Of a DNA stretch of 64,000 bases, positions 1-64,000 are shown one piece after another. A model generated the notes under the pieces. It was not told where the DNA came from, did not search any database, and saw only the letters and a list, made by a program, of their open reading frames with translations. The position numbers were made by a program, and so were the translations under genes. Numbering within the stretch: the stretch's first letter is position 1; the number at the start of each line of letters is the position of its first letter. This DNA comes from Beijerinckiaceae bacterium (GTDB lineage: Bacteria; Pseudomonadota; Alphaproteobacteria; Rhizobiales; Beijerinckiaceae). The stretch lies in contig CANGJJ010000001.1 of NCBI GenBank assembly GCA_947454485.1, positions 1 to 64,000 on the forward strand, given 5' to 3'.

Positions 1-67
1 AAATTATAAAAGTAATATTTTGATAATTATATATACAATCATTTTTAAATTAATTATTGATAATTGA
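1..67 (+). other. Ciliate subtelomeric / 5' untranslated DNA
   Basis: This stretch is extremely AT-rich and lies upstream of the ciliate gene. An in-frame TGA at 65-67, the only stop in this code, immediately precedes the chosen ATG. No C4A4 telomere is present at base 1, so the left end of the nanochromosome is missing or was trimmed. Confidence 0.7.
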
Positions 68-1402
68 ATGGAAAATTCACAAAAATAGAAAGACGAATCG
101 TAAGAAAATTAAGAGCTCACTAACCAAGAATATTAACGATATTCAAGGTAGCTTATAATGACTCAAATTGGAGTATAAGGGTAAACTTTATTAAAAAATG
201 CAAAAGTTTTGATAATAGGAGCGGGGGGCTTAGGATCTCCAGCATCTCTATATCTTTCTGGAGCAGGTGTAGGTCTCATTGGTCTAGTTGATGCTGATAT
301 TGTTGATGAATCAAATCTTCATAGATAGATAATTCATACAGAATAGCGTGTTGGAATGAATAAAACTTTAAGTGCAAAAGATTAAATAAATTAGTTCAAC
401 AAAAATACGTAAGTCATTACTTTTTAAGAAAGATTGAATAATGAAAACTGTGAAAGAATTATTGGATCAATCGATTACAAGTGGGATATAGTTATGGATG
501 GATCTGATAATCCAGCAACGAGATATTTAATAAATGATGCTTGTGTTAATTATAAAATACCATTGGTTTCTGGCAGTGCATTATAATGGGAAGGATAAAT
601 TACAGTATTAAACTATTTGGATGGACCATGCTACAGATGCCTTTATCCTAAACCTCCACCTGCCTCTGCTGTAGCTAATTGCTCTGATGGAGGAGTTCTA
701 GGGATGGTTCCAGGAATTATAGGTTAGCTGCAAGCACTTGAAATAGTAAAAATCTTGATCAAACAGCCTAAAGAGAATATATTATGGAAAAGAATGATAT
801 TTTTAGATGCACTTTAAATGAAATTTAGAAATGTTCAGTTAAGAGGATAAAACTAAAATTGTGTCGCTTGTGGTTAAAACTGTCCATAAAATGAAAGAGT
901 AGATTTTAAGACTTTTGACTATTAAGAATTTTGTCAAACAAAATGCAACAGATTTTAATTAATAAAATTGAATGAAGAAAACACTATTTCTTGTCAGAAA
1001 TTCAAAGAAATGCTAGATTAAATAAATAGTTAATAGAGTAACATTAGCTTAATAGATGTGAGACCAGATACATAGTTTAACATCACAAATACAAACAGAT
1101 CAGATATTATTTCAAAGAAACTAAATGCTATTAACATTAAAGTTAAAGACCTTGAGAAGAATTGGGACGAAATTTAAAATATTGAAAGTCTGGTCAATGC
1201 ATTTAAAGGCAAAAATTAAGTGTTTGTGATGTGTAGAAGAGGAAATGCAAGTAAAGAAGCAACTTAGTTCATTCTAAAATTACTTTAACAGCAAAAAGAA
1301 AAAGAAAGTGGTATTTTTAAAGACGTAGAGAGTGTATTAAATATCGAAGGAGGGTATGAAATGATTTCAAAATGTATTGATAATACACTTCCAATTTATT
1401 GA
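68..1402 (+). CDS. Ciliate UBA4/MOCS3-like E1 adenylyltransferase-rhodanese protein (TAA/TAG = Gln)
   Basis: Read with TAA and TAG as Gln and TGA as stop, one uninterrupted frame of 444 residues runs from ATG 68 to TGA 1400-1402 and contains about 31 reassigned TAA/TAG codons. The N-terminal half is a ThiF/MoeB/UBA4 fold: RYSRQLI, the nucleotide loop [27 protein letters not shown] and NCSDGGVLG. Two CxxC zinc-type pairs follow (CVACGQNC). The C-terminal part is a rhodanese domain with active-site loop CRRGNAS. In the family this protein adenylates and thiolates a ubiquitin-like carrier (Urm1 or MOCS2A) for tRNA thiolation or molybdopterin synthesis. No intron is apparent. The code and telomere fit hypotrich ciliates; Euplotes is excluded because it uses TGA for Cys. 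It has nothing in common with the bacterial genes that follow. Confidence 0.9.
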
Positions 1403-1455
1403 CATTAATTATCCATTTTATAGGCTTATATATATTAATATTGTTTTAAATATAA
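1403..1455 (+). other. Ciliate 3' untranslated / subtelomeric spacer
   Basis: A very AT-rich spacer of about 53 bases lies between the TGA stop and the telomere. Such short non-coding flanks are usual for gene-sized macronuclear chromosomes. Confidence 0.7.
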
Positions 1456-1493
1456 GGGGTTTTGGGGTTTTGGGGTTTTGGGGTTTTGGGGTT
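1456..1493 (+). repeat. Hypotrich ciliate telomere, (G4T4)n
   Basis: The tract is five G4 blocks separated by four T4 blocks (1456-1491), followed by TT. Its 36 bases equal the known length of the G-rich telomere strand in Oxytricha and Stylonychia. Bacterial sequence starts at 1491-1494. The exact edge is ambiguous because GTT could belong to either side. Confidence 0.92.
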
Positions 1494-1997
1494 GCGATTG
1501 ATATTCGTGAATAGGCGGCGTGTTCTCCGATTTCCTTCGGCGGTTTCGAAGTGAGAGACTACAATTACGGCAATGTCGTCCGCTCCTAGTTCGGGCTTTT
1601 GACGCACTGCGTCTTTAATAGCCTTTAATCGATGCTGACCATCGAGCGCGAAATAAGATTGGCTGCCGTCAAAAGTTAGGACACCAAATTGCCTATCAAG
1701 GCCACTAAGCATTCCATCGGGGTCTTCCATTGAAACTGGAATATAGTTAGGGTTTCCGCCGTAAACGGCTACTATTATAGCTCCGAGAAAGCGGTGCTCT
1801 GATTTCAGCAGATACTCTTTTATCGCAGCAGCCCGGTCACTTAAGCCTCGCTGTACAATGGTGCTGTAATCCTCGTTTGCTTTAATTTCGTGAGCAAAGT
1901 GTACGTTATTGGCAACCTCCGCATACTTCATGATACAGATGAAGTATTCCCAATCGCCAACTTTTGCTTCGAATGCAGGGATGAGTGTTTTTGTCAT
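1494..1997 (-). pseudogene. DGQHR-domain protein (DndB-like), cut off by the ciliate telomere
   Basis: About 168 native residues remain. They carry the diagnostic DGQHR motif at residues 119-123 and the RRLFTNINR segment that follows it in DndB-like and DGQHR-domain proteins. After NINRN the frame enters the telomere, and the last residues (PKTPKP-type) are telomere-encoded nonsense, so the C-terminal half is missing. DGQHR proteins occur in phosphorothioation (Dnd) loci as DndB and as stand-alone genes in defence islands; the role here is unknown. The ATG lies one base after the stop of the GIY-YIG gene, so the two are probably translationally coupled. GC content is lower than in the downstream chromosome. 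Confidence 0.75.
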
Positions 1998-1998
1998 T

Positions 1999-2649
1999 TC
2001 AATAGGTCCTGAATGCGGGTCGTGAGGCTTGCGGTCTAAGGGCGAGTCCCTGATGATTTCCTGGAGGGTTAAGCAATTTTATTAATCGGCTTTCAAGATT
2101 GTTAATCTTTGTTTGATCGTCGATCTGAACATACCAATATTCAATTGGTTCTAAGCTTAGGACTTTTTGAAGACGATTTTTTCGACTTGTACTTTTATCA
2201 GTAGACCAAAAAATTTCGGGGTCTTTTGCCTCAAGATATTTTCTGTATTCCTGCTTATATCGAGAGCGGAGCGTATTATTTGAATCTGCGCCAGCCTGCC
2301 CCACGTAGAGGCACCAATTGAAGAAAAAATCTGAATTATTCGAAACGTTGCCAAGCAGACGGTGCCTGACCCATATAAACATGTAGAGGCCAGGACTAGC
2401 CGGTAACATTTCTCCAAGATCAGTGGTCGCTTTTCGGCGTTCCCAATGCCCGCCGAGCCGCTGTAAATCTTCGTGAAGCGTTCGACAATACTCATCGTCT
2501 TGCAGGTATCTGACTGATGGGTTGAAGCTAATTGGCGTTGGGTTTTCGTCTGCGTGCCGAGAAATTGTTTCTCTCCAGCTACTCACGTCCACGCTCCCGA
2601 TTTCGCCGTTGATTTTAGATGGCCAGCGGCCCACGTATTCAGAGATCAA
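1999..2649 (-). CDS. GIY-YIG nuclease-like protein
   Basis: This protein of about 216 residues has a GIY-YIG-type core in its second half: PGLYMF (first motif), CLYVGQAG (second motif), the LRSRY arginine region, and a late ESRLIKLLNPPGN segment carrying the expected glutamate. GIY-YIG domains are metal-dependent single-strand nickases found in homing enzymes, restriction enzymes and UvrC. The first 90 residues match nothing I recognise. The longest frame opens with TTG without a clear ribosome site, so the true start may lie further in. It is the first gene of a two-gene unit with the DGQHR gene and is divergent from the XRE regulator, an arrangement seen in defence islands. Function in defence is inference. 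Confidence 0.6.
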   Translation of the reverse strand: MISEYVGRWPSKINGEIGSVDVSSWRETISRHADENPTPISFNPSVRYLQDDEYCRTLHEDLQRLGGHWERRKATTDLGEMLPASPGLYMFIWVRHRLLGNVSNNSDFFFNWCLYVGQAGADSNNTLRSRYKQEYRKYLEAKDPEIFWSTDKSTSRKNRLQKVLSLEPIEYWYVQIDDQTKINNLESRLIKLLNPPGNHQGLALRPQASRPAFRTY

Positions 2650-2832
2650 TATAAACGGAACGTCTCGAGCGTTGCAATTTTTTTCAATTCATGTGGCGAG
2701 ATGTGCGGTGTATGATGCGCCGGGGAAACCCTTTTCACTAGGTTCAGCCTGCGCCAATTGGGTGCCAGTTTCTGTCATGGTTGACGCGTGGTTTTTGCAT
2801 CCTCGGATATTAGTTTTTTGATTTTATGACCC

Positions 2833-2860
2833 TTGACTTACTACAATTTGTTGTCTATTA
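2833..2860 (+). promoter_or_regulatory. Candidate sigma70-type promoter of the XRE gene
   Basis: TTGACT (2833-2838) is followed after 16 bases by CTATTA (2855-2860), just before the XRE start. A short ACAA/TTGT inverted pair sits between the boxes and could be an autoregulatory operator. The wider 2,650-2,867 gap separates divergent genes and shows nothing else clear. Confidence 0.35.
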
Positions 2861-2867
2861 AGGCAAC

Positions 2868-3242
2868 ATGCATCATTTTGAGGACGAGGCCAGCTCCATC
2901 GGTGATCACCTTCGCAAGCTGCGGGAGAAGCGGGCGGCCCAGGACCGTTCGTTTTCGCTTCGACAGGTTGCTGCTCGCTGCGAGGTGACCGCCGCATATC
3001 TGTCCAGGGTTGAACGCAACGAGGTGGCCCCGCCGGGCGAGGAGACGCTTGTCAAACTCGCAGGTGAGCTCGGGGAGGACCCGGACGTCCTGCTCGCAAT
3101 GGCGGGCAAGATCTCAGCCGATCTGAGGGCGATCATCCTCGCGCGGCCACAGCTTTTTGCGGATCTCATCCGCTCGATCAAATCCATGCCTGACCATGCT
3201 GTTTTGCGCATCGTCCGGGATGTCAAAGACGGTGAATGGTAA
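2868..3242 (+). CDS. XRE-family helix-turn-helix regulator
   Basis: The protein has 124 residues. Residues about 12-75 form a lambda-Cro-type HTH (SLRQVAARCEV turn, then TAAYLSRVER as recognition helix, then EETLVKLAGEL). A C-terminal tail of about 45 residues (RPQLFADLIRSIK) probably serves dimerisation or ligand sensing. An AAGG motif precedes the ATG. The next gene starts 13 bases after its stop, so the two form an operon, and regulators of this type commonly control the gene cassette they sit in. It is divergent from the GIY-YIG/DGQHR pair and may regulate it too. Confidence 0.8.
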   Translation: MHHFEDEASSIGDHLRKLREKRAAQDRSFSLRQVAARCEVTAAYLSRVERNEVAPPGEETLVKLAGELGEDPDVLLAMAGKISADLRAIILARPQLFADLIRSIKSMPDHAVLRIVRDVKDGEW

Positions 3243-3255
3243 AAGGAGGTTTCTA

Positions 3256-4311
3256 ATGCCTACCCTTGAACACGATAGCCTCGTATTTCGCTTTCCGCAG
3301 ATTGAGAAGCAGGCGAAATTTTCGATCCAATTTCAGAGAACGCTTAGGATCCCTGACAGCGACAAGACTTACTCATTGCCGCCTGGCCTCGGTCTATTTC
3401 CCGTGCGGCACGCTGAGGATTACGTGAGCAAACTTCCTCAAGCCACAAACGATCGTGGCGGTGTCATCCTGCCAATGTGGCAGTCTGAGGCTATGTGGAT
3501 CAATTTCGAGAACGAGGGGCCAGATTGGGACCTTGAATTTCCAGTCGCAATCAAAATTGCCGCGGGCAAGATCAATGCGGTTACCGGCGAGCCTTGGAAA
3601 AACGGCTTACAAGGGGCCCCCCAAGATTATGTGGTGTCACCCAATCAACCTTGGCTTGACGGGTTCGCGGTTGAAAAAGGGGTCATTCGTCAATTCGTAG
3701 CGATGCCCCTTGGCGAGGGTTACTCGGTCGAAGAACAGCTGACGGGTGAAGCAGAGTGGGGTGGCCTGCAGATATCAGTAGCTCCATTGAAAGCCTCTGT
3801 CTGGAACAAAAAACTTGAAGCTTGGAAGCAGGCTCAAGAGGAACGAAAAAAATATTTTGCTAATGAAAGTCATCTCGTAGCCTATTCCTACTCAATGTGT
3901 GAGAGCCGCCCCATGGGACTAGCTGCTGGTGGAAAAATGCGTCAGGAAATCTACCCTGATCCGTATAATCTAGAAGACTGGGATTTCTCAGCCGCTGAGA
4001 GGGTTTTTGTAACTCTTGTTCATGCAAAAGACTGGCTTGGAATTACGGGTGAGGCCGCGCTGGACGTGCCGCCAACTGCGAGCGAATACACAAAGGCTGA
4101 CCTTCCATGGTTTGAGTATTACGGGAAAGATCAGATAGCGTTGCCTGGAGGTGAAAAATTCGGGAACATCAAATCTGTGTCGAGCATTTTCAAAAAGACG
4201 ACGGGCGCGAACTTGCCAGGCTCAGGAGATATAGCGATCGGAAAACCAATAGCAGTCGGGCCAGGTGTGAAGTGCGATCGACCAATTCAATCGAGTAAGT
4301 CTTGGGAATGA
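3256..4311 (+). CDS. Conserved protein of unknown function (351 aa)
   Basis: The ATG at 3256 follows a strong AAGGAGG site; an in-frame start 99 bases upstream lies inside the XRE gene and was rejected. I recognise the sequence pattern as a widespread uncharacterised bacterial family (segments LPPGLGLFP, KINAVTGEPW, DYVVSPNQPWLDG, IRQFVAMPLG, GGKMRQEIY), but no activity is known to me. There is no signal peptide or membrane segment, so it is probably cytoplasmic. It shares an operon with the XRE regulator. Whether it belongs to the mobile module, or is cargo of it, cannot be told from sequence. Confidence 0.6.
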   Translation: MPTLEHDSLVFRFPQIEKQAKFSIQFQRTLRIPDSDKTYSLPPGLGLFPVRHAEDYVSKLPQATNDRGGVILPMWQSEAMWINFENEGPDWDLEFPVAIKIAAGKINAVTGEPWKNGLQGAPQDYVVSPNQPWLDGFAVEKGVIRQFVAMPLGEGYSVEEQLTGEAEWGGLQISVAPLKASVWNKKLEAWKQAQEERKKYFANESHLVAYSYSMCESRPMGLAAGGKMRQEIYPDPYNLEDWDFSAAERVFVTLVHAKDWLGITGEAALDVPPTASEYTKADLPWFEYYGKDQIALPGGEKFGNIKSVSSIFKKTTGANLPGSGDIAIGKPIAVGPGVKCDRPIQSSKSWE

Positions 4312-4487
4312 CACCTTTCAAAAAGTTTCGGACAATGATCAATTTCTTGCTGGACTTCGCCTGAAAGTCGAGCATGTGTGTGCTTGTCACCTCGCGTTTT
4401 AGCAGATGGTGATCTCTTAGCCCCTGAACCGGGGCTTGTCTCAGTGAGGTGCTTGGATTGCGCCTTGCTGAAACAAAGGAGATCGCC

Positions 4488-5024
4488 ATGAACATCAAAT
4501 TTACGACCACGCAGCGCAACATGCTTTGTGTTGCTGCGCAACGTGTAGATCGCTGCCTTGGGCCTTCTGTAGATCTGAAGGGAAGTGCTGCTCGCGTATT
4601 CGCAACCAAGCTGATTGATGCTGGATTGGCGCGAGAGATTAGAGCCAAAGATGAGTTTCCTGTTTGGAGAATGGATAAAACCGCGCGGCAAAATTATAGC
4701 CTCAAGCTAACAGCTTCAGGCATTAAAGCAGCAGCAGAAAAGCAAAAAGTTGATGGACCCATTTCTGAAGCGGGATCAACTCACTCGCATCCATTGCCAA
4801 AAGAAGCATCTAAGCTTTCCAAAGTTATCCTGATGCTCTCGCAAGATGAGAGCATCACTGTCCAAGAGATTTCAAAGGCAATGGGATGGCTGCCGCATAC
4901 CACGCGCGCTGCTTTGACCGGATTGCGTAAGCGCGGCGTGAAGATCGTGAAAAATAAAATTGACGGAAAGGGAAGTTCCTCTTATCGGATTGAACACTCC
5001 TCCGAGGTCAACCTCGCGGCGTGA
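4488..5024 (+). CDS. DUF3489-domain protein
   Basis: The protein has 178 residues from the ATG at 4488, chosen for its AAAGGAG site; a longer frame from 4449 lacks one. The C-terminal 75 residues are a DUF3489 winged-helix-like unit: SKLSKVILML, then ITVQEISKAMGWLPHTTRAALTGLRKRG, read here in separate segments, and a final YRIE strand. In Alphaproteobacteria this domain is typically encoded next to DUF2924 and a serine recombinase, as here, so it is probably an accessory DNA-binding factor of the element. It abuts the DUF2924 gene (stop at 5024, next ATG at 5029). Confidence 0.75.
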   Translation: MNIKFTTTQRNMLCVAAQRVDRCLGPSVDLKGSAARVFATKLIDAGLAREIRAKDEFPVWRMDKTARQNYSLKLTASGIKAAAEKQKVDGPISEAGSTHSHPLPKEASKLSKVILMLSQDESITVQEISKAMGWLPHTTRAALTGLRKRGVKIVKNKIDGKGSSSYRIEHSSEVNLAA

Positions 5025-5028
5025 TGCC

Positions 5029-5553
5029 ATGTCATCTTTGTCGTCGATGCCTGTCGATAAGAAACTTGGACGGATGACTTTATCCGTCCCATCTTTCAGC
5101 CAGAGTGATTTGAAGCAGGAGGGCGGCTCAATTGATGATCGCCTTGAATGGCTTCGATCACTTGATCCAATCGCCCTGCGCGAAGAGTGGCGCAAGCTAA
5201 AAGCGTCTGACCCGCCTAGGCTCAGTCGGGATCTGATGCTGCGATCCCTCGCCTATGCCCTACAGGCAGAAGCCTTTGGGGGATTATCTCCCGCTGCAAT
5301 CAGAAAGCTCGAAACCTCAACTGAGGGAGTGAGCGGAGCTTCCCAAAATGCTGAACAGCAAAAGTCCAATCTTTCTGCCGGAGCCCGTTTAGTGCGTGAA
5401 TGGCATGGACGGACCTATAGCATTGAGGTCGTCCAAGAAGGCTTCCTCTTTGGGGGCAAGACTTATCGCTCCCTCTCTGAAATCGCCCGCAAGATCACAG
5501 GCTCGCACTGGTCGGGTCCCCGGTTCTTCGGGCTCGTGAAAAAAGGAAGGTGA
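5029..5553 (+). CDS. DUF2924-domain protein
   Basis: The protein has 174 residues from the ATG at 5029, chosen because it begins just after the preceding stop. The C-terminal half shows the DUF2924 pattern: GARLVREWHG, FLFGGKTYRSLSEIA and SGPRFFGL, with a small, probably nucleic-acid-related fold. Its stop overlaps the region just before the recombinase start, so DUF3489, DUF2924 and the recombinase form one tightly packed operon. This three-gene order recurs in alphaproteobacterial islands. The biochemical role of DUF2924 is unknown to me. Confidence 0.75.
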   Translation: MSSLSSMPVDKKLGRMTLSVPSFSQSDLKQEGGSIDDRLEWLRSLDPIALREEWRKLKASDPPRLSRDLMLRSLAYALQAEAFGGLSPAAIRKLETSTEGVSGASQNAEQQKSNLSAGARLVREWHGRTYSIEVVQEGFLFGGKTYRSLSEIARKITGSHWSGPRFFGLVKKGR

Positions 5554-5561
5554 GGACACTC

Positions 5562-7283
5562 ATGTCACAGTCTGTCACCCGGCAAAAGATCCGCTGCGCG
5601 ATCTACACCCGAAAGTCCTCCGAAGAGGGGCTCGACCAAGAGTTCAATTCTCTAGATGCGCAACGCGAAGCCTGTGAGGCCTATATCAAGAGCCAGCGGC
5701 ATGAGGGCTGGGTCATCATTCCAACCCTTTATGATGATCCTGCCTATTCTGGCGGCAATATGGATCGCCCTGCCCTGAAACGGCTCCTTGCCGATATCGA
5801 AGGTGGGTTTATTGATACGGTCGTCGTCTACAAAGTCGATCGCCTGACCCGTGCCTTGGCGGACTTTGCCAAGATCGTGGAGGCTTTTGATGCCAAGGGC
5901 GTTTCTTTCGTCTCGGTGACCCAGGCCTTCAATACGACCACCAGCATGGGGCGACTGACGCTCAATGTTCTTTTGTCATTCGCCCAGTTTGAGCGGGAAG
6001 TTACAGGCGAGCGCATTCGGGACAAGATTGCAGCATCCAAGAAGAAGGGCATGTGGATGGGTGGATTGCCGCCACTCGGCTTCGATATCCAAGACCGCAA
6101 GCTCATCGTGAATGAGGCGGAAACTGAAACCCTCCGGCATATTTTTAGGCGTTACTGTGCGTTAGGCTCTGTCCGCGAACTCCAGAGAGAGCTGGAAGTG
6201 AGCAAGATCTTCAGTAAGGCAAGGATAAGCTCGTCAGGCCAGCACTATGGGGGAAAGCCATTTTCGAGGGGCGCCCTGTACCAACTGCTCCAAAACAAAA
6301 TCTATATTGGCCTCACAACGCATAGAGGTGAATCCTATACCGGAGAACATGCAGCTATAGTTGATCAGGACCTTTGGGAGGCAACACAAAACATTCTAAT
6401 TAAAAACCGTGTCAGTCGGCGCGCGATAGAAGAACACAGCTCGAAGAAACTAACGGGCATTGTCTTCGATGCGTCAGGGGAAGCCATGACCCCTTCACAT
6501 GCCAGCAAAAATGGGGTTCGCTATCGCTATTACATTTCGAGGTCGCTGACCAAAAACTGCAAAACCGAGCATCCTGATGCGCAGCGCGTTCCTGCAACTC
6601 TGCTTGAAGAGCTTGTAATCACTCGTCTCAAACACTTTCTAAACGACCCAAAGCAAGTTTTGGATGCATTGCCTAAACCTTTCCAAGTAGCCACGTTCCA
6701 ATTGAACCTGAACAAAGGCCTAAAGGGTCTACTGAGTAAGATCGAACAAAACCCATCCACCTGCTGGGAAGCTTTGATCCTAGCTTTTCTAAAACGAGTT
6801 CAGATACATCGCGATCGGGTTGACATCGAACTCGACGGCTTTGAACTCGTCCATAAAATCTTTGGTGAACATGCAGCATCGGTTGCAGACGAAGATGATC
6901 CAAGCGGCGCGACGATCAAGTTATCTATTCCTGCCACCCTGAAGCGTACGGGCAAGGAGCTGAAGTTCATTGTTCCAAGTGCGACGGCTAATGCAACGGC
7001 AGATCAATCGCTTATCAAACTCCTAGTGCGCGCTCGCGCGCTGCAGACTGCAATCGAAGGTTCGGGAAGCGTCTCCATTGAGGAAATTGCATCCTCCCAA
7101 AATCTAACGCCCTCGTATGTGGCGCGTTTGATGCGCCTTAATTTCCTGGCTCCTGACATTGTCGAAGCCATTGTTGCAGGTCGGCAGCCCCCAGAACTCT
7201 CAGCAAACAAGCTGATGAAAGACACTCGGTTTCCGCTCAATTGGCACGAGCAGCGCCACGCCCTTGGGTTTACGCAGGCCTAA
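5562..7283 (+). CDS. Large serine recombinase
   Basis: The protein has 573 residues. The N-terminal resolvase/invertase catalytic domain (about 1-150) contains YTRKSSEEG with catalytic Ser19, DDPAYSGG, YKVDRLTR and FAQFEREVTGERIRDK. The recombinase domain follows (about 170-290, GGLPPLGFD, GALYQLLQNKIYIG). The zinc ribbon of classical integrases is not evident, as in many alphaproteobacterial homologues paired with DUF2924. The ATG at 5562 is preferred over a GTG at 5550 because GGAAGG ends at 5550. It would catalyse site-specific integration, excision or inversion. No att repeats could be identified with confidence. Confidence 0.88.
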   Translation: MSQSVTRQKIRCAIYTRKSSEEGLDQEFNSLDAQREACEAYIKSQRHEGWVIIPTLYDDPAYSGGNMDRPALKRLLADIEGGFIDTVVVYKVDRLTRALADFAKIVEAFDAKGVSFVSVTQAFNTTTSMGRLTLNVLLSFAQFEREVTGERIRDKIAASKKKGMWMGGLPPLGFDIQDRKLIVNEAETETLRHIFRRYCALGSVRELQRELEVSKIFSKARISSSGQHYGGKPFSRGALYQLLQNKIYIGLTTHRGESYTGEHAAIVDQDLWEATQNILIKNRVSRRAIEEHSSKKLTGIVFDASGEAMTPSHASKNGVRYRYYISRSLTKNCKTEHPDAQRVPATLLEELVITRLKHFLNDPKQVLDALPKPFQVATFQLNLNKGLKGLLSKIEQNPSTCWEALILAFLKRVQIHRDRVDIELDGFELVHKIFGEHAASVADEDDPSGATIKLSIPATLKRTGKELKFIVPSATANATADQSLIKLLVRARALQTAIEGSGSVSIEEIASSQNLTPSYVARLMRLNFLAPDIVEAIVAGRQPPELSANKLMKDTRFPLNWHEQRHALGFTQA

Positions 7284-7558
7284 TTCTTCACACTCAATCG
7301 CAATCTCAATCTGCATTAGCGTTCCGTACTGGGACGTCCAAAAAGCGCCGAAGTGCGCGACCGCCTAGCGGGCAGGCAGAGACTTCCGCACTGCTCAAAA
7401 GCGCTTCCGAGAAAAATGAAGGCTACTGGCTCGAAAGAGACCCTGAAAGCGTCTCCGTTCAAACGCTAAAAACTGGCGCGCGAACAAGCCACTGAAATCA
7501 CGCGCACATTCCGCGCGTAAAAACGCAAAAGCCGGAGTAGGTAAGGGAGACTAAAGAG

Positions 7559-7648
7559 TGGCGGAGGGAGCGGGATTCGAACCCGCGATACGGTTTCCCG
7601 TATACACACTTTCCAGGCGTGCGCCTTCAACCACTCGGCCACCCCTCC
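7559..7648 (-). tRNA. tRNA-Ser (anticodon GGA)
   Basis: The 90-base gene folds as a class II tRNA. The acceptor stem GGAGGGG pairs with TCCCTCC, the discriminator is G, and CCA is encoded. The anticodon loop CTGGAAA gives anticodon GGA (plus-strand 7612-7614). There is a long variable arm and a T arm with GGTTCGAATCC. It reads UCC and UCU serine codons. Its 3' end faces the recombinase-bearing island, and its 5' half is repeated 91 bases away. Confidence 0.95.
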
Positions 7649-7679
7649 GCAGCGTGCTTGAGGCGCACGCAAAACCTTT
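7620..7679. repeat. Tandem repeat copy 1 (tRNA-Ser 5' half plus leader)
   Basis: This block of about 60 bases is repeated at an offset of 91 (7711-7770) with only a few mismatches. It spans the 5' half of tRNA-Ser and a leader that contains the inverted repeat GCGTGC/GCACGC followed by AAAACCTTT. Confidence 0.85.
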
Positions 7680-7710
7680 ATCTTGAGGGACGGTCGCCGA
7701 AGGCGACCTG

Positions 7711-7770
7711 TGCGCCTTCGACCATTCGGCCACCCCTCCGCTGCGTGCTTGAGGCGCACGCAAAACCTTT
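7711..7770. repeat. Tandem repeat copy 2 with truncated tRNA-Ser remnant
   Basis: This is the second copy of the 60-base block. Its tRNA part (7711-7739, minus strand) keeps the acceptor 5' strand and D-arm of tRNA-Ser but then diverges, so it cannot fold into a tRNA and is a pseudo-tRNA remnant. It could come from unequal recombination or from past integration at the tRNA. Confidence 0.75.
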
Positions 7771-7967
7771 TGCCTCGACGCATCAGGCAAGCTGTCTGCG
7801 CGGATCGCGCCCAGTCCTGAATGCCTGTGGTTGAGGCGGGCCGGGGCGAGCGCTTCGCATAAACCATCCGACCGCCCGCGCCAAGATCAAAACGCTCGTG
7901 GCGGCGTCTCTGGCGCTTTTCGGCCCCCTGAGGAGGGGGAACTACCCCTCAGGCCCCACGTTTTCAG
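7771..7967. other. Intergenic DNA upstream of the 7,968 reading frame
   Basis: The stretch is GC-rich. Several short overlapping frames exist, but none has a recognisable protein. No RNA or repeat is seen beyond the tandem blocks to its left. The gap 7,284-7,558 on the other side of the tRNA is also empty. Confidence 0.5.
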
Positions 7968-8372
7968 GTGCTCCCCGCATTTGGAAAACCCTCATGCTTT
8001 TTGGGCCTGTCCGACCTGGCTCCTGCCTGGCTGGTTTTGGGCCGGGGCGAGCGGGGTGGTGGTCGTGGTCTTTCGGCGCACGACCGCGACGGGCGCGGCA
8101 CCTATGGCCTGCGCGGTGGCATAGGGGCTGCTGGCATGGGCAATAGGGCCGCCATGCAGGATCAGATGCAGGATCAGATGCAAGAGCTTATGCAGGAACT
8201 CATGAACGAAGCCTTTGGCGGCGCACATCTTCGTCTGCATCGCGGCGACGAGGGCATCGACATTCGCTGTCCCAGCGACGTTCCTTTCCATGAATGTACT
8301 AAGGCGGCCCTGAAGATGCTCGACCGGCTGAGTGGTGCGACCTCAACCGCGCCGGGAACGACAACGCGTTAA
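7968..8372 (+). CDS. Small hypothetical protein with a Met/Gln repeat
   Basis: The frame gives 134 residues from 7968, or 78 from an internal ATG at 8136. The shorter form is more convincing. It begins with a tandem MQDQMQDQMQELMQELM stretch that would form an amphipathic helix, followed by a region ending in DIRCPSDVPFHECTKAALKML with two cysteines. No family is recognised, and the first 56 residues look like translated non-coding DNA. It precedes the small membrane protein gene in the same direction. Confidence 0.35.
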   Translation: MLPAFGKPSCFLGLSDLAPAWLVLGRGERGGGRGLSAHDRDGRGTYGLRGGIGAAGMGNRAAMQDQMQDQMQELMQELMNEAFGGAHLRLHRGDEGIDIRCPSDVPFHECTKAALKMLDRLSGATSTAPGTTTR

Positions 8373-8443
8373 CGAGCAAGCAAAGAGAGGCTCGCCTGCA
8401 GTCAAAGAAGCAGATAAGGTCGCCTCAGAGGCAAGGGGCAACC

Positions 8444-8752
8444 ATGTTTCGCTTTTTATTCCGAGCGACGGGCCTTCTTTTTCTGGCAGCTGCATTTGCA
8501 GCGCTGGTGGTTGATGCCACGCGCTCAATCGCTGGCGGCATGCTGATGGTCACACCGCTCAGCGAGGCTTTTGCTGCCAAGCTCGTCGCGCTTCAAATAA
8601 GCTTGGAGCGCATACATCCGGTCTTATGGAATCCTCTCGGTCTGTGGGCGCTGCGTCTCCCGATCTGGTTTGTGTTTCTCATCTGCGCACTCATTTTGCT
8701 GCGTTTGGCGCGGCCTCCTGCACCCACCGTGGGTTACTCGAGCAGACCTTAG
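8444..8752 (+). CDS. Small two-TM membrane protein, unknown function
   Basis: The protein has 102 residues. A hydrophobic segment near residues 5-25 (LLFLAAAFAALVV) and another near 72-90 (IWFVFLICALILL) flank a short loop, so it should sit in the inner membrane with a short basic C-terminus. I associate this architecture with conserved hypothetical proteins of Rhizobiales, but no function is known. It lies 55 bases upstream of msrA and could be co-transcribed with it. Confidence 0.6.
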   Translation: MFRFLFRATGLLFLAAAFAALVVDATRSIAGGMLMVTPLSEAFAAKLVALQISLERIHPVLWNPLGLWALRLPIWFVFLICALILLRLARPPAPTVGYSSRP

Positions 8753-8806
8753 GGCTTTTCTTCCGCGCGCTGAGGCTTAGATAGAGGCACAGATGTCACA
8801 GGAGAG

Positions 8807-9469
8807 ATGCTGATGTTCGGCTTTCGCAAGCGCTTGACGCTGCCCACCCCAAGCGAGGCTTTGCCCGGTCGCGCCGAGCCCATCCGCACCAGCGCGCGGC
8901 ACTTCGTGAATGGCCACTCGCTTCACGCACCTTGGCCTGCGGGCATGGAGAGCGCCATTTTTGGTCTTGGCTGTTTCTGGGGTGCCGAGCGCAAATTCTG
9001 GCAACTGGGTGAGGGTGTCTATTCCACGGCTGTTGGTTATGCAGCCGGTGTCACCCCCAATCCGACTTATGAAGAAGTCTGTTCAGGCATGACCGGGCAT
9101 AATGAAGTTGTGCTGGTCGTCTTTGATCCGACCAAAATCTCTTATGAGCAATTGCTGCAATGTTTCTTTGAAAGCCATGATCCGACGCAGGGTATGCGTC
9201 AGGGCAATGACATTGGCACGCAATATCGCTCTGGCATCTATGCGACATCACAAGCCCAACTTGAAGCCGCGCAGACGATGGCGCGCGCCTATGGCGAGGC
9301 TCTGGCCAAGAAAGGCTATGGCGCAGTCACCACCGAGATCATCCAAGCGCCTGAATTTTATTATGCCGAAGACTATCATCAGCAATATTTGGCGAAGAAT
9401 CCGGGCGGCTATTGCGGCCTTGGGGGCACTGGCGTTGCCTGTCAAATCGGCACAGGTGTCAGCGTCTAG
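8807..9469 (+). CDS. msrA: Peptide-methionine (S)-S-oxide reductase MsrA
   Basis: The protein has 220 residues. It repairs oxidised methionine by reducing the S-sulfoxide epimer with thioredoxin. The signature GCFWGAE holds catalytic Cys56, and [14 protein letters not shown] and GVAC supply the recycling cysteines near the C-terminus. The first 45 residues are an extension ahead of the core, as in other proteobacterial long-form MsrA proteins. A second ATG two codons in (8813) could be used. Confidence 0.95.
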
Positions 9470-9542
9470 CCATTCATTGTCGCCTTTGTGAGGAAACTCC
9501 GAAGCCTGCATCTCCCGGCGACACATTGAAAGACGTGCAGCG

Positions 9543-10508
9543 CTAAATCCCGCCGCGCAAAGATGCATCAAGACCGCGCAGCAGCGGCAGCACAATGTCG
9601 AGCACGGGCGTTGCGACCTTGTGCTCGCGCGCAAAGGCCTGCACTTGTCCCATAATGGCCTCGACCTCCATGGGGCGTCCTGCTTCCACATCTTGCAGCA
9701 TGGAGGGTTTGGTGATTGGCCCCCCGCTTTGCAGTGACATTTGCGGATTGACGTTGCCGCGCAAATCATACCCCGTCTTGGCTGCGACTTCGAGCGTTTC
9801 TGCAATCAGCTGGTTGCCGACATTGGACAGGCCTGCAGCGCTCAGCGAGGGCAGGCGCGTGAGCGCGGCGAGCGGATTATTGCTGACATTGGTGCAGAGC
9901 TTTTGCCAGATCGCGCGGCGCAGATCAGGGCTCACTTCAGCATTGAGGCCAGCATTGGAGAGTAGATCAACAACAGCGCGCGCGCGTTCTGAGGGGCGAT
10001 TGTCGGGCTCGCCAATCACCCAGCGATTATGGCCATTGTGAATGATGATGCCGGGCGCATCGACCTCATTGGGACAGTTGACGACGATGCCCAAAACACG
10101 TTGCGGCCCGACGTGATTCCACAAAGCCCCATCTGGATCGAGCAGCGGCAAGGCAGCATTGCGCGGCAGTCCATAGTTCCACCACCACGGAATGCCGTTG
10201 AGCACGAAGATCGCCACACCGCGCGGCGCAAGCAGGCGGCCAATCGCACGCGCAGCCAAGGGTGCGGAATGGGCTTTGAGCGTGACGAAGACGAGATCTT
10301 GCGGTGGTAACTCGGCGGGGTCATCGGTGACTTGTAGCGGTTGGCCCCAAATACGTTCGCCGTTGGCGATCAATGTCACGCCATGATGCCGGATTGCGTC
10401 GAGCTGCGCGCCGCGCGCCACCACGCTGACAAGCCCGCTTGATGCGTTGATCAAACGTGCAGCCAGATGACCGCCGACGGCCCCTGCGCCAAAGATACAG
10501 ATTCGCAT
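9543..10508 (-). CDS. Ketopantoate reductase (ApbA/PanE) family protein
   Basis: The protein has 321 residues from the ATG at 10508, which begins directly with the Rossmann motif MRICIFGAGAVGG; a longer frame adds 11 residues without support. The C-terminal helical domain (IWQKLCTNVSNNPLAALT) carries the conserved Lys and Asn of the family. Homologues reduce 2-oxo acids such as ketopantoate with NADPH; paralogues act in other catabolic routes, so the substrate is uncertain. It is convergent with msrA and divergent from the ThDP enzyme gene. Confidence 0.85.
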   Translation of the reverse strand: MRICIFGAGAVGGHLAARLINASSGLVSVVARGAQLDAIRHHGVTLIANGERIWGQPLQVTDDPAELPPQDLVFVTLKAHSAPLAARAIGRLLAPRGVAIFVLNGIPWWWNYGLPRNAALPLLDPDGALWNHVGPQRVLGIVVNCPNEVDAPGIIIHNGHNRWVIGEPDNRPSERARAVVDLLSNAGLNAEVSPDLRRAIWQKLCTNVSNNPLAALTRLPSLSAAGLSNVGNQLIAETLEVAAKTGYDLRGNVNPQMSLQSGGPITKPSMLQDVEAGRPMEVEAIMGQVQAFAREHKVATPVLDIVLPLLRGLDASLRGGI

Positions 10509-10638
10509 AGAACAGCCTCCGCTCCTCTCAGGGAAGCGCATTTGCGCGCGTGGCGCAATCTTGGGGTCTGGCTTGCCTTCACGCGGCGAAAGAGGTCATA
10601 TCCAGCCCAAGCGAAAAAACGTGTCGGGGAGGCCTGTT

Positions 10639-12327
10639 GTGAAGAATTATCGAGACGGTGGTGAGGCGATTGTCGAGGCCTTCCGAAATCTTGGCGTTGA
10701 CTACATTCTCTCCTCGCCCGGCTCAGAATGGAGCCCCGTCTGGGAAGCCATGGCCCGCCAGAAGGTCGAGAATGCCAAAGGCCCCATCTTCATTGATTGC
10801 TGGCACGAGACTCTCGCGGTCGACATGGCCATGGGCTACACGGCTGTGACGGGCCGCCCGCAAGCCGTGCTCATTCATGCAGGCGTTGGCCTGATGCATG
10901 GCTCCATGGCGATCCTCAGCGCGACGCAGGCCGAAGTGCCACTAGTTGTCATGTCTGGCGAGTCAACGACGTTTGGTGATGATCCTGATCAGGTCATGGA
11001 GCCGCAATGGTATGGTGGCGTGAGTGTCGGCGGCGCGCATCGCCTTGTTGAGCCCTTGGTGAAATGGGCGGGCCAAGTCACGCATGCATCCAATATTTAT
11101 CAGACAGTGGTGCGCGCGGGTGAGATGGCCCAGCGTGTGCCGCAAGGCCCCGTCTATGTGAATATGTCGCTTGAAGCGATGATGCAGCCTTGGACCAAGC
11201 CCAATGATCTGCGTCCCGTGGCAGCCGCACCGCGCAATCAGGCACTGCCTGAAGATATCGAGCGCGTCGCAGCTCTCATTCGCAAAGCCAAGCGCCCCGT
11301 GATTGTGACGGAGAGCGCGGGCCGCGATGTTGAGGCCTATCATGCGCTCGAACGCTTGGCGCAGGCCATTGGTGCGCCCGTCATCGGAGGCCGCGCCAGC
11401 ACTTTCACCAATATGGCGCAGTCCAATCCGCTGTGGCTTGGTGTCCAGAATTTCGAACATCTCGAAGAGGCTGATCTCATCTTGCTCGTGGATGGCAAGG
11501 CGCCGTGGTATCCCGCACGCAAGCGTCCCGGTAAGGGCGAGATCGTTGTGATTGGCGATTATCCGATCAAGCATCATTTGGCCTATCAAAATCTACATGC
11601 CGATATTTATATCGAGGCAACGACAGCACGCGCGCTTGCGCAGCTCGCCGATCAAGCCAAATGCGATCAGAAGATCGTGGACGAGCGTCTTGCCCATTGG
11701 GGCAAGGTGCGCGCAGCCTATGATGCAGCCAATGCAGCAGCGCGCGAAAAGGCGCTTGCGGCGAGCGTGATTGATGCTGTGGGCCTTGCGGCTGTGGCAG
11801 CGGAGCTTTTGCCGGCCGATACGATCTATGTCGATGAGACGATCACCCATATGCCGGTGATGCGTCCGCATCTGCCGCTCAACCGTCCGCAGAGTTTCTT
11901 CCGTGTGACGGGTGGTGCTTTGGGTCAGGGCATTGGTGCAGCACTTGGCACCAAGCTTGCCGCGAAAGATCATCCCGTCGTGCTCTTCGTGGGAGATGGA
12001 TCTTTCTTGTACAATCCGATCATTCAGGCCTTGGGCGCGTCAAAAGCCTATGACCTGCCGATCATGATCGTCGTGTGCAACAACAAGCTCTATGAGGCCA
12101 TGCGCAAGGGCCATGTGCTCTATTATCCTGAAGGCGCAGCCGAGACGGCCAAGCTGCATTATGGCGTGAATATCGAAGGCCCAGCCTATGAGGATCTGGG
12201 CTCGCATTTCGGTTTCTTCGGCGCAAAAGCTGCAACGCTCGAGGAGTTGCGCACAGCCTTCCGTGATGGTTTGGCGGCAATGAAAGAGGGCCGCACCGCA
12301 ATCCTCAATGTGTCGCTCATCAAGTAA
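10639..12327 (+). CDS. Thiamine-diphosphate-dependent enzyme, acetolactate-synthase-like
   Basis: The protein has 562 residues from the GTG at 10639, which follows GGGGAGG by six bases; upstream in-frame codons lack a site. The three-domain ThDP fold is clear: an N-terminal pyrimidine-binding domain with the conserved Glu in DCWHETLAVDMAMGY, a central domain (RPVIVTESAGRD), and a C-terminal diphosphate-binding domain with GDGSFLYNP and later NNKLYEA. Such enzymes decarboxylate or ligate 2-oxo acids. It does not closely resemble IlvB, so a catabolic 2-oxo-acid role (benzoylformate- or sulfopyruvate-type) is possible. It is divergent from the ketopantoate-reductase-like gene. Confidence 0.8.
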   Translation: MKNYRDGGEAIVEAFRNLGVDYILSSPGSEWSPVWEAMARQKVENAKGPIFIDCWHETLAVDMAMGYTAVTGRPQAVLIHAGVGLMHGSMAILSATQAEVPLVVMSGESTTFGDDPDQVMEPQWYGGVSVGGAHRLVEPLVKWAGQVTHASNIYQTVVRAGEMAQRVPQGPVYVNMSLEAMMQPWTKPNDLRPVAAAPRNQALPEDIERVAALIRKAKRPVIVTESAGRDVEAYHALERLAQAIGAPVIGGRASTFTNMAQSNPLWLGVQNFEHLEEADLILLVDGKAPWYPARKRPGKGEIVVIGDYPIKHHLAYQNLHADIYIEATTARALAQLADQAKCDQKIVDERLAHWGKVRAAYDAANAAAREKALAASVIDAVGLAAVAAELLPADTIYVDETITHMPVMRPHLPLNRPQSFFRVTGGALGQGIGAALGTKLAAKDHPVVLFVGDGSFLYNPIIQALGASKAYDLPIMIVVCNNKLYEAMRKGHVLYYPEGAAETAKLHYGVNIEGPAYEDLGSHFGFFGAKAATLEELRTAFRDGLAAMKEGRTAILNVSLIK

Positions 12328-12333
12328 GATCAT

Positions 12334-12363
12334 GCGGCAGGTGCATCAGCGCCTGCCGCTTTT
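12334..12363 (+). terminator. Rho-independent terminator after the ThDP enzyme gene
   Basis: The stem GCGGCAGG/CCTGCCGC has a ten-base loop and is followed by TTTT. It lies seven bases after the stop. Confidence 0.8.
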
Positions 12364-12368
12364 GGCTC

Positions 12369-13679
<1,311 letters not shown>

Positions 13680-13705
13680 GCCTTTGCCTTTGGTGCTTCT
13701 GCCTG

Positions 13706-13729
13706 AATGTGTAGCCTTGGTTACATATT
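13706..13729 (-). promoter_or_regulatory. Palindromic operator candidate upstream of mntH
   Basis: On the mntH strand the arms AATATGTAACC and GGCTACACATT flank a central AA; 9 of 11 positions are symmetric. The layout resembles MntR- or Mur-type boxes, but the exact repressor is inference. Confidence 0.5.
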
Positions 13730-13861
13730 GGGGCCTCTGCTCAAGCTGTCAATGGCCGAATGGCGGGCCTGTCTGGCGGAATAGGAAGGCCCCTGCCGGG
13801 TTCCCTCTGGCGGTCGCAACGGGTGGTCGCGAAGCTTTGCATTGCGTGCGAAGGGGTCCCC

Positions 13862-15262
13862 ATGTCACTCCTGTCTCAAGACTGGTTCGCGAGGCTGGAC
13901 CCCATGAACAGCGCCTTTTTGTCGGATCTGCTGGCGAGTATTGCCGAGCGCGGTCGTGCGCTGCTCCAGCGTGACCCGCAGGCGCGCTTGGCCGAGCTTC
14001 CAGCGGCCTTGGCCGATACCTGCGCCACACTGCTCTCGGGGCGTGGAGAGGCCTCTGGGGTGGCTCTGGCGGCCTATGGGCTCGATCTCTATCGCCAGCT
14101 TGATCCTGCTGGCCGCCTCGCCTTTTTCGAGACCCTTTCCCGTGGCTTTGGCCCTGATGAGGAGCGGCTGGCGAATGCGCTGGCCGGTTGGGCCAAGGAT
14201 CAGGATGCGGCAGCGGCCAGTGAGCTTCATTTTGCCGCCGAGCCGCGCCGCCAGGAGCTGCTGCGCCGTCTCAACCGAGCCCCCGGCGGCACGCAGGCTC
14301 TCGTTCATATGCGTCAGGATCTTTTAGACTTTCTGCCGGGCCGCAAAGACCTGCAAATGGTCGATCGGGATTTTGCCCATCTGATGGGGGCTTGGTTCAA
14401 TCGTGGCTTCCTCGTTCTGCGCCGTATCGACTGGTCGACCCCGGCACTGATCCTGGAAAAGATCATCCGCTATGAGGCCGTTCATGCGATCCATGATTGG
14501 GATGATCTGCGCCGCCGCATCGATCCGGTGGATCGCCGCTGCTATGGCTTCTTCCATCCCGCCATGGCGGATGATCCGCTGATTTTCGTCGAAGTGGCGC
14601 TCACCCGCGAGATCCCGGGTGCCGTTGCGCCCCTGCTCGCTGAAAGCCGCGATATGTGCCCGCCCCAACAGGCGCGCACGGCTGTGTTCTATTCAATCTC
14701 GAGCTGCCAGCGCGGGCTCGATGGCATTTCCTTCGGCAATTTCCTGATCAAGCAAGTGGTGGAGGAGCTGCAGCGCGAGCTTCCGCGTCTGGAGAATTTC
14801 GTCACCCTCTCCCCCGTCCCGACCTTCATGAAATGGCTCACTGAGACCAAGCCAGATCTGGCCCCCGGTGAGCAGGATCTTGTGCAGGCCCTGAGCGATC
14901 CCAGCTGGGTGGAAGACCCCGCTCGCATTGAGGCGATGCGCAAAGGTGTTGAGGCACTGGCGGCTGAATATTTCTTGGTCGCCAAGGGCAACAATGGCCG
15001 CCCGCGCGATCCGGTGGCGCGCTTCCATTTGGGCAATGGGGCCAGACTTGAGCGCATCAACTTCATGGGTGATCTGTCGCAAAAAGCGCTGCGTGATGGC
15101 GGTGGCTTGATGGTCAATTATCTCTATGACCTCGACGAGATCGAGGCTAATCACGAGGCCTATGCTAATGACAAGCAGGTGGCCGCCTCCAGTGCGGTCC
15201 GCCGCCTGTTGACGCCTGCCGCGCGAAGCCGCTTGCAAGTTGGGGCGACCTCGTCCAACTAA
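13862..15262 (+). CDS. matA: Malonyl-CoA decarboxylase (MatA type)
   Basis: The protein has 466 residues from the ATG at 13862; the preceding 34 in-frame codons lack family similarity. It converts malonyl-CoA to acetyl-CoA and CO2. The N-terminal helical domain and the C-terminal acetyltransferase-like domain are present, with conserved segments YEAVHAIHDWDDLRRRID, CYGFFHPAM, FYSISSCQRGL and FHLGNGARLERINFMGD. It is followed 30 bases later by matB in the same direction, the classic malonate-utilisation pair. Confidence 0.93.
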   Translation: MSLLSQDWFARLDPMNSAFLSDLLASIAERGRALLQRDPQARLAELPAALADTCATLLSGRGEASGVALAAYGLDLYRQLDPAGRLAFFETLSRGFGPDEERLANALAGWAKDQDAAAASELHFAAEPRRQELLRRLNRAPGGTQALVHMRQDLLDFLPGRKDLQMVDRDFAHLMGAWFNRGFLVLRRIDWSTPALILEKIIRYEAVHAIHDWDDLRRRIDPVDRRCYGFFHPAMADDPLIFVEVALTREIPGAVAPLLAESRDMCPPQQARTAVFYSISSCQRGLDGISFGNFLIKQVVEELQRELPRLENFVTLSPVPTFMKWLTETKPDLAPGEQDLVQALSDPSWVEDPARIEAMRKGVEALAAEYFLVAKGNNGRPRDPVARFHLGNGARLERINFMGDLSQKALRDGGGLMVNYLYDLDEIEANHEAYANDKQVAASSAVRRLLTPAARSRLQVGATSSN

Positions 15263-15292
15263 GGCGCAAAGATGCCTCAGGGACTGCGCGCC

Positions 15293-16810
15293 ATGACTGC
15301 TTATCTCTATGACTTGTTTGCCCGCAACATGCCCGCAGCGGGCAAGGCCTTCATCGAAAATCATGATGGCCGCATCATCAACTTTGGCGATGTTGAGACA
15401 GGCTCTGCCCGCCTCGCCAATGTGCTCGTCTCTCTGGGCGTTGTGCCGGGTGATCGCGTTGCGGTGCAAGTTGAGAAGTCGCCCGAAGCGATCTTGCTCT
15501 ATCTCGCCTGTTTGCGCGCGGGCGCAGTCTTCCTGCCGCTGAACACGGCCTATACGCCGGTTGAGATTGCTTATTTTCTGGGTGATGCAGAGCCGCGTGT
15601 GTTCGTCTGCGATCCCGCGACCAAAGACAAGCTGACGTCTGTTGCCCAGCAAGCTGGCGTCAGTGCGATTGAGACGTTGGGTGTTGCAGCCGATGGTACG
15701 CTCTATGAGCGCATGCAGGCGGCATCCACGACTTTTGAAGATGCCAATTGCAGCGTCGATGATCTGGCTGCCATTCTCTACACATCAGGCACGACGGGCC
15801 GCTCTAAAGGCGCGATGCTCAGTCATGGTAATCTTGCGTCCAATGCGCAGACGCTCATCAAGGCTTGGGGCTTTAGCGACAAGGATGTGCTCATCCATGC
15901 GCTGCCGATCTATCACACCCATGGTCTGTTCGTTGCGACCAATGTCTTGCTCATGGCGGGCGGCACCATGCTCTTCCTGCCCAAGCTCGATCCTGATGCG
16001 ATCATGCGTTTGATGCCGCGTGCCACGACCATGATGGGCGTGCCAACTTTCTACACCCGTTTGCTGCAGCGCTCTGACCTGACGCCTGAGGCTACCAAAC
16101 ATATGCGCCTGTTTATTTCAGGCTCTGCGCCTTTGCTCGCCGAGACGCATCGCGAATGGCGCGCCAAAACCAATCACGCCATTCTCGAGCGCTATGGCAT
16201 GACCGAAACCAATATGAATATCTCCAATCCTTATGATGGAGATCGCATTGCGGGCACGGTCGGTATGCCACTTCCCGGCGTTGAAGCGCGCGTCACCGAT
16301 CCTGACGCTGGTACACCGCTGCCAGATGGCGAGATCGGCATGATCGAAATTCGCGGGCCCAATGTGTTCAAGGGCTATTGGCGCATGCCGGAGAAGACGG
16401 CGGCTGAATTCCGCGCCGATGGTTTCTTCATTACGGGTGATTTGGGCAAGCGCGATGAGCGCGGCTATTACCACATCGTGGGTCGCGGCAAGGATCTCGT
16501 CATCACCGGCGGCTTCAATGTCTATCCCAAGGAAGTGGAAGACGAAATTGACGCTATGCCCGGCGTGATCGAAAGCGCGGTCATTGGTGTGGCCCATGCC
16601 GACTTTGGCGAAGGCGTTACGGCGGTGGTGGTGAAAGACAAGGCCTCGTCGCTCGATGAAAAGACGGTGCTGGCCAATCTCAACGACCGCTTGGCGAAGT
16701 TCAAACAGCCCAAGCGCGTGATCTTCGTCGACGATCTGCCGCGCAATACGATGGGCAAAGTGCAGAAGAATGTCCTGAGGGATACCTATCAGGATTTGTA
16801 CAAGGCGTAA
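15293..16810 (+). CDS. matB: Malonyl-CoA synthetase (MatB type)
   Basis: The protein has 505 residues from the ATG at 15293; an ATG at 15272 would add seven residues. It belongs to the ANL superfamily of adenylating enzymes, with P-loop YTSGTTGRSKGA, YGMTETN, GDLGKRDERGYY and the C-terminal lysine motif PRNTMGKVQK. It activates malonate to malonyl-CoA with ATP and CoA, which MatA then decarboxylates. No malonate transporter or MatR regulator lies adjacent; the substrate-binding protein downstream may or may not be related. Confidence 0.92.
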   Translation: MTAYLYDLFARNMPAAGKAFIENHDGRIINFGDVETGSARLANVLVSLGVVPGDRVAVQVEKSPEAILLYLACLRAGAVFLPLNTAYTPVEIAYFLGDAEPRVFVCDPATKDKLTSVAQQAGVSAIETLGVAADGTLYERMQAASTTFEDANCSVDDLAAILYTSGTTGRSKGAMLSHGNLASNAQTLIKAWGFSDKDVLIHALPIYHTHGLFVATNVLLMAGGTMLFLPKLDPDAIMRLMPRATTMMGVPTFYTRLLQRSDLTPEATKHMRLFISGSAPLLAETHREWRAKTNHAILERYGMTETNMNISNPYDGDRIAGTVGMPLPGVEARVTDPDAGTPLPDGEIGMIEIRGPNVFKGYWRMPEKTAAEFRADGFFITGDLGKRDERGYYHIVGRGKDLVITGGFNVYPKEVEDEIDAMPGVIESAVIGVAHADFGEGVTAVVVKDKASSLDEKTVLANLNDRLAKFKQPKRVIFVDDLPRNTMGKVQKNVLRDTYQDLYKA

Positions 16811-16866
16811 TTGCACTTTGCTCACGCTCGACGCAGTATGACGAAAACCATTGGGGAGGTTTCGTC

Positions 16867-17808
16867 ATGCTGGGTCGTCTGTCTGCATTGCTGTTAAGCG
16901 TCGCTCTTTCACTCTCAGCCCAAGCGCAGGAAAAGATCACCATCGCTTCTGGGGCGCAGGGCAATTGGGAGACGGCGGCGGCTGAGCTTGGGCGCAGCTC
17001 CGGCATTTTCAAAAAACATGGTCTCGATGTTCAGCTGCTCTGGACGCAGGGCGGTGGTGAGACGCAGCAGGCTGTGACCTCGGGCAGTGCCGATATCGGC
17101 ATCGGTCTTGGTCTGGCCGCTGTCATGTCGGCCTATACAAAGGGCGCGCCGGTGAGGCCCGTTGCCAATGCGATGACGGGGCCTGATGTCTATTGGTATG
17201 TGCAGGCCAATTCGCCGATCAAATCGCTGAAAGATGCTGCTGGCAAGAGCATGTCTTATTCGACGGTGGGCTCTTCGACCTATATCGCCGTGCTCGGTTT
17301 GCAAAAACTATATGGCGTTGATCTGAAGCCCGTTGGCACGGGCAGTCCCTCTGCCACTTATACGCAGGTCATGTCGGGTCAGGTGGATATTGGCTGGGCA
17401 GGCCCGCCCTTTGGCATGGATCAATTGCGCAAGGGGCTCATTCGCGTTGTTGTGCGTGAAGCAGAACTGCCGGAGTTTCAGAACCAGACTGTGCGCGTGA
17501 TGATCAGCAATCTGAACTTCATCCAGTCGCGCCCCAAAGCGCTTGAAGCGTTCCGCACAGCCTATATGGAAGTACTCGACTGGATGTATTCTGATCCTGC
17601 CGCCGTGAAGGCCTATTCGGCCTTCTCTGGAATCTCTGAAGAGATCGCACTGCAAGTGCGCGAAGACTATTTCCCCCGCAAAGCGGTGGATCTCAACCGT
17701 CTGGGCGGTGTTGATTTTGCCATGAAAGATGCGGTTGATATGAAATTCATCAAAGAGCCGCTGACGCGGCAACAGCAAGATGAATTTTTTGCCCATTACG
17801 CCAAGTAA
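16867..17808 (+). CDS. ABC-type periplasmic substrate-binding protein (NMT1/SsuA-like)
   Basis: The protein has 313 residues. A signal peptide (RLSALLLSVALSLSAQA) is followed by an NMT1/SsuA/TauA-like binding fold: GNWETAAAELG, FKKHGLDVQLLW, SGSADIGIGLGLAA and MSGQVDIGWAGPPFG. Such proteins deliver sulfonates, nitrate or thiamine precursors to an ABC importer, but no permease or ATPase lies next to it. It is 56 bases downstream of matB and shares its direction. A strong terminator follows. Confidence 0.8.
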   Translation: MLGRLSALLLSVALSLSAQAQEKITIASGAQGNWETAAAELGRSSGIFKKHGLDVQLLWTQGGGETQQAVTSGSADIGIGLGLAAVMSAYTKGAPVRPVANAMTGPDVYWYVQANSPIKSLKDAAGKSMSYSTVGSSTYIAVLGLQKLYGVDLKPVGTGSPSATYTQVMSGQVDIGWAGPPFGMDQLRKGLIRVVVREAELPEFQNQTVRVMISNLNFIQSRPKALEAFRTAYMEVLDWMYSDPAAVKAYSAFSGISEEIALQVREDYFPRKAVDLNRLGGVDFAMKDAVDMKFIKEPLTRQQQDEFFAHYAK

Positions 17809-17813
17809 AAGAA

Positions 17814-17838
17814 AAGGCCCCGCAAGGGGCCTTTGTTT
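17814..17838. terminator. Bidirectional terminator between the binding protein gene and lepA
   Basis: The stem AAGGCCCC/GGGGCCTT has a GCAA loop. T-rich sequence on both strands suits it to ending both convergent genes. Confidence 0.85.
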
Positions 17839-19643
17839 TAGCTGTCCATCTTGAGGGCGGCGATGAAGGCTTCTTGTGGGATTTCCACTTTGCCGAATTG
17901 GCGCATGCGCTTCTTGCCCTCTTTTTGCTTGTCGAGCAGTTTGCGTTTGCGCGAGGCGTCGCCGCCATAGCATTTGGCCGTCACATCTTTGCGCAAAGCG
18001 CGCACGGTTTCGCGCGCGATGATCTTGCCACCAATCGCCGCCTGAATCGGGATTTGGAACATATGCGGCGGGATGAGGTCTTTCAGCTTCTCCACCATGG
18101 CGCGGCCGCGCATATCAGCGCGCGTGCGATGCACCAGCATGGAGAGCGCGTCGACAGCCTCAGCATTCACAAGGATCGACATTTTGACGAGATCGCCATC
18201 ACGATAATCGGTGATCTGATAGTCAAAGCTCGCATAGCCTTTCGAGATCGACTTCAAGCGATCATAAAAATCGAAGACGACTTCGTTGAGCGGCAGATCA
18301 TAGACCGCCATGGCGCGCTTGCCGACATAAGACAGATCAATCTGCAGGCCGCGACGCTCTTGGCACAGCTTGAGGACTGAGCCCAGATATTCATCTGGCG
18401 TCATGATCGTGGCGCGGATCCACGGCTCGGCGATCTGCTCGATCTTCACGACATCGGGCATATCGGCTGGATTGTGCAGCTCGATCTCTTCGCCATTCGT
18501 CATCGTGATTTTGTAGACGACGCTGGGCGCGGTGGCGATGAGGTCGAGATTGAATTCGCGCTGCAAACGCTCCTGAATGATCTCGAGATGCAGCAGGCCA
18601 AGGAAGCCGCAGCGGAAGCCAAAGCCAAGCGCTGCAGATGTTTCCATCTCATAAGAGAAGCTGGCGTCATTGAGGCGCAGCTTGCCCATCGCCGCGCGCA
18701 GATCTTCAAAGTCTGCCGCATCGACCGGGAAGAGACCGCAGAAGACGACAGGCTGCGCGGGTTTGAAGCCGGGCAGGGCTTTCTCGCAGCCGCGCTTCTC
18801 ATCGGTGATCGTATCGCCCACGCGCGTATCAGCAACCTGCTTGATCTGCGCGGTGATGAACCCAACCTCGCCGGGGCCAAGCTGCGTCACATCTTGCATC
18901 TTGGGGCGGAAGACGCCGATCTTTTCGATCTCGTAATGAGCATCCGTACCCATCATCTTGATGCGCTGACCCTTCTTCATCGTGCCATCGAGAATGCGCA
19001 CGATGACGACGACGCCCAGATAGGCATCATAATAGCTGTCGACCAGCATGGCCTTCAGCGGCGCGGTCTCATCGCCCTTGGGCGGGGGTAGGCGCTTGAC
19101 GATGGCTTCGAGCACAAGATCGATACCAATGCCGGTCTTGGCCGAAATCGGCACAGCATCAGACGCATCAAGGCCGATCACATCTTCGATCTGCTGCTTG
19201 ATACGGTCGGGCTCTGCGGCGGGCAGATCAATCTTGTTGAGCACGGGCACGATGTCATGGCCCGCATCGAGCGCCTGATAAACATTGGCGAGTGTCTGCG
19301 CCTCAACGCCTTGCGAGGCATCGACGACGAGGAGCGAGCCTTCGCAGGCTGCCAGCGAGCGCGAGACTTCATAGGCAAAGTCCACATGGCCGGGCGTGTC
19401 CATGAGGTTCAGGATATAGGTCTTGCCATCCTGCGCCTTATATTCGAGACGCACCGTCTGGGCTTTGATGGTGATGCCGCGTTCGCGCTCAATATCCATT
19501 GAGTCGAGCACTTGCTCCACCATGTCGCGCGCCGCCACTGTGCCCGTCTGTTGGATCAGACGGTCAGCGAGGGTCGATTTGCCGTGGTCGATATGGGCCA
19601 CGATGGAGAAGTTGCGAATATTGTCGATCGAATGCGTGGTCAT
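17838..19643 (-). CDS. lepA: Elongation factor 4 (LepA)
   Basis: The protein has 601 residues, the normal family length. GTPase motifs are AHIDHGKST (G1), DTPGH (G3) and NKID (G4). The elongation-factor domains follow, and a LepA-specific C-terminus contains [25 protein letters not shown]. It acts on stalled or mistranslocated ribosomes. The gene is single, with no neighbours in its direction. Confidence 0.98.
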
Positions 19644-19777
19644 AGGTTGGCAGATAGCACCCCCCGCAGAGCGTGCAAAGGCACAAAGCGGGGATTCCGT
19701 TGCCCACCCCAGCTGAGCATGGTCTTATGGCCGCATAAGGCCGCCCCCTCAGAGGGGTGCTCGAGGGAGGAAGACCA

Positions 19778-20584
19778 GTGACCTTCAAGGACATTTTTGC
19801 GCTGGATGGGCGCGTCGCCGTCGTCACGGGGGCTGGCAATGGGCTGGGCCGGGCCTTCGCGCGGGGGCTGGCGGATTTTGGGGCCTATGTCATCTGCGCC
19901 GACCGGGATCTGGCCGGTGCCGAGGAGACCGTGGCCCAAATTGAGGCTGAAGGGGGCTCTGGAGCCGCCATTGCCTGCGATGTCTCCCAGACCCAGTCGG
20001 TCGATGGCCTGTTCGGCGAGGTCCTGCGGCTGAAGGGCGGGGTGGATATCCTGATCAATAATGCTGGTATTTCGACCGGTCCCCGGCGCCTGCATGAGCT
20101 GCCGGTGGAGGATTGGGATCGGCTGATGGGGATCAATTTGCGTGGTGTCTTCTTATGCACCAAGGCGGTGGTCCCCATGATGATGGAGGCCGGTCGGGGC
20201 TCCATCATCAATATTTCTTCAATTGCGGGCCTGGGGGGCTTTTATCCGGGCCTGTCCCGGCTTTGCGCCAATTATTCGGCTGCCAAGGCGGGGGTCATCG
20301 GCCTCACCAAGCAGGCGGCGATGGAATATGCCCGCGATGGGCTGCGTATTAATGCCATTGCGCCGGGCTGGCATGGCGGCACCAATCTGGGCAATGCGCG
20401 CCGCGCCGCCATGACGCCCGAAGACACACGGCGCATGGAGGAGGCGGTCAATAGCCGCATTCCCATGGGGCGGCGGGGCAAGCCGGAAGATCTCGTCGGC
20501 CTCGTGGTTTATCTCGCCAGCGATGCCAGCTCTTATGTCACGGGTCAGGTGATCGCCCATGACGGTGGGTGGAGTGCGGATTGA
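19778..20584 (+). CDS. Short-chain dehydrogenase/reductase
   Basis: The protein has 268 residues from the GTG at 19778, which follows GGGAGG by seven bases. Classical SDR features are present: cofactor motif TGAGNGLG near the N-terminus, NNAG, active-site Ser in NISSIAGL, YSAAKAG with the catalytic Tyr and Lys, and a C-terminal YVTGQVIAHDGGW. It would oxidise or reduce an alcohol/ketone with NAD(P). It starts a run of same-strand catabolic genes up to 24,113, with an 81-base gap to DUF2848. Confidence 0.88.
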   Translation: MTFKDIFALDGRVAVVTGAGNGLGRAFARGLADFGAYVICADRDLAGAEETVAQIEAEGGSGAAIACDVSQTQSVDGLFGEVLRLKGGVDILINNAGISTGPRRLHELPVEDWDRLMGINLRGVFLCTKAVVPMMMEAGRGSIINISSIAGLGGFYPGLSRLCANYSAAKAGVIGLTKQAAMEYARDGLRINAIAPGWHGGTNLGNARRAAMTPEDTRRMEEAVNSRIPMGRRGKPEDLVGLVVYLASDASSYVTGQVIAHDGGWSAD

Positions 20585-20665
20585 GCAGTTTGCATCTCTT
20601 TTGATTTTGCCGTGCGATCCATGTCATGCTTTAACTAAGAAACTTAGCAATCGCATGGAGTCGAC

Positions 20666-21355
20666 GTGGCCAACACACTCACCTTCCTCTGCCATCAAGG
20701 GTCCGCCCAGCGCACGCTCAGCCTGGACCTGAAAGCCTATGTCATTGCCGGCTGGACGGGCCGCGACCGGGCCGCCGTCGAAAAGCACATCAAGGAGCTG
20801 GAGGAGTTGGGCGTGAAGCGCCCCGCGACCACGCCGGTCTTCTATCGCGCCGCCGCGAGCCTTGTGACCACTGACACGGCCATCGAAGTCCCGGGCGGTG
20901 ATTCGAGCGGCGAAGTTGAGTTCATGCTGCTGCAGGCCGAAGGCAAATTGTGGGTGGGCCTTGGCTCTGACCATACCGACCGTCAGGTCGAGACCTATAA
21001 TGTCACCGTTTCCAAGCAGATGTGCGCCAAGCCAGTCTCTGGCGAGCTGTGGGCCTTTGATGATGTGAAAGATCATTGGGACGAGCTGAAGTTGCGCTCC
21101 TCCATTCAGGAAGGTGGCGCCAGTGTGCCCTATCAAGAGGGCAGCGTCACTGCGATGATTGATCCGCGCGAACTCATCCAGCTCTATACGGGCGGCGGTG
21201 CATTGGCCGAGGGCACAATGATGTTCTGCGGCACGCTGGCGGCCAAAGGCGGCATTCGCCCCGCGCCGTCCTTTTCTTACGAGCTGGAAGATCCGGTGTT
21301 GAAGCGCAAGCTCACCCATTCTTACACGATCGCAACCCTGCCGGTTCTCGGCTAA
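20666..21355 (+). CDS. DUF2848 family protein
   Basis: The protein has 229 residues and begins with GTG. I recognise the DUF2848 pattern: AGWTGRDRAAVEKHI, SSGEVEFMLL, WVGLGSDHTDR and SKQMCAKP. Members occur in aromatic- and hydroxy-acid-degradation clusters and have been thought related to fumarylacetoacetate-hydrolase-like folds, but the reaction is not established. The FAD monooxygenase gene starts 18 bases downstream, consistent with a shared operon. Confidence 0.75.
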   Translation: MANTLTFLCHQGSAQRTLSLDLKAYVIAGWTGRDRAAVEKHIKELEELGVKRPATTPVFYRAAASLVTTDTAIEVPGGDSSGEVEFMLLQAEGKLWVGLGSDHTDRQVETYNVTVSKQMCAKPVSGELWAFDDVKDHWDELKLRSSIQEGGASVPYQEGSVTAMIDPRELIQLYTGGGALAEGTMMFCGTLAAKGGIRPAPSFSYELEDPVLKRKLTHSYTIATLPVLG

Positions 21356-21373
21356 CGAACGAGCATATGTCCG

Positions 21374-22603
21374 ATGAGTGATGATCGACGCGTTCTGATT
21401 TCTGGTGCAGGCCCTGTGGGTCTGTTCTGTGCACTGCTGCTTGGCCGCGCGGGCGTATCCGTGCGTGTGTTTGATGCCAATCCCTGCCTGCAAGAAGATC
21501 CGCGTGCCGCCACAACACATCCCGCCACGCTTGAGCTTCTGGGCAAGGCTGGTCTTGCTGATGAGATGGCGCGTGTGGGTCTGGTTGCGCCGATCTTCCA
21601 GTTTTGGGATCGTCCCGCCAAGCGCCTTGTCGCTGAGTTTGACCATGCGCTGCTGAAGGATGACACAGAATATCCTTACGTCATTCAATGCGAGCAGTTC
21701 AAAACCTCGCAGATCTTGCTGGCGCGTATCGAAGCTGAATTGAAGAATGTCGATGTGATCTTCAATGCGCAGGTGAGCGGCTTCACGCAGAGTGACGCGG
21801 GCATTGATCTTGACGTGACTATTGATGGCAAAGCGCAGCGCCATCACGGTGGTTGGTTGATTGGCGCTGACGGTGGTCGCAGCACCGTGCGCAAGGCCGC
21901 TGACATCGCCTTCGAAGGCTTTACATGGGCTGAGCGCTTCCTCGTTCTCACCACGCCGTTCGATTTTGAAAAGAATCTCGGCTATTCCTACCGCTCTTAT
22001 TTTGCTGATCCCGATGAGTGGTGCAATTGCTTCAAGGTCTCGGCCAATGGCCCACCCGGCCTGTGGCGCACCGTCTTCCCCACGGATAATTCTGTCTCAG
22101 AAGAGTCTTTGATGAATGACGAGGCTGTGCAGGCGCGCTTGCAGAAATTCTTCCCCTCGTCCAAGCCCTATGACGTCGTGCATCGCAATCTCTACACAAC
22201 GCATCAGCGCGTCGCGAGCACCTTCCGCAAGGGGCGTGTGTTGCTGGCGGGTGATTCCGCCCATGTGAACAATTCCATTGGCGGCATGGGCCTCAATGGT
22301 GGTTTGCAGGATGCTGACAATCTCGCGCGCAAATTGGCAGAGGTCATCATGAATGATGCGCCCGAGTCCCTGCTCGATCTTTATTCGTTGCAGCGTCGCA
22401 CTGTGACGATTGAATTTGTGCAGCAGCAGTCCATCGCCAACAAGAAGCGTCTTGAGGCGCGTGAGCCTGAGGCTCGCAAAGAAAATCTCGACGAACTGAC
22501 CCGCATCGCCGAAGATCCCGTCAAGGCGCGCGACTTCATGATGCGCGCCGCGATGATTACGATGCAGCGTCGCGCTGACTCCATCACTCTTGAAAACGCC
22601 TGA
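21374..22603 (+). CDS. FAD-dependent aromatic monooxygenase (PHBH/UbiH type)
   Basis: The protein has 409 residues. Group A flavoprotein hydroxylase motifs are clear: SGAGPVGLFCAL (ADP-binding), GADGGRSTVRK (DG motif) and GDSAHVNNSIGGMGLNGG (FAD ribityl/GD motif). Family members hydroxylate phenolic or related substrates with NAD(P)H and O2. It sits between DUF2848 and a cupin gene with gaps of 18 and 16 bases, so it is part of a catabolic operon of unknown substrate. Confidence 0.88.
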   Translation: MSDDRRVLISGAGPVGLFCALLLGRAGVSVRVFDANPCLQEDPRAATTHPATLELLGKAGLADEMARVGLVAPIFQFWDRPAKRLVAEFDHALLKDDTEYPYVIQCEQFKTSQILLARIEAELKNVDVIFNAQVSGFTQSDAGIDLDVTIDGKAQRHHGGWLIGADGGRSTVRKAADIAFEGFTWAERFLVLTTPFDFEKNLGYSYRSYFADPDEWCNCFKVSANGPPGLWRTVFPTDNSVSEESLMNDEAVQARLQKFFPSSKPYDVVHRNLYTTHQRVASTFRKGRVLLAGDSAHVNNSIGGMGLNGGLQDADNLARKLAEVIMNDAPESLLDLYSLQRRTVTIEFVQQQSIANKKRLEAREPEARKENLDELTRIAEDPVKARDFMMRAAMITMQRRADSITLENA

Positions 22604-22619
22604 AGGCAAGGGAGGATCT

Positions 22620-23000
22620 ATGCCAGTCAATAAGGCCCATGACGAGTTCTACACGCTCGATCTGAACAGCGGTTGGGAAGTGCCCGCCGGCTATCCCTCA
22701 GGCATTCAGCAAAAGATCATCTCCGGTGGTCTTGATGAGACCGGCAAGCGCGGCTCGCGTACGCGACTGCTGCGCTTTGACCCGGGTGTCTATACGACCG
22801 AGCCCTTCGTCCATGAATATTGGGAAGAAGTGTTCCTCGTTCAGGGCGATCTGACGGTTGGCAATGACAAGGATGGCAAGGGCGGCACGCCGTTCCCGCC
22901 CTTTACTTATGCTTGCCGCCCGCCTGGCGCCTATCATGGCCCGTTCCGCTCTGACGGTGGCTGCATCCTGCTTGAGATGCATTACTTCGATCCGGTCTAA
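22620..23000 (+). CDS. Cupin-domain protein
   Basis: The protein has 126 residues from the ATG at 22620, preceded by GGGAGG. The double-stranded beta-helix pattern is visible: PFVHEYWEEVFLVQGDL carries the first metal-ligand cluster, and RPPGAYHGPF the second. Small cupins of this type act as dioxygenases, isomerases or decarboxylase-like catabolic enzymes. It lies directly after the FAD monooxygenase gene. A long perfect inverted repeat follows it. Confidence 0.75.
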   Translation: MPVNKAHDEFYTLDLNSGWEVPAGYPSGIQQKIISGGLDETGKRGSRTRLLRFDPGVYTTEPFVHEYWEEVFLVQGDLTVGNDKDGKGGTPFPPFTYACRPPGAYHGPFRSDGGCILLEMHYFDPV

Positions 23001-23016
23001 GGGGCAGCAGACCCCA

Positions 23017-23053
23017 CACAGCGCACCGCGCTTCACCTGCGCGGTGCGCTGTG
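23017..23053. repeat. Perfect 15-bp inverted repeat
   Basis: CACAGCGCACCGCGC and its exact complement are separated by seven bases. There is no T-run after the stem, so it is not a standard terminator on the plus strand. It may stabilise the 3' end of the upstream mRNA or separate the cupin and luciferase-like genes. Confidence 0.7.
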
Positions 23054-23084
23054 GCAGACTAGCCGGATAGGGAGAGAGAACGAG

Positions 23085-24113
23085 ATGCAGTTCGGAATTT
23101 TTGACCACCTCGATAATGAGGCGATGCCGTTCCATCAATATTACGAGGAGCGGTTGAAGGTCATCGAACTGTACGACCGTCTGGGCTTCCACTCCTATCA
23201 TCTGGCCGAACATCACGCGACGACATTGGGCATGGCACCTTCACCCAATGTCTTTTTGTCTGCCGTGGCTCAGCGCACCAAACAATTGCGCTTCGGTCCC
23301 ATGGTCTATGCTCTGCCGCTCTATCATCCGCTGCGCCTGGCAGAAGAGATCGCCATGGTGGATCAGATGAGCAATGGCCGTCTCGACATCGGTTTTGGAC
23401 GTGGCTCTTCGCCCGTCGAGATCGCTTATTTCGGTGTTGATCCGCAAGAGACCGAAGGCATCTTCCAGCGCAACCAGCCGCGCATTCTCGAAGCACTCGA
23501 GACTGGGGTGATGCATGTGGACGAGCAGGAACATCCCTATCGCGATGTGGTGCTCAAGATCATTCCCAAGCAAAAGCCGCATCCACGCGTGTGGTATGGC
23601 GTGCATACGGTTGAGAGCGCGCATCGCGCGGCTGTGCGTGGTTGGCAAACGATCAATCTCGATATGGCGCATGAAGCGCGCGAATGTAACATCGCCTTCA
23701 AAGAGAAATGGTCGCAGGTGCAGGGCGACGCGCCGCTGCCTTTGATGGGGCTTGGCCGTTTCATTGTCGTTGCAGAGACTGATGAGAAGGCGCGCGAGAT
23801 TGCAGGTCGCGCCTATCCCCATTGGCATCGCGGCTTCACCCATCTTTTCCGCAGCCTTGGCCGTATGCAGCGCCATCCGCGCCCTGAAACATTTGAGCAG
23901 TTGCATCAGCAAGGCAAAGGCATTGCAGGAAGTCCTGCAACGGTTGCGGCCTTTTTGCGTGAGCAACTGACAGTTTCGCAATGCAATTACTGCGTGGGGC
24001 AGTTCGCTTTTGGCGATTTGACACTCAGCGAACTTGAGACATCCATCTCGCTCTTTGCGCGTGATGTGATGCCCGCATTGCGCGACCTTGATGTGCAGGC
24101 GAAAGCCGCCTGA
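23085..24113 (+). CDS. LLM-class flavin-dependent oxidoreductase
   Basis: The protein has 342 residues with a bacterial-luciferase-like TIM barrel: FGIFDHLDNEAMP at the start, GFHSYHLAEHH, LSAVAQRTKQLRFGPMVYALP, LYHPLRLAEEIAMVDQMSNGRLDIGFGRG (read as segments) and YGVHT. Members use FMNH2 from a partner reductase to oxidise small organic compounds. It is last in the 19,778-24,113 run, and the neighbouring oxygenases support a catabolic role. A second LLM gene (38,643) is only a distant relative. Confidence 0.85.
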   Translation: MQFGIFDHLDNEAMPFHQYYEERLKVIELYDRLGFHSYHLAEHHATTLGMAPSPNVFLSAVAQRTKQLRFGPMVYALPLYHPLRLAEEIAMVDQMSNGRLDIGFGRGSSPVEIAYFGVDPQETEGIFQRNQPRILEALETGVMHVDEQEHPYRDVVLKIIPKQKPHPRVWYGVHTVESAHRAAVRGWQTINLDMAHEARECNIAFKEKWSQVQGDAPLPLMGLGRFIVVAETDEKAREIAGRAYPHWHRGFTHLFRSLGRMQRHPRPETFEQLHQQGKGIAGSPATVAAFLREQLTVSQCNYCVGQFAFGDLTLSELETSISLFARDVMPALRDLDVQAKAA

Positions 24114-24321
24114 CGTTTCGCTCCATCTCAACTGAAAGAGAGCAGGCCACGCTGAGTCGAGCAGTGCGATGCGTCAGCTTTGCTATGCCATGAATGGCTA
24201 TGTTCGCGTCGCTGTGTCAGTATCGTCACAGAATAAGTAAGTTATGTAACGTATATTGTATTCATTCCTCAACTGGGACAGTTTGGCGTGGCTGGGCTGT
24301 GGGTGCTTGAGGAGAACATAA

Positions 24322-25200
24322 ATGAAGACTTCCCTGACATTGTCGGCGGCGGCGCTGGCGCTTTCCGCTGTCGCGGCCTCTGCGGCGGATCTTCCTGCCC
24401 GCGCACCTGCGGCGGCTCCCGTCGTTCCTTATGCGGCGCCTATTTTCACTTGGACTGGCTTCTATGTCGGTTTGAACGCAGGCGCGGGTTGGAGCGGCAA
24501 CAACAACTGCCCCAGCATGCATGCCTATAGCGGCGGTGTCGTGAATGGTGTTGTGACAAACCCTGCCTATGCTGCGCCTTGCGATGACAATAGCAGCGCA
24601 GCATTCACGGGTGGTGCACAGGCAGGCTTCAACTGGCAGACGGGCGCCTTCGTGTTTGGTGTCGAGGGTGACATCAACTATCTCGGCGACACAGGCTCGA
24701 ATGGTTACAGTAACTATCTGTACCAGACGGTCAGTCGCACGGACTATTACTACAACTGGAATGGCAACCGGAACGGCAACATGCTGGGCAGCTTGCGCGC
24801 CCGCGCTGGTGTCGCCTTCGATCGCGCTCTGATCTATGTCACCGGTGGTCTCGCCTTCCGCAATGCCAATCATGACGATGTGATCTATGCTGCCAACTCC
24901 GTGGGCGGCGCAGCGACGGCGACCTATTACGGCAACAACAACTCAGACAATATGGGTTGGGCATTGGGTGGCGGCCTCGAATGGGCGCTGACCAACAATA
25001 TGTCATTCAAGGTCGAATATCTGCATTCGCACTTCAACAATGACGCGACGATCTACACCACCACGAGCTCCACATCGCCCTATAACACAGTGGCCTTCGT
25101 GGGTGATCGCAACGACAAGGTTGATGTGGTGCGCGTTGGTATCAACTGGCGCTTTGGTGGTCCCGCGACCTCCGCTGCTCCGGTTCTCGCCCGTTACTGA
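24322..25200 (+). CDS. Outer-membrane beta-barrel porin, Omp25/31-like
   Basis: The protein has 292 residues. A signal peptide (SLTLSAAALALSAVAASA) is followed by AADLPARAP and the TWTGFYVGLNAG strand typical of Omp25/Omp31-type proteins of Rhizobiales. Alternating strands run through the protein, with GGAQAGFNWQTG, VYVTGGLAF-like strands and a terminal VRVGINWRFGG. The very C-terminal residue is Tyr rather than Phe. It would form an eight-stranded outer-membrane barrel. The AT-rich 24,120-24,321 gap is its promoter region. Confidence 0.9.
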   Translation: MKTSLTLSAAALALSAVAASAADLPARAPAAAPVVPYAAPIFTWTGFYVGLNAGAGWSGNNNCPSMHAYSGGVVNGVVTNPAYAAPCDDNSSAAFTGGAQAGFNWQTGAFVFGVEGDINYLGDTGSNGYSNYLYQTVSRTDYYYNWNGNRNGNMLGSLRARAGVAFDRALIYVTGGLAFRNANHDDVIYAANSVGGAATATYYGNNNSDNMGWALGGGLEWALTNNMSFKVEYLHSHFNNDATIYTTTSSTSPYNTVAFVGDRNDKVDVVRVGINWRFGGPATSAAPVLARY

Positions 25201-25222
25201 TTACGCGAGACTTCCACATGAG

Positions 25223-25249
25223 AACGCCGCCCAAAAGGGCGGCGTTTTT
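25223..25249. terminator. Terminator after the porin gene
   Basis: The stem AACGCCGCCC/GGGCGGCGTT has an AAAA loop and is followed by TTT. It lies between convergent genes. Confidence 0.88.
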
Positions 25250-25275
25250 CAGTGTGTAGATGTAAGGGGACGAGC

Positions 25276-26835
25276 TCAGCTGGCTTCGTCGTCCTTTGTT
25301 TTGCGTGTGCGGCGCAGTTTAGGCACATCCGTATGCGAGCGACGCAGATCGGTCATGATCTCATCAATCTCGCGCTGCACGGTCGACTTCATATTGTCCA
25401 TGACGACGACATTCTCGGGCTCGCGATTGGCAGGGGCAGCGCCGCTGCCAGTCCCATTCCCGTTCCCATTGCTGGTGCCCTTGAGGTCAACGATGGTCTG
25501 CTGCAGCTGCGCGCGGTCGCGGCGGGCCACTTCCAAAGCGCCCTCGACGAAGCTGCGCTCGATCTGCTCTTTGCTGAGCGCTTCGGTGAGCTGATTGACG
25601 CGCGCCTGCAGTGCATTGTAGCGCGTCTCGGATTCCTTCTCGAAGCGATGCATCGACTTCTGCAGGCTCTCGATACGCGAGGCCGCCTGCTTGTTGAGCT
25701 CTTCTGCGCTTTGCAGCTTGGAGAAGAGGGCACCATTCTTTTCGCTGAGTGAGCTGACCATGCGCTCGGCATCTTCCGAGCGGCGGGTGACGCGCGAAAT
25801 CTCTTCGCTGGCCTCGGCCAATTTGCCCTGCAAGCCTTCGAGCTCGCGGATGCGGGCGAGTGAGCCGAGCTGCTCTTCCGACAGGCGGCGAATTTCTTCG
25901 CGGCTCTGCGATAGCAACTGATCCGACACGCGGATGCGCGAATTGAGCGCCTCGATCTTGATCTCGAAAGAGGTGCGCGTCTGTTCGGTGCGGGCCTCGG
26001 CGCCTGCAACAGCGCTGCGCAGACTCTCGTTCTCGGCCAGCACATTGACCTGCTCGGTTTCCACAACGCGCAGACGCGAGCGGGCCTTGTCGGCGGCGGC
26101 GGAGGCTTCCAACACCTGCTTCTTGAGTGCGGTCGCCTGCTGCGACAGCTCCTCCATGGCCTTGGTGATCTGGGCAAGCTCTTCGCTCTTTTGTGCAAAG
26201 CGATCGTTGAGGCCGCGGCGCTCGTCCTGCAGCTCGGCCACATTGCGGGTGGCTTCACGCAGCTTCTCGGACTGGCGGTTGACCTCTTCGGTCAGAACTT
26301 CGTTTTCATTCTTGAGATTCTCGATCTCGAATTCACGCGAGCGCAGATGGGCGCTCTTCTCACCCAGCTGATCGCGGGTGATACGGAACTGTTCTTCCAG
26401 CACTGAGTAATTCTGCGAGCCAGCAAGATTATCTGTCAGCAGGCGCTCATTGTCCTGCTGCACATCTTCCAGCTTGCTATAGAGCGACTGGATCTCAATG
26501 CCCTGCGCATCAGAGAACTGGCGCTGGGCTTCATAATTGGACTTCAGCTCTTCCAGCTGGCCGGCGGTGCTATGCAGCTCCTGCACAACCTTTTGGAAGT
26601 CCTCAAAGACCGAGCTCAACTCATTGGTGAGAGGCTGAATGACACGGGTCAGGCCGATCACATGTTCGCAGCGATTGCGCAGCGCTTCATTCTTGCTGCC
26701 CAGAACGCGAATAAAGGAGGCGGCGCTGCGTTCGATCTCGGTGATCGGCTCCGCATCAACGGCGTAATCTTGTTTGGTTGCGGCAGCCGAAGGGTTGCGG
26801 GCCAGCAATGCCGAAAGGCTCAAGGGCATGCGCAT
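25276..26835 (-). CDS. Long coiled-coil protein, crescentin/FilP-like
   Basis: The protein has 519 residues and no signal peptide or membrane segment. A non-coil head of about 65 residues precedes an almost continuous heptad coiled coil from about 70 to 465, rich in E, Q, R, L and S. A flexible NGNGNGTGSG linker follows, then a basic tail (KLRRTRKTK). The head/long-rod/short-tail plan is that of bacterial intermediate-filament-like proteins such as crescentin, though similarity at this level is structural rather than diagnostic. Alternatives are an SMC-like or polar scaffold protein. It is a stand-alone gene in its direction. Confidence 0.7.
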   Translation of the reverse strand: MRMPLSLSALLARNPSAAATKQDYAVDAEPITEIERSAASFIRVLGSKNEALRNRCEHVIGLTRVIQPLTNELSSVFEDFQKVVQELHSTAGQLEELKSNYEAQRQFSDAQGIEIQSLYSKLEDVQQDNERLLTDNLAGSQNYSVLEEQFRITRDQLGEKSAHLRSREFEIENLKNENEVLTEEVNRQSEKLREATRNVAELQDERRGLNDRFAQKSEELAQITKAMEELSQQATALKKQVLEASAAADKARSRLRVVETEQVNVLAENESLRSAVAGAEARTEQTRTSFEIKIEALNSRIRVSDQLLSQSREEIRRLSEEQLGSLARIRELEGLQGKLAEASEEISRVTRRSEDAERMVSSLSEKNGALFSKLQSAEELNKQAASRIESLQKSMHRFEKESETRYNALQARVNQLTEALSKEQIERSFVEGALEVARRDRAQLQQTIVDLKGTSNGNGNGTGSGAAPANREPENVVVMDNMKSTVQREIDEIMTDLRRSHTDVPKLRRTRKTKDDEAS

Positions 26836-27206
26836 CGATTAATCCCTCGACGATGAAGCTGAGTCGAAGGTTTAGTAACACCCTCACCTGAGACGTCGCA
26901 AGGACATGAGGCCCGTTTTCCTGCGGTTGCGCAGGGCTTTGCTGATAAAATCAGCAGCTGCGACAAAGCTGCAATACTCTGTGGCTCGAAACCATACAGC
27001 GGCTGTTACTTTGCTTAAGCTATCACGACACAGCGCGCTGTTTGATTCGCTGTGAATGCGAGTGATTCGCAGCCAATGCACCAGCAGTGTCAGCAGCTTG
27101 CGTCGCCAAATCTGGATCGCCGCCTGCTTGACGCTGGCCAGCACCACCCACATGATCCGCGCCACTTGCTGCCGGGCTGCGGCAGGCCAATCCAACAGGG
27201 GGAATT
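26836..27206. other. Intergenic region between divergent genes
   Basis: This gap of about 370 bases separates the coiled-coil gene and the cupin gene, which point outward. It must hold both promoters. A short inverted repeat GCTGAT/ATCAGC is visible near 26,940. No RNA gene or protein is supported. Confidence 0.5.
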
Positions 27207-27686
27207 ATGACGCTTTCGATTCGTCGCGTGGTCACGGACCATGACGCGCAAGGCCAATCCGTCGTGAGCTATGACGAGATCACCAGCAATATCGTCTCGC
27301 GCCGTCCCGGCCATTCAAGTTCGGTGATTTGGTCCCATGCGCAAACCCCTGTCGACAATCAGGAAGCGGGCGATGCGGGCCTGCGCAATGTCGCCGATTG
27401 CGCTGCTGATGGGGCAATTTTTCGTGTTGTGGAATATGGGCCGGGCGTTTCGCCCCGCATGCACCGCACCCAGACGGTCGACTACGCCGTTGTGATGGCA
27501 GGCGAAATTTATATGGTCCTCGATGGCGGGCGCGAAGTGCATCTCAAAGCTGGCGATGTGCTCGTCCAGCGCGGCACCGTCCATGACTGGATCAACCGGG
27601 GCACGGTGCCCTGTGTTATCGCCTTTGTTCTGATTGCGGCCAAGCCTCCGGTCATCAATGGCAAGGAATTGGGGCCGATCGGATGA
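27207..27686 (+). CDS. Cupin-domain protein
   Basis: The protein has 159 residues, with an AGGGGGAA site before the ATG. The conserved core has MHRTQTVDYAVVMAGEI (first cupin motif), LKAGDVLVQRGTVHDW (second motif) and WINRG. This cupin subfamily is common in catabolic clusters next to transport receptors. Its stop overlaps the start of the next gene by four bases (ATGA), so the two are co-translated. Confidence 0.8.
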   Translation: MTLSIRRVVTDHDAQGQSVVSYDEITSNIVSRRPGHSSSVIWSHAQTPVDNQEAGDAGLRNVADCAADGAIFRVVEYGPGVSPRMHRTQTVDYAVVMAGEIYMVLDGGREVHLKAGDVLVQRGTVHDWINRGTVPCVIAFVLIAAKPPVINGKELGPIG

Positions 27687-28645
27687 GGCACATTTTCCTG
27701 TCTGCCGCGCTGGTTGCTGCCCTGACTGTGCCCGCCTGCGCGCAGGCCGATTATCCCAATCGCGTCGTCAAGATTGTTGTCGCCTCTGCCCCGGGCGGGG
27801 GAACTGATACGGTCGCCCGCGTGCTCGCCAATGAGCTGTCCAAAACCATGGGCCAGAGCTTCATTGTTGAGAACAAGCCCGGTGCGGGCAATGTGCGCGG
27901 CAGCGATGTCGTCGCCAAATCCCCCAATGATGGCTACACGCTATTGATGTCAGCGAGCACGCTCGCAATCAATCACGTCATGCATAAGCAGCTCCCCTAT
28001 GATGTGGCGCGCGATTTTGCCCCGATCACGCAAATGGTGGTCATCCCCAATGTATTGGTCGTGGGGGCCAAAGAGCCCTTCCGTACCACGCAGGAGTTTC
28101 TGGCTGCCGCGCGAGCCAATCCCGGCGGCTTGACCTATGGGTCGGCGGGGCCGGGGACGGCACCTCATATGGCCATGGAACTGTTGCGCCTGCAGGCCAA
28201 TATCGACCTGCTGCATGTGCCCTATACGGGCGTGGCGCCAGCCATCAATGATGTGATGGGTGGTCGGGTGAACAGTATGTTGGTCAACTTCCTCTCCGCC
28301 AAGCCGCAAATTGACGGTGGCACTTTGCGGGCTCTGGCCATGTCGAGCCCCAAGCGCTCGCCCTTCATGCCGGATTTGCCGACCATCTCGGAATCGGGTG
28401 TTCCGGGCTATGAGGCCATCCAGTGGTTTGGATTGCTGGCCCCGGTGGGGACGCCCAAAGCCATTGTCGAGCGCTTGCAGGCCGAGACAGCTCGTATTCT
28501 GCAGACCCCGGTGATGAAAGAGCGCCTCGCTCTGGAGGGTGCTGAGCCGGTTGGCAGCGATCCTGAAGCCTTCGGCGCGCTGATCAAAGCCGAAATGGCC
28601 AAATGGTCCGAGGTGGCCAAAGCCGCTGGCATCAAGCCGGAATGA
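27683..28645 (+). CDS. Bug-family (TTT) solute-binding protein
   Basis: The protein has 320 residues. A signal peptide (FLSAALVAALTVPACAQA) precedes a Bug fold: YPNRVVKIVV, APGGGTDTVARVLA, VENKPGAGNVRGSDVVAKS, and later PFMPDLPTISESG. Such periplasmic receptors bind carboxylates for tripartite tricarboxylate (TctABC) transporters. No TctA or TctB lies nearby. It is translationally coupled to the cupin gene, suggesting that both serve one substrate. Confidence 0.88.
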   Translation: MRHIFLSAALVAALTVPACAQADYPNRVVKIVVASAPGGGTDTVARVLANELSKTMGQSFIVENKPGAGNVRGSDVVAKSPNDGYTLLMSASTLAINHVMHKQLPYDVARDFAPITQMVVIPNVLVVGAKEPFRTTQEFLAAARANPGGLTYGSAGPGTAPHMAMELLRLQANIDLLHVPYTGVAPAINDVMGGRVNSMLVNFLSAKPQIDGGTLRALAMSSPKRSPFMPDLPTISESGVPGYEAIQWFGLLAPVGTPKAIVERLQAETARILQTPVMKERLALEGAEPVGSDPEAFGALIKAEMAKWSEVAKAAGIKPE

Positions 28646-28648
28646 TCA

Positions 28649-28672
28649 AAGGGGGGCTTCGGCCCCTTTCGC
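28649..28672 (+). terminator. Terminator after the Bug-receptor gene
   Basis: A G-rich stem with TTCG tetraloop pairs with GCCCCTTT just after the stop. The gene beyond points the other way. Confidence 0.65.
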
Positions 28673-28674
28673 CT

Positions 28675-29346
28675 CTAGTCCTGCCGCTGATAGGCGATTT
28701 CAGACCCGTCCTTGCCTTTGAAGCGCAGGCCTGCCCAAGCGGCGCGCTCGTCATACCAGGTCTCAAGTTTGGGCGGCCCCTCGATCAGAAAGCGCCGCAC
28801 ATTGATCTTGCGGCCTGAGGCGGTCTCCACATCGCCGGTTCCCAGCGCACTCACCACAGGCTGGGTCAGTTCGCCCGTCTGCATATTGATGAAGGGCACT
28901 TCGATCATGCGGCGATTCCAATGCGTTGCAGGCAGTGCCTGCGCAGGGGCCTCATAAGTACCGCTCTGGGTGGACGTGACCGCGACCGAGCGCCCGGTGC
29001 GATTGGCCTGCACTTTCAGCGCCTTGCCATCGTCATTCGTCTCCGCCGAGATCGAGGTGAAGAGGCCCGCGGTCCAAATCTCTTCCGCCCTGTGCCGATA
29101 GCGATAGAAGGTCACTGGCCCGAAAGTGACAGCCAGATCAATTGCCGTCTCGATGGTCCAGACATCGCCATTGCGGGTGAAGGCCACGCGATGCGTGCCG
29201 ATGTCCTTGCCTTCACGGATCACTTTGAAAGAGAGGCGATTGCCGGGCGGCGCAGGAATAGAGGCCAGCGCAGAGCCTGTCGTGAGACAGGCAGCGGAGC
29301 CGCATAGAAGATGGCGACGCGTGAGAGCGGTGTGAGACAGGCGCAT
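28675..29346 (-). CDS. Exported hypothetical protein, DUF6134-like
   Basis: The protein has 223 residues. The N-terminus RRHLLCGSAACLTTGSALA is a signal peptide with a twin-arginine pair, so Tat or Sec export is likely. The rest is beta-rich with no catalytic motif (FKVIREGKDIGTHRVAF, YRYRHRAEEIW). I associate the pattern with the DUF6134 family of periplasmic proteins of unknown function, but with moderate certainty. It lies between two terminators and is probably transcribed alone. Confidence 0.6.
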   Translation of the reverse strand: MRLSHTALTRRHLLCGSAACLTTGSALASIPAPPGNRLSFKVIREGKDIGTHRVAFTRNGDVWTIETAIDLAVTFGPVTFYRYRHRAEEIWTAGLFTSISAETNDDGKALKVQANRTGRSVAVTSTQSGTYEAPAQALPATHWNRRMIEVPFINMQTGELTQPVVSALGTGDVETASGRKINVRRFLIEGPPKLETWYDERAAWAGLRFKGKDGSEIAYQRQD

Positions 29347-29394
29347 AGGCTTTGTACGAAACGCATGGGCGCTGGATCTTCACAGCCACGTGAG

Positions 29395-29430
29395 GCCAAA
29401 AAAAGGCCCGTCCGAAGACGGGCCTTAATG
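29395..29430 (-). terminator. Terminator of the cyanate operon
   Basis: On the minus strand the stem AAGGCCCGTC/GACGGGCCTT (loop of four) is followed by a run of seven T. It lies directly after the cyanase stop. Confidence 0.88.
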
Positions 29431-29432
29431 TC

Positions 29433-29915
29433 TCAGTCTTCCTTGAAGCCGTAAGCGGGGATGCCCTCTTCATTGCCGTAATATTTATAGGGCAAGAATT
29501 TGCCGCTCATGATGATCTTGACGCGGTCGCCCTTCTCATTGGGCAGGCGCTCCATCACCATGTCGAAGTCAATCGCCGACATAATGCCATCGCCAAATTC
29601 TTCCTCGATCAGCGCCTTCCACGCTGGGCTATTCACCATCACCATTTCAAAGAAGCGATAGATCAACGGATCGGTCGGCGGCATCTGCGTGCCGCGATAG
29701 GGCACTTCATTGAGCATGCGCTTTTCGTTCTCGCTGAGACCAAAGAGCTTGGCAGCCTTGTCGGCCAGCGGCTTGACGAGTTTCATCTGGCCCATCAAAG
29801 CGCCGACGACCAGAACAGGCGACATGCCGCCAATTTCTTCGCAGATATATTTCCACGTCCAACCCTTCTCGCGCTTGATGTCGAGAATCTTTTCGGTCAG
29901 GTCAGCTCTCTTCAT
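29433..29915 (-). CDS. cynS: Cyanate hydratase (cyanase)
   Basis: The protein has 160 residues. The enzyme converts cyanate and bicarbonate to ammonia and CO2 (via carbamate). Residues Arg87, Glu90 and Ser113 align with the catalytic Arg96, Glu99 and Ser122 of E. coli CynS (YRFFEM and GDGIMSAIDF segments). The N-terminal helical domain (KREKGWTWKYICEEIG) is normal. It is the last gene of an array with an Nrt/Cyn-type ABC transporter, which supports cyanate import and detoxification with nitrogen gain. The ABC ATPase stop lies 22 bases upstream. Confidence 0.97.
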   Translation of the reverse strand: MKRADLTEKILDIKREKGWTWKYICEEIGGMSPVLVVGALMGQMKLVKPLADKAAKLFGLSENEKRMLNEVPYRGTQMPPTDPLIYRFFEMVMVNSPAWKALIEEEFGDGIMSAIDFDMVMERLPNEKGDRVKIIMSGKFLPYKYYGNEEGIPAYGFKED

Positions 29916-29937
29916 GGTTCTCTCCTAACTGTGTTGA

Positions 29938-30831
29938 TTAAGCGCTGGCGAGCTGCTCGCGCGGGAAGGGGATGACGGATGTGGGTGCGCCGGGCACGAC
30001 CACAGGCGGACGCTTGCGATCAAAATTGGCCGGAACATCATTTTTGAATGTGCCGCTGCGCGTCACCAGAAAATCGATGAGGTGATTGCGCAACGGATAG
30101 AAGGCATCATGGCGATGCACATCTTCACGCTTGCGGTCGACGGGCAGCGGATTTTGGACAATCTCTGCAATCATCGCCTGCGGACCATTGGTCATCAGCA
30201 CGATCTTGTCGGCAAGATACATGGCTTCATCGACATCATGCGTGATCATGAAGACGGTTTGGCCAGTGCTGCGACAAATGCGGCGCACCTCATCCTGCAA
30301 TGTGCCGCGTGTCAGCGCATCAAGCGCCGAGAAAGGCTCATCCATGAGCAGAATTTTGGGATCAATCGACAGTGCGCGTGCAATACCCACCCGCTGCTTC
30401 ATGCCGCCTGACAATTCTGCGGGCTTGCGATCTGCCGCATGGCCAAGGCCGACGAGCTGAATGGCCCGCATGGCGCGCTCATTGACTTCGCTGCGCGACA
30501 GATCAGGCCAGCGCGACGACACTGCATAAGCAACATTGCCGAGCGCTGTCTTCCACGGCAGCAAAGCATGGCTCTGGAAGATGACAGCGCGATCAAGGCC
30601 GGGGCCGGTGATCTCTTTCTCATCAATCAGAACGACACCTTCATCAGGCTTGTCGAGACCTGAGAGCACATTGAGCACGGTGGATTTGCCGCAACCGGAA
30701 TGACCGATCACGCAGACAAATTCGCCGCGCCCAACGGTCAGCCACAGATCTTCGAAGATCGTTACGCCCTTGCCCTGCGCAGAGGGAAAACGTCGGGCGA
30801 TGCCTTCAATGGAGATAAAGCGGTTTGACAC
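29938..30831 (-). CDS. ABC transporter ATP-binding protein, NrtD/CynD type
   Basis: The protein has 297 residues. Walker A is GHSGCGKST, the signature LSGGMKQRVGIARAL, Walker B ILLMDEPFSALD, and the switch His lies in MITHDVDEA. Sequence flavour and neighbours place it with nitrate/cyanate/bicarbonate importers. It lies between the permease gene (four-base gap) and cyanase. A basic tail of about 40 residues follows the core. Confidence 0.92.
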   Translation of the reverse strand: MSNRFISIEGIARRFPSAQGKGVTIFEDLWLTVGRGEFVCVIGHSGCGKSTVLNVLSGLDKPDEGVVLIDEKEITGPGLDRAVIFQSHALLPWKTALGNVAYAVSSRWPDLSRSEVNERAMRAIQLVGLGHAADRKPAELSGGMKQRVGIARALSIDPKILLMDEPFSALDALTRGTLQDEVRRICRSTGQTVFMITHDVDEAMYLADKIVLMTNGPQAMIAEIVQNPLPVDRKREDVHRHDAFYPLRNHLIDFLVTRSGTFKNDVPANFDRKRPPVVVPGAPTSVIPFPREQLASA

Positions 30832-30835
30832 TGGA

Positions 30836-31678
30836 TTACTCCGGGAAGGTCACAGCACGCGCAGCGCGTGCGAGAAGCTGGTCGAGCAACATGCCCACAA
30901 CACCAATGGTCAAAATCGCGATGATGACATTGGTGATGGAGAGATTGTTCCACTCGTTCCAGACGAAATAGCCAATGCCTGTGCCGCCAACCAGCATTTC
31001 GGCAGCAACGATCACAAGCCATGCGATACCAATAGAGATGCGCATGCCAGTGAAGATGGTCGGCGCTGCTGCTGGCAGAATGACGGTCCAGGCCCGCCTC
31101 CATGCCCCCACTTCAAGCGTCTTGGCGACATTCAGCCATTCTTTACGCACACTCATCACGCCGAAAGCTGTATTCACCAGCATGGGCCAGAGCGAACAAA
31201 TGAAGATGACGAAAATAGCCGAGAGGCTTGAGTCTTTGATCGTGTAGAGCGCCAGCGGCATCCAGGCGAGCGGAGACACGGGCTTCATCACCTGAATGAA
31301 CGGATCAAGCGCGCGGCTCATCAAAGGCGACATGCCGATGAGAAAGCCGAGCGGAATGGCAAAGAGCACCGCTAGTCCATAGCCCGCAGCAACACGGGCC
31401 ATGGAGAAAGCGAGCTGAATGCCAAGCCCTTTGTCATTGGGCCCGCGATCATAGAAAGGATGGGCGAGATGTTCGATGAGCTTCGCGCCGACATCGAGCG
31501 GGCCCGGCATCGCAGACTTGCCCTGCGTTGCCGTTGTGCCCATCAACTTGGCATATTCAGGATCCATCGCAATGCCGGTGCCTGCACCGCGCGTTGCCAT
31601 GTGCCAGACAAGCACAAAGACCACGAAGATGAAGGCTGAGACAACGAAGGCTCGCAAGGAGAGAGATGCTTGCGGCAT
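30836..31678 (-). CDS. ABC transporter permease, NrtB/CynB type
   Basis: The protein has 280 residues and about six membrane helices. The EAA loop is seen as GAWRRAWTVILPAAAPTIFTG in the family-typical place. The N-terminus includes a periplasmic insertion of about 60 residues after the first helix, as in NrtB-like permeases. It lies two bases after the binding-protein gene and four before the ATPase, so the three are one transporter operon. Confidence 0.92.
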   Translation of the reverse strand: MPQASLSLRAFVVSAFIFVVFVLVWHMATRGAGTGIAMDPEYAKLMGTTATQGKSAMPGPLDVGAKLIEHLAHPFYDRGPNDKGLGIQLAFSMARVAAGYGLAVLFAIPLGFLIGMSPLMSRALDPFIQVMKPVSPLAWMPLALYTIKDSSLSAIFVIFICSLWPMLVNTAFGVMSVRKEWLNVAKTLEVGAWRRAWTVILPAAAPTIFTGMRISIGIAWLVIVAAEMLVGGTGIGYFVWNEWNNLSITNVIIAILTIGVVGMLLDQLLARAARAVTFPE

Positions 31679-31680
31679 TC

Positions 31681-33039
31681 TCAGCTCCTCTTCATTGCGA
31701 AGCTGTTGAGATAGTCAGCAGGCTTGGCGGGATCGAATGGCTTGCCCATGACGACAAAGCTCTTGGTCGAGCTTGCAGGCGCTTCAAAACCCGCCTCCTT
31801 CATGATCTTTGCTGTGTCGGTGGCAAGGAACACTTGTTTGGCGATGCCCTGATAATCGATCTCGCCCTTGATCTGACCCCAGCGCTTCATCTGCGTGAGC
31901 ATCCACACAGCAAAGCTCTCATAGGGGAATGGGTCAAAGCTGATACGCGCAGGATCGCGCTTCACACCGCCAAGGCCATCCGCATAAGTGCCGGTCAAGA
32001 CCTGCTCAATGACCGTGAGGGGTGCATTGAGATAATTGGCCGGTGCGATGGCTTCAGCGATCTGCTTGCGGTTCTCGGCCTTCGACGCATAAGCGGTTGC
32101 ATCAAGAATGGCACGCAGCAAAGCCGCATAGCTATTGGGATTCTCATTGATGAAGGCCTTGCTCGCCGAGAACGAGCAGCAGGGATGGCCATCCCAGATC
32201 TCTTTCGAAAGCAGGTGAATAAAGCCAACACCATCGAAGACCGCGCGTTGCACAACATTATCAGGCGCAAGGAAACCGTCGATATTATCTGCGCGCAGAT
32301 TGGCGACCATTTCTGGCGGCGGCACAGAGCGGATCTGCACATCAGTGTCAGGATCAATGCCGTGTTCTGCGAGATAATAGCGCAGCAGATAATTATGCAT
32401 GGAATAGTCGAAGGGCACGGCGAGCTTGAAGCCCTTCCACTGTTTCGGATCGCGCTTGTCCTTATGCTTCATCGCGAGCGTGATGGCCTGACCATTCACA
32501 TTCTCAATAGCAGGCGTCACGAAAGGTTGCGGCGTTGCACCTAGACCGAGCGAAATGGCAATCGGCATGGCAGCCAGCATATGGGCTGCGTCATATTCCT
32601 TGTTGATCGCCTTGTCGCGAATGACGGCCCAGCCGGCCGTCTTCACCACTTCGACATTCAGGCCCTGTTTTTTATAAAAGCCCATCGGCTCGCCCATGAT
32701 GATGGGCGTTGCGCAAGTGATCGGAATGAAGCCGACCTTCAGATCGGTCTTTTCGAGCTTGCCAGTTTGCGCGAAAGCTTCCGTCGCCGCGCCAATGGGA
32801 AAGATAGAGGCAATAGCGGCCGCCAGAGTTGAGGCGCCGACATTTTGGAGAAGCGCGCGGCGATGCAGTGCATTGGGCACAATGGCCTTGAGCACAGCCT
32901 GCTCGACCGTGCGACCATAGAGCTTCATATCATCGGCTGCCGTATCCGCGATGGCGGTGCAAGCACGATCATGCTCGGCCTGCGAGCCATGCGAGCCGCA
33001 AGAACAGCCGGACATCTGGTAGGGACCTGACTTCATCAT
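31681..33039 (-). CDS. CmpA/NrtA-family substrate-binding protein with Cys/His-rich leader
   Basis: The protein has 452 residues. The CmpA/NrtA-type binding fold starts near residue 97 (LKVGFIPITCATPIIMGEP) and matches nitrate, bicarbonate or cyanate receptors in length. A likely Tat-type export signal (HRRALLQNVGASTLAAAIA) lies near residues 59-90. It is preceded by an unusual N-terminal stretch of about 58 residues that includes GCSCGSHGS and AEHDRACTA, a possible metal- or cofactor-binding patch. This extension makes the signal internal, and a downstream start cannot be excluded, although the ATG at 33039 is well placed 17 bases after the DsbA-like gene. It feeds the permease and ATPase genes that follow. 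Confidence 0.85.
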   Translation of the reverse strand: MMKSGPYQMSGCSCGSHGSQAEHDRACTAIADTAADDMKLYGRTVEQAVLKAIVPNALHRRALLQNVGASTLAAAIASIFPIGAATEAFAQTGKLEKTDLKVGFIPITCATPIIMGEPMGFYKKQGLNVEVVKTAGWAVIRDKAINKEYDAAHMLAAMPIAISLGLGATPQPFVTPAIENVNGQAITLAMKHKDKRDPKQWKGFKLAVPFDYSMHNYLLRYYLAEHGIDPDTDVQIRSVPPPEMVANLRADNIDGFLAPDNVVQRAVFDGVGFIHLLSKEIWDGHPCCSFSASKAFINENPNSYAALLRAILDATAYASKAENRKQIAEAIAPANYLNAPLTVIEQVLTGTYADGLGGVKRDPARISFDPFPYESFAVWMLTQMKRWGQIKGEIDYQGIAKQVFLATDTAKIMKEAGFEAPASSTKSFVVMGKPFDPAKPADYLNSFAMKRS

Positions 33040-33055
33040 GCTTGTCTCCTGTTAT

Positions 33056-33658
33056 TCACGCCGCCTTGCGCGCGGTGAGTTCTTCTTCGACAAAATCCAG
33101 TCGGTCCTGACCAAAGAACATGGCAGAACCGACAAAGATGGTGGGTGAGCCAATCACGCCCGCATCAATCGCGTTTTGGGTGTTGGTCTCATAAGCGGCG
33201 GTGACTTCTGCGCTCGCTGCAGCCTGCAGCAGGATTTGCGGATCAAATCCATTCGATGCGGCGATGACGGAAAGAACGCGCTCGCTGGCGATATCTTCAT
33301 TGCGCGCCCAGACGGCGGACAAGAGCGATGCGATGAGGCCAGCAACAGGTTGTCCGGTCATTTGTGCAGCCACAATGCAGCGTGAGGCGAGGGATGTATC
33401 AACCGGCCAGAATTTCGGTGCGACATTCAGCATCAAGCCGCGTCGACGCGCCCAACGCGTCATATCGAGTTGGCGCCAACCCAATCGCGCGGGCGATTGC
33501 TTGGCTGGCGCCGTTGTTTCAACAGCATTGAAGAGGCGCGCAATATCCACCGGCCGATGATCAATCGCCACGCCGTGGCGCGCTGCGAGCCGCACAAGCT
33601 CGCAGAAGCCCAGATAGGCATAGCCAGACATCGGAGAGAAATAATGGACGATGCGCAC
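33056..33658 (-). CDS. DsbA-family / 2-hydroxychromene-2-carboxylate isomerase-like protein
   Basis: The protein has 200 residues from the GTG at 33658, seven bases after the rhodanese stop and preceded by GAGG. The longer frame overlaps that gene and was rejected. The thioredoxin-like fold is recognised from VHYFSPMSGYAYLG at the N-terminus and GVIGSPTIFVGSAMFFGQDRL at the C-terminus, the kappa-GST/HCCA-isomerase arrangement. The CxxC of true DsbA is absent (SPMSGY at that place), as in HCCA isomerases, which use glutathione. A GSH-dependent isomerase or conjugating role on a sulfur compound is therefore possible. Confidence 0.78.
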   Translation of the reverse strand: MRIVHYFSPMSGYAYLGFCELVRLAARHGVAIDHRPVDIARLFNAVETTAPAKQSPARLGWRQLDMTRWARRRGLMLNVAPKFWPVDTSLASRCIVAAQMTGQPVAGLIASLLSAVWARNEDIASERVLSVIAASNGFDPQILLQAAASAEVTAAYETNTQNAIDAGVIGSPTIFVGSAMFFGQDRLDFVEEELTARKAA

Positions 33659-33665
33659 CTTGGCC

Positions 33666-34529
33666 TCACGCTGCCTTGGAGAAAGGCGTGCCGCTTTCAA
33701 TTGGCAGGCCCGCATCGCGCGACCATTCGTTCCACGATCCGAAATACATGCGGACATCTTTGATGCCGGCATTTTTCAGCGCCAGGAATGTGTTGGAAGC
33801 GCGCGCCCCTTTGAAGCAATACAGATAGACCGGCGTGTCGGGCGTTACGCCGACCGTCGCGCATTCTGCGAGGATCTCGTCCTTTGATTTGAAGCGCGGA
33901 CCTTCAGCAGTCGGCTTCATCATGCGATACCATTCAAGCCAACGCGCACCGGGGATACGCCCCTTGCGCGGGCAGAAGTCCTTGCCATAGGGCGACGAAC
34001 TATCGGCGATCCATTCATCAACATCGCGCACATCGACAATCGCGATGGAGCTGTCACCCAAGGCAGACAGCATCATCTTGGCATCGATGAGAATGCCAGC
34101 ACCTGCAGGATCAATCGGGAATGTCTTGGCAACAGGCTTGGAGACTTCACTGCTCAGCGGCAGGCCAGCTGCTGCCCAAGCATCAAGGCCGCCATGCAGC
34201 ACTTTGATATTGGGATAACCGAGTAGGCTGAGGATGTAATAGCCACGGCAGGACTGGCCAAAGCCACTGTTCATCGACTGCTCATAAAGAACAGCCATCT
34301 CTGCGCCAGACAAGCCAGCATCACCAAAGGCCTTGGCAAATTTGCTCTTGAGTTCGGCAATGCCTTCGGGAGTTGATGTCGCCAGATAGGTGAAAATTTC
34401 GTGGATATTCACAGCGCCGGGAATATGGCCGGCGGCATAAGCGTCAGGATTGCGCGTGTCGATAAAAACGACAGCTTCGCTTTGGGAGAGGGCGTCGAGA
34501 TCTTTAGCGCTAATCAGAATGTCACTCAT
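33666..34529 (-). CDS. Tandem-rhodanese sulfurtransferase
   Basis: The protein has 287 residues from the ATG at 34529, with AGGAG upstream. It has two rhodanese modules: the first (VVFIDTRNPDAYAAGHIPGAVN) is followed by a second carrying the active loop CFKGAR, with the catalytic Cys. Enzymes of this layout transfer sulfane sulfur from thiosulfate or 3-mercaptopyruvate to cyanide or other thiophiles. In this operon, beside cyanase and a cyanate-type importer, it may handle thiocyanate-like chemistry. That link is inference. Confidence 0.88.
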   Translation of the reverse strand: MSDILISAKDLDALSQSEAVVFIDTRNPDAYAAGHIPGAVNIHEIFTYLATSTPEGIAELKSKFAKAFGDAGLSGAEMAVLYEQSMNSGFGQSCRGYYILSLLGYPNIKVLHGGLDAWAAAGLPLSSEVSKPVAKTFPIDPAGAGILIDAKMMLSALGDSSIAIVDVRDVDEWIADSSSPYGKDFCPRKGRIPGARWLEWYRMMKPTAEGPRFKSKDEILAECATVGVTPDTPVYLYCFKGARASNTFLALKNAGIKDVRMYFGSWNEWSRDAGLPIESGTPFSKAA

Positions 34530-34566
34530 TCTTTCGCTCCTAAGAAACAAGGGGGGACCACCTCAT

Positions 34567-35664
34567 TCATGCAGGCATTTCTGCCAGCATCTTGCGCAGC
34601 TGCTTCGTGGCGGGCGTGACGATGCCTACGAAATAGGCCTCGCGCATGCGTCGCTGGGCGCGATGGCTCATCATGTAGCCGCGCGCACCGGTGTGCAGCA
34701 TGGTTGCGTGAGCTGCCGCCATGGTCGCATCGCCCGCTTCAAGACGAACAGTGACCACGCGGCGCCAATAGGATTGCGACTCCTCGTAAGGTGTGGCCGC
34801 AAGGGTCCGCACCTCTGTGTCGAGTGTGTCGAGGATCGCGGCAAAATCCTCCGGCTGCTGGGCCGTGAGGTAGGAATTGACGTGACCGAGTTGGCTCTTC
34901 GTACGCTGCATGAGATTGATGCAATCACGAATGATGCCAGTTGCCATGCCGGCCTGTAAAAGAATGAAGCCGGCGCGAATTTTTTTCACAAAGGGCGCGG
35001 CGTCATGCGCCAAAACCAGCGCATCGGGGATGAAGACATCCTTGAATTGCAGGCCATAGGTGCCCGTGCCGTCCATGGCGAGAAAAGCGTCACAGTCCAG
35101 CAGTTTCAGGGCAGGATCGGCGCAATTGGCGACAAACATCATGGTCTGTCCGCCGTCCAGATCGCAGATCGTGCCGAAATAATGATCAGGCCCGAGGTTC
35201 GAAACCCAAGGCAAACTGCCGTTGACGACATATCCGCCCTCAACACGCTTGCCCTTGAGCTTCATCTTCTCGATGCCGAAGAAGCTTTTCATCGGATTCG
35301 ACAGGCCGGTGCCGCCGAGAATTTGCGCAGATGCCGTTTTTGCGAGCAGTTTGCTTTTCAGTACATCATTGTCGGTATTGGCGATGTACCAAACGAGTGC
35401 AGCCTGACACCAGGCCATGAAGCCGCTGGCACCGCAGACCTCCGACACTTCAGCCATTGCATCGATGGAGCGATTGAGATCGGGCTTGCTGATATCGGCA
35501 TGGCCGTTGAAGGCGCCCTGTGCACCAAGGCCGCGCATGAAGTCGGCAGGATAGATCTGTCCCTTATCAATCGCGTCGACGAGGGGCGGCAGCTCTGACT
35601 GCACATAAGTGCGGATGGAGGAGAGAGCATCAATCTGAGGACGTTCGGCGAGCGCGAGAGACAC
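34567..35664 (-). CDS. Acyl-CoA-dehydrogenase-like flavoprotein
   Basis: The protein has 365 residues. The acyl-CoA dehydrogenase fold is seen from the N-terminal helical domain (ALVDAIDKG-type region), the beta-barrel part (GYVVNGSLPWVSN, GLQFKDVFIPDALVL) and the C-terminal helices (ATMLHTGARGYMMSHRAQRRMREAYF). It lacks the clear catalytic Glu context of fatty-acid enzymes and is more like flavin monooxygenases or DszC-type desulfurases. Its place in the cyanate/rhodanese operon suggests oxidation of a sulfur or nitrogen compound; substrate unknown. Confidence 0.75.
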   Translation of the reverse strand: MSLALAERPQIDALSSIRTYVQSELPPLVDAIDKGQIYPADFMRGLGAQGAFNGHADISKPDLNRSIDAMAEVSEVCGASGFMAWCQAALVWYIANTDNDVLKSKLLAKTASAQILGGTGLSNPMKSFFGIEKMKLKGKRVEGGYVVNGSLPWVSNLGPDHYFGTICDLDGGQTMMFVANCADPALKLLDCDAFLAMDGTGTYGLQFKDVFIPDALVLAHDAAPFVKKIRAGFILLQAGMATGIIRDCINLMQRTKSQLGHVNSYLTAQQPEDFAAILDTLDTEVRTLAATPYEESQSYWRRVVTVRLEAGDATMAAAHATMLHTGARGYMMSHRAQRRMREAYFVGIVTPATKQLRKMLAEMPA

Positions 35665-35702
35665 GAAAGCACTCCATGAAGAGAGGTCAGCCCAAGGGAA
35701 AA

Positions 35703-35727
35703 GGCAGCCCGGTTTGCCCGGGCTGCC
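35703..35727 (-). terminator. Terminator-like hairpin between the OsmC and flavoprotein genes
   Basis: On the minus strand the stem GGCAGCCCGG/CCGGGCTGCC is followed by TTTTCCC. It lies after the OsmC stop, so OsmC may be partly separated from the rest of the operon. Confidence 0.65.
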
Positions 35728-35733
35728 AGTTGG

Positions 35734-36303
35734 TCAGAGCGAAACGTCGAGATTGACGGGGCGCGTGAATGTGTTTGCGACGGGCGACCACTTCTTGACG
35801 TGAGTGATGAGCGCCTGAACCTCGGCGGCGGGAATGCCGTCGCATTCCATATCGACCTTCACGCGCACATCGGTGAAGCCGACCGGCTTTTCGCTGACAT
35901 CGCCCGTACCCCACACAGCGGTGATGTTGAGATCGCCTTCGAGCTGCAATTCCAGCTTGCGCACAGTCCAGCCGCGATGAACGGCATTGGCATGAAGGCC
36001 AACGGCGAGGCACGAGCCAAGCGCCGCCAGCGAGGCCTCGGAGGGATTGGGGGCTGTGTCATCGCCCAAGAGGCCCGGGGGCTCGTCCACAATATAGGGC
36101 TCAAGATTGCGGATGTAGTTGAGGTGGCGGAAGCGACCCTCAGCGACCGTCTTGCACTTGAGGGTCTTGATGACCTGCGGATTGGCCTTGCCAGCTTCGA
36201 TCAGCTTCTCAAGACCGCCCTTGTCGATCGGGGTGAGGCAGCCGGTAAGGGCACCAGCTTCAGGGGCGAGGCAGCCAGTCAGGACGACAGTCGAAGTACT
36301 CAT
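35734..36303 (-). CDS. OsmC-family protein
   Basis: The protein has 189 residues. The OsmC/Ohr fold is seen in RFRHLNYIRNLEPYIVDEPPGLLG, NPSEASLAALGSCLAVGLHANAVHRG (the conserved Cys of the family is in GSCLA) and the C-terminal strand. Members act as thiol-dependent peroxidases or as sulfur-relay-linked proteins. It opens the minus-strand array ending with cyanase. A TetR gene is divergent to it, and a palindrome lies between them. A hairpin downstream of its stop may reduce readthrough. Confidence 0.85.
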   Translation of the reverse strand: MSTSTVVLTGCLAPEAGALTGCLTPIDKGGLEKLIEAGKANPQVIKTLKCKTVAEGRFRHLNYIRNLEPYIVDEPPGLLGDDTAPNPSEASLAALGSCLAVGLHANAVHRGWTVRKLELQLEGDLNITAVWGTGDVSEKPVGFTDVRVKVDMECDGIPAAEVQALITHVKKWSPVANTFTRPVNLDVSL

Positions 36304-36345
36304 GGGTGGAAACCTCCGTTGGCAGATTGCGAGATGCCATTGCAG

Positions 36346-36361
36346 CAGACAGAACGGTCTG
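36346..36361. promoter_or_regulatory. Palindromic operator candidate between the OsmC and TetR genes
   Basis: CAGAC and GTCTG lie six bases apart, symmetric around the intergenic centre. This is a plausible TetR-family site controlling both divergent transcripts. Confidence 0.45.
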
Positions 36362-36494
36362 TATTATGCATGGGGTGTGCCAGAGCTATCCGGCGCAAAA
36401 GACAGCGCTTTTGCGAAGGGTGGGTCGGCCCTGCTGCCTTGAATCAAGGCAGTCTGGGCAGAGTCTGGGCTGACGAAGCGAAGGGGGCCTCGCG

Positions 36495-37085
36495 ATGGAT
36501 GATGCAAAAGCGGTCGCGGCCGCAGGGGGAGAGGCGAGTGCGCGTGAGCGTTTGGTCGCCGCTGCCAGTCACTTGTTCTGTCGCTATGGGATCAATGCGG
36601 TGGGCGTGGACGCGGTCGTGAGCGCGGCAGGCACAGCCAAGGCCACGCTCTATAAAACCTTTGGCTCCAAGGAGCGTTTGGTGGAGGCCGTCCTCGAGCA
36701 AGAGGGCCGCCAATGGCGTGACTGGTTTCTGGCTGGGCTCGATGAGGGCGAGGCAGATGCCCGCGCGCGTTTGCAGCGCATCTTCCCGCTGCTGGAGAGC
36801 TGGTTCGCGCAGGATCGCTTCTACGGCTGCCCCTTCATCAATGCGATTGGCGAGCACGATAAATCAGAGGACCGCTTGCGCGCTTTGACGCTCGATCACA
36901 AACGCGCTGTTCTGGCGCGGATCGAAGAGCTCGCCGCAGAGGCAGGCGCGCCCGATCCGTCGCGTCTTGCGCATCAATTGGGCCTCATCATGGATGGCGC
37001 GATTGTGGTGGCCATGATCAGCCGGGATCCAGGCGCTGCGCGTCTGGCTGCAGGGGCCGCCGACAGATTGTTGAGCGAGGTCTGA
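36495..37085 (+). CDS. TetR/AcrR-family regulator
   Basis: The protein has 196 residues. The N-terminal HTH (RERLVAAASHLFCRYGINAVGVDAVVSAAGTAKATLYKTF, read in segments) is typical, and the helical ligand-binding C-domain contains GCPFINAIGE. It is divergent from the OsmC-to-cyanase array and probably controls it through the CAGAC/GTCTG palindrome. The methyltransferase gene begins two bases after its stop. Confidence 0.88.
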   Translation: MDDAKAVAAAGGEASARERLVAAASHLFCRYGINAVGVDAVVSAAGTAKATLYKTFGSKERLVEAVLEQEGRQWRDWFLAGLDEGEADARARLQRIFPLLESWFAQDRFYGCPFINAIGEHDKSEDRLRALTLDHKRAVLARIEELAAEAGAPDPSRLAHQLGLIMDGAIVVAMISRDPGAARLAAGAADRLLSEV

Positions 37086-37087
37086 GG

Positions 37088-37705
37088 ATGGCGACGCGCG
37101 AAGACCATTGGCAAGATGTCTACCGCACCAAGGGCGAAGCCGATGTCAGCTGGTTTCAGCAACATCCCGATCTCTCGCTGCAGCTCATCACATCTTATGC
37201 GCCAGCACCTGCCAGCGTGATCGATATGGGCGGTGGTGCCTCGCGTCTCGTCGATGAGCTTCTGGCGCGCGGCTATCAAGATGTGAGCGTGCTTGATCTG
37301 TCCGATGAGGCGCTGAAGAAATCGCAGCAGCGATTGGGGCCTGCTGCAACGAAGGTGCATTGGATTGTGGCTGATGCGACGCAACGGCAGGCTGAGCGTA
37401 GCTATGATCTATGGCATGACCGCGCAGCTTTTCACTTCCTGACACAAGATGAGCAGCGCAGCGCCTATCGCGAGCGCTTGTTGCATGGGCTCAAAATTGG
37501 CGGATATGCGATCATCGCGACTTTCGCGCCCGATGGTCCTGAGCGCTGCAGCGGCCTTCCGATCATGCGCTACAGTCCGCAGGACTTGGCGCAGGTGCTG
37601 GGCCCCAAACTGGCGCTTGTGGCCTCAAAGACTGAGAGCCATGTTACGCCCTGGGGCGCAGAGCAGCGCTTTCAATATAGTGTCTTTGAGCGCCTGCCGG
37701 ACTGA
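37088..37705 (+). CDS. Class I SAM-dependent methyltransferase
   Basis: The protein has 205 residues. The Rossmann-type core has motif I VIDMGGGASRLVDELL (GxGxS-like variant), then VLDLSDEAL (acidic ribose-binding) and DLWHDRAAFHFL. The N-terminus HWQDVYRTKGEADVSWFQ is seen in a thiopurine/thiol-methyltransferase-like group that can methylate sulfur or selenium nucleophiles. Given the rhodanese and cyanate genes across the TetR gene, thiol methylation is an attractive but unproven role. It lies two bases after the TetR stop, so the two are co-transcribed. Confidence 0.82.
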   Translation: MATREDHWQDVYRTKGEADVSWFQQHPDLSLQLITSYAPAPASVIDMGGGASRLVDELLARGYQDVSVLDLSDEALKKSQQRLGPAATKVHWIVADATQRQAERSYDLWHDRAAFHFLTQDEQRSAYRERLLHGLKIGGYAIIATFAPDGPERCSGLPIMRYSPQDLAQVLGPKLALVASKTESHVTPWGAEQRFQYSVFERLPD

Positions 37706-37745
37706 CTTCTTGTGAGCGGGCTCACAATTTCGTAGCGTGCCGACC

Positions 37746-38522
37746 ATGGCAGACAAAGACAATCAGCGGCGCGGGATTCAATCAGTCGAGATCGGCATGA
37801 GCGTGCTTGATGCGCTGATGCGTCTGGGCAAGCCAAGCTCATTGTCAGAGATCGCCAAAGTCACCGGCCTGTCGGTGTCGCAAACCCATCGCTATCTCGC
37901 CTCGCTGGTGAATACGAATTTCCTGCGCCAAGATCCCATTTCGCTCGAATATGATTTGCACACGGGTGCGCTGCGTCTTGGCCTTGCTGCCATGTCGCGG
38001 CTTGATCTGTTTGAAGCAGCAGGGCGGGTTGCCCAGCAACTTGTCACGCAGACGGGCCGCACGGTTCTGCTCGCCGTCTGGGCCGAGCAGGGACCAACAG
38101 TTGTGCGCTGGTATCCCGGCAATCCGCCGATTTACACGACATTGGCGATTGGCTCGCGGCTGACTGTGACACGTTCGGCGACAGGCCATGTCTTTGCGAG
38201 CTTTCACCGCGAGAGTTTCACGCGCGATGTGCTGGCCCATGAATTGGGGCTCGATAGCGCGGGCTCACATGTGGATATGCCCGCCATCCAGCAGCGCGTA
38301 GGCGCGGATTATTTTGCCGAAGTCGATAGCACACTCATTCCGGGCCTTCGTGCCAGCGCGGCCCCCGTCTTTGATTTGCAGGGCGAGCTGGCCCTCGTCA
38401 TCTCCATGATCGCCTCACCAAGCTTCCCGGTGTCGGGCGATACTGAGGCCCGCAGCGCCCTTTTGGGGGCGGCCCGCGACCTCACAGGCCAGCTCGGCGG
38501 CCGCTGGCCTAGGCCTAAATAA
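37746..38522 (+). CDS. IclR-family regulator
   Basis: The protein has 258 residues from the ATG at 37746; an earlier start at 37737 adds three residues. The N-terminal winged HTH (SSLSEIAKVTGLSVSQTHRYLASLV) is followed by the IclR effector domain (LAVWAEQGPTVVRWYPG and a C-terminal ALVISMIAS). Such regulators sense aromatic or aliphatic acids. It is followed by the luciferase-like gene, whose upstream direct repeats may be its target. Confidence 0.88.
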   Translation: MADKDNQRRGIQSVEIGMSVLDALMRLGKPSSLSEIAKVTGLSVSQTHRYLASLVNTNFLRQDPISLEYDLHTGALRLGLAAMSRLDLFEAAGRVAQQLVTQTGRTVLLAVWAEQGPTVVRWYPGNPPIYTTLAIGSRLTVTRSATGHVFASFHRESFTRDVLAHELGLDSAGSHVDMPAIQQRVGADYFAEVDSTLIPGLRASAAPVFDLQGELALVISMIASPSFPVSGDTEARSALLGAARDLTGQLGGRWPRPK

Positions 38523-38574
38523 TTGGATTTTCGATATAAAACTTGTGATCGCCTTGTGGCTTTCTGGCCTTTGC

Positions 38575-38604
38575 ATATTAGACGATTATTCGTATATTAG
38601 GCGA
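38575..38604 (+). promoter_or_regulatory. Direct-repeat operator candidate
   Basis: ATATTAGACGA (38575-38585) and ATATTAGGCGA (38594-38604) match at 10 of 11 positions with a 19-base period. They lie about 40 bases before the luciferase-like start. IclR-type or activator binding is plausible. Confidence 0.45.
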
Positions 38605-38642
38605 AGAGGGGCGCGTAGCCCCCGCAACATCGGGAGGTCGCC

Positions 38643-39725
38643 ATGGAATTTGGTTATTTTACCCTCAGCGATAACAATTATTCTGACATCAAGCGCTCGC
38701 CTGAATCCTTCGTCATGAATATCCGGGATGAGGCGCTGCATGCTGAGCGCGTCGGCATGCATTCGGCCTGGATTGGCGAACATCATTTTGCGACTTTGGG
38801 CGTCAACTCTTGCCCGCATCTTCTTCTCGCCAATGTGGCGGCCACGACCAAGCGCATTCGCCTTGCGCCAGCGGTCGCCGTCACGCCGCTCCATCATCCT
38901 TTGCGTGTCGCTGAAGAATGGGCGACGCTTGATCTTCTCTCGGGCGGGCGTGTCGATTTCGCCGTGGGCCGTGGCTATGACCGGCGCGAATATGTGCCCT
39001 TTGGCGCAGACTATATGCATTCGCTCGAACTGATGGATGAAGGGCTCGAGATCATCGACCGCGCCTGGAACTCCAAAGGCCCGTGGTCTTTCAAGGGCCA
39101 GTTCTACGACATTCCCGAAATGTCGATGACGCCGCAGCCCGTGCAAAAGCCGGTGCCAATTTACATGGCCTGTTTCTCACGCGCGAGTATGGAAATCGCC
39201 GCGCGGCGAGGGCTTAATATCATCTTCGCGCCTTTTGCAGCCGCGATGACCTTTGGTGATCTTGCCTCTGCTGTGCGTGAATATCGCGACATGTGCGCGA
39301 AATTTGGCACCAAGCCGGGCAGGGCCATGTGCAGCTATTTCATTCACCTTGGCGACACAGAGGCCGAAGTGAATTACGGTGCTGAGCGACAGATGGCTTA
39401 TTTCAAGCAATGCGCTCTGCCGGCCTTCCAGCAAGAGCCCGGCAAGACGCCGCCAACCATGCTCTACTTCCAGAAAATCGTCTCGATTCTTGAAGGGATG
39501 ACGAAAGAAGATCTGAGCGACAAGTCGATTCTGCTCGGCACGCCCGACAAAATTACGCAGACATTAAAGAAGGTCGAGGCAGCAGGCATTGAGGAGGTCA
39601 TTCTCTATTTCAATGTCGGTGGTAAGCCGCACACAATGGTGCTCGACCAAATGTCCCGCTTCATGGAACAGGTCGCGCCGCATTTTGATGGCAAGCACCA
39701 CGCCTATCGCGAGGCCGCCGAATAG
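38643..39725 (+). CDS. LLM-class flavin-dependent oxidoreductase
   Basis: The protein has 360 residues. Luciferase-like barrel features are FGYFTLSDNNY at the N-terminus, WIGEHHFATLG, NVAATTKRIRLAPAVAVTPLHHPLRVAEEWATLDLLSGGRVDFAVGRGYDRREY (in segments) and later YMACFSRASMEIAARRG. It would be an FMN-dependent monooxygenase requiring a separate reductase. A GGGAGG site precedes the start. It is probably regulated by the IclR protein just upstream, and a terminator follows it. Confidence 0.87.
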   Translation: MEFGYFTLSDNNYSDIKRSPESFVMNIRDEALHAERVGMHSAWIGEHHFATLGVNSCPHLLLANVAATTKRIRLAPAVAVTPLHHPLRVAEEWATLDLLSGGRVDFAVGRGYDRREYVPFGADYMHSLELMDEGLEIIDRAWNSKGPWSFKGQFYDIPEMSMTPQPVQKPVPIYMACFSRASMEIAARRGLNIIFAPFAAAMTFGDLASAVREYRDMCAKFGTKPGRAMCSYFIHLGDTEAEVNYGAERQMAYFKQCALPAFQQEPGKTPPTMLYFQKIVSILEGMTKEDLSDKSILLGTPDKITQTLKKVEAAGIEEVILYFNVGGKPHTMVLDQMSRFMEQVAPHFDGKHHAYREAAE

Positions 39726-39736
39726 TTTGACCCGCC

Positions 39737-39770
39737 GCGGCTGTGGCCTATCTCCACAGCCGCCCTTTTT
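39737..39770 (+). terminator. Rho-independent terminator
   Basis: The stem GCGGCTGTGG/CCACAGCCGC is followed by CCTTTTT. It ends the luciferase-like transcript. Confidence 0.88.
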
Positions 39771-39865
39771 GCTGCGCCGCAACGTGGCCCCACTCTCGAC
39801 AGCGCTGCAGACTTATGCTCTGACTGCGTCTGACAGTTGCAAATACAAATATCAGGTTGGGAACC

Positions 39866-40354
39866 ATGCTGCTTGAGCGCATGATCGACGGTACGCTCCG
39901 TGCCCTTGAATGGTTGCTGGGATTGCTCCTCGTGGCCATGGTCTTATTCAACTTCGCCAATGTGGTCGGCCGCTATGTTTTCGGCGCGACGATGCTCGGC
40001 GCAGAAGAGGTACAGGTTTTCGCCATGGTCTGGCTGACCTTCCTTGGCGCTGTCATTGTCACCTGGCGCAGCGCCCATCTGCGCATGGATGCGATTGCTG
40101 TTCACTTTCCCCCTGTTGTGCGCACCCTGCTGCGCTGGGCCGAGGCGGCAGTCGCTTTAGGCACGCTGGGCTATGTGCTGCAATATTCCTGGCTCTTCGT
40201 GTCACGCATCAAGCGCATCGATCAATTGAGTGATGCGGCTCATGTGCCGATGTGGATTCCCCATGCGGCCGTTCTGGTCGGCTTTGGTCTCATTATCGTG
40301 ATGCTGGTGCTGCGAGCCATTCGCCCGGCCAAAGACGTGAAGCAGGACTACTGA
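39866..40354 (+). CDS. dctQ: TRAP transporter small permease (DctQ)
   Basis: The protein has 162 residues from the ATG at 39866; a TTG at 39857 is rejected. Four membrane helices are evident, with family signature FNVVGRYVFGATMLGAEEVQVFAM-type sequence (segments NVVGRYVFGAT and EEVQVFAMVWLTFLG). It forms a complex with the large permease, whose gene starts one base later. The cognate binding protein is probably the DctP homologue at 43,349. Confidence 0.88.
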   Translation: MLLERMIDGTLRALEWLLGLLLVAMVLFNFANVVGRYVFGATMLGAEEVQVFAMVWLTFLGAVIVTWRSAHLRMDAIAVHFPPVVRTLLRWAEAAVALGTLGYVLQYSWLFVSRIKRIDQLSDAAHVPMWIPHAAVLVGFGLIIVMLVLRAIRPAKDVKQDY

Positions 40355-40355
40355 G

Positions 40356-41633
40356 ATGACCTTTACGCTCCTCGTCATTCCGCTCGCCCTGCTATTGCTT
40401 GGCTTCCCGATCTTCCTCGTTCTGCTGACGACTGCGACAGTGGCTTTCGGCACTTTGATGAATGTGCCCGCCGTGGCGCTGCATCAAAATCTCTTCGGCT
40501 CGATCAACGCCTTTCCGCTGCTCGCCGTGCCCTTCTTCATCTATGCGGGTGAATTGATGGGCCGTGGCAGCGTCGCGCAGCGCCTCGTTGATTTCGTGCA
40601 AGGTGGCGCACGTCCCTTGCGTGGCAATCTCGGCGTCACCACGGTGGGTGTTGCGACGATCTTCGGCGCAATCTCAGGTGTCAGCGCTGCCGCTGTCGCA
40701 ACCGTCGGCAAGGTCATGTATCCGGCCATGCGGCGCGCAGGCTATCCTGAGCCCTTCGCAGCTGGTTTGATCACCGCTGTTGGTGCGATCGACATTATCA
40801 TCCCGCCCTCGATCCCGATGATTGTTTATGGTGCGGCTGCAGAAGCCTCTGTGCCGCGTCTTTACGCAGCGGGCATCGTGCCTGGTCTGCTGATCGCCGC
40901 CATGATCGGCGCCTTTGTGATTTGGCGCGCCAAGGTCGGTGGTTTTGGCAAGGGCGAGCCCTTCGATCTGAAAGACTTTCTGCAATCCACCAAGCGTAGC
41001 GTTTGGGCGCTGGGCGCACCCGCGATCATTCTGGGCGGCATCTATGGCGGCGTCTTCTCACCGACTGAAGCTGCGGCGGTGGCCTGCGTCTATGCAGCCT
41101 TTGTGACGCGCTTTGTGTTCCGCGAATTGACGTGGCGTGACATTCTCGAAGCAGCTGGTGCAACGGCTGTCTTCACCGCGCAGATCCTCATCATCGTGGC
41201 TTGTGCGGGCGTCTTCTCTTGGGTGCTGACGGTCAATCAGATCCCGGCAACGCTGGCGACCATGCTGCAAGAATGGAGTGTCACGCCGTGGATGTTCCTG
41301 CTCGCGATCAATGTGCTGTTGCTGCTTGTGGGCTGCTTCCTTGATCCGCTGTCAGCCATTTTGTTGCTGACGCCTTTGCTGATCCCGATGGTGAAGGCCG
41401 TTGGCATCGACGTTGTGCATTTTGGCATCATCGTCACGGTGAATCTGGCCATTGGGCTGTTTCATCCGCCCTTCGGTATCAATATTTTCGTGGCGCAGTC
41501 GGTTCTGGGCATTCCGCTGCAGACACTCTATCGCGGCATCATCCCCTTCTTGCTGATCTATCTCTTCGCACTCGCATTGATCACTTACGTGCCGGCGGTT
41601 TCGATGATCGGCGTGAAGCTGATTTACGGCTAG
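40356..41633 (+). CDS. dctM: TRAP transporter large permease (DctM)
   Basis: The protein has 425 residues with about twelve membrane helices. Family motifs are FPLLAVPFFIYAGELM, GAISGVSAAAVATVG, IDIIIPPSIPMIVYG and LFHPPFGINIFVAQSV. It drives sodium-coupled uptake of carboxylates or related organic acids with DctQ and a periplasmic receptor. Its 3' end overlaps the convergent MarR gene by 53 bases. Confidence 0.92.
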   Translation: MTFTLLVIPLALLLLGFPIFLVLLTTATVAFGTLMNVPAVALHQNLFGSINAFPLLAVPFFIYAGELMGRGSVAQRLVDFVQGGARPLRGNLGVTTVGVATIFGAISGVSAAAVATVGKVMYPAMRRAGYPEPFAAGLITAVGAIDIIIPPSIPMIVYGAAAEASVPRLYAAGIVPGLLIAAMIGAFVIWRAKVGGFGKGEPFDLKDFLQSTKRSVWALGAPAIILGGIYGGVFSPTEAAAVACVYAAFVTRFVFRELTWRDILEAAGATAVFTAQILIIVACAGVFSWVLTVNQIPATLATMLQEWSVTPWMFLLAINVLLLLVGCFLDPLSAILLLTPLLIPMVKAVGIDVVHFGIIVTVNLAIGLFHPPFGINIFVAQSVLGIPLQTLYRGIIPFLLIYLFALALITYVPAVSMIGVKLIYG

Positions 41634-42096
41634 GGGTTTTATCCGGGATCGAACGGCCTGCCTGTGTGGCTAGCCGTTCGAAGACGGCCTTCAAGACACG
41701 TTTGGAGGCGGCAAGATCTTTGGCAGACAGGCCGCTTGTTAGACTCTGTTCGTAGCGTACAGCCATCGGCACAGGCTTGGTGCTGATTTTGCGCCCCTCT
41801 GCGGTGAGCGAGATCACAACCTCGCGGCGATTGTCTGGAGCCACGCCACGCGTCACAAAGCCCCGGCGCACCATGCTGCCAATTGTGCGTGAAAGGGTCG
41901 ACACATCAATCGACGTAAGCACAGCCAGATCGACAAGGCGCTGCGGCCCGCGTTCACCCAGCACAGCCAGAATACGCCACATGGGAACGGTTAGCCCCCA
42001 TTGCGCGAGATCGCGCGAAAAGAGCTGAATGACGAGATTGCCTGCCCTGTTCAGCAAATAGGGCAGGTGATCATCCAATGTGAGTTTCTTTGTCAT
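41581..42096 (-). CDS. MarR-family regulator (paralogue 1)
   Basis: The protein has about 171 residues from the ATG at 42096. Longer in-frame starts to 42234 give a Cys- and Arg-rich leader with no family similarity. The winged HTH is MarR-type: HLPYLLNRAGNLVIQLF, LAVLTSIDVSTLSRTIGSM and the wing NRREVVISLTAEG. It resembles the MarR protein at 45,800 (shared LPYLLNRAG and PMWR), so the two are paralogues. It is divergent from the Rieske gene, its likely target. Its 3' end overlaps dctM. Confidence 0.82.
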   Translation of the reverse strand: MTKKLTLDDHLPYLLNRAGNLVIQLFSRDLAQWGLTVPMWRILAVLGERGPQRLVDLAVLTSIDVSTLSRTIGSMVRRGFVTRGVAPDNRREVVISLTAEGRKISTKPVPMAVRYEQSLTSGLSAKDLAASKRVLKAVFERLATQAGRSIPDKTPSRKSASRRSSKPPARK

Positions 42097-42227
42097 CATC
42101 TCCCCGCACGAGACCTTCTGCGAGCCCCGATTTCTGTCACATAGACGCGAAGGCGCATGGCTGCAACAGTTGCGTTTGCAAGTGAATGATGCGATTGTCA
42201 TCCTGCATCTTCTGGGGAGGAGATCAT

Positions 42228-43268
42228 ATGGCATTCCTGTGGAACGCTTGGTATGTCGCAGGCTGGCCCAATGAATTTGGCGAGGGCTTCACCTCGCGCA
42301 TGATTTTGGGCAAGCCGATAGTCTTCTTCCGCAGAGCCAATGGCACAGTCGCAGCATTGCAAGATCGCTGCGCCCATCGTCACATTCCTCTGTCTCACGG
42401 TCAGCGCAAAGGCGATGTGATTGAATGCGCCTATCATGGCCTGCAGTTCGACCATACGGGTCGCTGCATCCATATTCCTGCACAAAACGAGATCCCTGAG
42501 CGCGCACGCGTGGCCGCTTATCCGGTCGTTGAAAAACACGGCTGGGTCTGGGTGTGGATGGGTGATCCAGCGGCAGCTGATGAGAGCAAAGTGCCGGACT
42601 TCCACTGGCTCGGTGATCCAGCTTATTCAGCCACCGGCGAGACCAAACATGTCGCCGCCCATTACGAGCTGTTGCATGACAATCTGCTCGATCTGTCTCA
42701 TGTCGGCTATGTTCATGCCACGACTATCGGCAACAATGAGATGGGCTCAAAGGGCCAGATCCGCGTCGAGAAGCTCGACAATGGCGTGCGCGTGACGCGC
42801 TGGGTGATCGATTGTGCGCCTCCGCCGACCTATTGCAAGACGGGCATCTTCCAGCCGACAGACCGTATCGATCGCTGGCAGATCATCGAATATGAAGCGC
42901 CCAGTTCCATTCGTATCTATGTCGGCGGCGCGCCCACGGGCACAGGTGCGCCTGAGGGCAACCGCGTGGGCGGTCTTGGCATGTGGGTCATGCATGCGAT
43001 GACGCCGGAGAATGACGTCTCAACCCATTATCATTGGGCCATCGGTCGTGATTTCCATATCGGCAATGACGAGGTCACCAAGATTCTGCATCGGGAGATT
43101 TCGACAGCCTTCGAACAGGATCGCGAGATCCTCAAGATCCAGCAAGATTCGCTCATCCGCACGGGCTTTCCCAAGGGTGTCGATATTACCGCCGACAGTG
43201 GCGGCATTCAGGCACGGCGCATTCTCGCGCAATTGATCGCCAATCAAGAGAAAGCCGCTTCGCCCTAG
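42228..43268 (+). CDS. Rieske aromatic-ring oxygenase alpha subunit (VanA-like)
   Basis: The protein has 346 residues from the ATG at 42228, after GGGGAGGAG. The Rieske cluster ligands are Cys48, His50, Cys67 and His70 (CAHRHIPLSHG and CAYHGLQF). The mononuclear-iron site is seen in NLLDLSHVGYVH. This VanA-type group O-demethylates methoxybenzoates or cleaves related ethers with a separate reductase, which is not found in the window. It is divergent from MarR paralogue 1 and just upstream of the DctP receptor, so they may serve one aromatic substrate. Confidence 0.9.
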   Translation: MAFLWNAWYVAGWPNEFGEGFTSRMILGKPIVFFRRANGTVAALQDRCAHRHIPLSHGQRKGDVIECAYHGLQFDHTGRCIHIPAQNEIPERARVAAYPVVEKHGWVWVWMGDPAAADESKVPDFHWLGDPAYSATGETKHVAAHYELLHDNLLDLSHVGYVHATTIGNNEMGSKGQIRVEKLDNGVRVTRWVIDCAPPPTYCKTGIFQPTDRIDRWQIIEYEAPSSIRIYVGGAPTGTGAPEGNRVGGLGMWVMHAMTPENDVSTHYHWAIGRDFHIGNDEVTKILHREISTAFEQDREILKIQQDSLIRTGFPKGVDITADSGGIQARRILAQLIANQEKAASP

Positions 43269-43348
43269 AAAGAAAGTGTTGAACCCAACCGCGCGCTCAG
43301 CGCATAATTCAAACAATCCAACATTCCTGATTGGATGGGAGGCAGACG

Positions 43349-44350
43349 ATGAAGAAGATGCTTTTTGGCGCGGTCTGCGCCTTGGCTTTGGGCCTTGCAG
43401 CCACAGCTGCCAATGCTCAGCAACAGTTTGTGATGAAGCTTTCCTCGCCCACTGTGAACGATATCGCGCATGAGTGGATGAAGGCCTTCAAGAGCGGCGT
43501 CGAGCAGCGCTCAAACAACCGCATCAAGGTTGAGATCTATCCTGCCAACCAGCTCGGCCAGATCCCTGCGACGGTCGAAGGCGTGGCGATGGGTACGATT
43601 GAATTTGCAGTTCCCGCCGTTGGCTTCTTCGTTGGCCTTGAGCCGCGCTTCCAAGTCTTCGACATCATGGGTCTCTATGACGACATGGGCCATGCTGCCC
43701 GCGTCTTCGCAGATCCTGAAGTGCGCAAGATGCTCGCAACCTTCGGTCAGTCGAAGGGCATTGAGCCGCTCTATGTGCTCCCCCATGGCCCGCTTGGCGT
43801 TGTGTCGCACAAGGCGATCCGCGCGGTCGCTGACTTCAAGGGCCAGAAGCTGCGTATGCCCGGCGGCGCGCCGGTGCAGGTTGAGCCCTTCCGCAAGCTC
43901 GGTGTCTCGCCGCTCTCGATCCCGCTCGGCGAAGTTCTCCCTGCGATGCAGAACAAGACGATTGATGGCGCGATCATCTCCATCGCCGTCTTCGCAGGTC
44001 AGAAATATTACGATGTCGCCAAGCCGATGACGATGCTGCCCGGCAGCTTTCTCACTGTGGGCGGTGTTGTGAACCGCGACTTCATGAAGTCCATCGGCCC
44101 CGATCTTGAAAAGATCGTGCGCGAAGAATCGCTGAAGGCTCAGGAAGGCGTTGTGGCTTGGGGCATCAATGATGCCAATAATGCCCGCGACGTTTGGGCC
44201 AAGAATGGCGGCGAAGTCATCAATATGACCGATGCGAAACTGTTCAGCGATGAAGTCGCCTCGGTTCTGCCCGCGATCTTCGCCAACAATGCGCAGCTGA
44301 AGAAGGACTATGAAGTCCTTGTCGAAGCTGCCAAGCGCCAGCGCAAGTAA
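43349..44350 (+). CDS. dctP: TRAP transporter substrate-binding protein (DctP)
   Basis: The protein has 333 residues. The start at 43349 follows GGGAGG. A signal peptide (MLFGAVCALALGLAATAANA) precedes the DctP fold: WMKAFKSGVEQRSNNRIKVEIYPANQLG (segments), KLRMPGGAPVQVEPFRKLGVSPLSIPLGEVLPAMQNKTIDGAI (segments). It is separated from dctQM by the MarR and Rieske genes, but it is the only TRAP receptor in the window and probably completes that transporter. A terminator follows. Confidence 0.9.
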   Translation: MKKMLFGAVCALALGLAATAANAQQQFVMKLSSPTVNDIAHEWMKAFKSGVEQRSNNRIKVEIYPANQLGQIPATVEGVAMGTIEFAVPAVGFFVGLEPRFQVFDIMGLYDDMGHAARVFADPEVRKMLATFGQSKGIEPLYVLPHGPLGVVSHKAIRAVADFKGQKLRMPGGAPVQVEPFRKLGVSPLSIPLGEVLPAMQNKTIDGAIISIAVFAGQKYYDVAKPMTMLPGSFLTVGGVVNRDFMKSIGPDLEKIVREESLKAQEGVVAWGINDANNARDVWAKNGGEVINMTDAKLFSDEVASVLPAIFANNAQLKKDYEVLVEAAKRQRK

Positions 44351-44371
44351 GCGCGTCTGACAGACATGAAG

Positions 44372-44404
44372 AAGGCGCGGGATTTAACCCCCGCGCCTTT
44401 TTTA
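44372..44404 (+). terminator. Terminator after dctP
   Basis: The stem GGCGCGGG/CCCGCGCC is followed by six T. It closes the dctP transcript and faces a convergent gene. Confidence 0.88.
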
Positions 44405-44426
44405 TTAGGTTAGTTTTGATGCAGGC

Positions 44427-45644
44427 TCAGTACTGGCCGCGCGGCTCAAGGCCGAAGGCATGCTGGCCATACATGGCCGAGACCACATCCCAGTTCAGGC
44501 TGATATGTGAGCTCACCGCGTGAATGTCGCGCCAGAAGCGCTGCAGCGGATGATGCATGCCAAGCGCGCTACCACCAGCCGCTGTGAACAAAGCATCGAC
44601 CGCCTGCGTCAACAGTTTCACGGCGAAGGAATGTGTGAGGCGATTGCGCATACGCATCTCAACATCCACAGAGCCGCCCGCCTTCACGACATCAGCCGTC
44701 TCTTTGAGATCGCGGTGGATCATCAAAGTCGCCGCATCAATGGCCGCGGTTGCTTCAGCCACGCGCATCTGCACCGTGGTGAATTCGGCCATGCGATTAT
44801 TGCCGCCCGCCACTGCGCCGCGCGTTTTGCGGCCCGAGACCTGCTCGATGAAGCAATCAAGCGCACCGCGCGCGATCCCGAGCGCAGGCGAGACAAGACA
44901 TTGCGGCACAACTGCCAGCATGGGCTGGCGATAGATGGGGTTCGTATTGACGCTGGTGCCGGGACCATTGCCGGTGAGCAGATCAGAGAAAGCGACCGCG
45001 CGATAAGAAGGCACGAAGGTGCTCTCGATCACGACCGTTTTGCTGCCAGTGCCGGCGAGGCCCATCGGATTCCAGTCATCGTCGATTGTGTAATCAGCGC
45101 GCGGCACGAGGAAGAAGCCTGGCTTCACGCCGCCCTCATGCGGGATGAAACCGCCAAGGATCGCCCACTGCGCATTGTCGATGCCGCTGGCAAAGCTCCA
45201 GCGACCAGAGATGCGATAGCCGCCGTCCACGACGTCTGACTTGCCAGTGGGTGCATAGCTCACAGCTGAGATGGCGTTGCTGTCCTTGCCCCAGACCTCC
45301 TGCTGCGCTTCTTTGGGGAAGACGCCGATCAGCCATTGATGCACAGCGCCAAGGCTGAAGACCCAGCCGGTCGAGCCATCGCCAGCGGCAATGGCCGCGA
45401 CAGCTTCAACAAAAACCTCGTAGCCATATTCATAGCCGCCATAGGCCTTGGGCTGCATGATGCGGAAGAGATCGGCCTCACGCATGGTTTGGACGAGGTC
45501 GCTGGAAACCCGGCGGTTGCGCTCGGTCTCTTGCGCGCGCTCGCGCGCCATACGGCCGATCTCTCGGGCGCGGTCGATAAGCACGCTGACCTCGGGAATC
45601 GGCGCGCCAGACAGGCGGGGATGGGACAAGACAGCAACCGACAT
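44427..45644 (-). CDS. Acyl-CoA-dehydrogenase-like flavin monooxygenase (group D)
   Basis: The protein has 405 residues. The fold is acyl-CoA dehydrogenase-like: an N-terminal helical domain, GYRISGRWSFASGIDNAQWAILGGF in the barrel, and a C-terminus with GGSALGMHHPLQRFWRDIHAVSSHISLNWD (segments) typical of HpaB/HsaA/DszC-type flavin-dependent monooxygenases that hydroxylate phenols. Between the two MarR paralogues and beside resorcylate decarboxylase, it is a good candidate for hydroxylating resorcinol or a related phenol. A flavin reductase partner is not seen nearby. Confidence 0.85.
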   Translation of the reverse strand: MSVAVLSHPRLSGAPIPEVSVLIDRAREIGRMARERAQETERNRRVSSDLVQTMREADLFRIMQPKAYGGYEYGYEVFVEAVAAIAAGDGSTGWVFSLGAVHQWLIGVFPKEAQQEVWGKDSNAISAVSYAPTGKSDVVDGGYRISGRWSFASGIDNAQWAILGGFIPHEGGVKPGFFLVPRADYTIDDDWNPMGLAGTGSKTVVIESTFVPSYRAVAFSDLLTGNGPGTSVNTNPIYRQPMLAVVPQCLVSPALGIARGALDCFIEQVSGRKTRGAVAGGNNRMAEFTTVQMRVAEATAAIDAATLMIHRDLKETADVVKAGGSVDVEMRMRNRLTHSFAVKLLTQAVDALFTAAGGSALGMHHPLQRFWRDIHAVSSHISLNWDVVSAMYGQHAFGLEPRGQY

Positions 45645-45799
45645 GAATGCCTCCCTTTATGATCGGCCAAATCTAGCAGGGCTTTTTCAGGGGCACAAGA
45701 AATTATTATCATTTGCAAATAACTTGCCCGTGAGCCTTCAAGGTTGAAAAGCCGCCCAAATCAGCAAATAGTCGCGCTCTGTCCAGTGATTGAGAGCCA

Positions 45800-46318
45800 A
45801 TGTCACGCAAGCTCGTTCTTCAGGAATTTCTGCCCTATCTGCTCAACCGCGCAGGTGTGCAGATGGGGATTATGTTTTCACGTGATGTTGAACCTATGGG
45901 CATCACTCTGCCCATGTGGCGCGTGATGATCGAGCTGTGGCATCGGGGCGAATTTCGCTTGGGTGAACTTGCCGAGCGCACCGCGATTGATCTGTCGACC
46001 CTTTCGCGTCTGCTTGTGGCCATGCAGAAAAAAGGACTCATCACCCGCCGCCGCTCCGGCCTCGACAAGCGCGCTTTGAGCCTCACTCTGACCCCAGAAG
46101 GTCTGGCGATGAGCGAGCGGGTTGTGCCACATGCTCTCCATTATGAAGCGCTGGGCATGAAAGATATGAGCGAAGATGAAGTCAAAATGCTGAAGCGGCT
46201 TTTGCAAAAGGTCTTCGACAATCTTGATCAGGCTGAGCATCCGCCCAAAGAAAAAGGGACGCCCGAAGGCGCCCCTGCAAAGCCTGCCAAAAACCGAAAG
46301 ATCAGGGCTTCAGCTTAA
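45800..46318 (+). CDS. MarR-family regulator (paralogue 2)
   Basis: The protein has 172 residues. The winged HTH (LAERTAIDLSTLSRLLVAM and DKRALSLTLTPEG) and the N-terminal FLPYLLNRAG are shared with the MarR gene near 41,600-42,100. It is divergent from the flavin monooxygenase gene and convergent with the decarboxylase gene, whose end it overlaps by 17 bases. A tail rich in Pro, Lys and Ala ends the protein. It probably represses the adjacent catabolic genes until a phenolic ligand binds. Confidence 0.88.
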   Translation: MSRKLVLQEFLPYLLNRAGVQMGIMFSRDVEPMGITLPMWRVMIELWHRGEFRLGELAERTAIDLSTLSRLLVAMQKKGLITRRRSGLDKRALSLTLTPEGLAMSERVVPHALHYEALGMKDMSEDEVKMLKRLLQKVFDNLDQAEHPPKEKGTPEGAPAKPAKNRKIRASA

Positions 46319-47282
46319 ACAGATTGACCGAATTGGTACGGCCGATTTTGATGCGATCGGCCTCGCTGATGCTTGTCACATCAAACCAGTCAGAGGCATG
46401 GTCGATATTCTCGAAAGGCCAATCGGTCGAGAAGAGAATACGGTCCGCACCGATCTCCAGCATCGCATCAATGAGTGTCTGCGTGCGGAAATTGCCTGAG
46501 GTGGTGAGGTAGAAATTCTCGCGAAAATAATCGGCGATCTTGCGCTTGGCAGGATATTTTGGCGCAGCTTTCACCCAAGCATTGCGATTGTCGATACGCC
46601 ACATGCTGTAGGGCAGGCCCTCTCCCATATGGCCGAGAATGATCTGCAATTTGGGATGTGCATCAAACAGGCCCGAGCCCATCAGGCGCAGCGCATGAAC
46701 TGCAGTCTCTTGACCAAAGGCCCATGTGGGGCCCAGCAACCAGGAGTGACCTTCGTAGATCTGCGCCATGCTTGGAATGGGATTGCGCGGATGCAGATAG
46801 AAGGGAACGTCGAGCTTCTCACATTCAGCCCAGAAGCCCCAATATTGCTTGAGGTCATAATAGACAGCCGACTCGGGGGTATTGATCTGCGAGAAGCCGT
46901 TGACGAGTGCGCCTTTGAAGCCAAGGTCACGCACGCAGCGCTGTAGCTCCTTCGTGGCCAAGTCGGGATCTTGCATGGCAAGCGCAGCAAAGCCCTGAAA
47001 ACGGTCAGGGCGCTTGGCGATTTGTTCGGCCAGAAAATCATTCGCGCGGCGCGCGATCTCGTCAGCCTTTTTCACATCGTGGATCGCCTGCACAGCCGGT
47101 GCATTGAGCGAGAGCAGCATCATTTCGATGCCATGCTTGTCCATGAGCTTGAGGCGCGTGTCGTGGAAATCAAGCAAGCGATGCTTCAGCTCATCCCAGC
47201 AATTGTCGGGCACAAAGCCCGCTGAATCCTGCAATGTGTCAGGAATGGCGAAATGTTCTTCGAGCGCGATTTTCCCCTGCAT
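46302..47282 (-). CDS. Gamma-resorcylate (2,6-dihydroxybenzoate) decarboxylase-like amidohydrolase
   Basis: The protein has 326 residues. It is very similar, as I recall the sequence, to rhizobial gamma-resorcylate decarboxylase: GKIALEEHFAIP with metal ligands Glu8 and His10, VPFYLHPRNPIPS (His ligand region), GHMGEGLPY and FSTDWPFENID (Asp ligand). The enzyme reversibly decarboxylates 2,6-dihydroxybenzoate to resorcinol, without added cofactor other than the metal. A related salicylate- or 2,3-dihydroxybenzoate-decarboxylase substrate remains possible. It is convergent with MarR paralogue 2. Confidence 0.88.
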   Translation of the reverse strand: MQGKIALEEHFAIPDTLQDSAGFVPDNCWDELKHRLLDFHDTRLKLMDKHGIEMMLLSLNAPAVQAIHDVKKADEIARRANDFLAEQIAKRPDRFQGFAALAMQDPDLATKELQRCVRDLGFKGALVNGFSQINTPESAVYYDLKQYWGFWAECEKLDVPFYLHPRNPIPSMAQIYEGHSWLLGPTWAFGQETAVHALRLMGSGLFDAHPKLQIILGHMGEGLPYSMWRIDNRNAWVKAAPKYPAKRKIADYFRENFYLTTSGNFRTQTLIDAMLEIGADRILFSTDWPFENIDHASDWFDVTSISEADRIKIGRTNSVNLFKLKP

Positions 47283-47514
47283 CCATGCCTCCCTGAAAAG
47301 CGATGCGGCTAGTCTTGCGTCAGACTAGCCGCGCTTATTCTCATTTGCAAATAAATTCATAGCGCGCCAGACTTAATAGTCGCAAGGCGCTCGCGCTTGC
47401 GCAACACGCTGTTCAAAGCCTGCGCCTGCTCACAGGGTTGAACAGCTTTTTTGATCGGCTGGAGCTTTCCGCTGGCCGCATGGGCCGCTATATGCAGCAC
47501 AGGTGGAGGTAAAC

Positions 47515-48531
47515 ATGTCTCAGTTCAAAAAGCTCTGGCTCGCGCTCGGCGCGCTCATCGTCTTGTGCCTTCCGGCTGCACAGGCACAAAGCCCCGCAGA
47601 ATTCTACAAAGGCAAGACAGTGCGCTTTGTCGTTGGCGTTGGTGTGGGTGGCGGTTTTGACGCCTATGCGCGCATGATCGCCCCTTATCTGTCGAAGGCT
47701 TTGGACGCGACGGTCGTTGTTGAAAATCAGCTTGGCGCTGGCGGCCTCGTTGCATTGAACAAAGTGGCGACTGCGCAGCCCGATGGCCTGCAGATTATGA
47801 TCGTCAATGGCACACCGGCGGCTTTGGGCCAACTGCTTGACCAGCAGAATGTGCGCTATGATCTTACCAAATTCGAGCATCTGGGCATCATTTCAGCCTA
47901 TCCCTGGATTTGGCTTGTAGCCAAAGACTCGCCACTGAAGACTGTGGCTGATGCGATTCAGTCACCGCAGATTCGCTGGGGCGGCGTTGGTCCGACCGAT
48001 GGTCCCGCTGATGGCGCCAATATCACCTGTCACGCATTGCATCTGAAGTGCCGCGTCATCATCGGCTATAAGGGCAGCGCGGATGTTGCACTCGCTTTAG
48101 AGCGCGGTGAAATGGATGCGCTCTATGTCTCCGACAGTTCTGCCGCACAATATGTGAAGGCTGGCAATGCCAAGCCGCTTGCGGCTATGGGCTCGCAGCG
48201 CTCGAAGCTCTTGCCTGAGACGCCCACGCTCGCGGAACAGGTCACATTTGATGACGAGCAGAAATGGTGGTTCGATTTCCGCGAGAGCATCAATGACCTT
48301 GGTCGCATTCTTGTCACCACGCCGGGCGTGCCCGCTGATCGGCTCGCCTTCTTGCGTGCAGCAGTCAAGCAGGCCCTCACTGATCCTGCGCTGATCGAGG
48401 AGGGCGCCAAGACGCAGCGCTTTGTCGAATTTCAGGAGCCAGAAGTTGCTCGCAAGCTTGCGGTGAAATCGCTCGGCAATGTGACCCCCGAACTTCGAGA
48501 AAAAGTTCGTCGCGTCGTTTTGAAGGACTAA
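47515..48531 (+). CDS. Bug-family (TTT) solute-binding protein
   Basis: The protein has 338 residues from the ATG at 47515. A signal peptide (LALGALIVLCLPAAQA) is followed by a Bug fold (FVVGVGVGGGFDAYARMIAPYL, VVENQLGAGGLVALNKVA). The glycine-rich loop is atypical (VGVGVGGG), so its ligand may differ from those of the other Bug proteins here. It is divergent from the decarboxylase and could bind an aromatic or carboxylic acid for that pathway. A terminator follows. Confidence 0.85.
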   Translation: MSQFKKLWLALGALIVLCLPAAQAQSPAEFYKGKTVRFVVGVGVGGGFDAYARMIAPYLSKALDATVVVENQLGAGGLVALNKVATAQPDGLQIMIVNGTPAALGQLLDQQNVRYDLTKFEHLGIISAYPWIWLVAKDSPLKTVADAIQSPQIRWGGVGPTDGPADGANITCHALHLKCRVIIGYKGSADVALALERGEMDALYVSDSSAAQYVKAGNAKPLAAMGSQRSKLLPETPTLAEQVTFDDEQKWWFDFRESINDLGRILVTTPGVPADRLAFLRAAVKQALTDPALIEEGAKTQRFVEFQEPEVARKLAVKSLGNVTPELREKVRRVVLKD

Positions 48532-48535
48532 TCAG

Positions 48536-48558
48536 AGGGGCGCTTCGGCGCCCCTTTT
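48536..48558 (+). terminator. Terminator after the Bug-receptor gene
   Basis: The stem GGGGCGC/GCGCCCC has a TTCG loop and is followed by TTTT. Confidence 0.88.
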
Positions 48559-48758
48559 CGTTTCGCGCAAAAATATAGCCCGAGTGGATCTTCTCTTGTT
48601 TTAAAACCGAATGGTTAAGCAGCGCAGCTGATGCTGCGCGCAAGTAGAAATACAAAGCCTTGATATTCTCACGTTTGTTCTTTCATGAGGTCGCAAAACT
48701 GAACAATGCTGCGATAGGGTGGGCCGAACCATCGCAGATTAAAAAGGCGCAGTCTGTT

Positions 48759-50267
48759 TTAGCTCGGCGTATGGACCTTGATATAATCCAGTACGGGATT
48801 GGCTGGCATAGGGCGTGCAAATAAATATCCCTGCAAGAAGTCACAACCGTGCTTGCGTAGCAGGCTTGCCTGATGTTCGTTCTCGACTCCTTCGGCTGTG
48901 ACCTCCATGTCAAGGTCGCGTGCTAACTGAAGCACGGCACTTACGATGGCGGAGGCCTCACGATTGATCATCATTTCGGAGATGAAAGTATGGTCAATTT
49001 TGATTTTGTCGAAGGGAAAAGCGCGCAGATAATTCAGGCTTGAAAAACCCGTGCCAAAGTCATCAATGGCGATGCGCATACCAAGTGCCTTGAGGAGTTG
49101 TAGTGTCTCTAACGAGCGTTCATCTGACAAGAAGACGCTTTCGGTGATTTCAAGTTCAAGGCGATGAGGTGGAAACTCTTCATCGCTCAGAACCTGCCGT
49201 ACCATCTCAACCAGCTGTGGGTCGTCGAACAGAAGCGCAGATAGATTGACGCTGACAAATAAATGCGCTGGCCATTGCTTGGCCTCTGCGCAGACGCGGG
49301 CCAAGACCCATTTTGTCATCGCGCTAATGAGGCCTGCTTTTTCTGCAACAGGAATGAAAATATCAGGCGCGACCAGACCTCGCAAAGGATGGTGCCAGCG
49401 TAGCAAAGCTTCAGCGCCTACCATCGCGCCCTCTTTGCTTGTAACGATTGGTTGATAAAAAACTTCGAATTCATTGCGCTCCAAAGCATGGCGCAAATCA
49501 ATCTCAATCTTGCGGTGCTGCTCGACGCGCCTGGCCACTTCCGGCCCAAAGAATGTCACTGCGCCAGGGCCGCGATGATGTGCATCAGCCAGTGCCATGT
49601 AAGCACGCTCAACAAGATCTTCGACCGCTTCGCGCGCCGATTCGACAGCTGCCGCGCCAGCACAGACCGTGACGCTAATATGATGGTCCTCTGTCGAGAT
49701 TGGTTTGCTGAGATTAGCGATAAAGAGCTCAGCGAGTGCTTCAGTGCGCGAGATTGACAGATGATTGGTGAGAATGACCGCAAAACGATCCTCTGCGACA
49801 TGTCCCAGCAAGACACCTTCGGGCGCAGTCTCCACCAAGCATTGTCCGAGCGCAGTGAGGACAGAATCGCGTATTTGATGACCAAAAGTCGCGCTGATGG
49901 AATCAAACCGCTCAACTCGCAACAAGATGAGCGAGCTGCGCAGCCATAGATCATCATCTAGCGATAATTCTTCGAGCGCTGCAAAAGTAGCGGCGCGGTC
50001 GAGAAGGTCGGTGCGTGGCTCACGACTTGAACGACGCTTGCTGATGAGGAGCAGGCGCCCTTCAGAAATCTGTCGTTCATCGACATCATAGAGTTGGCCA
50101 CGCCAATTCAGGCGGTCATGAGTGATCCGTCCGAGCAAAGCGTTCAGATCTTGCGTGTGGAGCATTTCCGCAAAAGCTCTATTGGCGAAAACAATTCGCC
50201 CCTGCGCATCAAGGAGCGCAATAGCGCCAGGCAGGGCATCGAGAATAAAGCGGTGCGGATCAGCCAT
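48759..50267 (-). CDS. PAS-GGDEF(degenerate)-EAL cyclic-di-GMP phosphodiesterase
   Basis: The protein has 502 residues from the ATG at 50267; a longer frame would extend well into the upstream gene. An N-terminal PAS-like segment (FILDALPGAIALLDAQGRIVFANRAF) is followed by a GGDEF-type domain whose active motif reads AEDRF, so cyclase activity is unlikely. A complete EAL domain follows: AEALLRWHHPLRG, NLSALLF, ELEITES, DDFGTGFSSLNYL, KIKIDHTFI and EGVEN. It should hydrolyse c-di-GMP. Its start overlaps the stop of the GGDEF gene by eight bases, so the two are translationally coupled. Confidence 0.88.
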   Translation of the reverse strand: MADPHRFILDALPGAIALLDAQGRIVFANRAFAEMLHTQDLNALLGRITHDRLNWRGQLYDVDERQISEGRLLLISKRRSSREPRTDLLDRAATFAALEELSLDDDLWLRSSLILLRVERFDSISATFGHQIRDSVLTALGQCLVETAPEGVLLGHVAEDRFAVILTNHLSISRTEALAELFIANLSKPISTEDHHISVTVCAGAAAVESAREAVEDLVERAYMALADAHHRGPGAVTFFGPEVARRVEQHRKIEIDLRHALERNEFEVFYQPIVTSKEGAMVGAEALLRWHHPLRGLVAPDIFIPVAEKAGLISAMTKWVLARVCAEAKQWPAHLFVSVNLSALLFDDPQLVEMVRQVLSDEEFPPHRLELEITESVFLSDERSLETLQLLKALGMRIAIDDFGTGFSSLNYLRAFPFDKIKIDHTFISEMMINREASAIVSAVLQLARDLDMEVTAEGVENEHQASLLRKHGCDFLQGYLFARPMPANPVLDYIKVHTPS

Positions 50268-51723
50268 TCGGCAGCTCCCTGTGACTTGCGCAGACCACAC
50301 GACCGCGCCCTTCGCATTTGGCCACATACATGGCTTGGTCAGCAGCGGCTACCAGTTCGTCGAAGCTTGAGCCATCCTCTGGGAATTGTGCAAGGCCGAT
50401 GGAGGCGCCAATGCATACGGTACCAATATCGGGGATCACGATGGATTGACGGATCGTTTGCAGCAATTCATGAGCGATCTTTAAAGCAACGATTATGTCG
50501 ATGCGGGTTAGTAATATGGTCAATTCATCGCCGCCGCGACGACCAACCAGGTCGGTCTTGCGCAGATGGCTTCTGATGCGCGTGGCAACAGTTTTCAGGA
50601 CCTCGTCGCCCGCGGCATGCCCATGTCTATCATTGACCTGTTTGAACTGATCAAGATCAATGAACAGCAAGATTGCGCCACCCAGTCCTTTGCACTCGGC
50701 AATGGCATGCTGCGCTTGTTCATCAAAATGGCCGCGCGACATAATCCCCATGAGAGGATCATAATCTGCAGCTTGCTGCAATTTGCGCTCGAGAGTACGC
50801 CGTTCGAGGAAGGTCATTTCAAGTGCGCGCGCAAGCTGGTTCACTTCCTCAACATCCGAAGACGGCAGCTGGCCAATGCGACCACGTCGAAAAAGATCTG
50901 CCGCGCTTGTCAATTGCAGCAGTGGGCGCGAAATATTGCGGGCAAAGCTGCGTGCAAATAGAATGGAGCTCGACAAAATGAGGACCAGCAAGCCGCCGCC
51001 AATTTGTGTTGCATAGCGCAGATTCTCGCGGAACCAGAGCGAATTGGCTTCAACTTCAATTGTTGCTGCAAAAGCCTCAGTATCCGTCTCCACCATGATG
51101 AACCACGCGGGGTCAACCTCTCCTTTTTTGAAGATGTGGAGATTCGCAGATACATCGAAAAACCGCGATGGCAAAACCTGCGCTTCACTCAGAAATTCTT
51201 CAATCGAAGACCGGGCGACCAGATAGCCGATAATGACATTGTCATAAGCGCTGCGCACAGGGCTTTCGATGAGTAGGCCATCTCCATCGAGCTGAAAGCG
51301 GATCGTCTCAAGGCTGGTCAATTCAGGATTGGGCCTCGGTTGAGGCGAGAGTGGATCGCCGCTCAGAAGCGGGCGACCACGATAGTCATAGATAATGAAG
51401 GCCGCGCCCGACGCGCTCGTGCGTTCTTCCAAATAAGGTTGCAAATATTTGTCGCGGCCATTGGTATCCAGCAGGCCGGTTGTGACCACTGTCGAGGTTG
51501 CAACTTGTCGTACTTCGGCGATCTTTTTCTGCACCCGTTCGGTCATGCGACTGCGCGCGATTTGCGTTACGCTGCTGCGCAGCTCATTGGCCGCGTCGTC
51601 GATGAAATAAGTGCCAAGCCAGAGACTGCCGGCCGCAGTGAGGAAAATTGCAGGAATCACTGTAATCAGGAGCGCACGCTGAATGCCTCTCTGGATCGTA
51701 TGTTTATTTGGTGAGGTTGCCAT
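50260..51723 (-). CDS. Membrane-bound diguanylate cyclase (sensor-HAMP-GGDEF)
   Basis: The protein has 487 residues. A transmembrane helix near 18-38, a periplasmic sensor region of about 200 residues, a second helix near 245-265, a HAMP segment (SRPLLQLTSAADLFRRG) and a GGDEF domain follow in order. The active motif is GGDEL in RRGGDELTILL, with an I-site RKTD five residues ahead, so product inhibition is expected. The fifth residue Leu instead of Phe is a tolerated variant but worth noting. It lies five bases after the binding-protein gene and is coupled to the EAL gene, so sensing, synthesis and breakdown of c-di-GMP are encoded together. Confidence 0.88.
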   Translation of the reverse strand: MATSPNKHTIQRGIQRALLITVIPAIFLTAAGSLWLGTYFIDDAANELRSSVTQIARSRMTERVQKKIAEVRQVATSTVVTTGLLDTNGRDKYLQPYLEERTSASGAAFIIYDYRGRPLLSGDPLSPQPRPNPELTSLETIRFQLDGDGLLIESPVRSAYDNVIIGYLVARSSIEEFLSEAQVLPSRFFDVSANLHIFKKGEVDPAWFIMVETDTEAFAATIEVEANSLWFRENLRYATQIGGGLLVLILSSSILFARSFARNISRPLLQLTSAADLFRRGRIGQLPSSDVEEVNQLARALEMTFLERRTLERKLQQAADYDPLMGIMSRGHFDEQAQHAIAECKGLGGAILLFIDLDQFKQVNDRHGHAAGDEVLKTVATRIRSHLRKTDLVGRRGGDELTILLTRIDIIVALKIAHELLQTIRQSIVIPDIGTVCIGASIGLAQFPEDGSSFDELVAAADQAMYVAKCEGRGRVVCASHRELPNG

Positions 51724-51728
51724 GCCTG

Positions 51729-52898
51729 TCAGACCGGAACCAGACCCTTGTCGCGAACAAAACGTGCGAACAAAATATCATGTTCGCCGAGCGCGTCGTG
51801 ACGCTGGACCGTGAAGGGCGGATCATAGACGCGCACTGCGCCCTCAAATTGCGGCAATCGCTCCATCTCAGCGCGGATTTTAGCGCGTTCAACACCGCCA
51901 GCTTGTTTGAGCGCAAGTGCAGTCAGCCAAGCCAGATCATGGCCGTGGGCGATGCCCACAGCGCTGTCCAGATCACTGATTGATTTTGCTCCCTTTAGCG
52001 ACATGGCGCTGGTAGCGAGTTGCTCAGCTTTGGCTGTGCGGGGTTTGTAGAACGAGAAAGTTTGGATGACGCTCCAGTCGAGATCATAGATTGCGTCGGC
52101 TGCCATTGACGTGAAGCTGCCCCCGGTGATCCCCCAGTGACACAGAACGGGACGACGCAATTGTGGAGCAAGCCGAGCAATTTCTCGCGCCAGGACAGCG
52201 CCTTCCATTTCATTGGCGACGAATAAAACAGCTTGCGCCCCATTGTTCACCACGGCCGTGTAGCGTTGAAGAAAGCTGCGTTCGCCCAAATTATACCAAT
52301 TCTCTTCAACAATGCGAACAGTGGCTTTGGCCGTTTTGCGCGTTAGCGCTGCGGACATGCTGCGCCCCCAAGCTGTATTAGGCAGAATGACGCCGATATT
52401 TGAAAATCTACGTCGCGCGCTTTCATTAATGAAGGCTGAGGCGGCGTCATCGTCTTTCAATGAGACACGGAAGGTCCAGCTGGGTTGAATGCCATGATCA
52501 GTGATTTCATCTGCAGAACCCCAAGGATTGAGCAGCATCAATCCGAGTTTGTGTGCATGCGGGACAATTTCTAATTGAACCGGGCTAAATTTGCCCCCCA
52601 TCACTGCAACTACTTTTGGGTCACGTGCTGCTTCAATGAAATTGTCGACAGCGATGGCTGGAACGCCACGATTGTCACTTTTGCGGTAGGTGAGGCGGGT
52701 TGTGCCAAGAATGCCGGAACGTGCAATGTCACCGAGCGCAACACGAACACCAAGTTCGATCGCCTGTGCTGATGTGCTGGTGGCCTGACCAAACTCTGCA
52801 TCAATGAGGATGACTGCATCTTCAGTCGCTGCCAATGCAGGAGATGCGATCGCGCATGAACCGAATGCGCCTATCATCTGTCGGCGACTGAATTCCAT
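51729..52898 (-). CDS. Periplasmic ABC-type (branched-chain amino acid-like) binding protein
   Basis: The protein has 389 residues from the ATG at 52898; a longer frame adds 18 residues. The signal peptide FSRRQMIGAFGSCAIASPALA has a twin-arginine-like pair. The mature part is a type I periplasmic-binding fold (IDAEFGQATSTSAQAIELGVRVAL, VMGGKFSPVQ, IGVILPNTAWGRS). No ABC permease or ATPase lies beside it. Instead it is the first gene of an operon with a membrane GGDEF and an EAL protein, which points to ligand sensing for c-di-GMP control, as described for NspS-MbaA-type pairs. Confidence 0.85.
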   Translation of the reverse strand: MEFSRRQMIGAFGSCAIASPALAATEDAVILIDAEFGQATSTSAQAIELGVRVALGDIARSGILGTTRLTYRKSDNRGVPAIAVDNFIEAARDPKVVAVMGGKFSPVQLEIVPHAHKLGLMLLNPWGSADEITDHGIQPSWTFRVSLKDDDAASAFINESARRRFSNIGVILPNTAWGRSMSAALTRKTAKATVRIVEENWYNLGERSFLQRYTAVVNNGAQAVLFVANEMEGAVLAREIARLAPQLRRPVLCHWGITGGSFTSMAADAIYDLDWSVIQTFSFYKPRTAKAEQLATSAMSLKGAKSISDLDSAVGIAHGHDLAWLTALALKQAGGVERAKIRAEMERLPQFEGAVRVYDPPFTVQRHDALGEHDILFARFVRDKGLVPV

Positions 52899-53331
52899 TC
52901 TCGTCCTCGTTCGCAGGAACATTACAATTGTGGAAGATGAATCCAATTGCAAGAAAAAGGTGAGCAGGTGATCATGAGTTACAAACTGTTGCGTTCGAAA
53001 CTGTCATATTTTGTCACGCTCAAAATGACTTCATCCATTCGACAGAGTTAGATCTATATTTTTACGCAGCTTCAACTGCGCTGGAAGAGGAACGTCGTCT
53101 ATATGTGGTATGGCCCCTGACATGCGATGTATGAGGTGGTGCCGATGGCTCGGCAGCCCCAGCAGAGGCCTTTCCCAGCCTCTGCTGACGATCATGCAAG
53201 CGTCGCCCTCGCCGCATCAGCCTGTAAATATAATTTACCGTTAAATATCAATGCTTTAAATCTATAAAACCCATACAGGTGCCGATCTTGATCTGAACGG
53301 TTATACTCGTGTGCTCGAATAAAGCGGGGCT
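52899..53331. other. Intergenic region between the c-di-GMP module and the rfb operon
   Basis: This 433-base gap separates divergent transcripts and has an AT-rich part near 53,225-53,270. It contains a perfect 10-base hairpin, CAGCAGAGGC/GCCTCTGCTG (53,160-53,187), without a T-run. No gene is supported. Confidence 0.6.
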
Positions 53332-53898
53332 TTGATGATCACCTTGATCAAGAACCGCGTGCATGGCGATGCGCGCGGATGGTTTACTGAGAGCTATAGT
53401 GCAGCTCGGCTGAAGGCTCTCGGCCTTGCGCTGGATTTTGTGCAAGACAATCACTCCTTCTCCGCGCGCAAAGGCACATTGCGTGGCTTGCATTTTCAAT
53501 CACCGCCTTTCGCGCAAGACAAACTCGTGCGCTGTTTGCGCGGACGTTTGCTCGATGTTGTGGTTGATCTGCGTCGCGGCTCACCCAGCTATGGTCATTG
53601 GCTGAGTGTTGAACTGGATGCGCGCAATCATCAGTTGCTACTCGTTCCCAAAGGATTTGGGCACGGTTTCATGACGCTCGAAGATGATACAGAAATCTTC
53701 TACAAAGTGACGGCCCCTTATGCGCCCGCCCATGATCATGGTGTGCGATTTGACGATCCGCAGATCGGTATCACTTGGCCCCTGCCACCTGATCCTGCGT
53801 CCATCTCGCCCAAGGATGCATCTTTGCCGCTCCTGAAAGATTTGCAGAGCCCTTTTGAATATGACGGTACGGCCTTTGAGTTGCGGAGCGTAGAATGA
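53332..53898 (+). CDS. rfbC: dTDP-4-dehydrorhamnose 3,5-epimerase
   Basis: The protein has 188 residues, the typical size. The cupin-like fold has RGWFTESY, the [18 protein letters not shown] region with the catalytic His, [11 protein letters not shown] and [18 protein letters not shown] (segments). It epimerises dTDP-4-keto-6-deoxyglucose in dTDP-L-rhamnose synthesis. It heads a tightly packed operon: its stop overlaps rfbB by four bases. Confidence 0.95.
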
Positions 53899-54965
53899 GC
53901 GAGCCCAAGCGCATTTTGGTTACGGGCGGAGCTGGTTTCATTGGCTCTGCGTTGGTGCGCCATCTTATCAATCACACGCCTCATCAGGTGCTCGTCTTCG
54001 ACAAGCTGACTTATGCAGGCCATTTGTCGTCACTTGAAACTGTCGCCAAGAGCGAGCGCTACCAATTTGTGAAAGCCGATATTTGTGATGCTTCTGCTGT
54101 GGCAGATGCTATCGCCCGTTTTAGTCCCGATGTGATCGCCCATTTGGCGGCTGAATCCCATGTCGATCGCTCGATTGACGGGCCGCAGGCTTTTATCGAG
54201 ACAAATATTGTTGGCACAGCGACCTTGCTGCAAGCAGCGCGGCATCATCATGAGCGCCTACCGCAGGCACGGCGAGATAGCTTTCGGTTCCATCATGTCT
54301 CGACCGATGAAGTCTTTGGTGCTTTGGGCAGCGAAGGTTATTTCACTGAGGAGACAGCCTATGATCCGCGCTCTCCTTATTCGGCCTCCAAAGCTGGCTC
54401 AGATCATTTGGTGCGCGCTTGGTGGCACACCTATGGCCTGCCCGTCACATTGACCAATTGCTCGAATAATTACGGCCCCTATCACTATCCTGAAAAGCTC
54501 ATCCCTTTGATGATCGTGAAAGCTCTGGCGGGTGAATCCCTGCCGGTCTATGGGCGCGGCGAGAATGTGCGCGATTGGCTTTATGTGGATGACCACGCGC
54601 GGGCCATCGAGCTTGTTTTTTCGCAGGGCAAGCCGGGCTCCACATATAATGTTGGTGGCCGCGCCGAGCAGCGCAATCTTGATGTCGTTGAAACACTCTG
54701 TCGCTTGCTTGATCAGTTGCGCCCGCGCGCTGATGGTAAATCTTATGCGACGCAGATCAGCTTTGTGACGGACCGGCCGGGGCATGATTTCCGTTATGCA
54801 ATCGACTGTAGTTTGATCGAGCGCGAACTTGGATGGCGCTCGCAAGAGAGCTTTGACAGCGGGCTTGAAAAGACCGTGTCCTGGTTCTTGCACAATGAAG
54901 CTTGGTGGCGTCCGATCTTGGCGCTGAGTGATGCAGGCCGCCGTTTGGGATTAACGCGCGCATGA
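53895..54965 (+). CDS. rfbB: dTDP-glucose 4,6-dehydratase
   Basis: The protein has 356 residues. It is an extended SDR with NAD motif [28 protein letters not shown], the catalytic STDEVFG (Asp-Glu pair) and [12 protein letters not shown] (Tyr-Lys). It forms the 4-keto-6-deoxy sugar from dTDP-glucose. It overlaps rfbC and rfbD by four bases each. Confidence 0.96.
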
Positions 54966-55837
54966 AGCCTTGTCTCATCACCGGCGGCGAGGGGCAGTTG
55001 GGTCTCGCCTTGCAAAAAGTAGCGCATGAGACAGGCTTGTCTTATGTCGCTCCCAAGCGCGACGAGCTCGATCTTGCAAGTGATGCCTCGATCCTACAGC
55101 AGGTCGATGCGCAAGACTGGTCCTGCATCATCAATGCTGCAGCTTATACCGCGGTTGATAAAGCAGAGAGCGAAGCCGCACTCGCCCATCGTATCAATGG
55201 TGAAGCGGTTGGAACTTTGGCGCGTGCAGCGGCGGTACGTGATATCCCGCTGATTCACATCTCCACTGATTATGTTTTCTCTGGCGATACGGATCGCCCC
55301 TATCGCGTGGATGATGTCACAGGCCCGATCAATGTCTATGGCGCCTCGAAACTCGCGGGTGAAGAGGCTGCGCGTGCCGCTGGCGGCCGCTGTGTCATCT
55401 TGCGCACGTCATGGGTGGTCAGTCCGTGGCGACAAAATTTCGTCAAGACCATGCTGCGATTGGCTGCTGAGCGCCCGCATCTGCGCATCGTGGGTGATCA
55501 GTACGGCTCTATGACCTCAGCAGAAGATCTCGCCCGCGCGGTCTGGTTGATCGCCATGCGTCTTGCCGATGGCCATGCGCAAAGCGGGACATTTCACTTC
55601 GCCAATCAGGGTGAACTCAGCTGGGCAGAGCTTGCGAGTGAGGTTTTTCGTTTGAGCGCTGCGCGTGGCGGGCCTTCAGCCAGTGTTGAGCCTATCGCCA
55701 CTAGCGATTATCCCACACCGGCTCGCCGCCCACACAATTCGCGGCTCGATCTATCGGCGCTGAAGCCTGCTTTTGATCTTACTCCGCGCCCTTGGCGCGC
55801 CGCGCTCAGTGACATCATCGCGCAGCTCATTCCATAA
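54962..55837 (+). CDS. rfbD: dTDP-4-dehydrorhamnose reductase
   Basis: The protein has 291 residues. SDR features are [36 protein letters not shown] and [11 protein letters not shown]. It completes dTDP-L-rhamnose using NADPH. The usual fourth gene (rfbA, thymidylyltransferase) is not in the window, so it must lie elsewhere on the genome. Confidence 0.95.
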
Positions 55838-55842
55838 ATATA

Positions 55843-55868
55843 AACGCGCGCCACAGGGGCGCGCGTTG
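55843..55868. terminator. Hairpin between convergent rfbD and Bug-receptor genes
   Basis: The stem ACGCGCGCC pairs with GGCGCGCGT across a short loop. The T-run is weak, so it is a probable but not certain terminator. Confidence 0.55.
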
Positions 55869-55891
55869 GTGTGCTCTATGTGGTCTAGTGC

Positions 55892-56857
55892 TTAGTCAGC
55901 CAGTTTCATATTTGCTGTCTTGGCGAGATCTTTCCACAATTGCACTTCGCGTTCGACGGCAGTGCCCAGAATATCTGAAGGGCCAACAAAGGCTGTCATG
56001 CCTTGCAGGGCGAGCTTGTCTTTGATCTCTTTCTCGCCGAGCACGTCATTCACCATCTCATTCAGCTTTCTCAGAATGGGTGCAGGTGTTTTGGCGGGTG
56101 CAAAAATACCGACCCACTGAATGGCCTCCACATCAGGATAGCCCGCTTCGACGACGGTCTGCGTATTGGGCGTGCGTGGGTCACGCTGACCACCTCCCAG
56201 CGCCACAGCGCGAATGGCGCCAGCTTCAATCTGCGGCAAAGTCACCTGACCTGACAGGACAGAGAAATCGACATCGCCTTGCACGAGCGCCTGTAAAGCA
56301 GGCGAGCCACCCCGGAAGGGGACGTGGGTGATCTTGACGCCAGCTTTCAGATTGAACAATTCGGCAATGAACTGGGTCTGGCTGCCAAAGCCGGGCGAGG
56401 AATAGTTGAGGCCGCCGGGCTTGCTCTTGGCCAAGGCGACGAGCTCGGGCAGTGTTTTGGCTGCGACCTTGCTATTGACGACAAAGAGCATCGGGTCGCG
56501 CGCGATCATGGCGATAGGCGCGAAGTCTTTCACAGTATCATAGGACAGATTGGGATTGACCGCAGGTGCGACGGCATGTGAGGAGGCCACTACCATCAAT
56601 GTGTGGCCATCTGCATCGGCGCGCGCGACGGCCTGCGTCCCCACAGCTCCGCCTGCACCGCTGCGATTGTCGATGACGATGGATTTGCCCAAGCGCTTTT
56701 CGAGTTCGGGCTGCAGCAAGCGTGCAGCCGCATCAACAATGCCACCGGGCGGAAAAGGCACAATGATCTGCACCTGCTTGGTGGGATAGTCCTGCGCCAT
56801 TGCTGCGCTGCCAAGGCAGATAAGCCCTGCAAGCGCGCGAACCACGGTCGCCTTCAT
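55892..56857 (-). CDS. Bug-family (TTT) solute-binding protein
   Basis: The protein has 321 residues. A signal peptide (VRALAGLICLGSAAMA) is followed by the classical Bug motifs YPTKQVQIIVPFPPGG, VIDNRSGAGGAVGTQAVARA and HVPFRGGSPALQALVQGDVD (segments). It would deliver a carboxylate to a TctAB permease that is not encoded nearby. It is divergent from another Bug gene at 57,034. Confidence 0.9.
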   Translation of the reverse strand: MKATVVRALAGLICLGSAAMAQDYPTKQVQIIVPFPPGGIVDAAARLLQPELEKRLGKSIVIDNRSGAGGAVGTQAVARADADGHTLMVVASSHAVAPAVNPNLSYDTVKDFAPIAMIARDPMLFVVNSKVAAKTLPELVALAKSKPGGLNYSSPGFGSQTQFIAELFNLKAGVKITHVPFRGGSPALQALVQGDVDFSVLSGQVTLPQIEAGAIRAVALGGGQRDPRTPNTQTVVEAGYPDVEAIQWVGIFAPAKTPAPILRKLNEMVNDVLGEKEIKDKLALQGMTAFVGPSDILGTAVEREVQLWKDLAKTANMKLAD

Positions 56858-57033
56858 TCTTCTCCTCCTGAACCCCTGCGCTGCCCGAGCAGCTTTGCTT
56901 CCCTTGCCTTTACCGCAAGTTTGACCAGACGCGAACAGTCCATGTGCTCTTCACATGAAAATGAGCGGCGTTGTGGGCAAGTCTGCGCAAGATGGGCTAG
57001 TCTGTAGATCAGAATTCAAATGGGGAGCGGTGA

Positions 57034-58005
57034 ATGATGACCATGTTGCGATGGGCAGCTGTGGCACTTGCGGCGGGCTTGATGACAGCGCCAGCGAGCG
57101 CCCAAACTTGGCCCCAGCGTCAGATCAAATTGCTCATTCCGCTCGCCCCCGGCAGCGCCGTCGATACGGTCGCCCGCCTTGTGGCCGAAAAGATGAGCGA
57201 TGATTTGGGCCAGCCCATTGTGGTTGAGAACCAGCCCGGTGCGGCCGGCCTTCTGGGCATGCGCGCGGGTGCCCGCGCTGAGCCTGACGGCTACACAATT
57301 CTGGCAGTCAACGACAGCATCACCACCATGCTGCCCAATCTAAAGCCGGACGCTGGCTATGATCCGCTCACCGACTTCGTACCCATCACACAAATGGCGG
57401 CCATTAATTTCGGATTTGTCGCGCATCCAACATTTGGCCCATCGAATATTCGCGAGCTGATCGCTCTGGCTAAAGCCAAGCCCAATGAAGTGGACTTTGC
57501 CTCAGGCGGTTTAGGCTCGCCCCAGCATGTCGCGATGGAACTCTTCATGTGGAAGACGGGCACGCGCATGAATCACACGCCCTATCGCGGCGTCACCTTT
57601 GCCTTCAATGATGTGCTGGCGGGCCATGTTCCCACGATGATCGTTGGCTTTCCTGCGCCCAATCAACATGTGCCATCTGGCAAGATGAAACTGCTGGCCG
57701 TGACCTCGGCGCAGCGCTCCAAAGTCTTTCCTGATGTACCGACCGTTGCAGAACAGGGCGTGGAGGGTTTTGAATTCTCGACCTGGGCCGGTCTGGTTGC
57801 GCCCGCGCGCACGCCCTCAGCCATTGTCGATCGCTTGAATGAGGCGGCTGTCAAAGCGCTGCGTGATCCAGCTCTGAACCGCAAGCTTACCGATCTTGGT
57901 TATGATGTCAGAGGCACCAAGCCAGCCGAATTTTCAGAGGCGATCCGTAGCGGTTTGCAAAAATATAACGAGCTGATCAAAGCGGTGAAGATCAAAATCG
58001 ACTAA
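57034..58005 (+). CDS. Bug-family (TTT) solute-binding protein
   Basis: The protein has 323 residues. A signal peptide (RWAAVALAAGLMTAPASA) precedes WPQRQIKLLIPLAPGSAVDTVARL and VVENQPGAAGLLGMRAGARA (segments). It is divergent from the Bug gene at 55,892 and convergent with a further one at 58,041. ATG codons at 57,034 and 57,037 are adjacent; the first is used here. A bidirectional terminator lies between it and the next gene. Confidence 0.9.
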   Translation: MMTMLRWAAVALAAGLMTAPASAQTWPQRQIKLLIPLAPGSAVDTVARLVAEKMSDDLGQPIVVENQPGAAGLLGMRAGARAEPDGYTILAVNDSITTMLPNLKPDAGYDPLTDFVPITQMAAINFGFVAHPTFGPSNIRELIALAKAKPNEVDFASGGLGSPQHVAMELFMWKTGTRMNHTPYRGVTFAFNDVLAGHVPTMIVGFPAPNQHVPSGKMKLLAVTSAQRSKVFPDVPTVAEQGVEGFEFSTWAGLVAPARTPSAIVDRLNEAAVKALRDPALNRKLTDLGYDVRGTKPAEFSEAIRSGLQKYNELIKAVKIKID

Positions 58006-58011
58006 TAAAAA

Positions 58012-58035
58012 GGGGCGCTCAAGGCGCCCCTTTTC
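58012..58035. terminator. Bidirectional terminator between two Bug-receptor genes
   Basis: The stem GGGGCGC/GCGCCCC is flanked by an A-run on the left and a T-run on the right, so it should terminate both convergent genes. Confidence 0.88.
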
Positions 58036-58040
58036 ATTTC

Positions 58041-58994
58041 TTAATCGGTGCCAGCGCCAGCAGCTTTCACAACCGCTTTCATGGATTCAAAATTATCCGT
58101 GAGAAGCTGGTTGAACTGCGCAGGCGTCATATGTTTGGGCTCGATGCCCTGTGCATCAATCTTTTCAGCAATAGATGGATTGGCGAGGATTTTGCCAACC
58201 GCTGCATTGATGCGCGCTGTCACATCAGCCGGCATATTGGCGGGACCGAGCAGACCGAACCAGGATGTGAACTCAAAGCCCGGCAAGCCGCTCTCATCAA
58301 CAGTGGGCACATTCGGCAAAGATGCGATGCGTTGCTTGGAGACGACCGCCAGAAGACGAATGGCAGGATTGGCCACAAAGGCCTGCGAGCCAAGCGTTGG
58401 CACGATCAGGATCTGCGTCTCGCCACCCATCAAACTATTCAGCGCTTCTGCCGTGCTCTTGAAAGGCACATGCACAACCTCAATCCCCGCACGCGCTGCG
58501 AAATAGGCCATGGCGAGATGGGTGGCGCTGCCAACGCCCGCCGAGGAATAATTGAGCTTGCCGGGATTGGCCTTCGCATAGGCGATCAATTCGGCCACCG
58601 ATTTGGCCGGCAAGGCCGCATTGACGAGGGCGATATAAGCACCCGTGCCGACATGGGCGACGGCGGTGAAATCATTCACCGGATGATAGGCGATCTTGCG
58701 GTCAAGCGCGGCGCTGATCGTATGGCTGGAAGCGCCCATCAGCAAAGTCTGGCCATCAGCTTTGGAGCGCATCACCGCCACAGCGCCAACTGAGCCGCCA
58801 CCACCTGCTCTGTTCTCGATGATGATGGTTTCGCCCAGAATGGTTGAGAGTTCAGGCGCGATGACGCGTGCCAGCACATCCTGACCGCCGCCCGCTGCAA
58901 AAGGTACGATGATGCGCGAGTTTTGTGCTTGCGCAGCGGATGCAAAGCTCAGCGCCATGATCGCGCAAGCCAGACCGGCCAATAATTTTTTCAT
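58041..58994 (-). CDS. Bug-family (TTT) solute-binding protein
   Basis: The protein has 317 residues from the ATG at 58994, which follows AGGGAGG. An upstream frame to 59099 is rejected because it overlaps the amidohydrolase gene. A signal peptide (LLAGLACAIMALSFASAAQA) precedes RIIVPFAAGGGQDVLARVIA and IENRAGGGGSVGAVAVMRS (segments). It lies downstream of the amidohydrolase gene in the same direction with a gap of about 50 bases, suggesting a two-gene unit. Confidence 0.9.
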   Translation of the reverse strand: MKKLLAGLACAIMALSFASAAQAQNSRIIVPFAAGGGQDVLARVIAPELSTILGETIIIENRAGGGGSVGAVAVMRSKADGQTLLMGASSHTISAALDRKIAYHPVNDFTAVAHVGTGAYIALVNAALPAKSVAELIAYAKANPGKLNYSSAGVGSATHLAMAYFAARAGIEVVHVPFKSTAEALNSLMGGETQILIVPTLGSQAFVANPAIRLLAVVSKQRIASLPNVPTVDESGLPGFEFTSWFGLLGPANMPADVTARINAAVGKILANPSIAEKIDAQGIEPKHMTPAQFNQLLTDNFESMKAVVKAAGAGTD

Positions 58995-59046
58995 TCCATG
59001 TCCTCCCTGAAAAGAGCCACCTCGTTGGGCAGCCCTTCTTGTATGT

Positions 59047-59910
59047 TTATGCAAGTGACGGATAGAGATGCTCTGCGGTCTTGTGGAAGATCCACTCAAG
59101 CTCGTCTTGAGACAAGAAAGCCATCGCCTTCAGGCTCTCGTCAGTGATCAGTTTCAGCGACACATCAGATGTCGGGAAATTCGAGCCCCATGCAATGCGC
59201 GATGCGCCGAACACATCCACCACTTTGCGGAAATAGGGTTCAAAGTCGCCGCCACCTTCCGCGATCATGCGCACATTGCGGATCGTCACCTTGAGATAGA
59301 CATTCTTGTTGCTGGCCAAATCGAACAGGGGCTGCGCTTTGGCATAGGGCGCACCATCACGCGCATCAGGCGAGGCCAGATGATCAAGGATGATGGTGAC
59401 GCGCGGGAAGCGCTCCAGCAGCACGCGCAATTGCGGTATCGCTTGCATATGCATCTGCACGATGACGGGAATGCCAAGCTCCTGCGCACAGTCCCAAGCC
59501 GGGAAGGAGCGCGGATCATCGAGCCATTTGGCCTGTTCTGGCATTGTGCTGCCCGTGGTGAACAAGCGCAGGCAGCACAGACCAAGATCCACCCATTTGC
59601 GGATCATGGCAGGCGCATCAGGCTGCAGCACATCGACGGAAAAGACACCGGCAAAACGCTTCGGGAAAGCACGCACTGCATCCACAACAAGACTGTTGTC
59701 ATAGCCGTAGCAGGTCGAGGCATGAACCAAAGCTGACTTGGCAATGCCCGCCTCATCCATCGCTTTGACCATCTGATCAGGCGTGATCGGACGTTCGCGC
59801 GCCCAATCAGACAAAATGCCGCCGAGCGGTGAGCGCGGATAGCGCCCTTCATCGGGCGAAATCACATGGGGATGGATGTCGATGATTTTGGACGGGGCGG
59901 CGGTCGTCAT
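59047..59910 (-). CDS. Amidohydrolase-family metal-dependent hydrolase
   Basis: The protein has 287 residues from the ATG at 59910. The metal-binding HxH lies in IIDIHPHVIS near the N-terminus. Other TIM-barrel motifs are SALVHASTCYGYDNSLV, VIVQMHMQA, VTIILDHLASPD and IAWGSNFPTSD, the last containing a late ligand region. This amidohydrolase_2 group includes lactonases and decarboxylases of aromatic catabolism. It is followed by a Bug receptor in the same direction. Confidence 0.85.
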   Translation of the reverse strand: MTTAAPSKIIDIHPHVISPDEGRYPRSPLGGILSDWARERPITPDQMVKAMDEAGIAKSALVHASTCYGYDNSLVVDAVRAFPKRFAGVFSVDVLQPDAPAMIRKWVDLGLCCLRLFTTGSTMPEQAKWLDDPRSFPAWDCAQELGIPVIVQMHMQAIPQLRVLLERFPRVTIILDHLASPDARDGAPYAKAQPLFDLASNKNVYLKVTIRNVRMIAEGGGDFEPYFRKVVDVFGASRIAWGSNFPTSDVSLKLITDESLKAMAFLSQDELEWIFHKTAEHLYPSLA

Positions 59911-60384
59911 TGGGGGCGTAAACTCCGGTCTCAGCGCGACTGTAGCGCGACTTTCCTCCCTCCATGTCACGACATGATGGCGCCCCGCAAGCGCCAAGCC
60001 GGAGGTGTGGGCCGAGGTATAATGTATATTAAATCTTTAGCTCGGCTGTTTGCGCGCGAAAAATACAACCTAATACTTGCGATAACTTGACAATTAAGCA
60101 CAGAAAAGCGCCTCAGCCATGACAATATACATGCTCAAAACTGTCACCTTTGCACCACTGCAAGGCCAAAATTAACCATCCTGCGAAAAGGAAACAGGAG
60201 CAAAATTCAAATTAAATAACTGAAATAATTGGAAATTTTGCATGATCTTGTCGTGCTGAAGGTGTTAAATCTCAACACAATTGTAACGACTTACGTTGCA
60301 CAACTTATACCTGAGCGGTACAAGAAGAAGCTGCTTCAGCGACCCCACCAACCGGTTGTGGTCAAGCTTAAGGGAGTATTCTTC
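59911..60384. other. Intergenic region before the holdfast-anchor-like locus
   Basis: The gap is AT-richer than its surroundings and lies between divergent genes. A small inverted repeat TTGCA/TGCAA lies at 60,150-60,163. Probable promoter DNA for the 60,385 gene, but no box can be assigned with confidence. No gene is supported. Confidence 0.5.
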
Positions 60385-62181
60385 ATGATGATCTCAAAGT
60401 ATCTCGGCGCGACAGCCATCATGGCCGCCTTGGCCATGCCGGCCTATGCCCAAACGGTCATAATTCAAGACAACCCCGCGTCTACCCAGTTCTCGGGCAA
60501 CGGTCTGGTCATCGCGCTGCCCGGTACGGTGGTGAATGCGATTGGCGGCCAAGAGGCGGTCAATATCACGACCGGGGTCGGCACAATGGGCGCCTTTGGT
60601 GTCGCGCCTTCTTACACAATTGAACAGATGACGGGCGCACAGTCGACTGGCGCATTGTTCAACCCTCTCGTTGAAATGTCTGCGTTCAACACGATCGCAG
60701 CCATTGGAACAGGCCCCGCCTTGTCCAATGTTGTGGCGGGCGGCAATCAGCTCGCCTCCAACAGCGTCAATGTCGCCAATATTGCACCACAGCCTGCAGG
60801 CACTCTTGATGTCGGCGCGATTGGCCAGTCCGTCGCCAACGCAGGTTTGCTGGCGATCAATACGATGGCCGCAACCGTGCAGAACGGTACTGCCAGTGTC
60901 ATCGGCTCCGATGGTCTTGGCGGCGCAGGCTTCCAGGATGCCTATGGTTCGTTGAACACGGCTGGTGTGCTGGTCTCACGCGTGACCAATCTGAAAGTCG
61001 AGCAAGTGCTCGGTGATGCGAATGTGGTTGTCGCAACCAACAGCGCGATTGCCAATTCCATTGCCTCCGGCATGACCATGATTGATCCGAGCGTGGCTTC
61101 GCTCAATCAGTCCTCTATCGTTGGTGTGAACCAGCTCGCCTTTGCTTCGGCAGGCTATACGCCGACCTCGCCTACATCAGCGACCGTCAATCTGAGCGGT
61201 GCGCAGAATGGTACGACACCGCAGGATGGATTCTTCCCCGATCGCCTGCAGGTCACGATCGGTAACTCCGCTGCCGCTTACACGGGTCCAAACTCGCCTG
61301 ACTACAACATCGGATCGAATGCGCCAGGCAACGGTATCGCCTCCGTAAGTGGTGTGACGCAGAACGCTGGCTTTGGTCTCAACAATGTCAGTGGTGGCGC
61401 TGGTGTGTCTTTGGTGCTCAGCGCAGGTGCTATGCCTGTGGTGGATCCAGGAATGCCAACCTACGGTTTCGCATTCACGCCGGCAGATGGCTTCACGCAG
61501 AGCATTGATGGCACCTTTATCGGCCATTCGCCGATCAACGGTCCCACGCAGCTTGTTTATACGCCTGACGCCAATGTGCTCCCCGGCGTGGTCAACGGCA
61601 TTGCCGCGCGTACCGATGTGGGGACGGCCTCTGTGACGGGTTCGGCGACAACATTGACGCAGGGCTTTGGCCTGCAGCTGAACTCGCTCAGCACTGGCGG
61701 GTCTTTGTCTGGTGTTGCCACTCAGGCAGCTGCGAATATCAATGAAGGCACGGTCTATAGCGGCGGCAATGGTGTGCAGTCTGTGTTGGGCATGGCCAAC
61801 GTGACTGTGGCCAATGCCAATACTGGCACTGCGACCATCACCAATGTGTCGCAGCGCATGGACCAGAGCGTCAATACAGCTGGCGCAGGAACGGGTGCAA
61901 CAAGCCTGACACTGACGCAGCTTGGTGGCAACATTCAGCTCGGCAGCAACAACGTTCAAGTTGCAGCAGCCTCCACCGGTGCCACCATCGCCGGTGCACA
62001 GCAGGTCGCCAATACTGGTTTGAACGTCGCATCGCTTGGTGCGGCTTCGGGCATGATTACGCAGGCTACAACTGGTCCTGTGAATCTGGGTTCGACCAAC
62101 CAGCTTGTCAGCCTGTCTGGCTTCAATGCTTCGACGAGCGGCTTCCAGTCGTCGAGCACCTCGATCAACGTGATCAAGTAA
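60385..62181 (+). CDS. Large secreted Gly/Ala/Asn/Thr-rich protein, HfaD-like candidate
   Basis: The protein has 598 residues from the ATG at 60385, which follows AAGGGAG; the upstream in-frame region lacks similarity. A signal peptide (LGATAIMAALAMPAYA) is followed by a cysteine-free, low-charge sequence of short repeated beta-type units built around Asn, Thr, Ser, Gly and Val (NQLASNSVNVANI, VLGMANVTVANANTG, NNVQVAAASTGATIAG). Composition and position beside HfaA- and HfaB-like genes suggest an exported amyloid-like or holdfast-anchoring adhesin. HfaD identity is inference; a different curli-system substrate is possible. Confidence 0.6.
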   Translation: MMISKYLGATAIMAALAMPAYAQTVIIQDNPASTQFSGNGLVIALPGTVVNAIGGQEAVNITTGVGTMGAFGVAPSYTIEQMTGAQSTGALFNPLVEMSAFNTIAAIGTGPALSNVVAGGNQLASNSVNVANIAPQPAGTLDVGAIGQSVANAGLLAINTMAATVQNGTASVIGSDGLGGAGFQDAYGSLNTAGVLVSRVTNLKVEQVLGDANVVVATNSAIANSIASGMTMIDPSVASLNQSSIVGVNQLAFASAGYTPTSPTSATVNLSGAQNGTTPQDGFFPDRLQVTIGNSAAAYTGPNSPDYNIGSNAPGNGIASVSGVTQNAGFGLNNVSGGAGVSLVLSAGAMPVVDPGMPTYGFAFTPADGFTQSIDGTFIGHSPINGPTQLVYTPDANVLPGVVNGIAARTDVGTASVTGSATTLTQGFGLQLNSLSTGGSLSGVATQAAANINEGTVYSGGNGVQSVLGMANVTVANANTGTATITNVSQRMDQSVNTAGAGTGATSLTLTQLGGNIQLGSNNVQVAAASTGATIAGAQQVANTGLNVASLGAASGMITQATTGPVNLGSTNQLVSLSGFNASTSGFQSSSTSINVIK

Positions 62182-62188
62182 CGACTTT

Positions 62189-62216
62189 GGCGGCGGGCTT
62201 CAATGTCCGCCGCCTT
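62189..62216 (+). terminator. Attenuator or weak terminator hairpin
   Basis: The stem GGCGGCGG/CCGCCGCC has a ten-base loop and is followed by TTCTCTCTTT. It lies between the large protein gene and the HfaA-like gene and may lower downstream expression. Confidence 0.5.
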
Positions 62217-62259
62217 CTCTCTTTGCATGGTTGCGTTTGGCTCGGGCGAGGAAGGTCCA

Positions 62260-62679
62260 ATGATCTCAATTCTCAATTGCCGTCACTTCATCGCCATCGC
62301 AGGACTGTTGATGATGGCGCAAGGCGCGGACGCACAAGGCTGGGGTGAGCAAGCCCCGATGCAATTCAAATATTCCAATCAGGGCATGACGAATGAAGTC
62401 TATCGCCTGCAACTGGGTGCATCTGCTGTTGCAGCGGCCGCTGCTGCGAGCGCAGCCGGTGGTGGGGGTGGTGCAGGCGGGCTTGGTCAAGCCTCCAGCA
62501 ATCTCAACAATGCGGTCCAGATCAACAATAACGCCACTTACAATGTGACCGTTTCTGGCGACAGCAATTATCTAAATTTCGGCGACACGGTGAATGCGCA
62601 GCAGTCCTCATCGGGCACGACGCAATCAAGTTCCAATCAAAGCACGTCTTCTGGCTCGTCCAGCATCCTGAACAAGTGA
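62260..62679 (+). CDS. HfaA-like holdfast anchoring / curlin-type protein
   Basis: The protein has 139 residues from the ATG at 62260, with GAGGAAGG upstream. A signal peptide (FIAIAGLLMMAQGADA) precedes GWGEQAP and an Ala/Gly low-complexity stretch. The core ASSNLNNAVQINNNATYNV then VSGDSNYLNFGD recalls HfaA of Caulobacter in motif and length. The tail is Ser/Gln/Asn-rich and could be amyloid-forming. It lies 14 bases before a CsgG-type gene, the expected partner for its export. Confidence 0.75.
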   Translation: MISILNCRHFIAIAGLLMMAQGADAQGWGEQAPMQFKYSNQGMTNEVYRLQLGASAVAAAAAASAAGGGGGAGGLGQASSNLNNAVQINNNATYNVTVSGDSNYLNFGDTVNAQQSSSGTTQSSSNQSTSSGSSSILNK

Positions 62680-62693
62680 ATGAGGTTGCGACG

Positions 62694-64000
62694 ATGGCAG
62701 TTGCGTTGAAGAAGCTCGTTCTTGGTCTGGCCCTTTTGGTGGGTGGCTGCTCGAGCATTGTGCCGGTAAGCGAAGATGTTGCGCCCCTCACAGGGCCAGC
62801 GCCACGGCTCAACACGACACCCATGGCAGAGGCGCTAGCCTGCATTGCCAGCAAAGGCCGTAGCGATCTTCGCCTTGGCGTTGCAGATTTTGTCGACGGC
62901 ACGGGCGTGATGGAAGGTGGCACGCAAAATTCGCGAGCACTCAGTCAGCGCCCCGACATGATGATGACGGTCGCTTTGGCGACGGCTGGTGCGCATCTTG
63001 TCAATCGCTCATCCGTGAATGTCGCGGAATGGGAAATGAATAAAGCAATGGAGAAGAAGCTCGGTGACGGGCGCTCCTCTTTGATCCAAAGCCAGAAGGT
63101 GGATTTCCGCCCGATCAAGGCCGGCATTTTGTTGGGATCAACCCACTATGTCACCGGCGCCATCACGGAGCTGAACTGGAACCTCAGTTCTAATGTCGCG
63201 GAGGCTGGTGCTTATAGCGCGGCTCTGGGACGTCGCACTTATCGCATCAGCATTGCGGTTGATGTTGTCGTCACCAATACGCAGACAACCGAGATCGTCC
63301 ACGCACGCTCCTACAAGAAGCAATTGGTCGGCTTTGAGATGAATGCGAACTATTTCCGCTTCGTCAATCAAGACACTGCCACGCGCATTCTGGCGTCAAG
63401 CAATGCCGCAGCTTCAGCTGTGACGTCGGCGCTCGAACTCTTCAACGCCAATCTTGGCGAAAAACAGAATGAGCCGACCCAAACAGCGCTGCGCTGGGTC
63501 ATCGAGCTGGCTGCCTATGACATTATGCGCAATCTCAAAAATATGGGCTCGTCTTGCGACCAGCTTTTGCTGCCAGCCTCAGAGGCAGCTCCCGCTGTGG
63601 TGGAGCGCGATGTTGTGAGCGAGCCGCCACTGCGCCGCAAGGCAGAAGTCGAAACCACACCTGCAGCTGTGCAAGTTGCAAGCGTTGACCCCGCCGAAAA
63701 TGTCACCAATGGCGAGGTGCCATCGCCGCCGCAATCAGCTCCGGTGAGTGAAGCAGCACAAAAGGCAAATGAGCCAGCGCCAAAGAAGCGTGACGTGAAG
63801 AGCAAGGTTGCAAGTGATGCGTCGCGCACGGTCAAACCTGCCCACAAGCAGGCTGCACACGGCCAGTCCAAGCGCCGTATCGCCCGGCTCGAAAATGCAG
63901 AGATCGAAGCTTTGATCGCCGCAGATCGCAAGCGCGCTGAGGTCACGCAGCAATCAGCCTCTGTAACGCCCGCTCCCGCACCCAAGCCTGCGATCGCCTC
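62694..64000 (+). CDS. hfaB: CsgG/HfaB-family outer-membrane lipoprotein (runs off window)
   Basis: At least 435 codons are present and no stop is reached by base 64,000. The lipobox LVGGC gives lipidated Cys19. The CsgG-type core is seen in RLGVADFVDGTG, KAGILLGSTHYVTGAITELNW, RRTYRISIAVDVVV and LRWVIELAAYDIMRNL (the last in the place expected for a C-terminal helix). A long Pro/Ala/Lys/Glu-rich tail follows from about residue 300, longer than in the Caulobacter protein as I recall it. CsgG-like proteins form secretion channels for amyloid adhesins; HfaB is the holdfast-anchoring version. It pairs with the HfaA-like gene just upstream. Confidence 0.82.
   Translation, partial: MAVALKKLVLGLALLVGGCSSIVPVSEDVAPLTGPAPRLNTTPMAEALACIASKGRSDLRLGVADFVDGTGVMEGGTQNSRALSQRPDMMMTVALATAGAHLVNRSSVNVAEWEMNKAMEKKLGDGRSSLIQSQKVDFRPIKAGILLGSTHYVTGAITELNWNLSSNVAEAGAYSAALGRRTYRISIAVDVVVTNTQTTEIVHARSYKKQLVGFEMNANYFRFVNQDTATRILASSNAAASAVTSALELFNANLGEKQNEPTQTALRWVIELAAYDIMRNLKNMGSSCDQLLLPASEAAPAVVERDVVSEPPLRRKAEVETTPAAVQVASVDPAENVTNGEVPSPPQSAPVSEAAQKANEPAPKKRDVKSKVASDASRTVKPAHKQAAHGQSKRRIARLENAEIEALIAADRKRAEVTQQSASVTPAPAPKPAIA

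Follow-up and report, generated by a model that had tools for sequence, protein, structure and literature searches.

Contig C1 of this Beijerinckiaceae genome begins with DNA that ends in a ciliate-type telomere and is followed directly by a bacterial gene. This raises the question of whether the junction records an event in a living cell or was made during sequencing and assembly. The window that we analysed is a 64,000-base stretch, bases 1–64000 of C1, and its position 1 is the start of the contig, so the ciliate piece forms the start of C1. The contig is 591,985 bases long and the genome comprises 3,287,454 bases in 20 contigs, rated 98.57% complete. The evidence leaves us almost certain that the join is an artefact, of the laboratory or of assembly, and not biology.

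The ciliate side and its telomere

The telomere G strand, G4(T4G4)4, lies on the plus strand at 1456–1491, with its 3′ tip toward the bacterial DNA. Sequence and pattern search both agree with the preliminary description on this 36-nt tract, but not on its extension of the telomere to 1497, because bases 1492–1497 are bacterial or shared. The TT at 1492–1493 lengthens the perfect repeat from 36 to 38 nt. There are 4 overlapping matches to GGGGTTTTGGGG in the window, whereas 100 shuffles of it gave none (mean 0.00, largest 0). By an independent-base estimate, the chance expectation for a 36-mer in 3.29 Mb is approximately 2e-15, and the exact 20-base G4T4 pattern occurs at a single place in the 3.29-Mb, 20-contig genome, inside the 1456–1491 tract.

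The plus strand at 68–1402 is open for 444 codons under genetic code table 6, in which TAA and TAG encode glutamine (22 TAA and 9 TAG, 31 in all), and the frame stops at TGA; the longest frame on this side under table 11 is 55 codons. The 444-aa protein matches Pfam ThiF (E = 1.7e-76) and Rhodanese (E = 4.6e-07), a predicted domain combination that is the MOCS3/UBA4 layout, and its best solved relative is uba4 (6yub, E = 3.5e-63). On the table 6 frame, the Pfam matches and this structural relative, we annotate the frame as a ciliate nuclear gene for a putative MOCS3/UBA4-type adenylyltransferase-sulfurtransferase. The bacterium has its own MoeB-like gene at C1:134915–135646, the product of which is 42% identical to the ciliate-side protein. 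The gene is flanked on the plus strand by an AT-rich 5′ flank at 1–67, where C1 starts, and by a 53-base AT-rich 3′ flank or subtelomere at 1403–1455. The 67 bases before the ATG contain no C4A4, so this piece lacks the second telomere of a complete nanochromosome.

The T4G4 G strand runs 5′ to 3′ toward the end of the piece, and TAA and TAG are read as glutamine with TGA as the stop, as in spirotrich nanochromosomes. The use of UAR for glutamine with UGA as a stop does not fit the Euplotes code. Like an Oxytricha-type hypotrich or spirotrich nanochromosome, the piece combines T4G4 repeats, a single gene that is intronless in its open frame, this same code and a short AT-rich subtelomere; it differs in that the left telomere is missing and the tip is joined to bacterial DNA. 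We read positions 1–1491, from these sequence features, as most of a spirotrich nanochromosome, with its right end in the correct orientation and its left end missing. A blastn search with the ciliate part found no match at E 1e-3 among the fetched loci, the seven own-genome loci containing all or part of it being set aside, so the same nanochromosome was not seen elsewhere among them.

The preliminary description had called the tract a telomere of full known hypotrich length. This agrees with Oxytricha, for which the portion of PMC6778790 on which we rely gives 20-bp double-stranded telomeres on synthetic chromosomes and overhangs of 16 bases, together equal to the 36 nt found here. In our survey of public contigs, the 91 terminal tracts among the loci listed range from 20 to 44 nt, with 20–22 nt in 56 and 36 nt in 4, and 36 nt therefore falls inside the range of assembled terminal tracts, though it is not the usual length. 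End repair is expected to trim a 16-base 3′ overhang and leave 20 bp. The presence of the full 36 nt despite this expected trimming counts against the artefact reading and would imply either that the C strand was filled in or that the duplex part is longer in this ciliate.

The join and its bacterial side

The bacterial DNA begins beyond the 3′ tip of the G strand, and the ciliate gene lies on the other side of the tract. What follows the tip is the 5′ part of a DndB/DGQHR-domain gene on the minus strand (1494–1997), of which 168 codons are present before the gene breaks at the join. Codon 168 has its last base at 1494, and AAC, at positions 1493–1491, follows it. This codon is made by two T and one G, so that the TT, and perhaps one G, can be assigned to either side, leaving 2–3 bases, (G)TT at 1491–1493, that fit both the telomere repeat and the asparagine codon; there is no run of N. 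Bacterial coding sequence had been described as starting within three bases of the tract: the two do adjoin, but with no spacer, the frame reaching the tract directly. Two unrelated sequences thus abut at a natural DNA end and have next to no homology there, as expected of a chimera. A comparison of GC on the two sides, proposed in the preliminary description, gives 0.26–0.32 in 100-base bins over 1001–1500 against 0.42–0.50 over 1501–2100, with the bin at 2101–2200 at 0.32; the ciliate side is near 0.28 and bacterial coding sequence at 0.47–0.53. Under table 11 a false 183-aa frame appears on the minus strand at 1446–1997, the C terminus of which is translated telomere and subtelomere.

The 168 residues are like DndB/DGQHR proteins in matching the Pfam DndB profile (PF14072, positions 1–149 of 338), TIGR03187 (positions 4–147 of 276) and PADLOC DndB. 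They differ in that the gene is cut at the join, with about half of the profile missing and the domain accordingly not of full length, and the equivalog TIGR03233 scores 49.1 against a cut-off of 328. No other PF14072 match, including the missing half of the gene, was found in the genome at E ≤ 1. Nine other matches to the DndB piece in a class-wide search lie in open frames of 377–593 aa; the four related frames that were read through (L156, L157, L158 and L161) are 380–459 aa, the remaining five loci not having been read in the right frame. Besides the genome itself, relatives of the piece occur in 0 of 60 related genomes, in 8 of 384 other genomes of the class and in 8 plasmid records, where the best match covers the whole query at 38% identity. 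No dnd family was matched by the remaining island proteins that were scanned, and among viral contigs no relative of either the ciliate or the bacterial side was confirmed.

Further along the plus strand, Pfam identifies DUF3489, DUF2924 and large serine recombinase genes (4449–7283) of a presumed mobile island, which lies at the 3′ end of a tRNA-Ser (GGA) on the minus strand at 7559–7648. A paralogous module occupies the left end of contig C2 (G000:C2:476-3262, L204) by tRNA-Ser(CGA), its proteins being 60.7, 59.6 and 75.9% identical to those of the window. Both contigs therefore have their left end in or near such an island, and the two DUF3489–DUF2924–serine recombinase modules look like members of one integrative-element family that sits at tRNA-Ser genes, as judged by their sequence and position.

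Synteny across tRNA-Ser(GGA) was compared in 7 relatives and the genome's own C2 using frames of at least 80 aa, some of the stretches being short where contigs end. Among the matches listed, no protein on the island side is shared with the relatives at E 1e-10, the exceptions being frames that overlap the tRNA and one weak match (26%) between a G001 frame and a window frame on the other side of the tRNA. A search for a second att copy returned the tRNA itself, the tRNA-Ser(CGA) locus on C2, a partial copy at 7710, two 73–76% matches over the tRNA (C8 and C1) and weak short matches. The 5′ part of the tRNA-Ser and its upstream flank form a 61-base direct repeat (7619–7679 and 7710–7770, 95% identical), and partial copies of this repeat also sit beside the same tRNA in two relatives (G003 and G016).

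Origin of the join

An artificial join of a natural DNA end, favoured in the preliminary description, is supported by the polarity of the repeat, its position at a contig end and the other public contigs described below. We infer that a spirotrich macronuclear nanochromosome was present in the same sample and that its right telomere tip was joined in vitro to a broken bacterial DNA end, ligation or amplification in library preparation being the likeliest step. The left end of C1, at which the bacterial path was breaking inside the mobile island, would then have been extended into the chimera by the assembler. A chimeric molecule of this kind is the probable origin of the join.

Several lines of evidence argue that the join is an artefact. 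In an assembly of 20 contigs, a long one opens with 1,455 bases of ciliate sequence; the two sides are foreign to each other in code and GC, and the bacterium carries a MoeB-like gene of its own. The break in the DndB gene falls mid-domain, the polarity is tip-to-end and the two sides share only 2–3 bases. The genome has no Ku match (below), and the same pattern recurs in other public contigs. The assembly is also MAG-like, as marked by two features: no 16S rRNA match was found in the genome, by a search that was positive in 9 of 14 control genomes, and contig ends overlap by a short 29–149 bases. Against this, a short-read assembler normally discards one chimeric read, so the artefact reading has to suppose several copies of the chimera or very shallow coverage of the true bacterial path.

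Ciliate ends would be abundant partners for such joining. The portion of PMC3558436 available to us puts the telomeres of each Oxytricha macronucleus at tens of millions, which would make ciliate ends a very common end-joining partner in samples with such ciliates. Bacterial bins have been obtained from ciliate cells amplified by MDA or MALBAC, according to the section of PMC11127453 that we draw on; such amplification is a setting in which chimeras of this type could arise, and nothing links this genome to that study.

An artefact could also have arisen without a chimeric molecule, if two graph dead ends or contigs were merged by scaffolding, gap closing or contig merging. Such a merge would suit three observations: the ciliate stretch lies at the very start of C1, overlaps between contig ends vary in length, and the island where the bacterial path breaks has a paralogous counterpart module at the left end of C2. 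Against it, there are only 2–3 shared bases and no run of N at the join, and the candidate joins elsewhere are also at the telomere tip, pointing to real DNA ends that were joined. A join with no usable overlap makes a purely computational merge less likely than a chimeric molecule, and we give it about one chance in four.

Capture in the cell is very improbable; it would have required end-to-end joining of a nanochromosome to a chromosome break in the bacterium, for instance once linear ciliate DNA had been taken up. The sequence itself is compatible with it, a single in vivo joint would look alike from one side, and linear ciliate DNA can be plentiful near bacteria given the telomere numbers in PMC3558436, as far as the portion we draw on states them. 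Ku (PF02735), though, had 0 matches at E ≤ 0.1 in this genome rated 98.57% complete, which gives no sign of bacterial non-homologous end joining; among 14 control genomes the search matched in two, those of B. subtilis and Thermotoga maritima, with one of them over the cut-off. The ciliate gene has moreover retained its own code, one not expected to be readable in the bacterium, and no left telomere or second joint appears before the ciliate stretch runs out at the contig end. The broken DndB gene and the contig-end position are as an artefact predicts, and candidate joins of this kind are also seen in MAGs that carry the labels of other phyla. If capture were true, a ciliate nanochromosome would now be carried by a bacterial replicon. 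The preliminary description had held that neither addition of a telomere to bacterial DNA nor its capture could be discounted from the sequence; this stands, at that low probability, for end-to-end capture and falls for addition.

A native bacterial repeat that merely resembles a telomere is exceedingly unlikely: G4T4-like arrays do exist inside bacterial contigs, for example in Saprospiraceae JALHQW and in Microcystis, but the tract here is flanked by a eukaryotic-type gene in ciliate code, has the correct telomere polarity and holds the only exact 20-base pattern in the genome, and the flanking ciliate gene contradicts this reading. The chance that ciliate telomerase capped a bacterial DNA piece in the macronucleus is negligible, although some weakly supported telomere sites have been proposed as healing of broken nanochromosomes (in the portion of PMC3558436 that we draw on), because telomerase addition at a bacterial left end would read C4A4 on the plus strand where G4T4 is read, the repeat running toward the bacterial DNA instead of outward from it; the ciliate gene lies on the other side, and the contig measures 592 kb, its genome being rated 98.57% complete. 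Addition is therefore excluded and the structure is an end-to-end join.

Telomere-tip joins in other public contigs

A scan for G4T4G4T4G4 found at least 114 stretches in GTDB contigs and 16 in viral contigs. The 130 loci listed hold 153 tracts, 91 of them with fewer than 30 bases beyond the tip, 59 interior (at least 30 bases on both sides) and 3 neither. We called a flank ciliate-coded when its longest table 6 frame was at least 120 codons and at least twice the longest table 11 frame. By this rule 8 of the 59 interior tracts are ciliate-coded only 5′ of the G strand (L019, L048, L068, L086, L103, L107, L112 and L131); L086, from an isolate Microcystis genome, is taken as native, leaving 7. 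A GC rise of at least 0.10 across the tip is seen in 13 of 59, or 11 after dropping the isolates L025 and L044.

With isolates dropped, 14 of the loci listed are candidate joins of the same polarity by either rule: L007, L018, L019, L026, L039, L048, L065, L068, L097, L103, L104, L107, L112 and L131. All of them lie in 12 MAGs (L019 and L107 belong to the same bin) and an IMG/VR contig (L131), and their labels span several phyla. Both rules are crude; by code L103 is forward, by GC backward. Reversed cases count against an artefact: 2 of 59 by code (L004 and L056, both MAGs) and 6 of 59 by a GC fall, or 3 without the isolates L033, L038 and L061, namely L049, L066 and L103, the last also forward by code.

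Candidate joins (for example L019, L026, L048, L104, L107, L112 and L131) resemble the one studied here in having a ciliate-coded or AT-rich piece that ends in G4T4, with bacterial-type reading frames in the DNA that follows its tip directly. They differ in that their tracts are 20–35 nt against 36 (38) here, and the contig here is far longer (592 kb). A Pfam check covered 20 proteins from 12 of the 14 loci (not L018 or L039) plus L084; 12 matched, two of them below the cut-off (TPR in L068 and DUF5689 in L103), and 8 did not. Ciliate-side proteins read with UAR as glutamine gave Vps26 (L019), a UPF1 zinc-binding domain (L112) and the TPR match, and those of L048, L097, L103, L107 and L131 had no Pfam match. 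On the bacterial side, a sulfatase begins at the join without profile positions 1–212 (L026), an epimerase ends at the join after profile position 54 (L048) and the frame of an ABC transporter runs open into the join (L104). Other matches on this side were an NAD-dependent ligase (L131), a histidine kinase (L068), VanZ (L107), DUF5906 (L019), PKD_6 (L065) and, just below the cut-off, DUF5689 (L103); the other-side proteins of L007, L084 and L097 had no Pfam match.

Similar tip joins thus seem, by these rules, to occur in other public bacterial assemblies, and recurrence in bins labelled as different phyla is better explained by a technical cause than by a trait of this bacterium. Judging by titles and the starts of abstracts among the matches listed, we found no report of telomere-tip joins between ciliate and bacterial contigs. 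The ciliate–bacterial join probably does not exist as a biological feature, and its value is documentary, as a warning. Natural ends are plentiful in ciliate nanochromosomes. Through joins at these tips, eukaryotic genes can enter bacterial reference genomes and could there pass for transferred genes; scanning bacterial contigs for internal G4T4 tracts would reveal such joins.

The scan also returned tracts of other kinds. Apparently native interior G4T4-like arrays, perfect for up to 95 nt, are present in L045 and L085 (Saprospiraceae JALHQW MAG) and in several Microcystis loci. L123 (IMG/VR 3300027904_000479, positions 1–4121), filed as viral, has 36-nt T4G4 telomeres at both ends. Its single frame of 1274 codons contains no TAA or TAG and encodes gyrase B, Toprim, TOPRIM_C and topoisomerase IV A domains, the combination found in eukaryotic topoisomerase II; from this organization L123 looks like a complete ciliate nanochromosome. 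The GTDB genome JARLIC01, labelled Paceibacterota, contains contigs of GC 0.54–0.57 with T4G4 telomeres at one or both ends (L009, L010, L051, L063, L070, L074, L108 and L109), with an SMC gene in L063 and no Pfam match in L051. These contigs are probably misbinned nanochromosomes of a high-GC ciliate.
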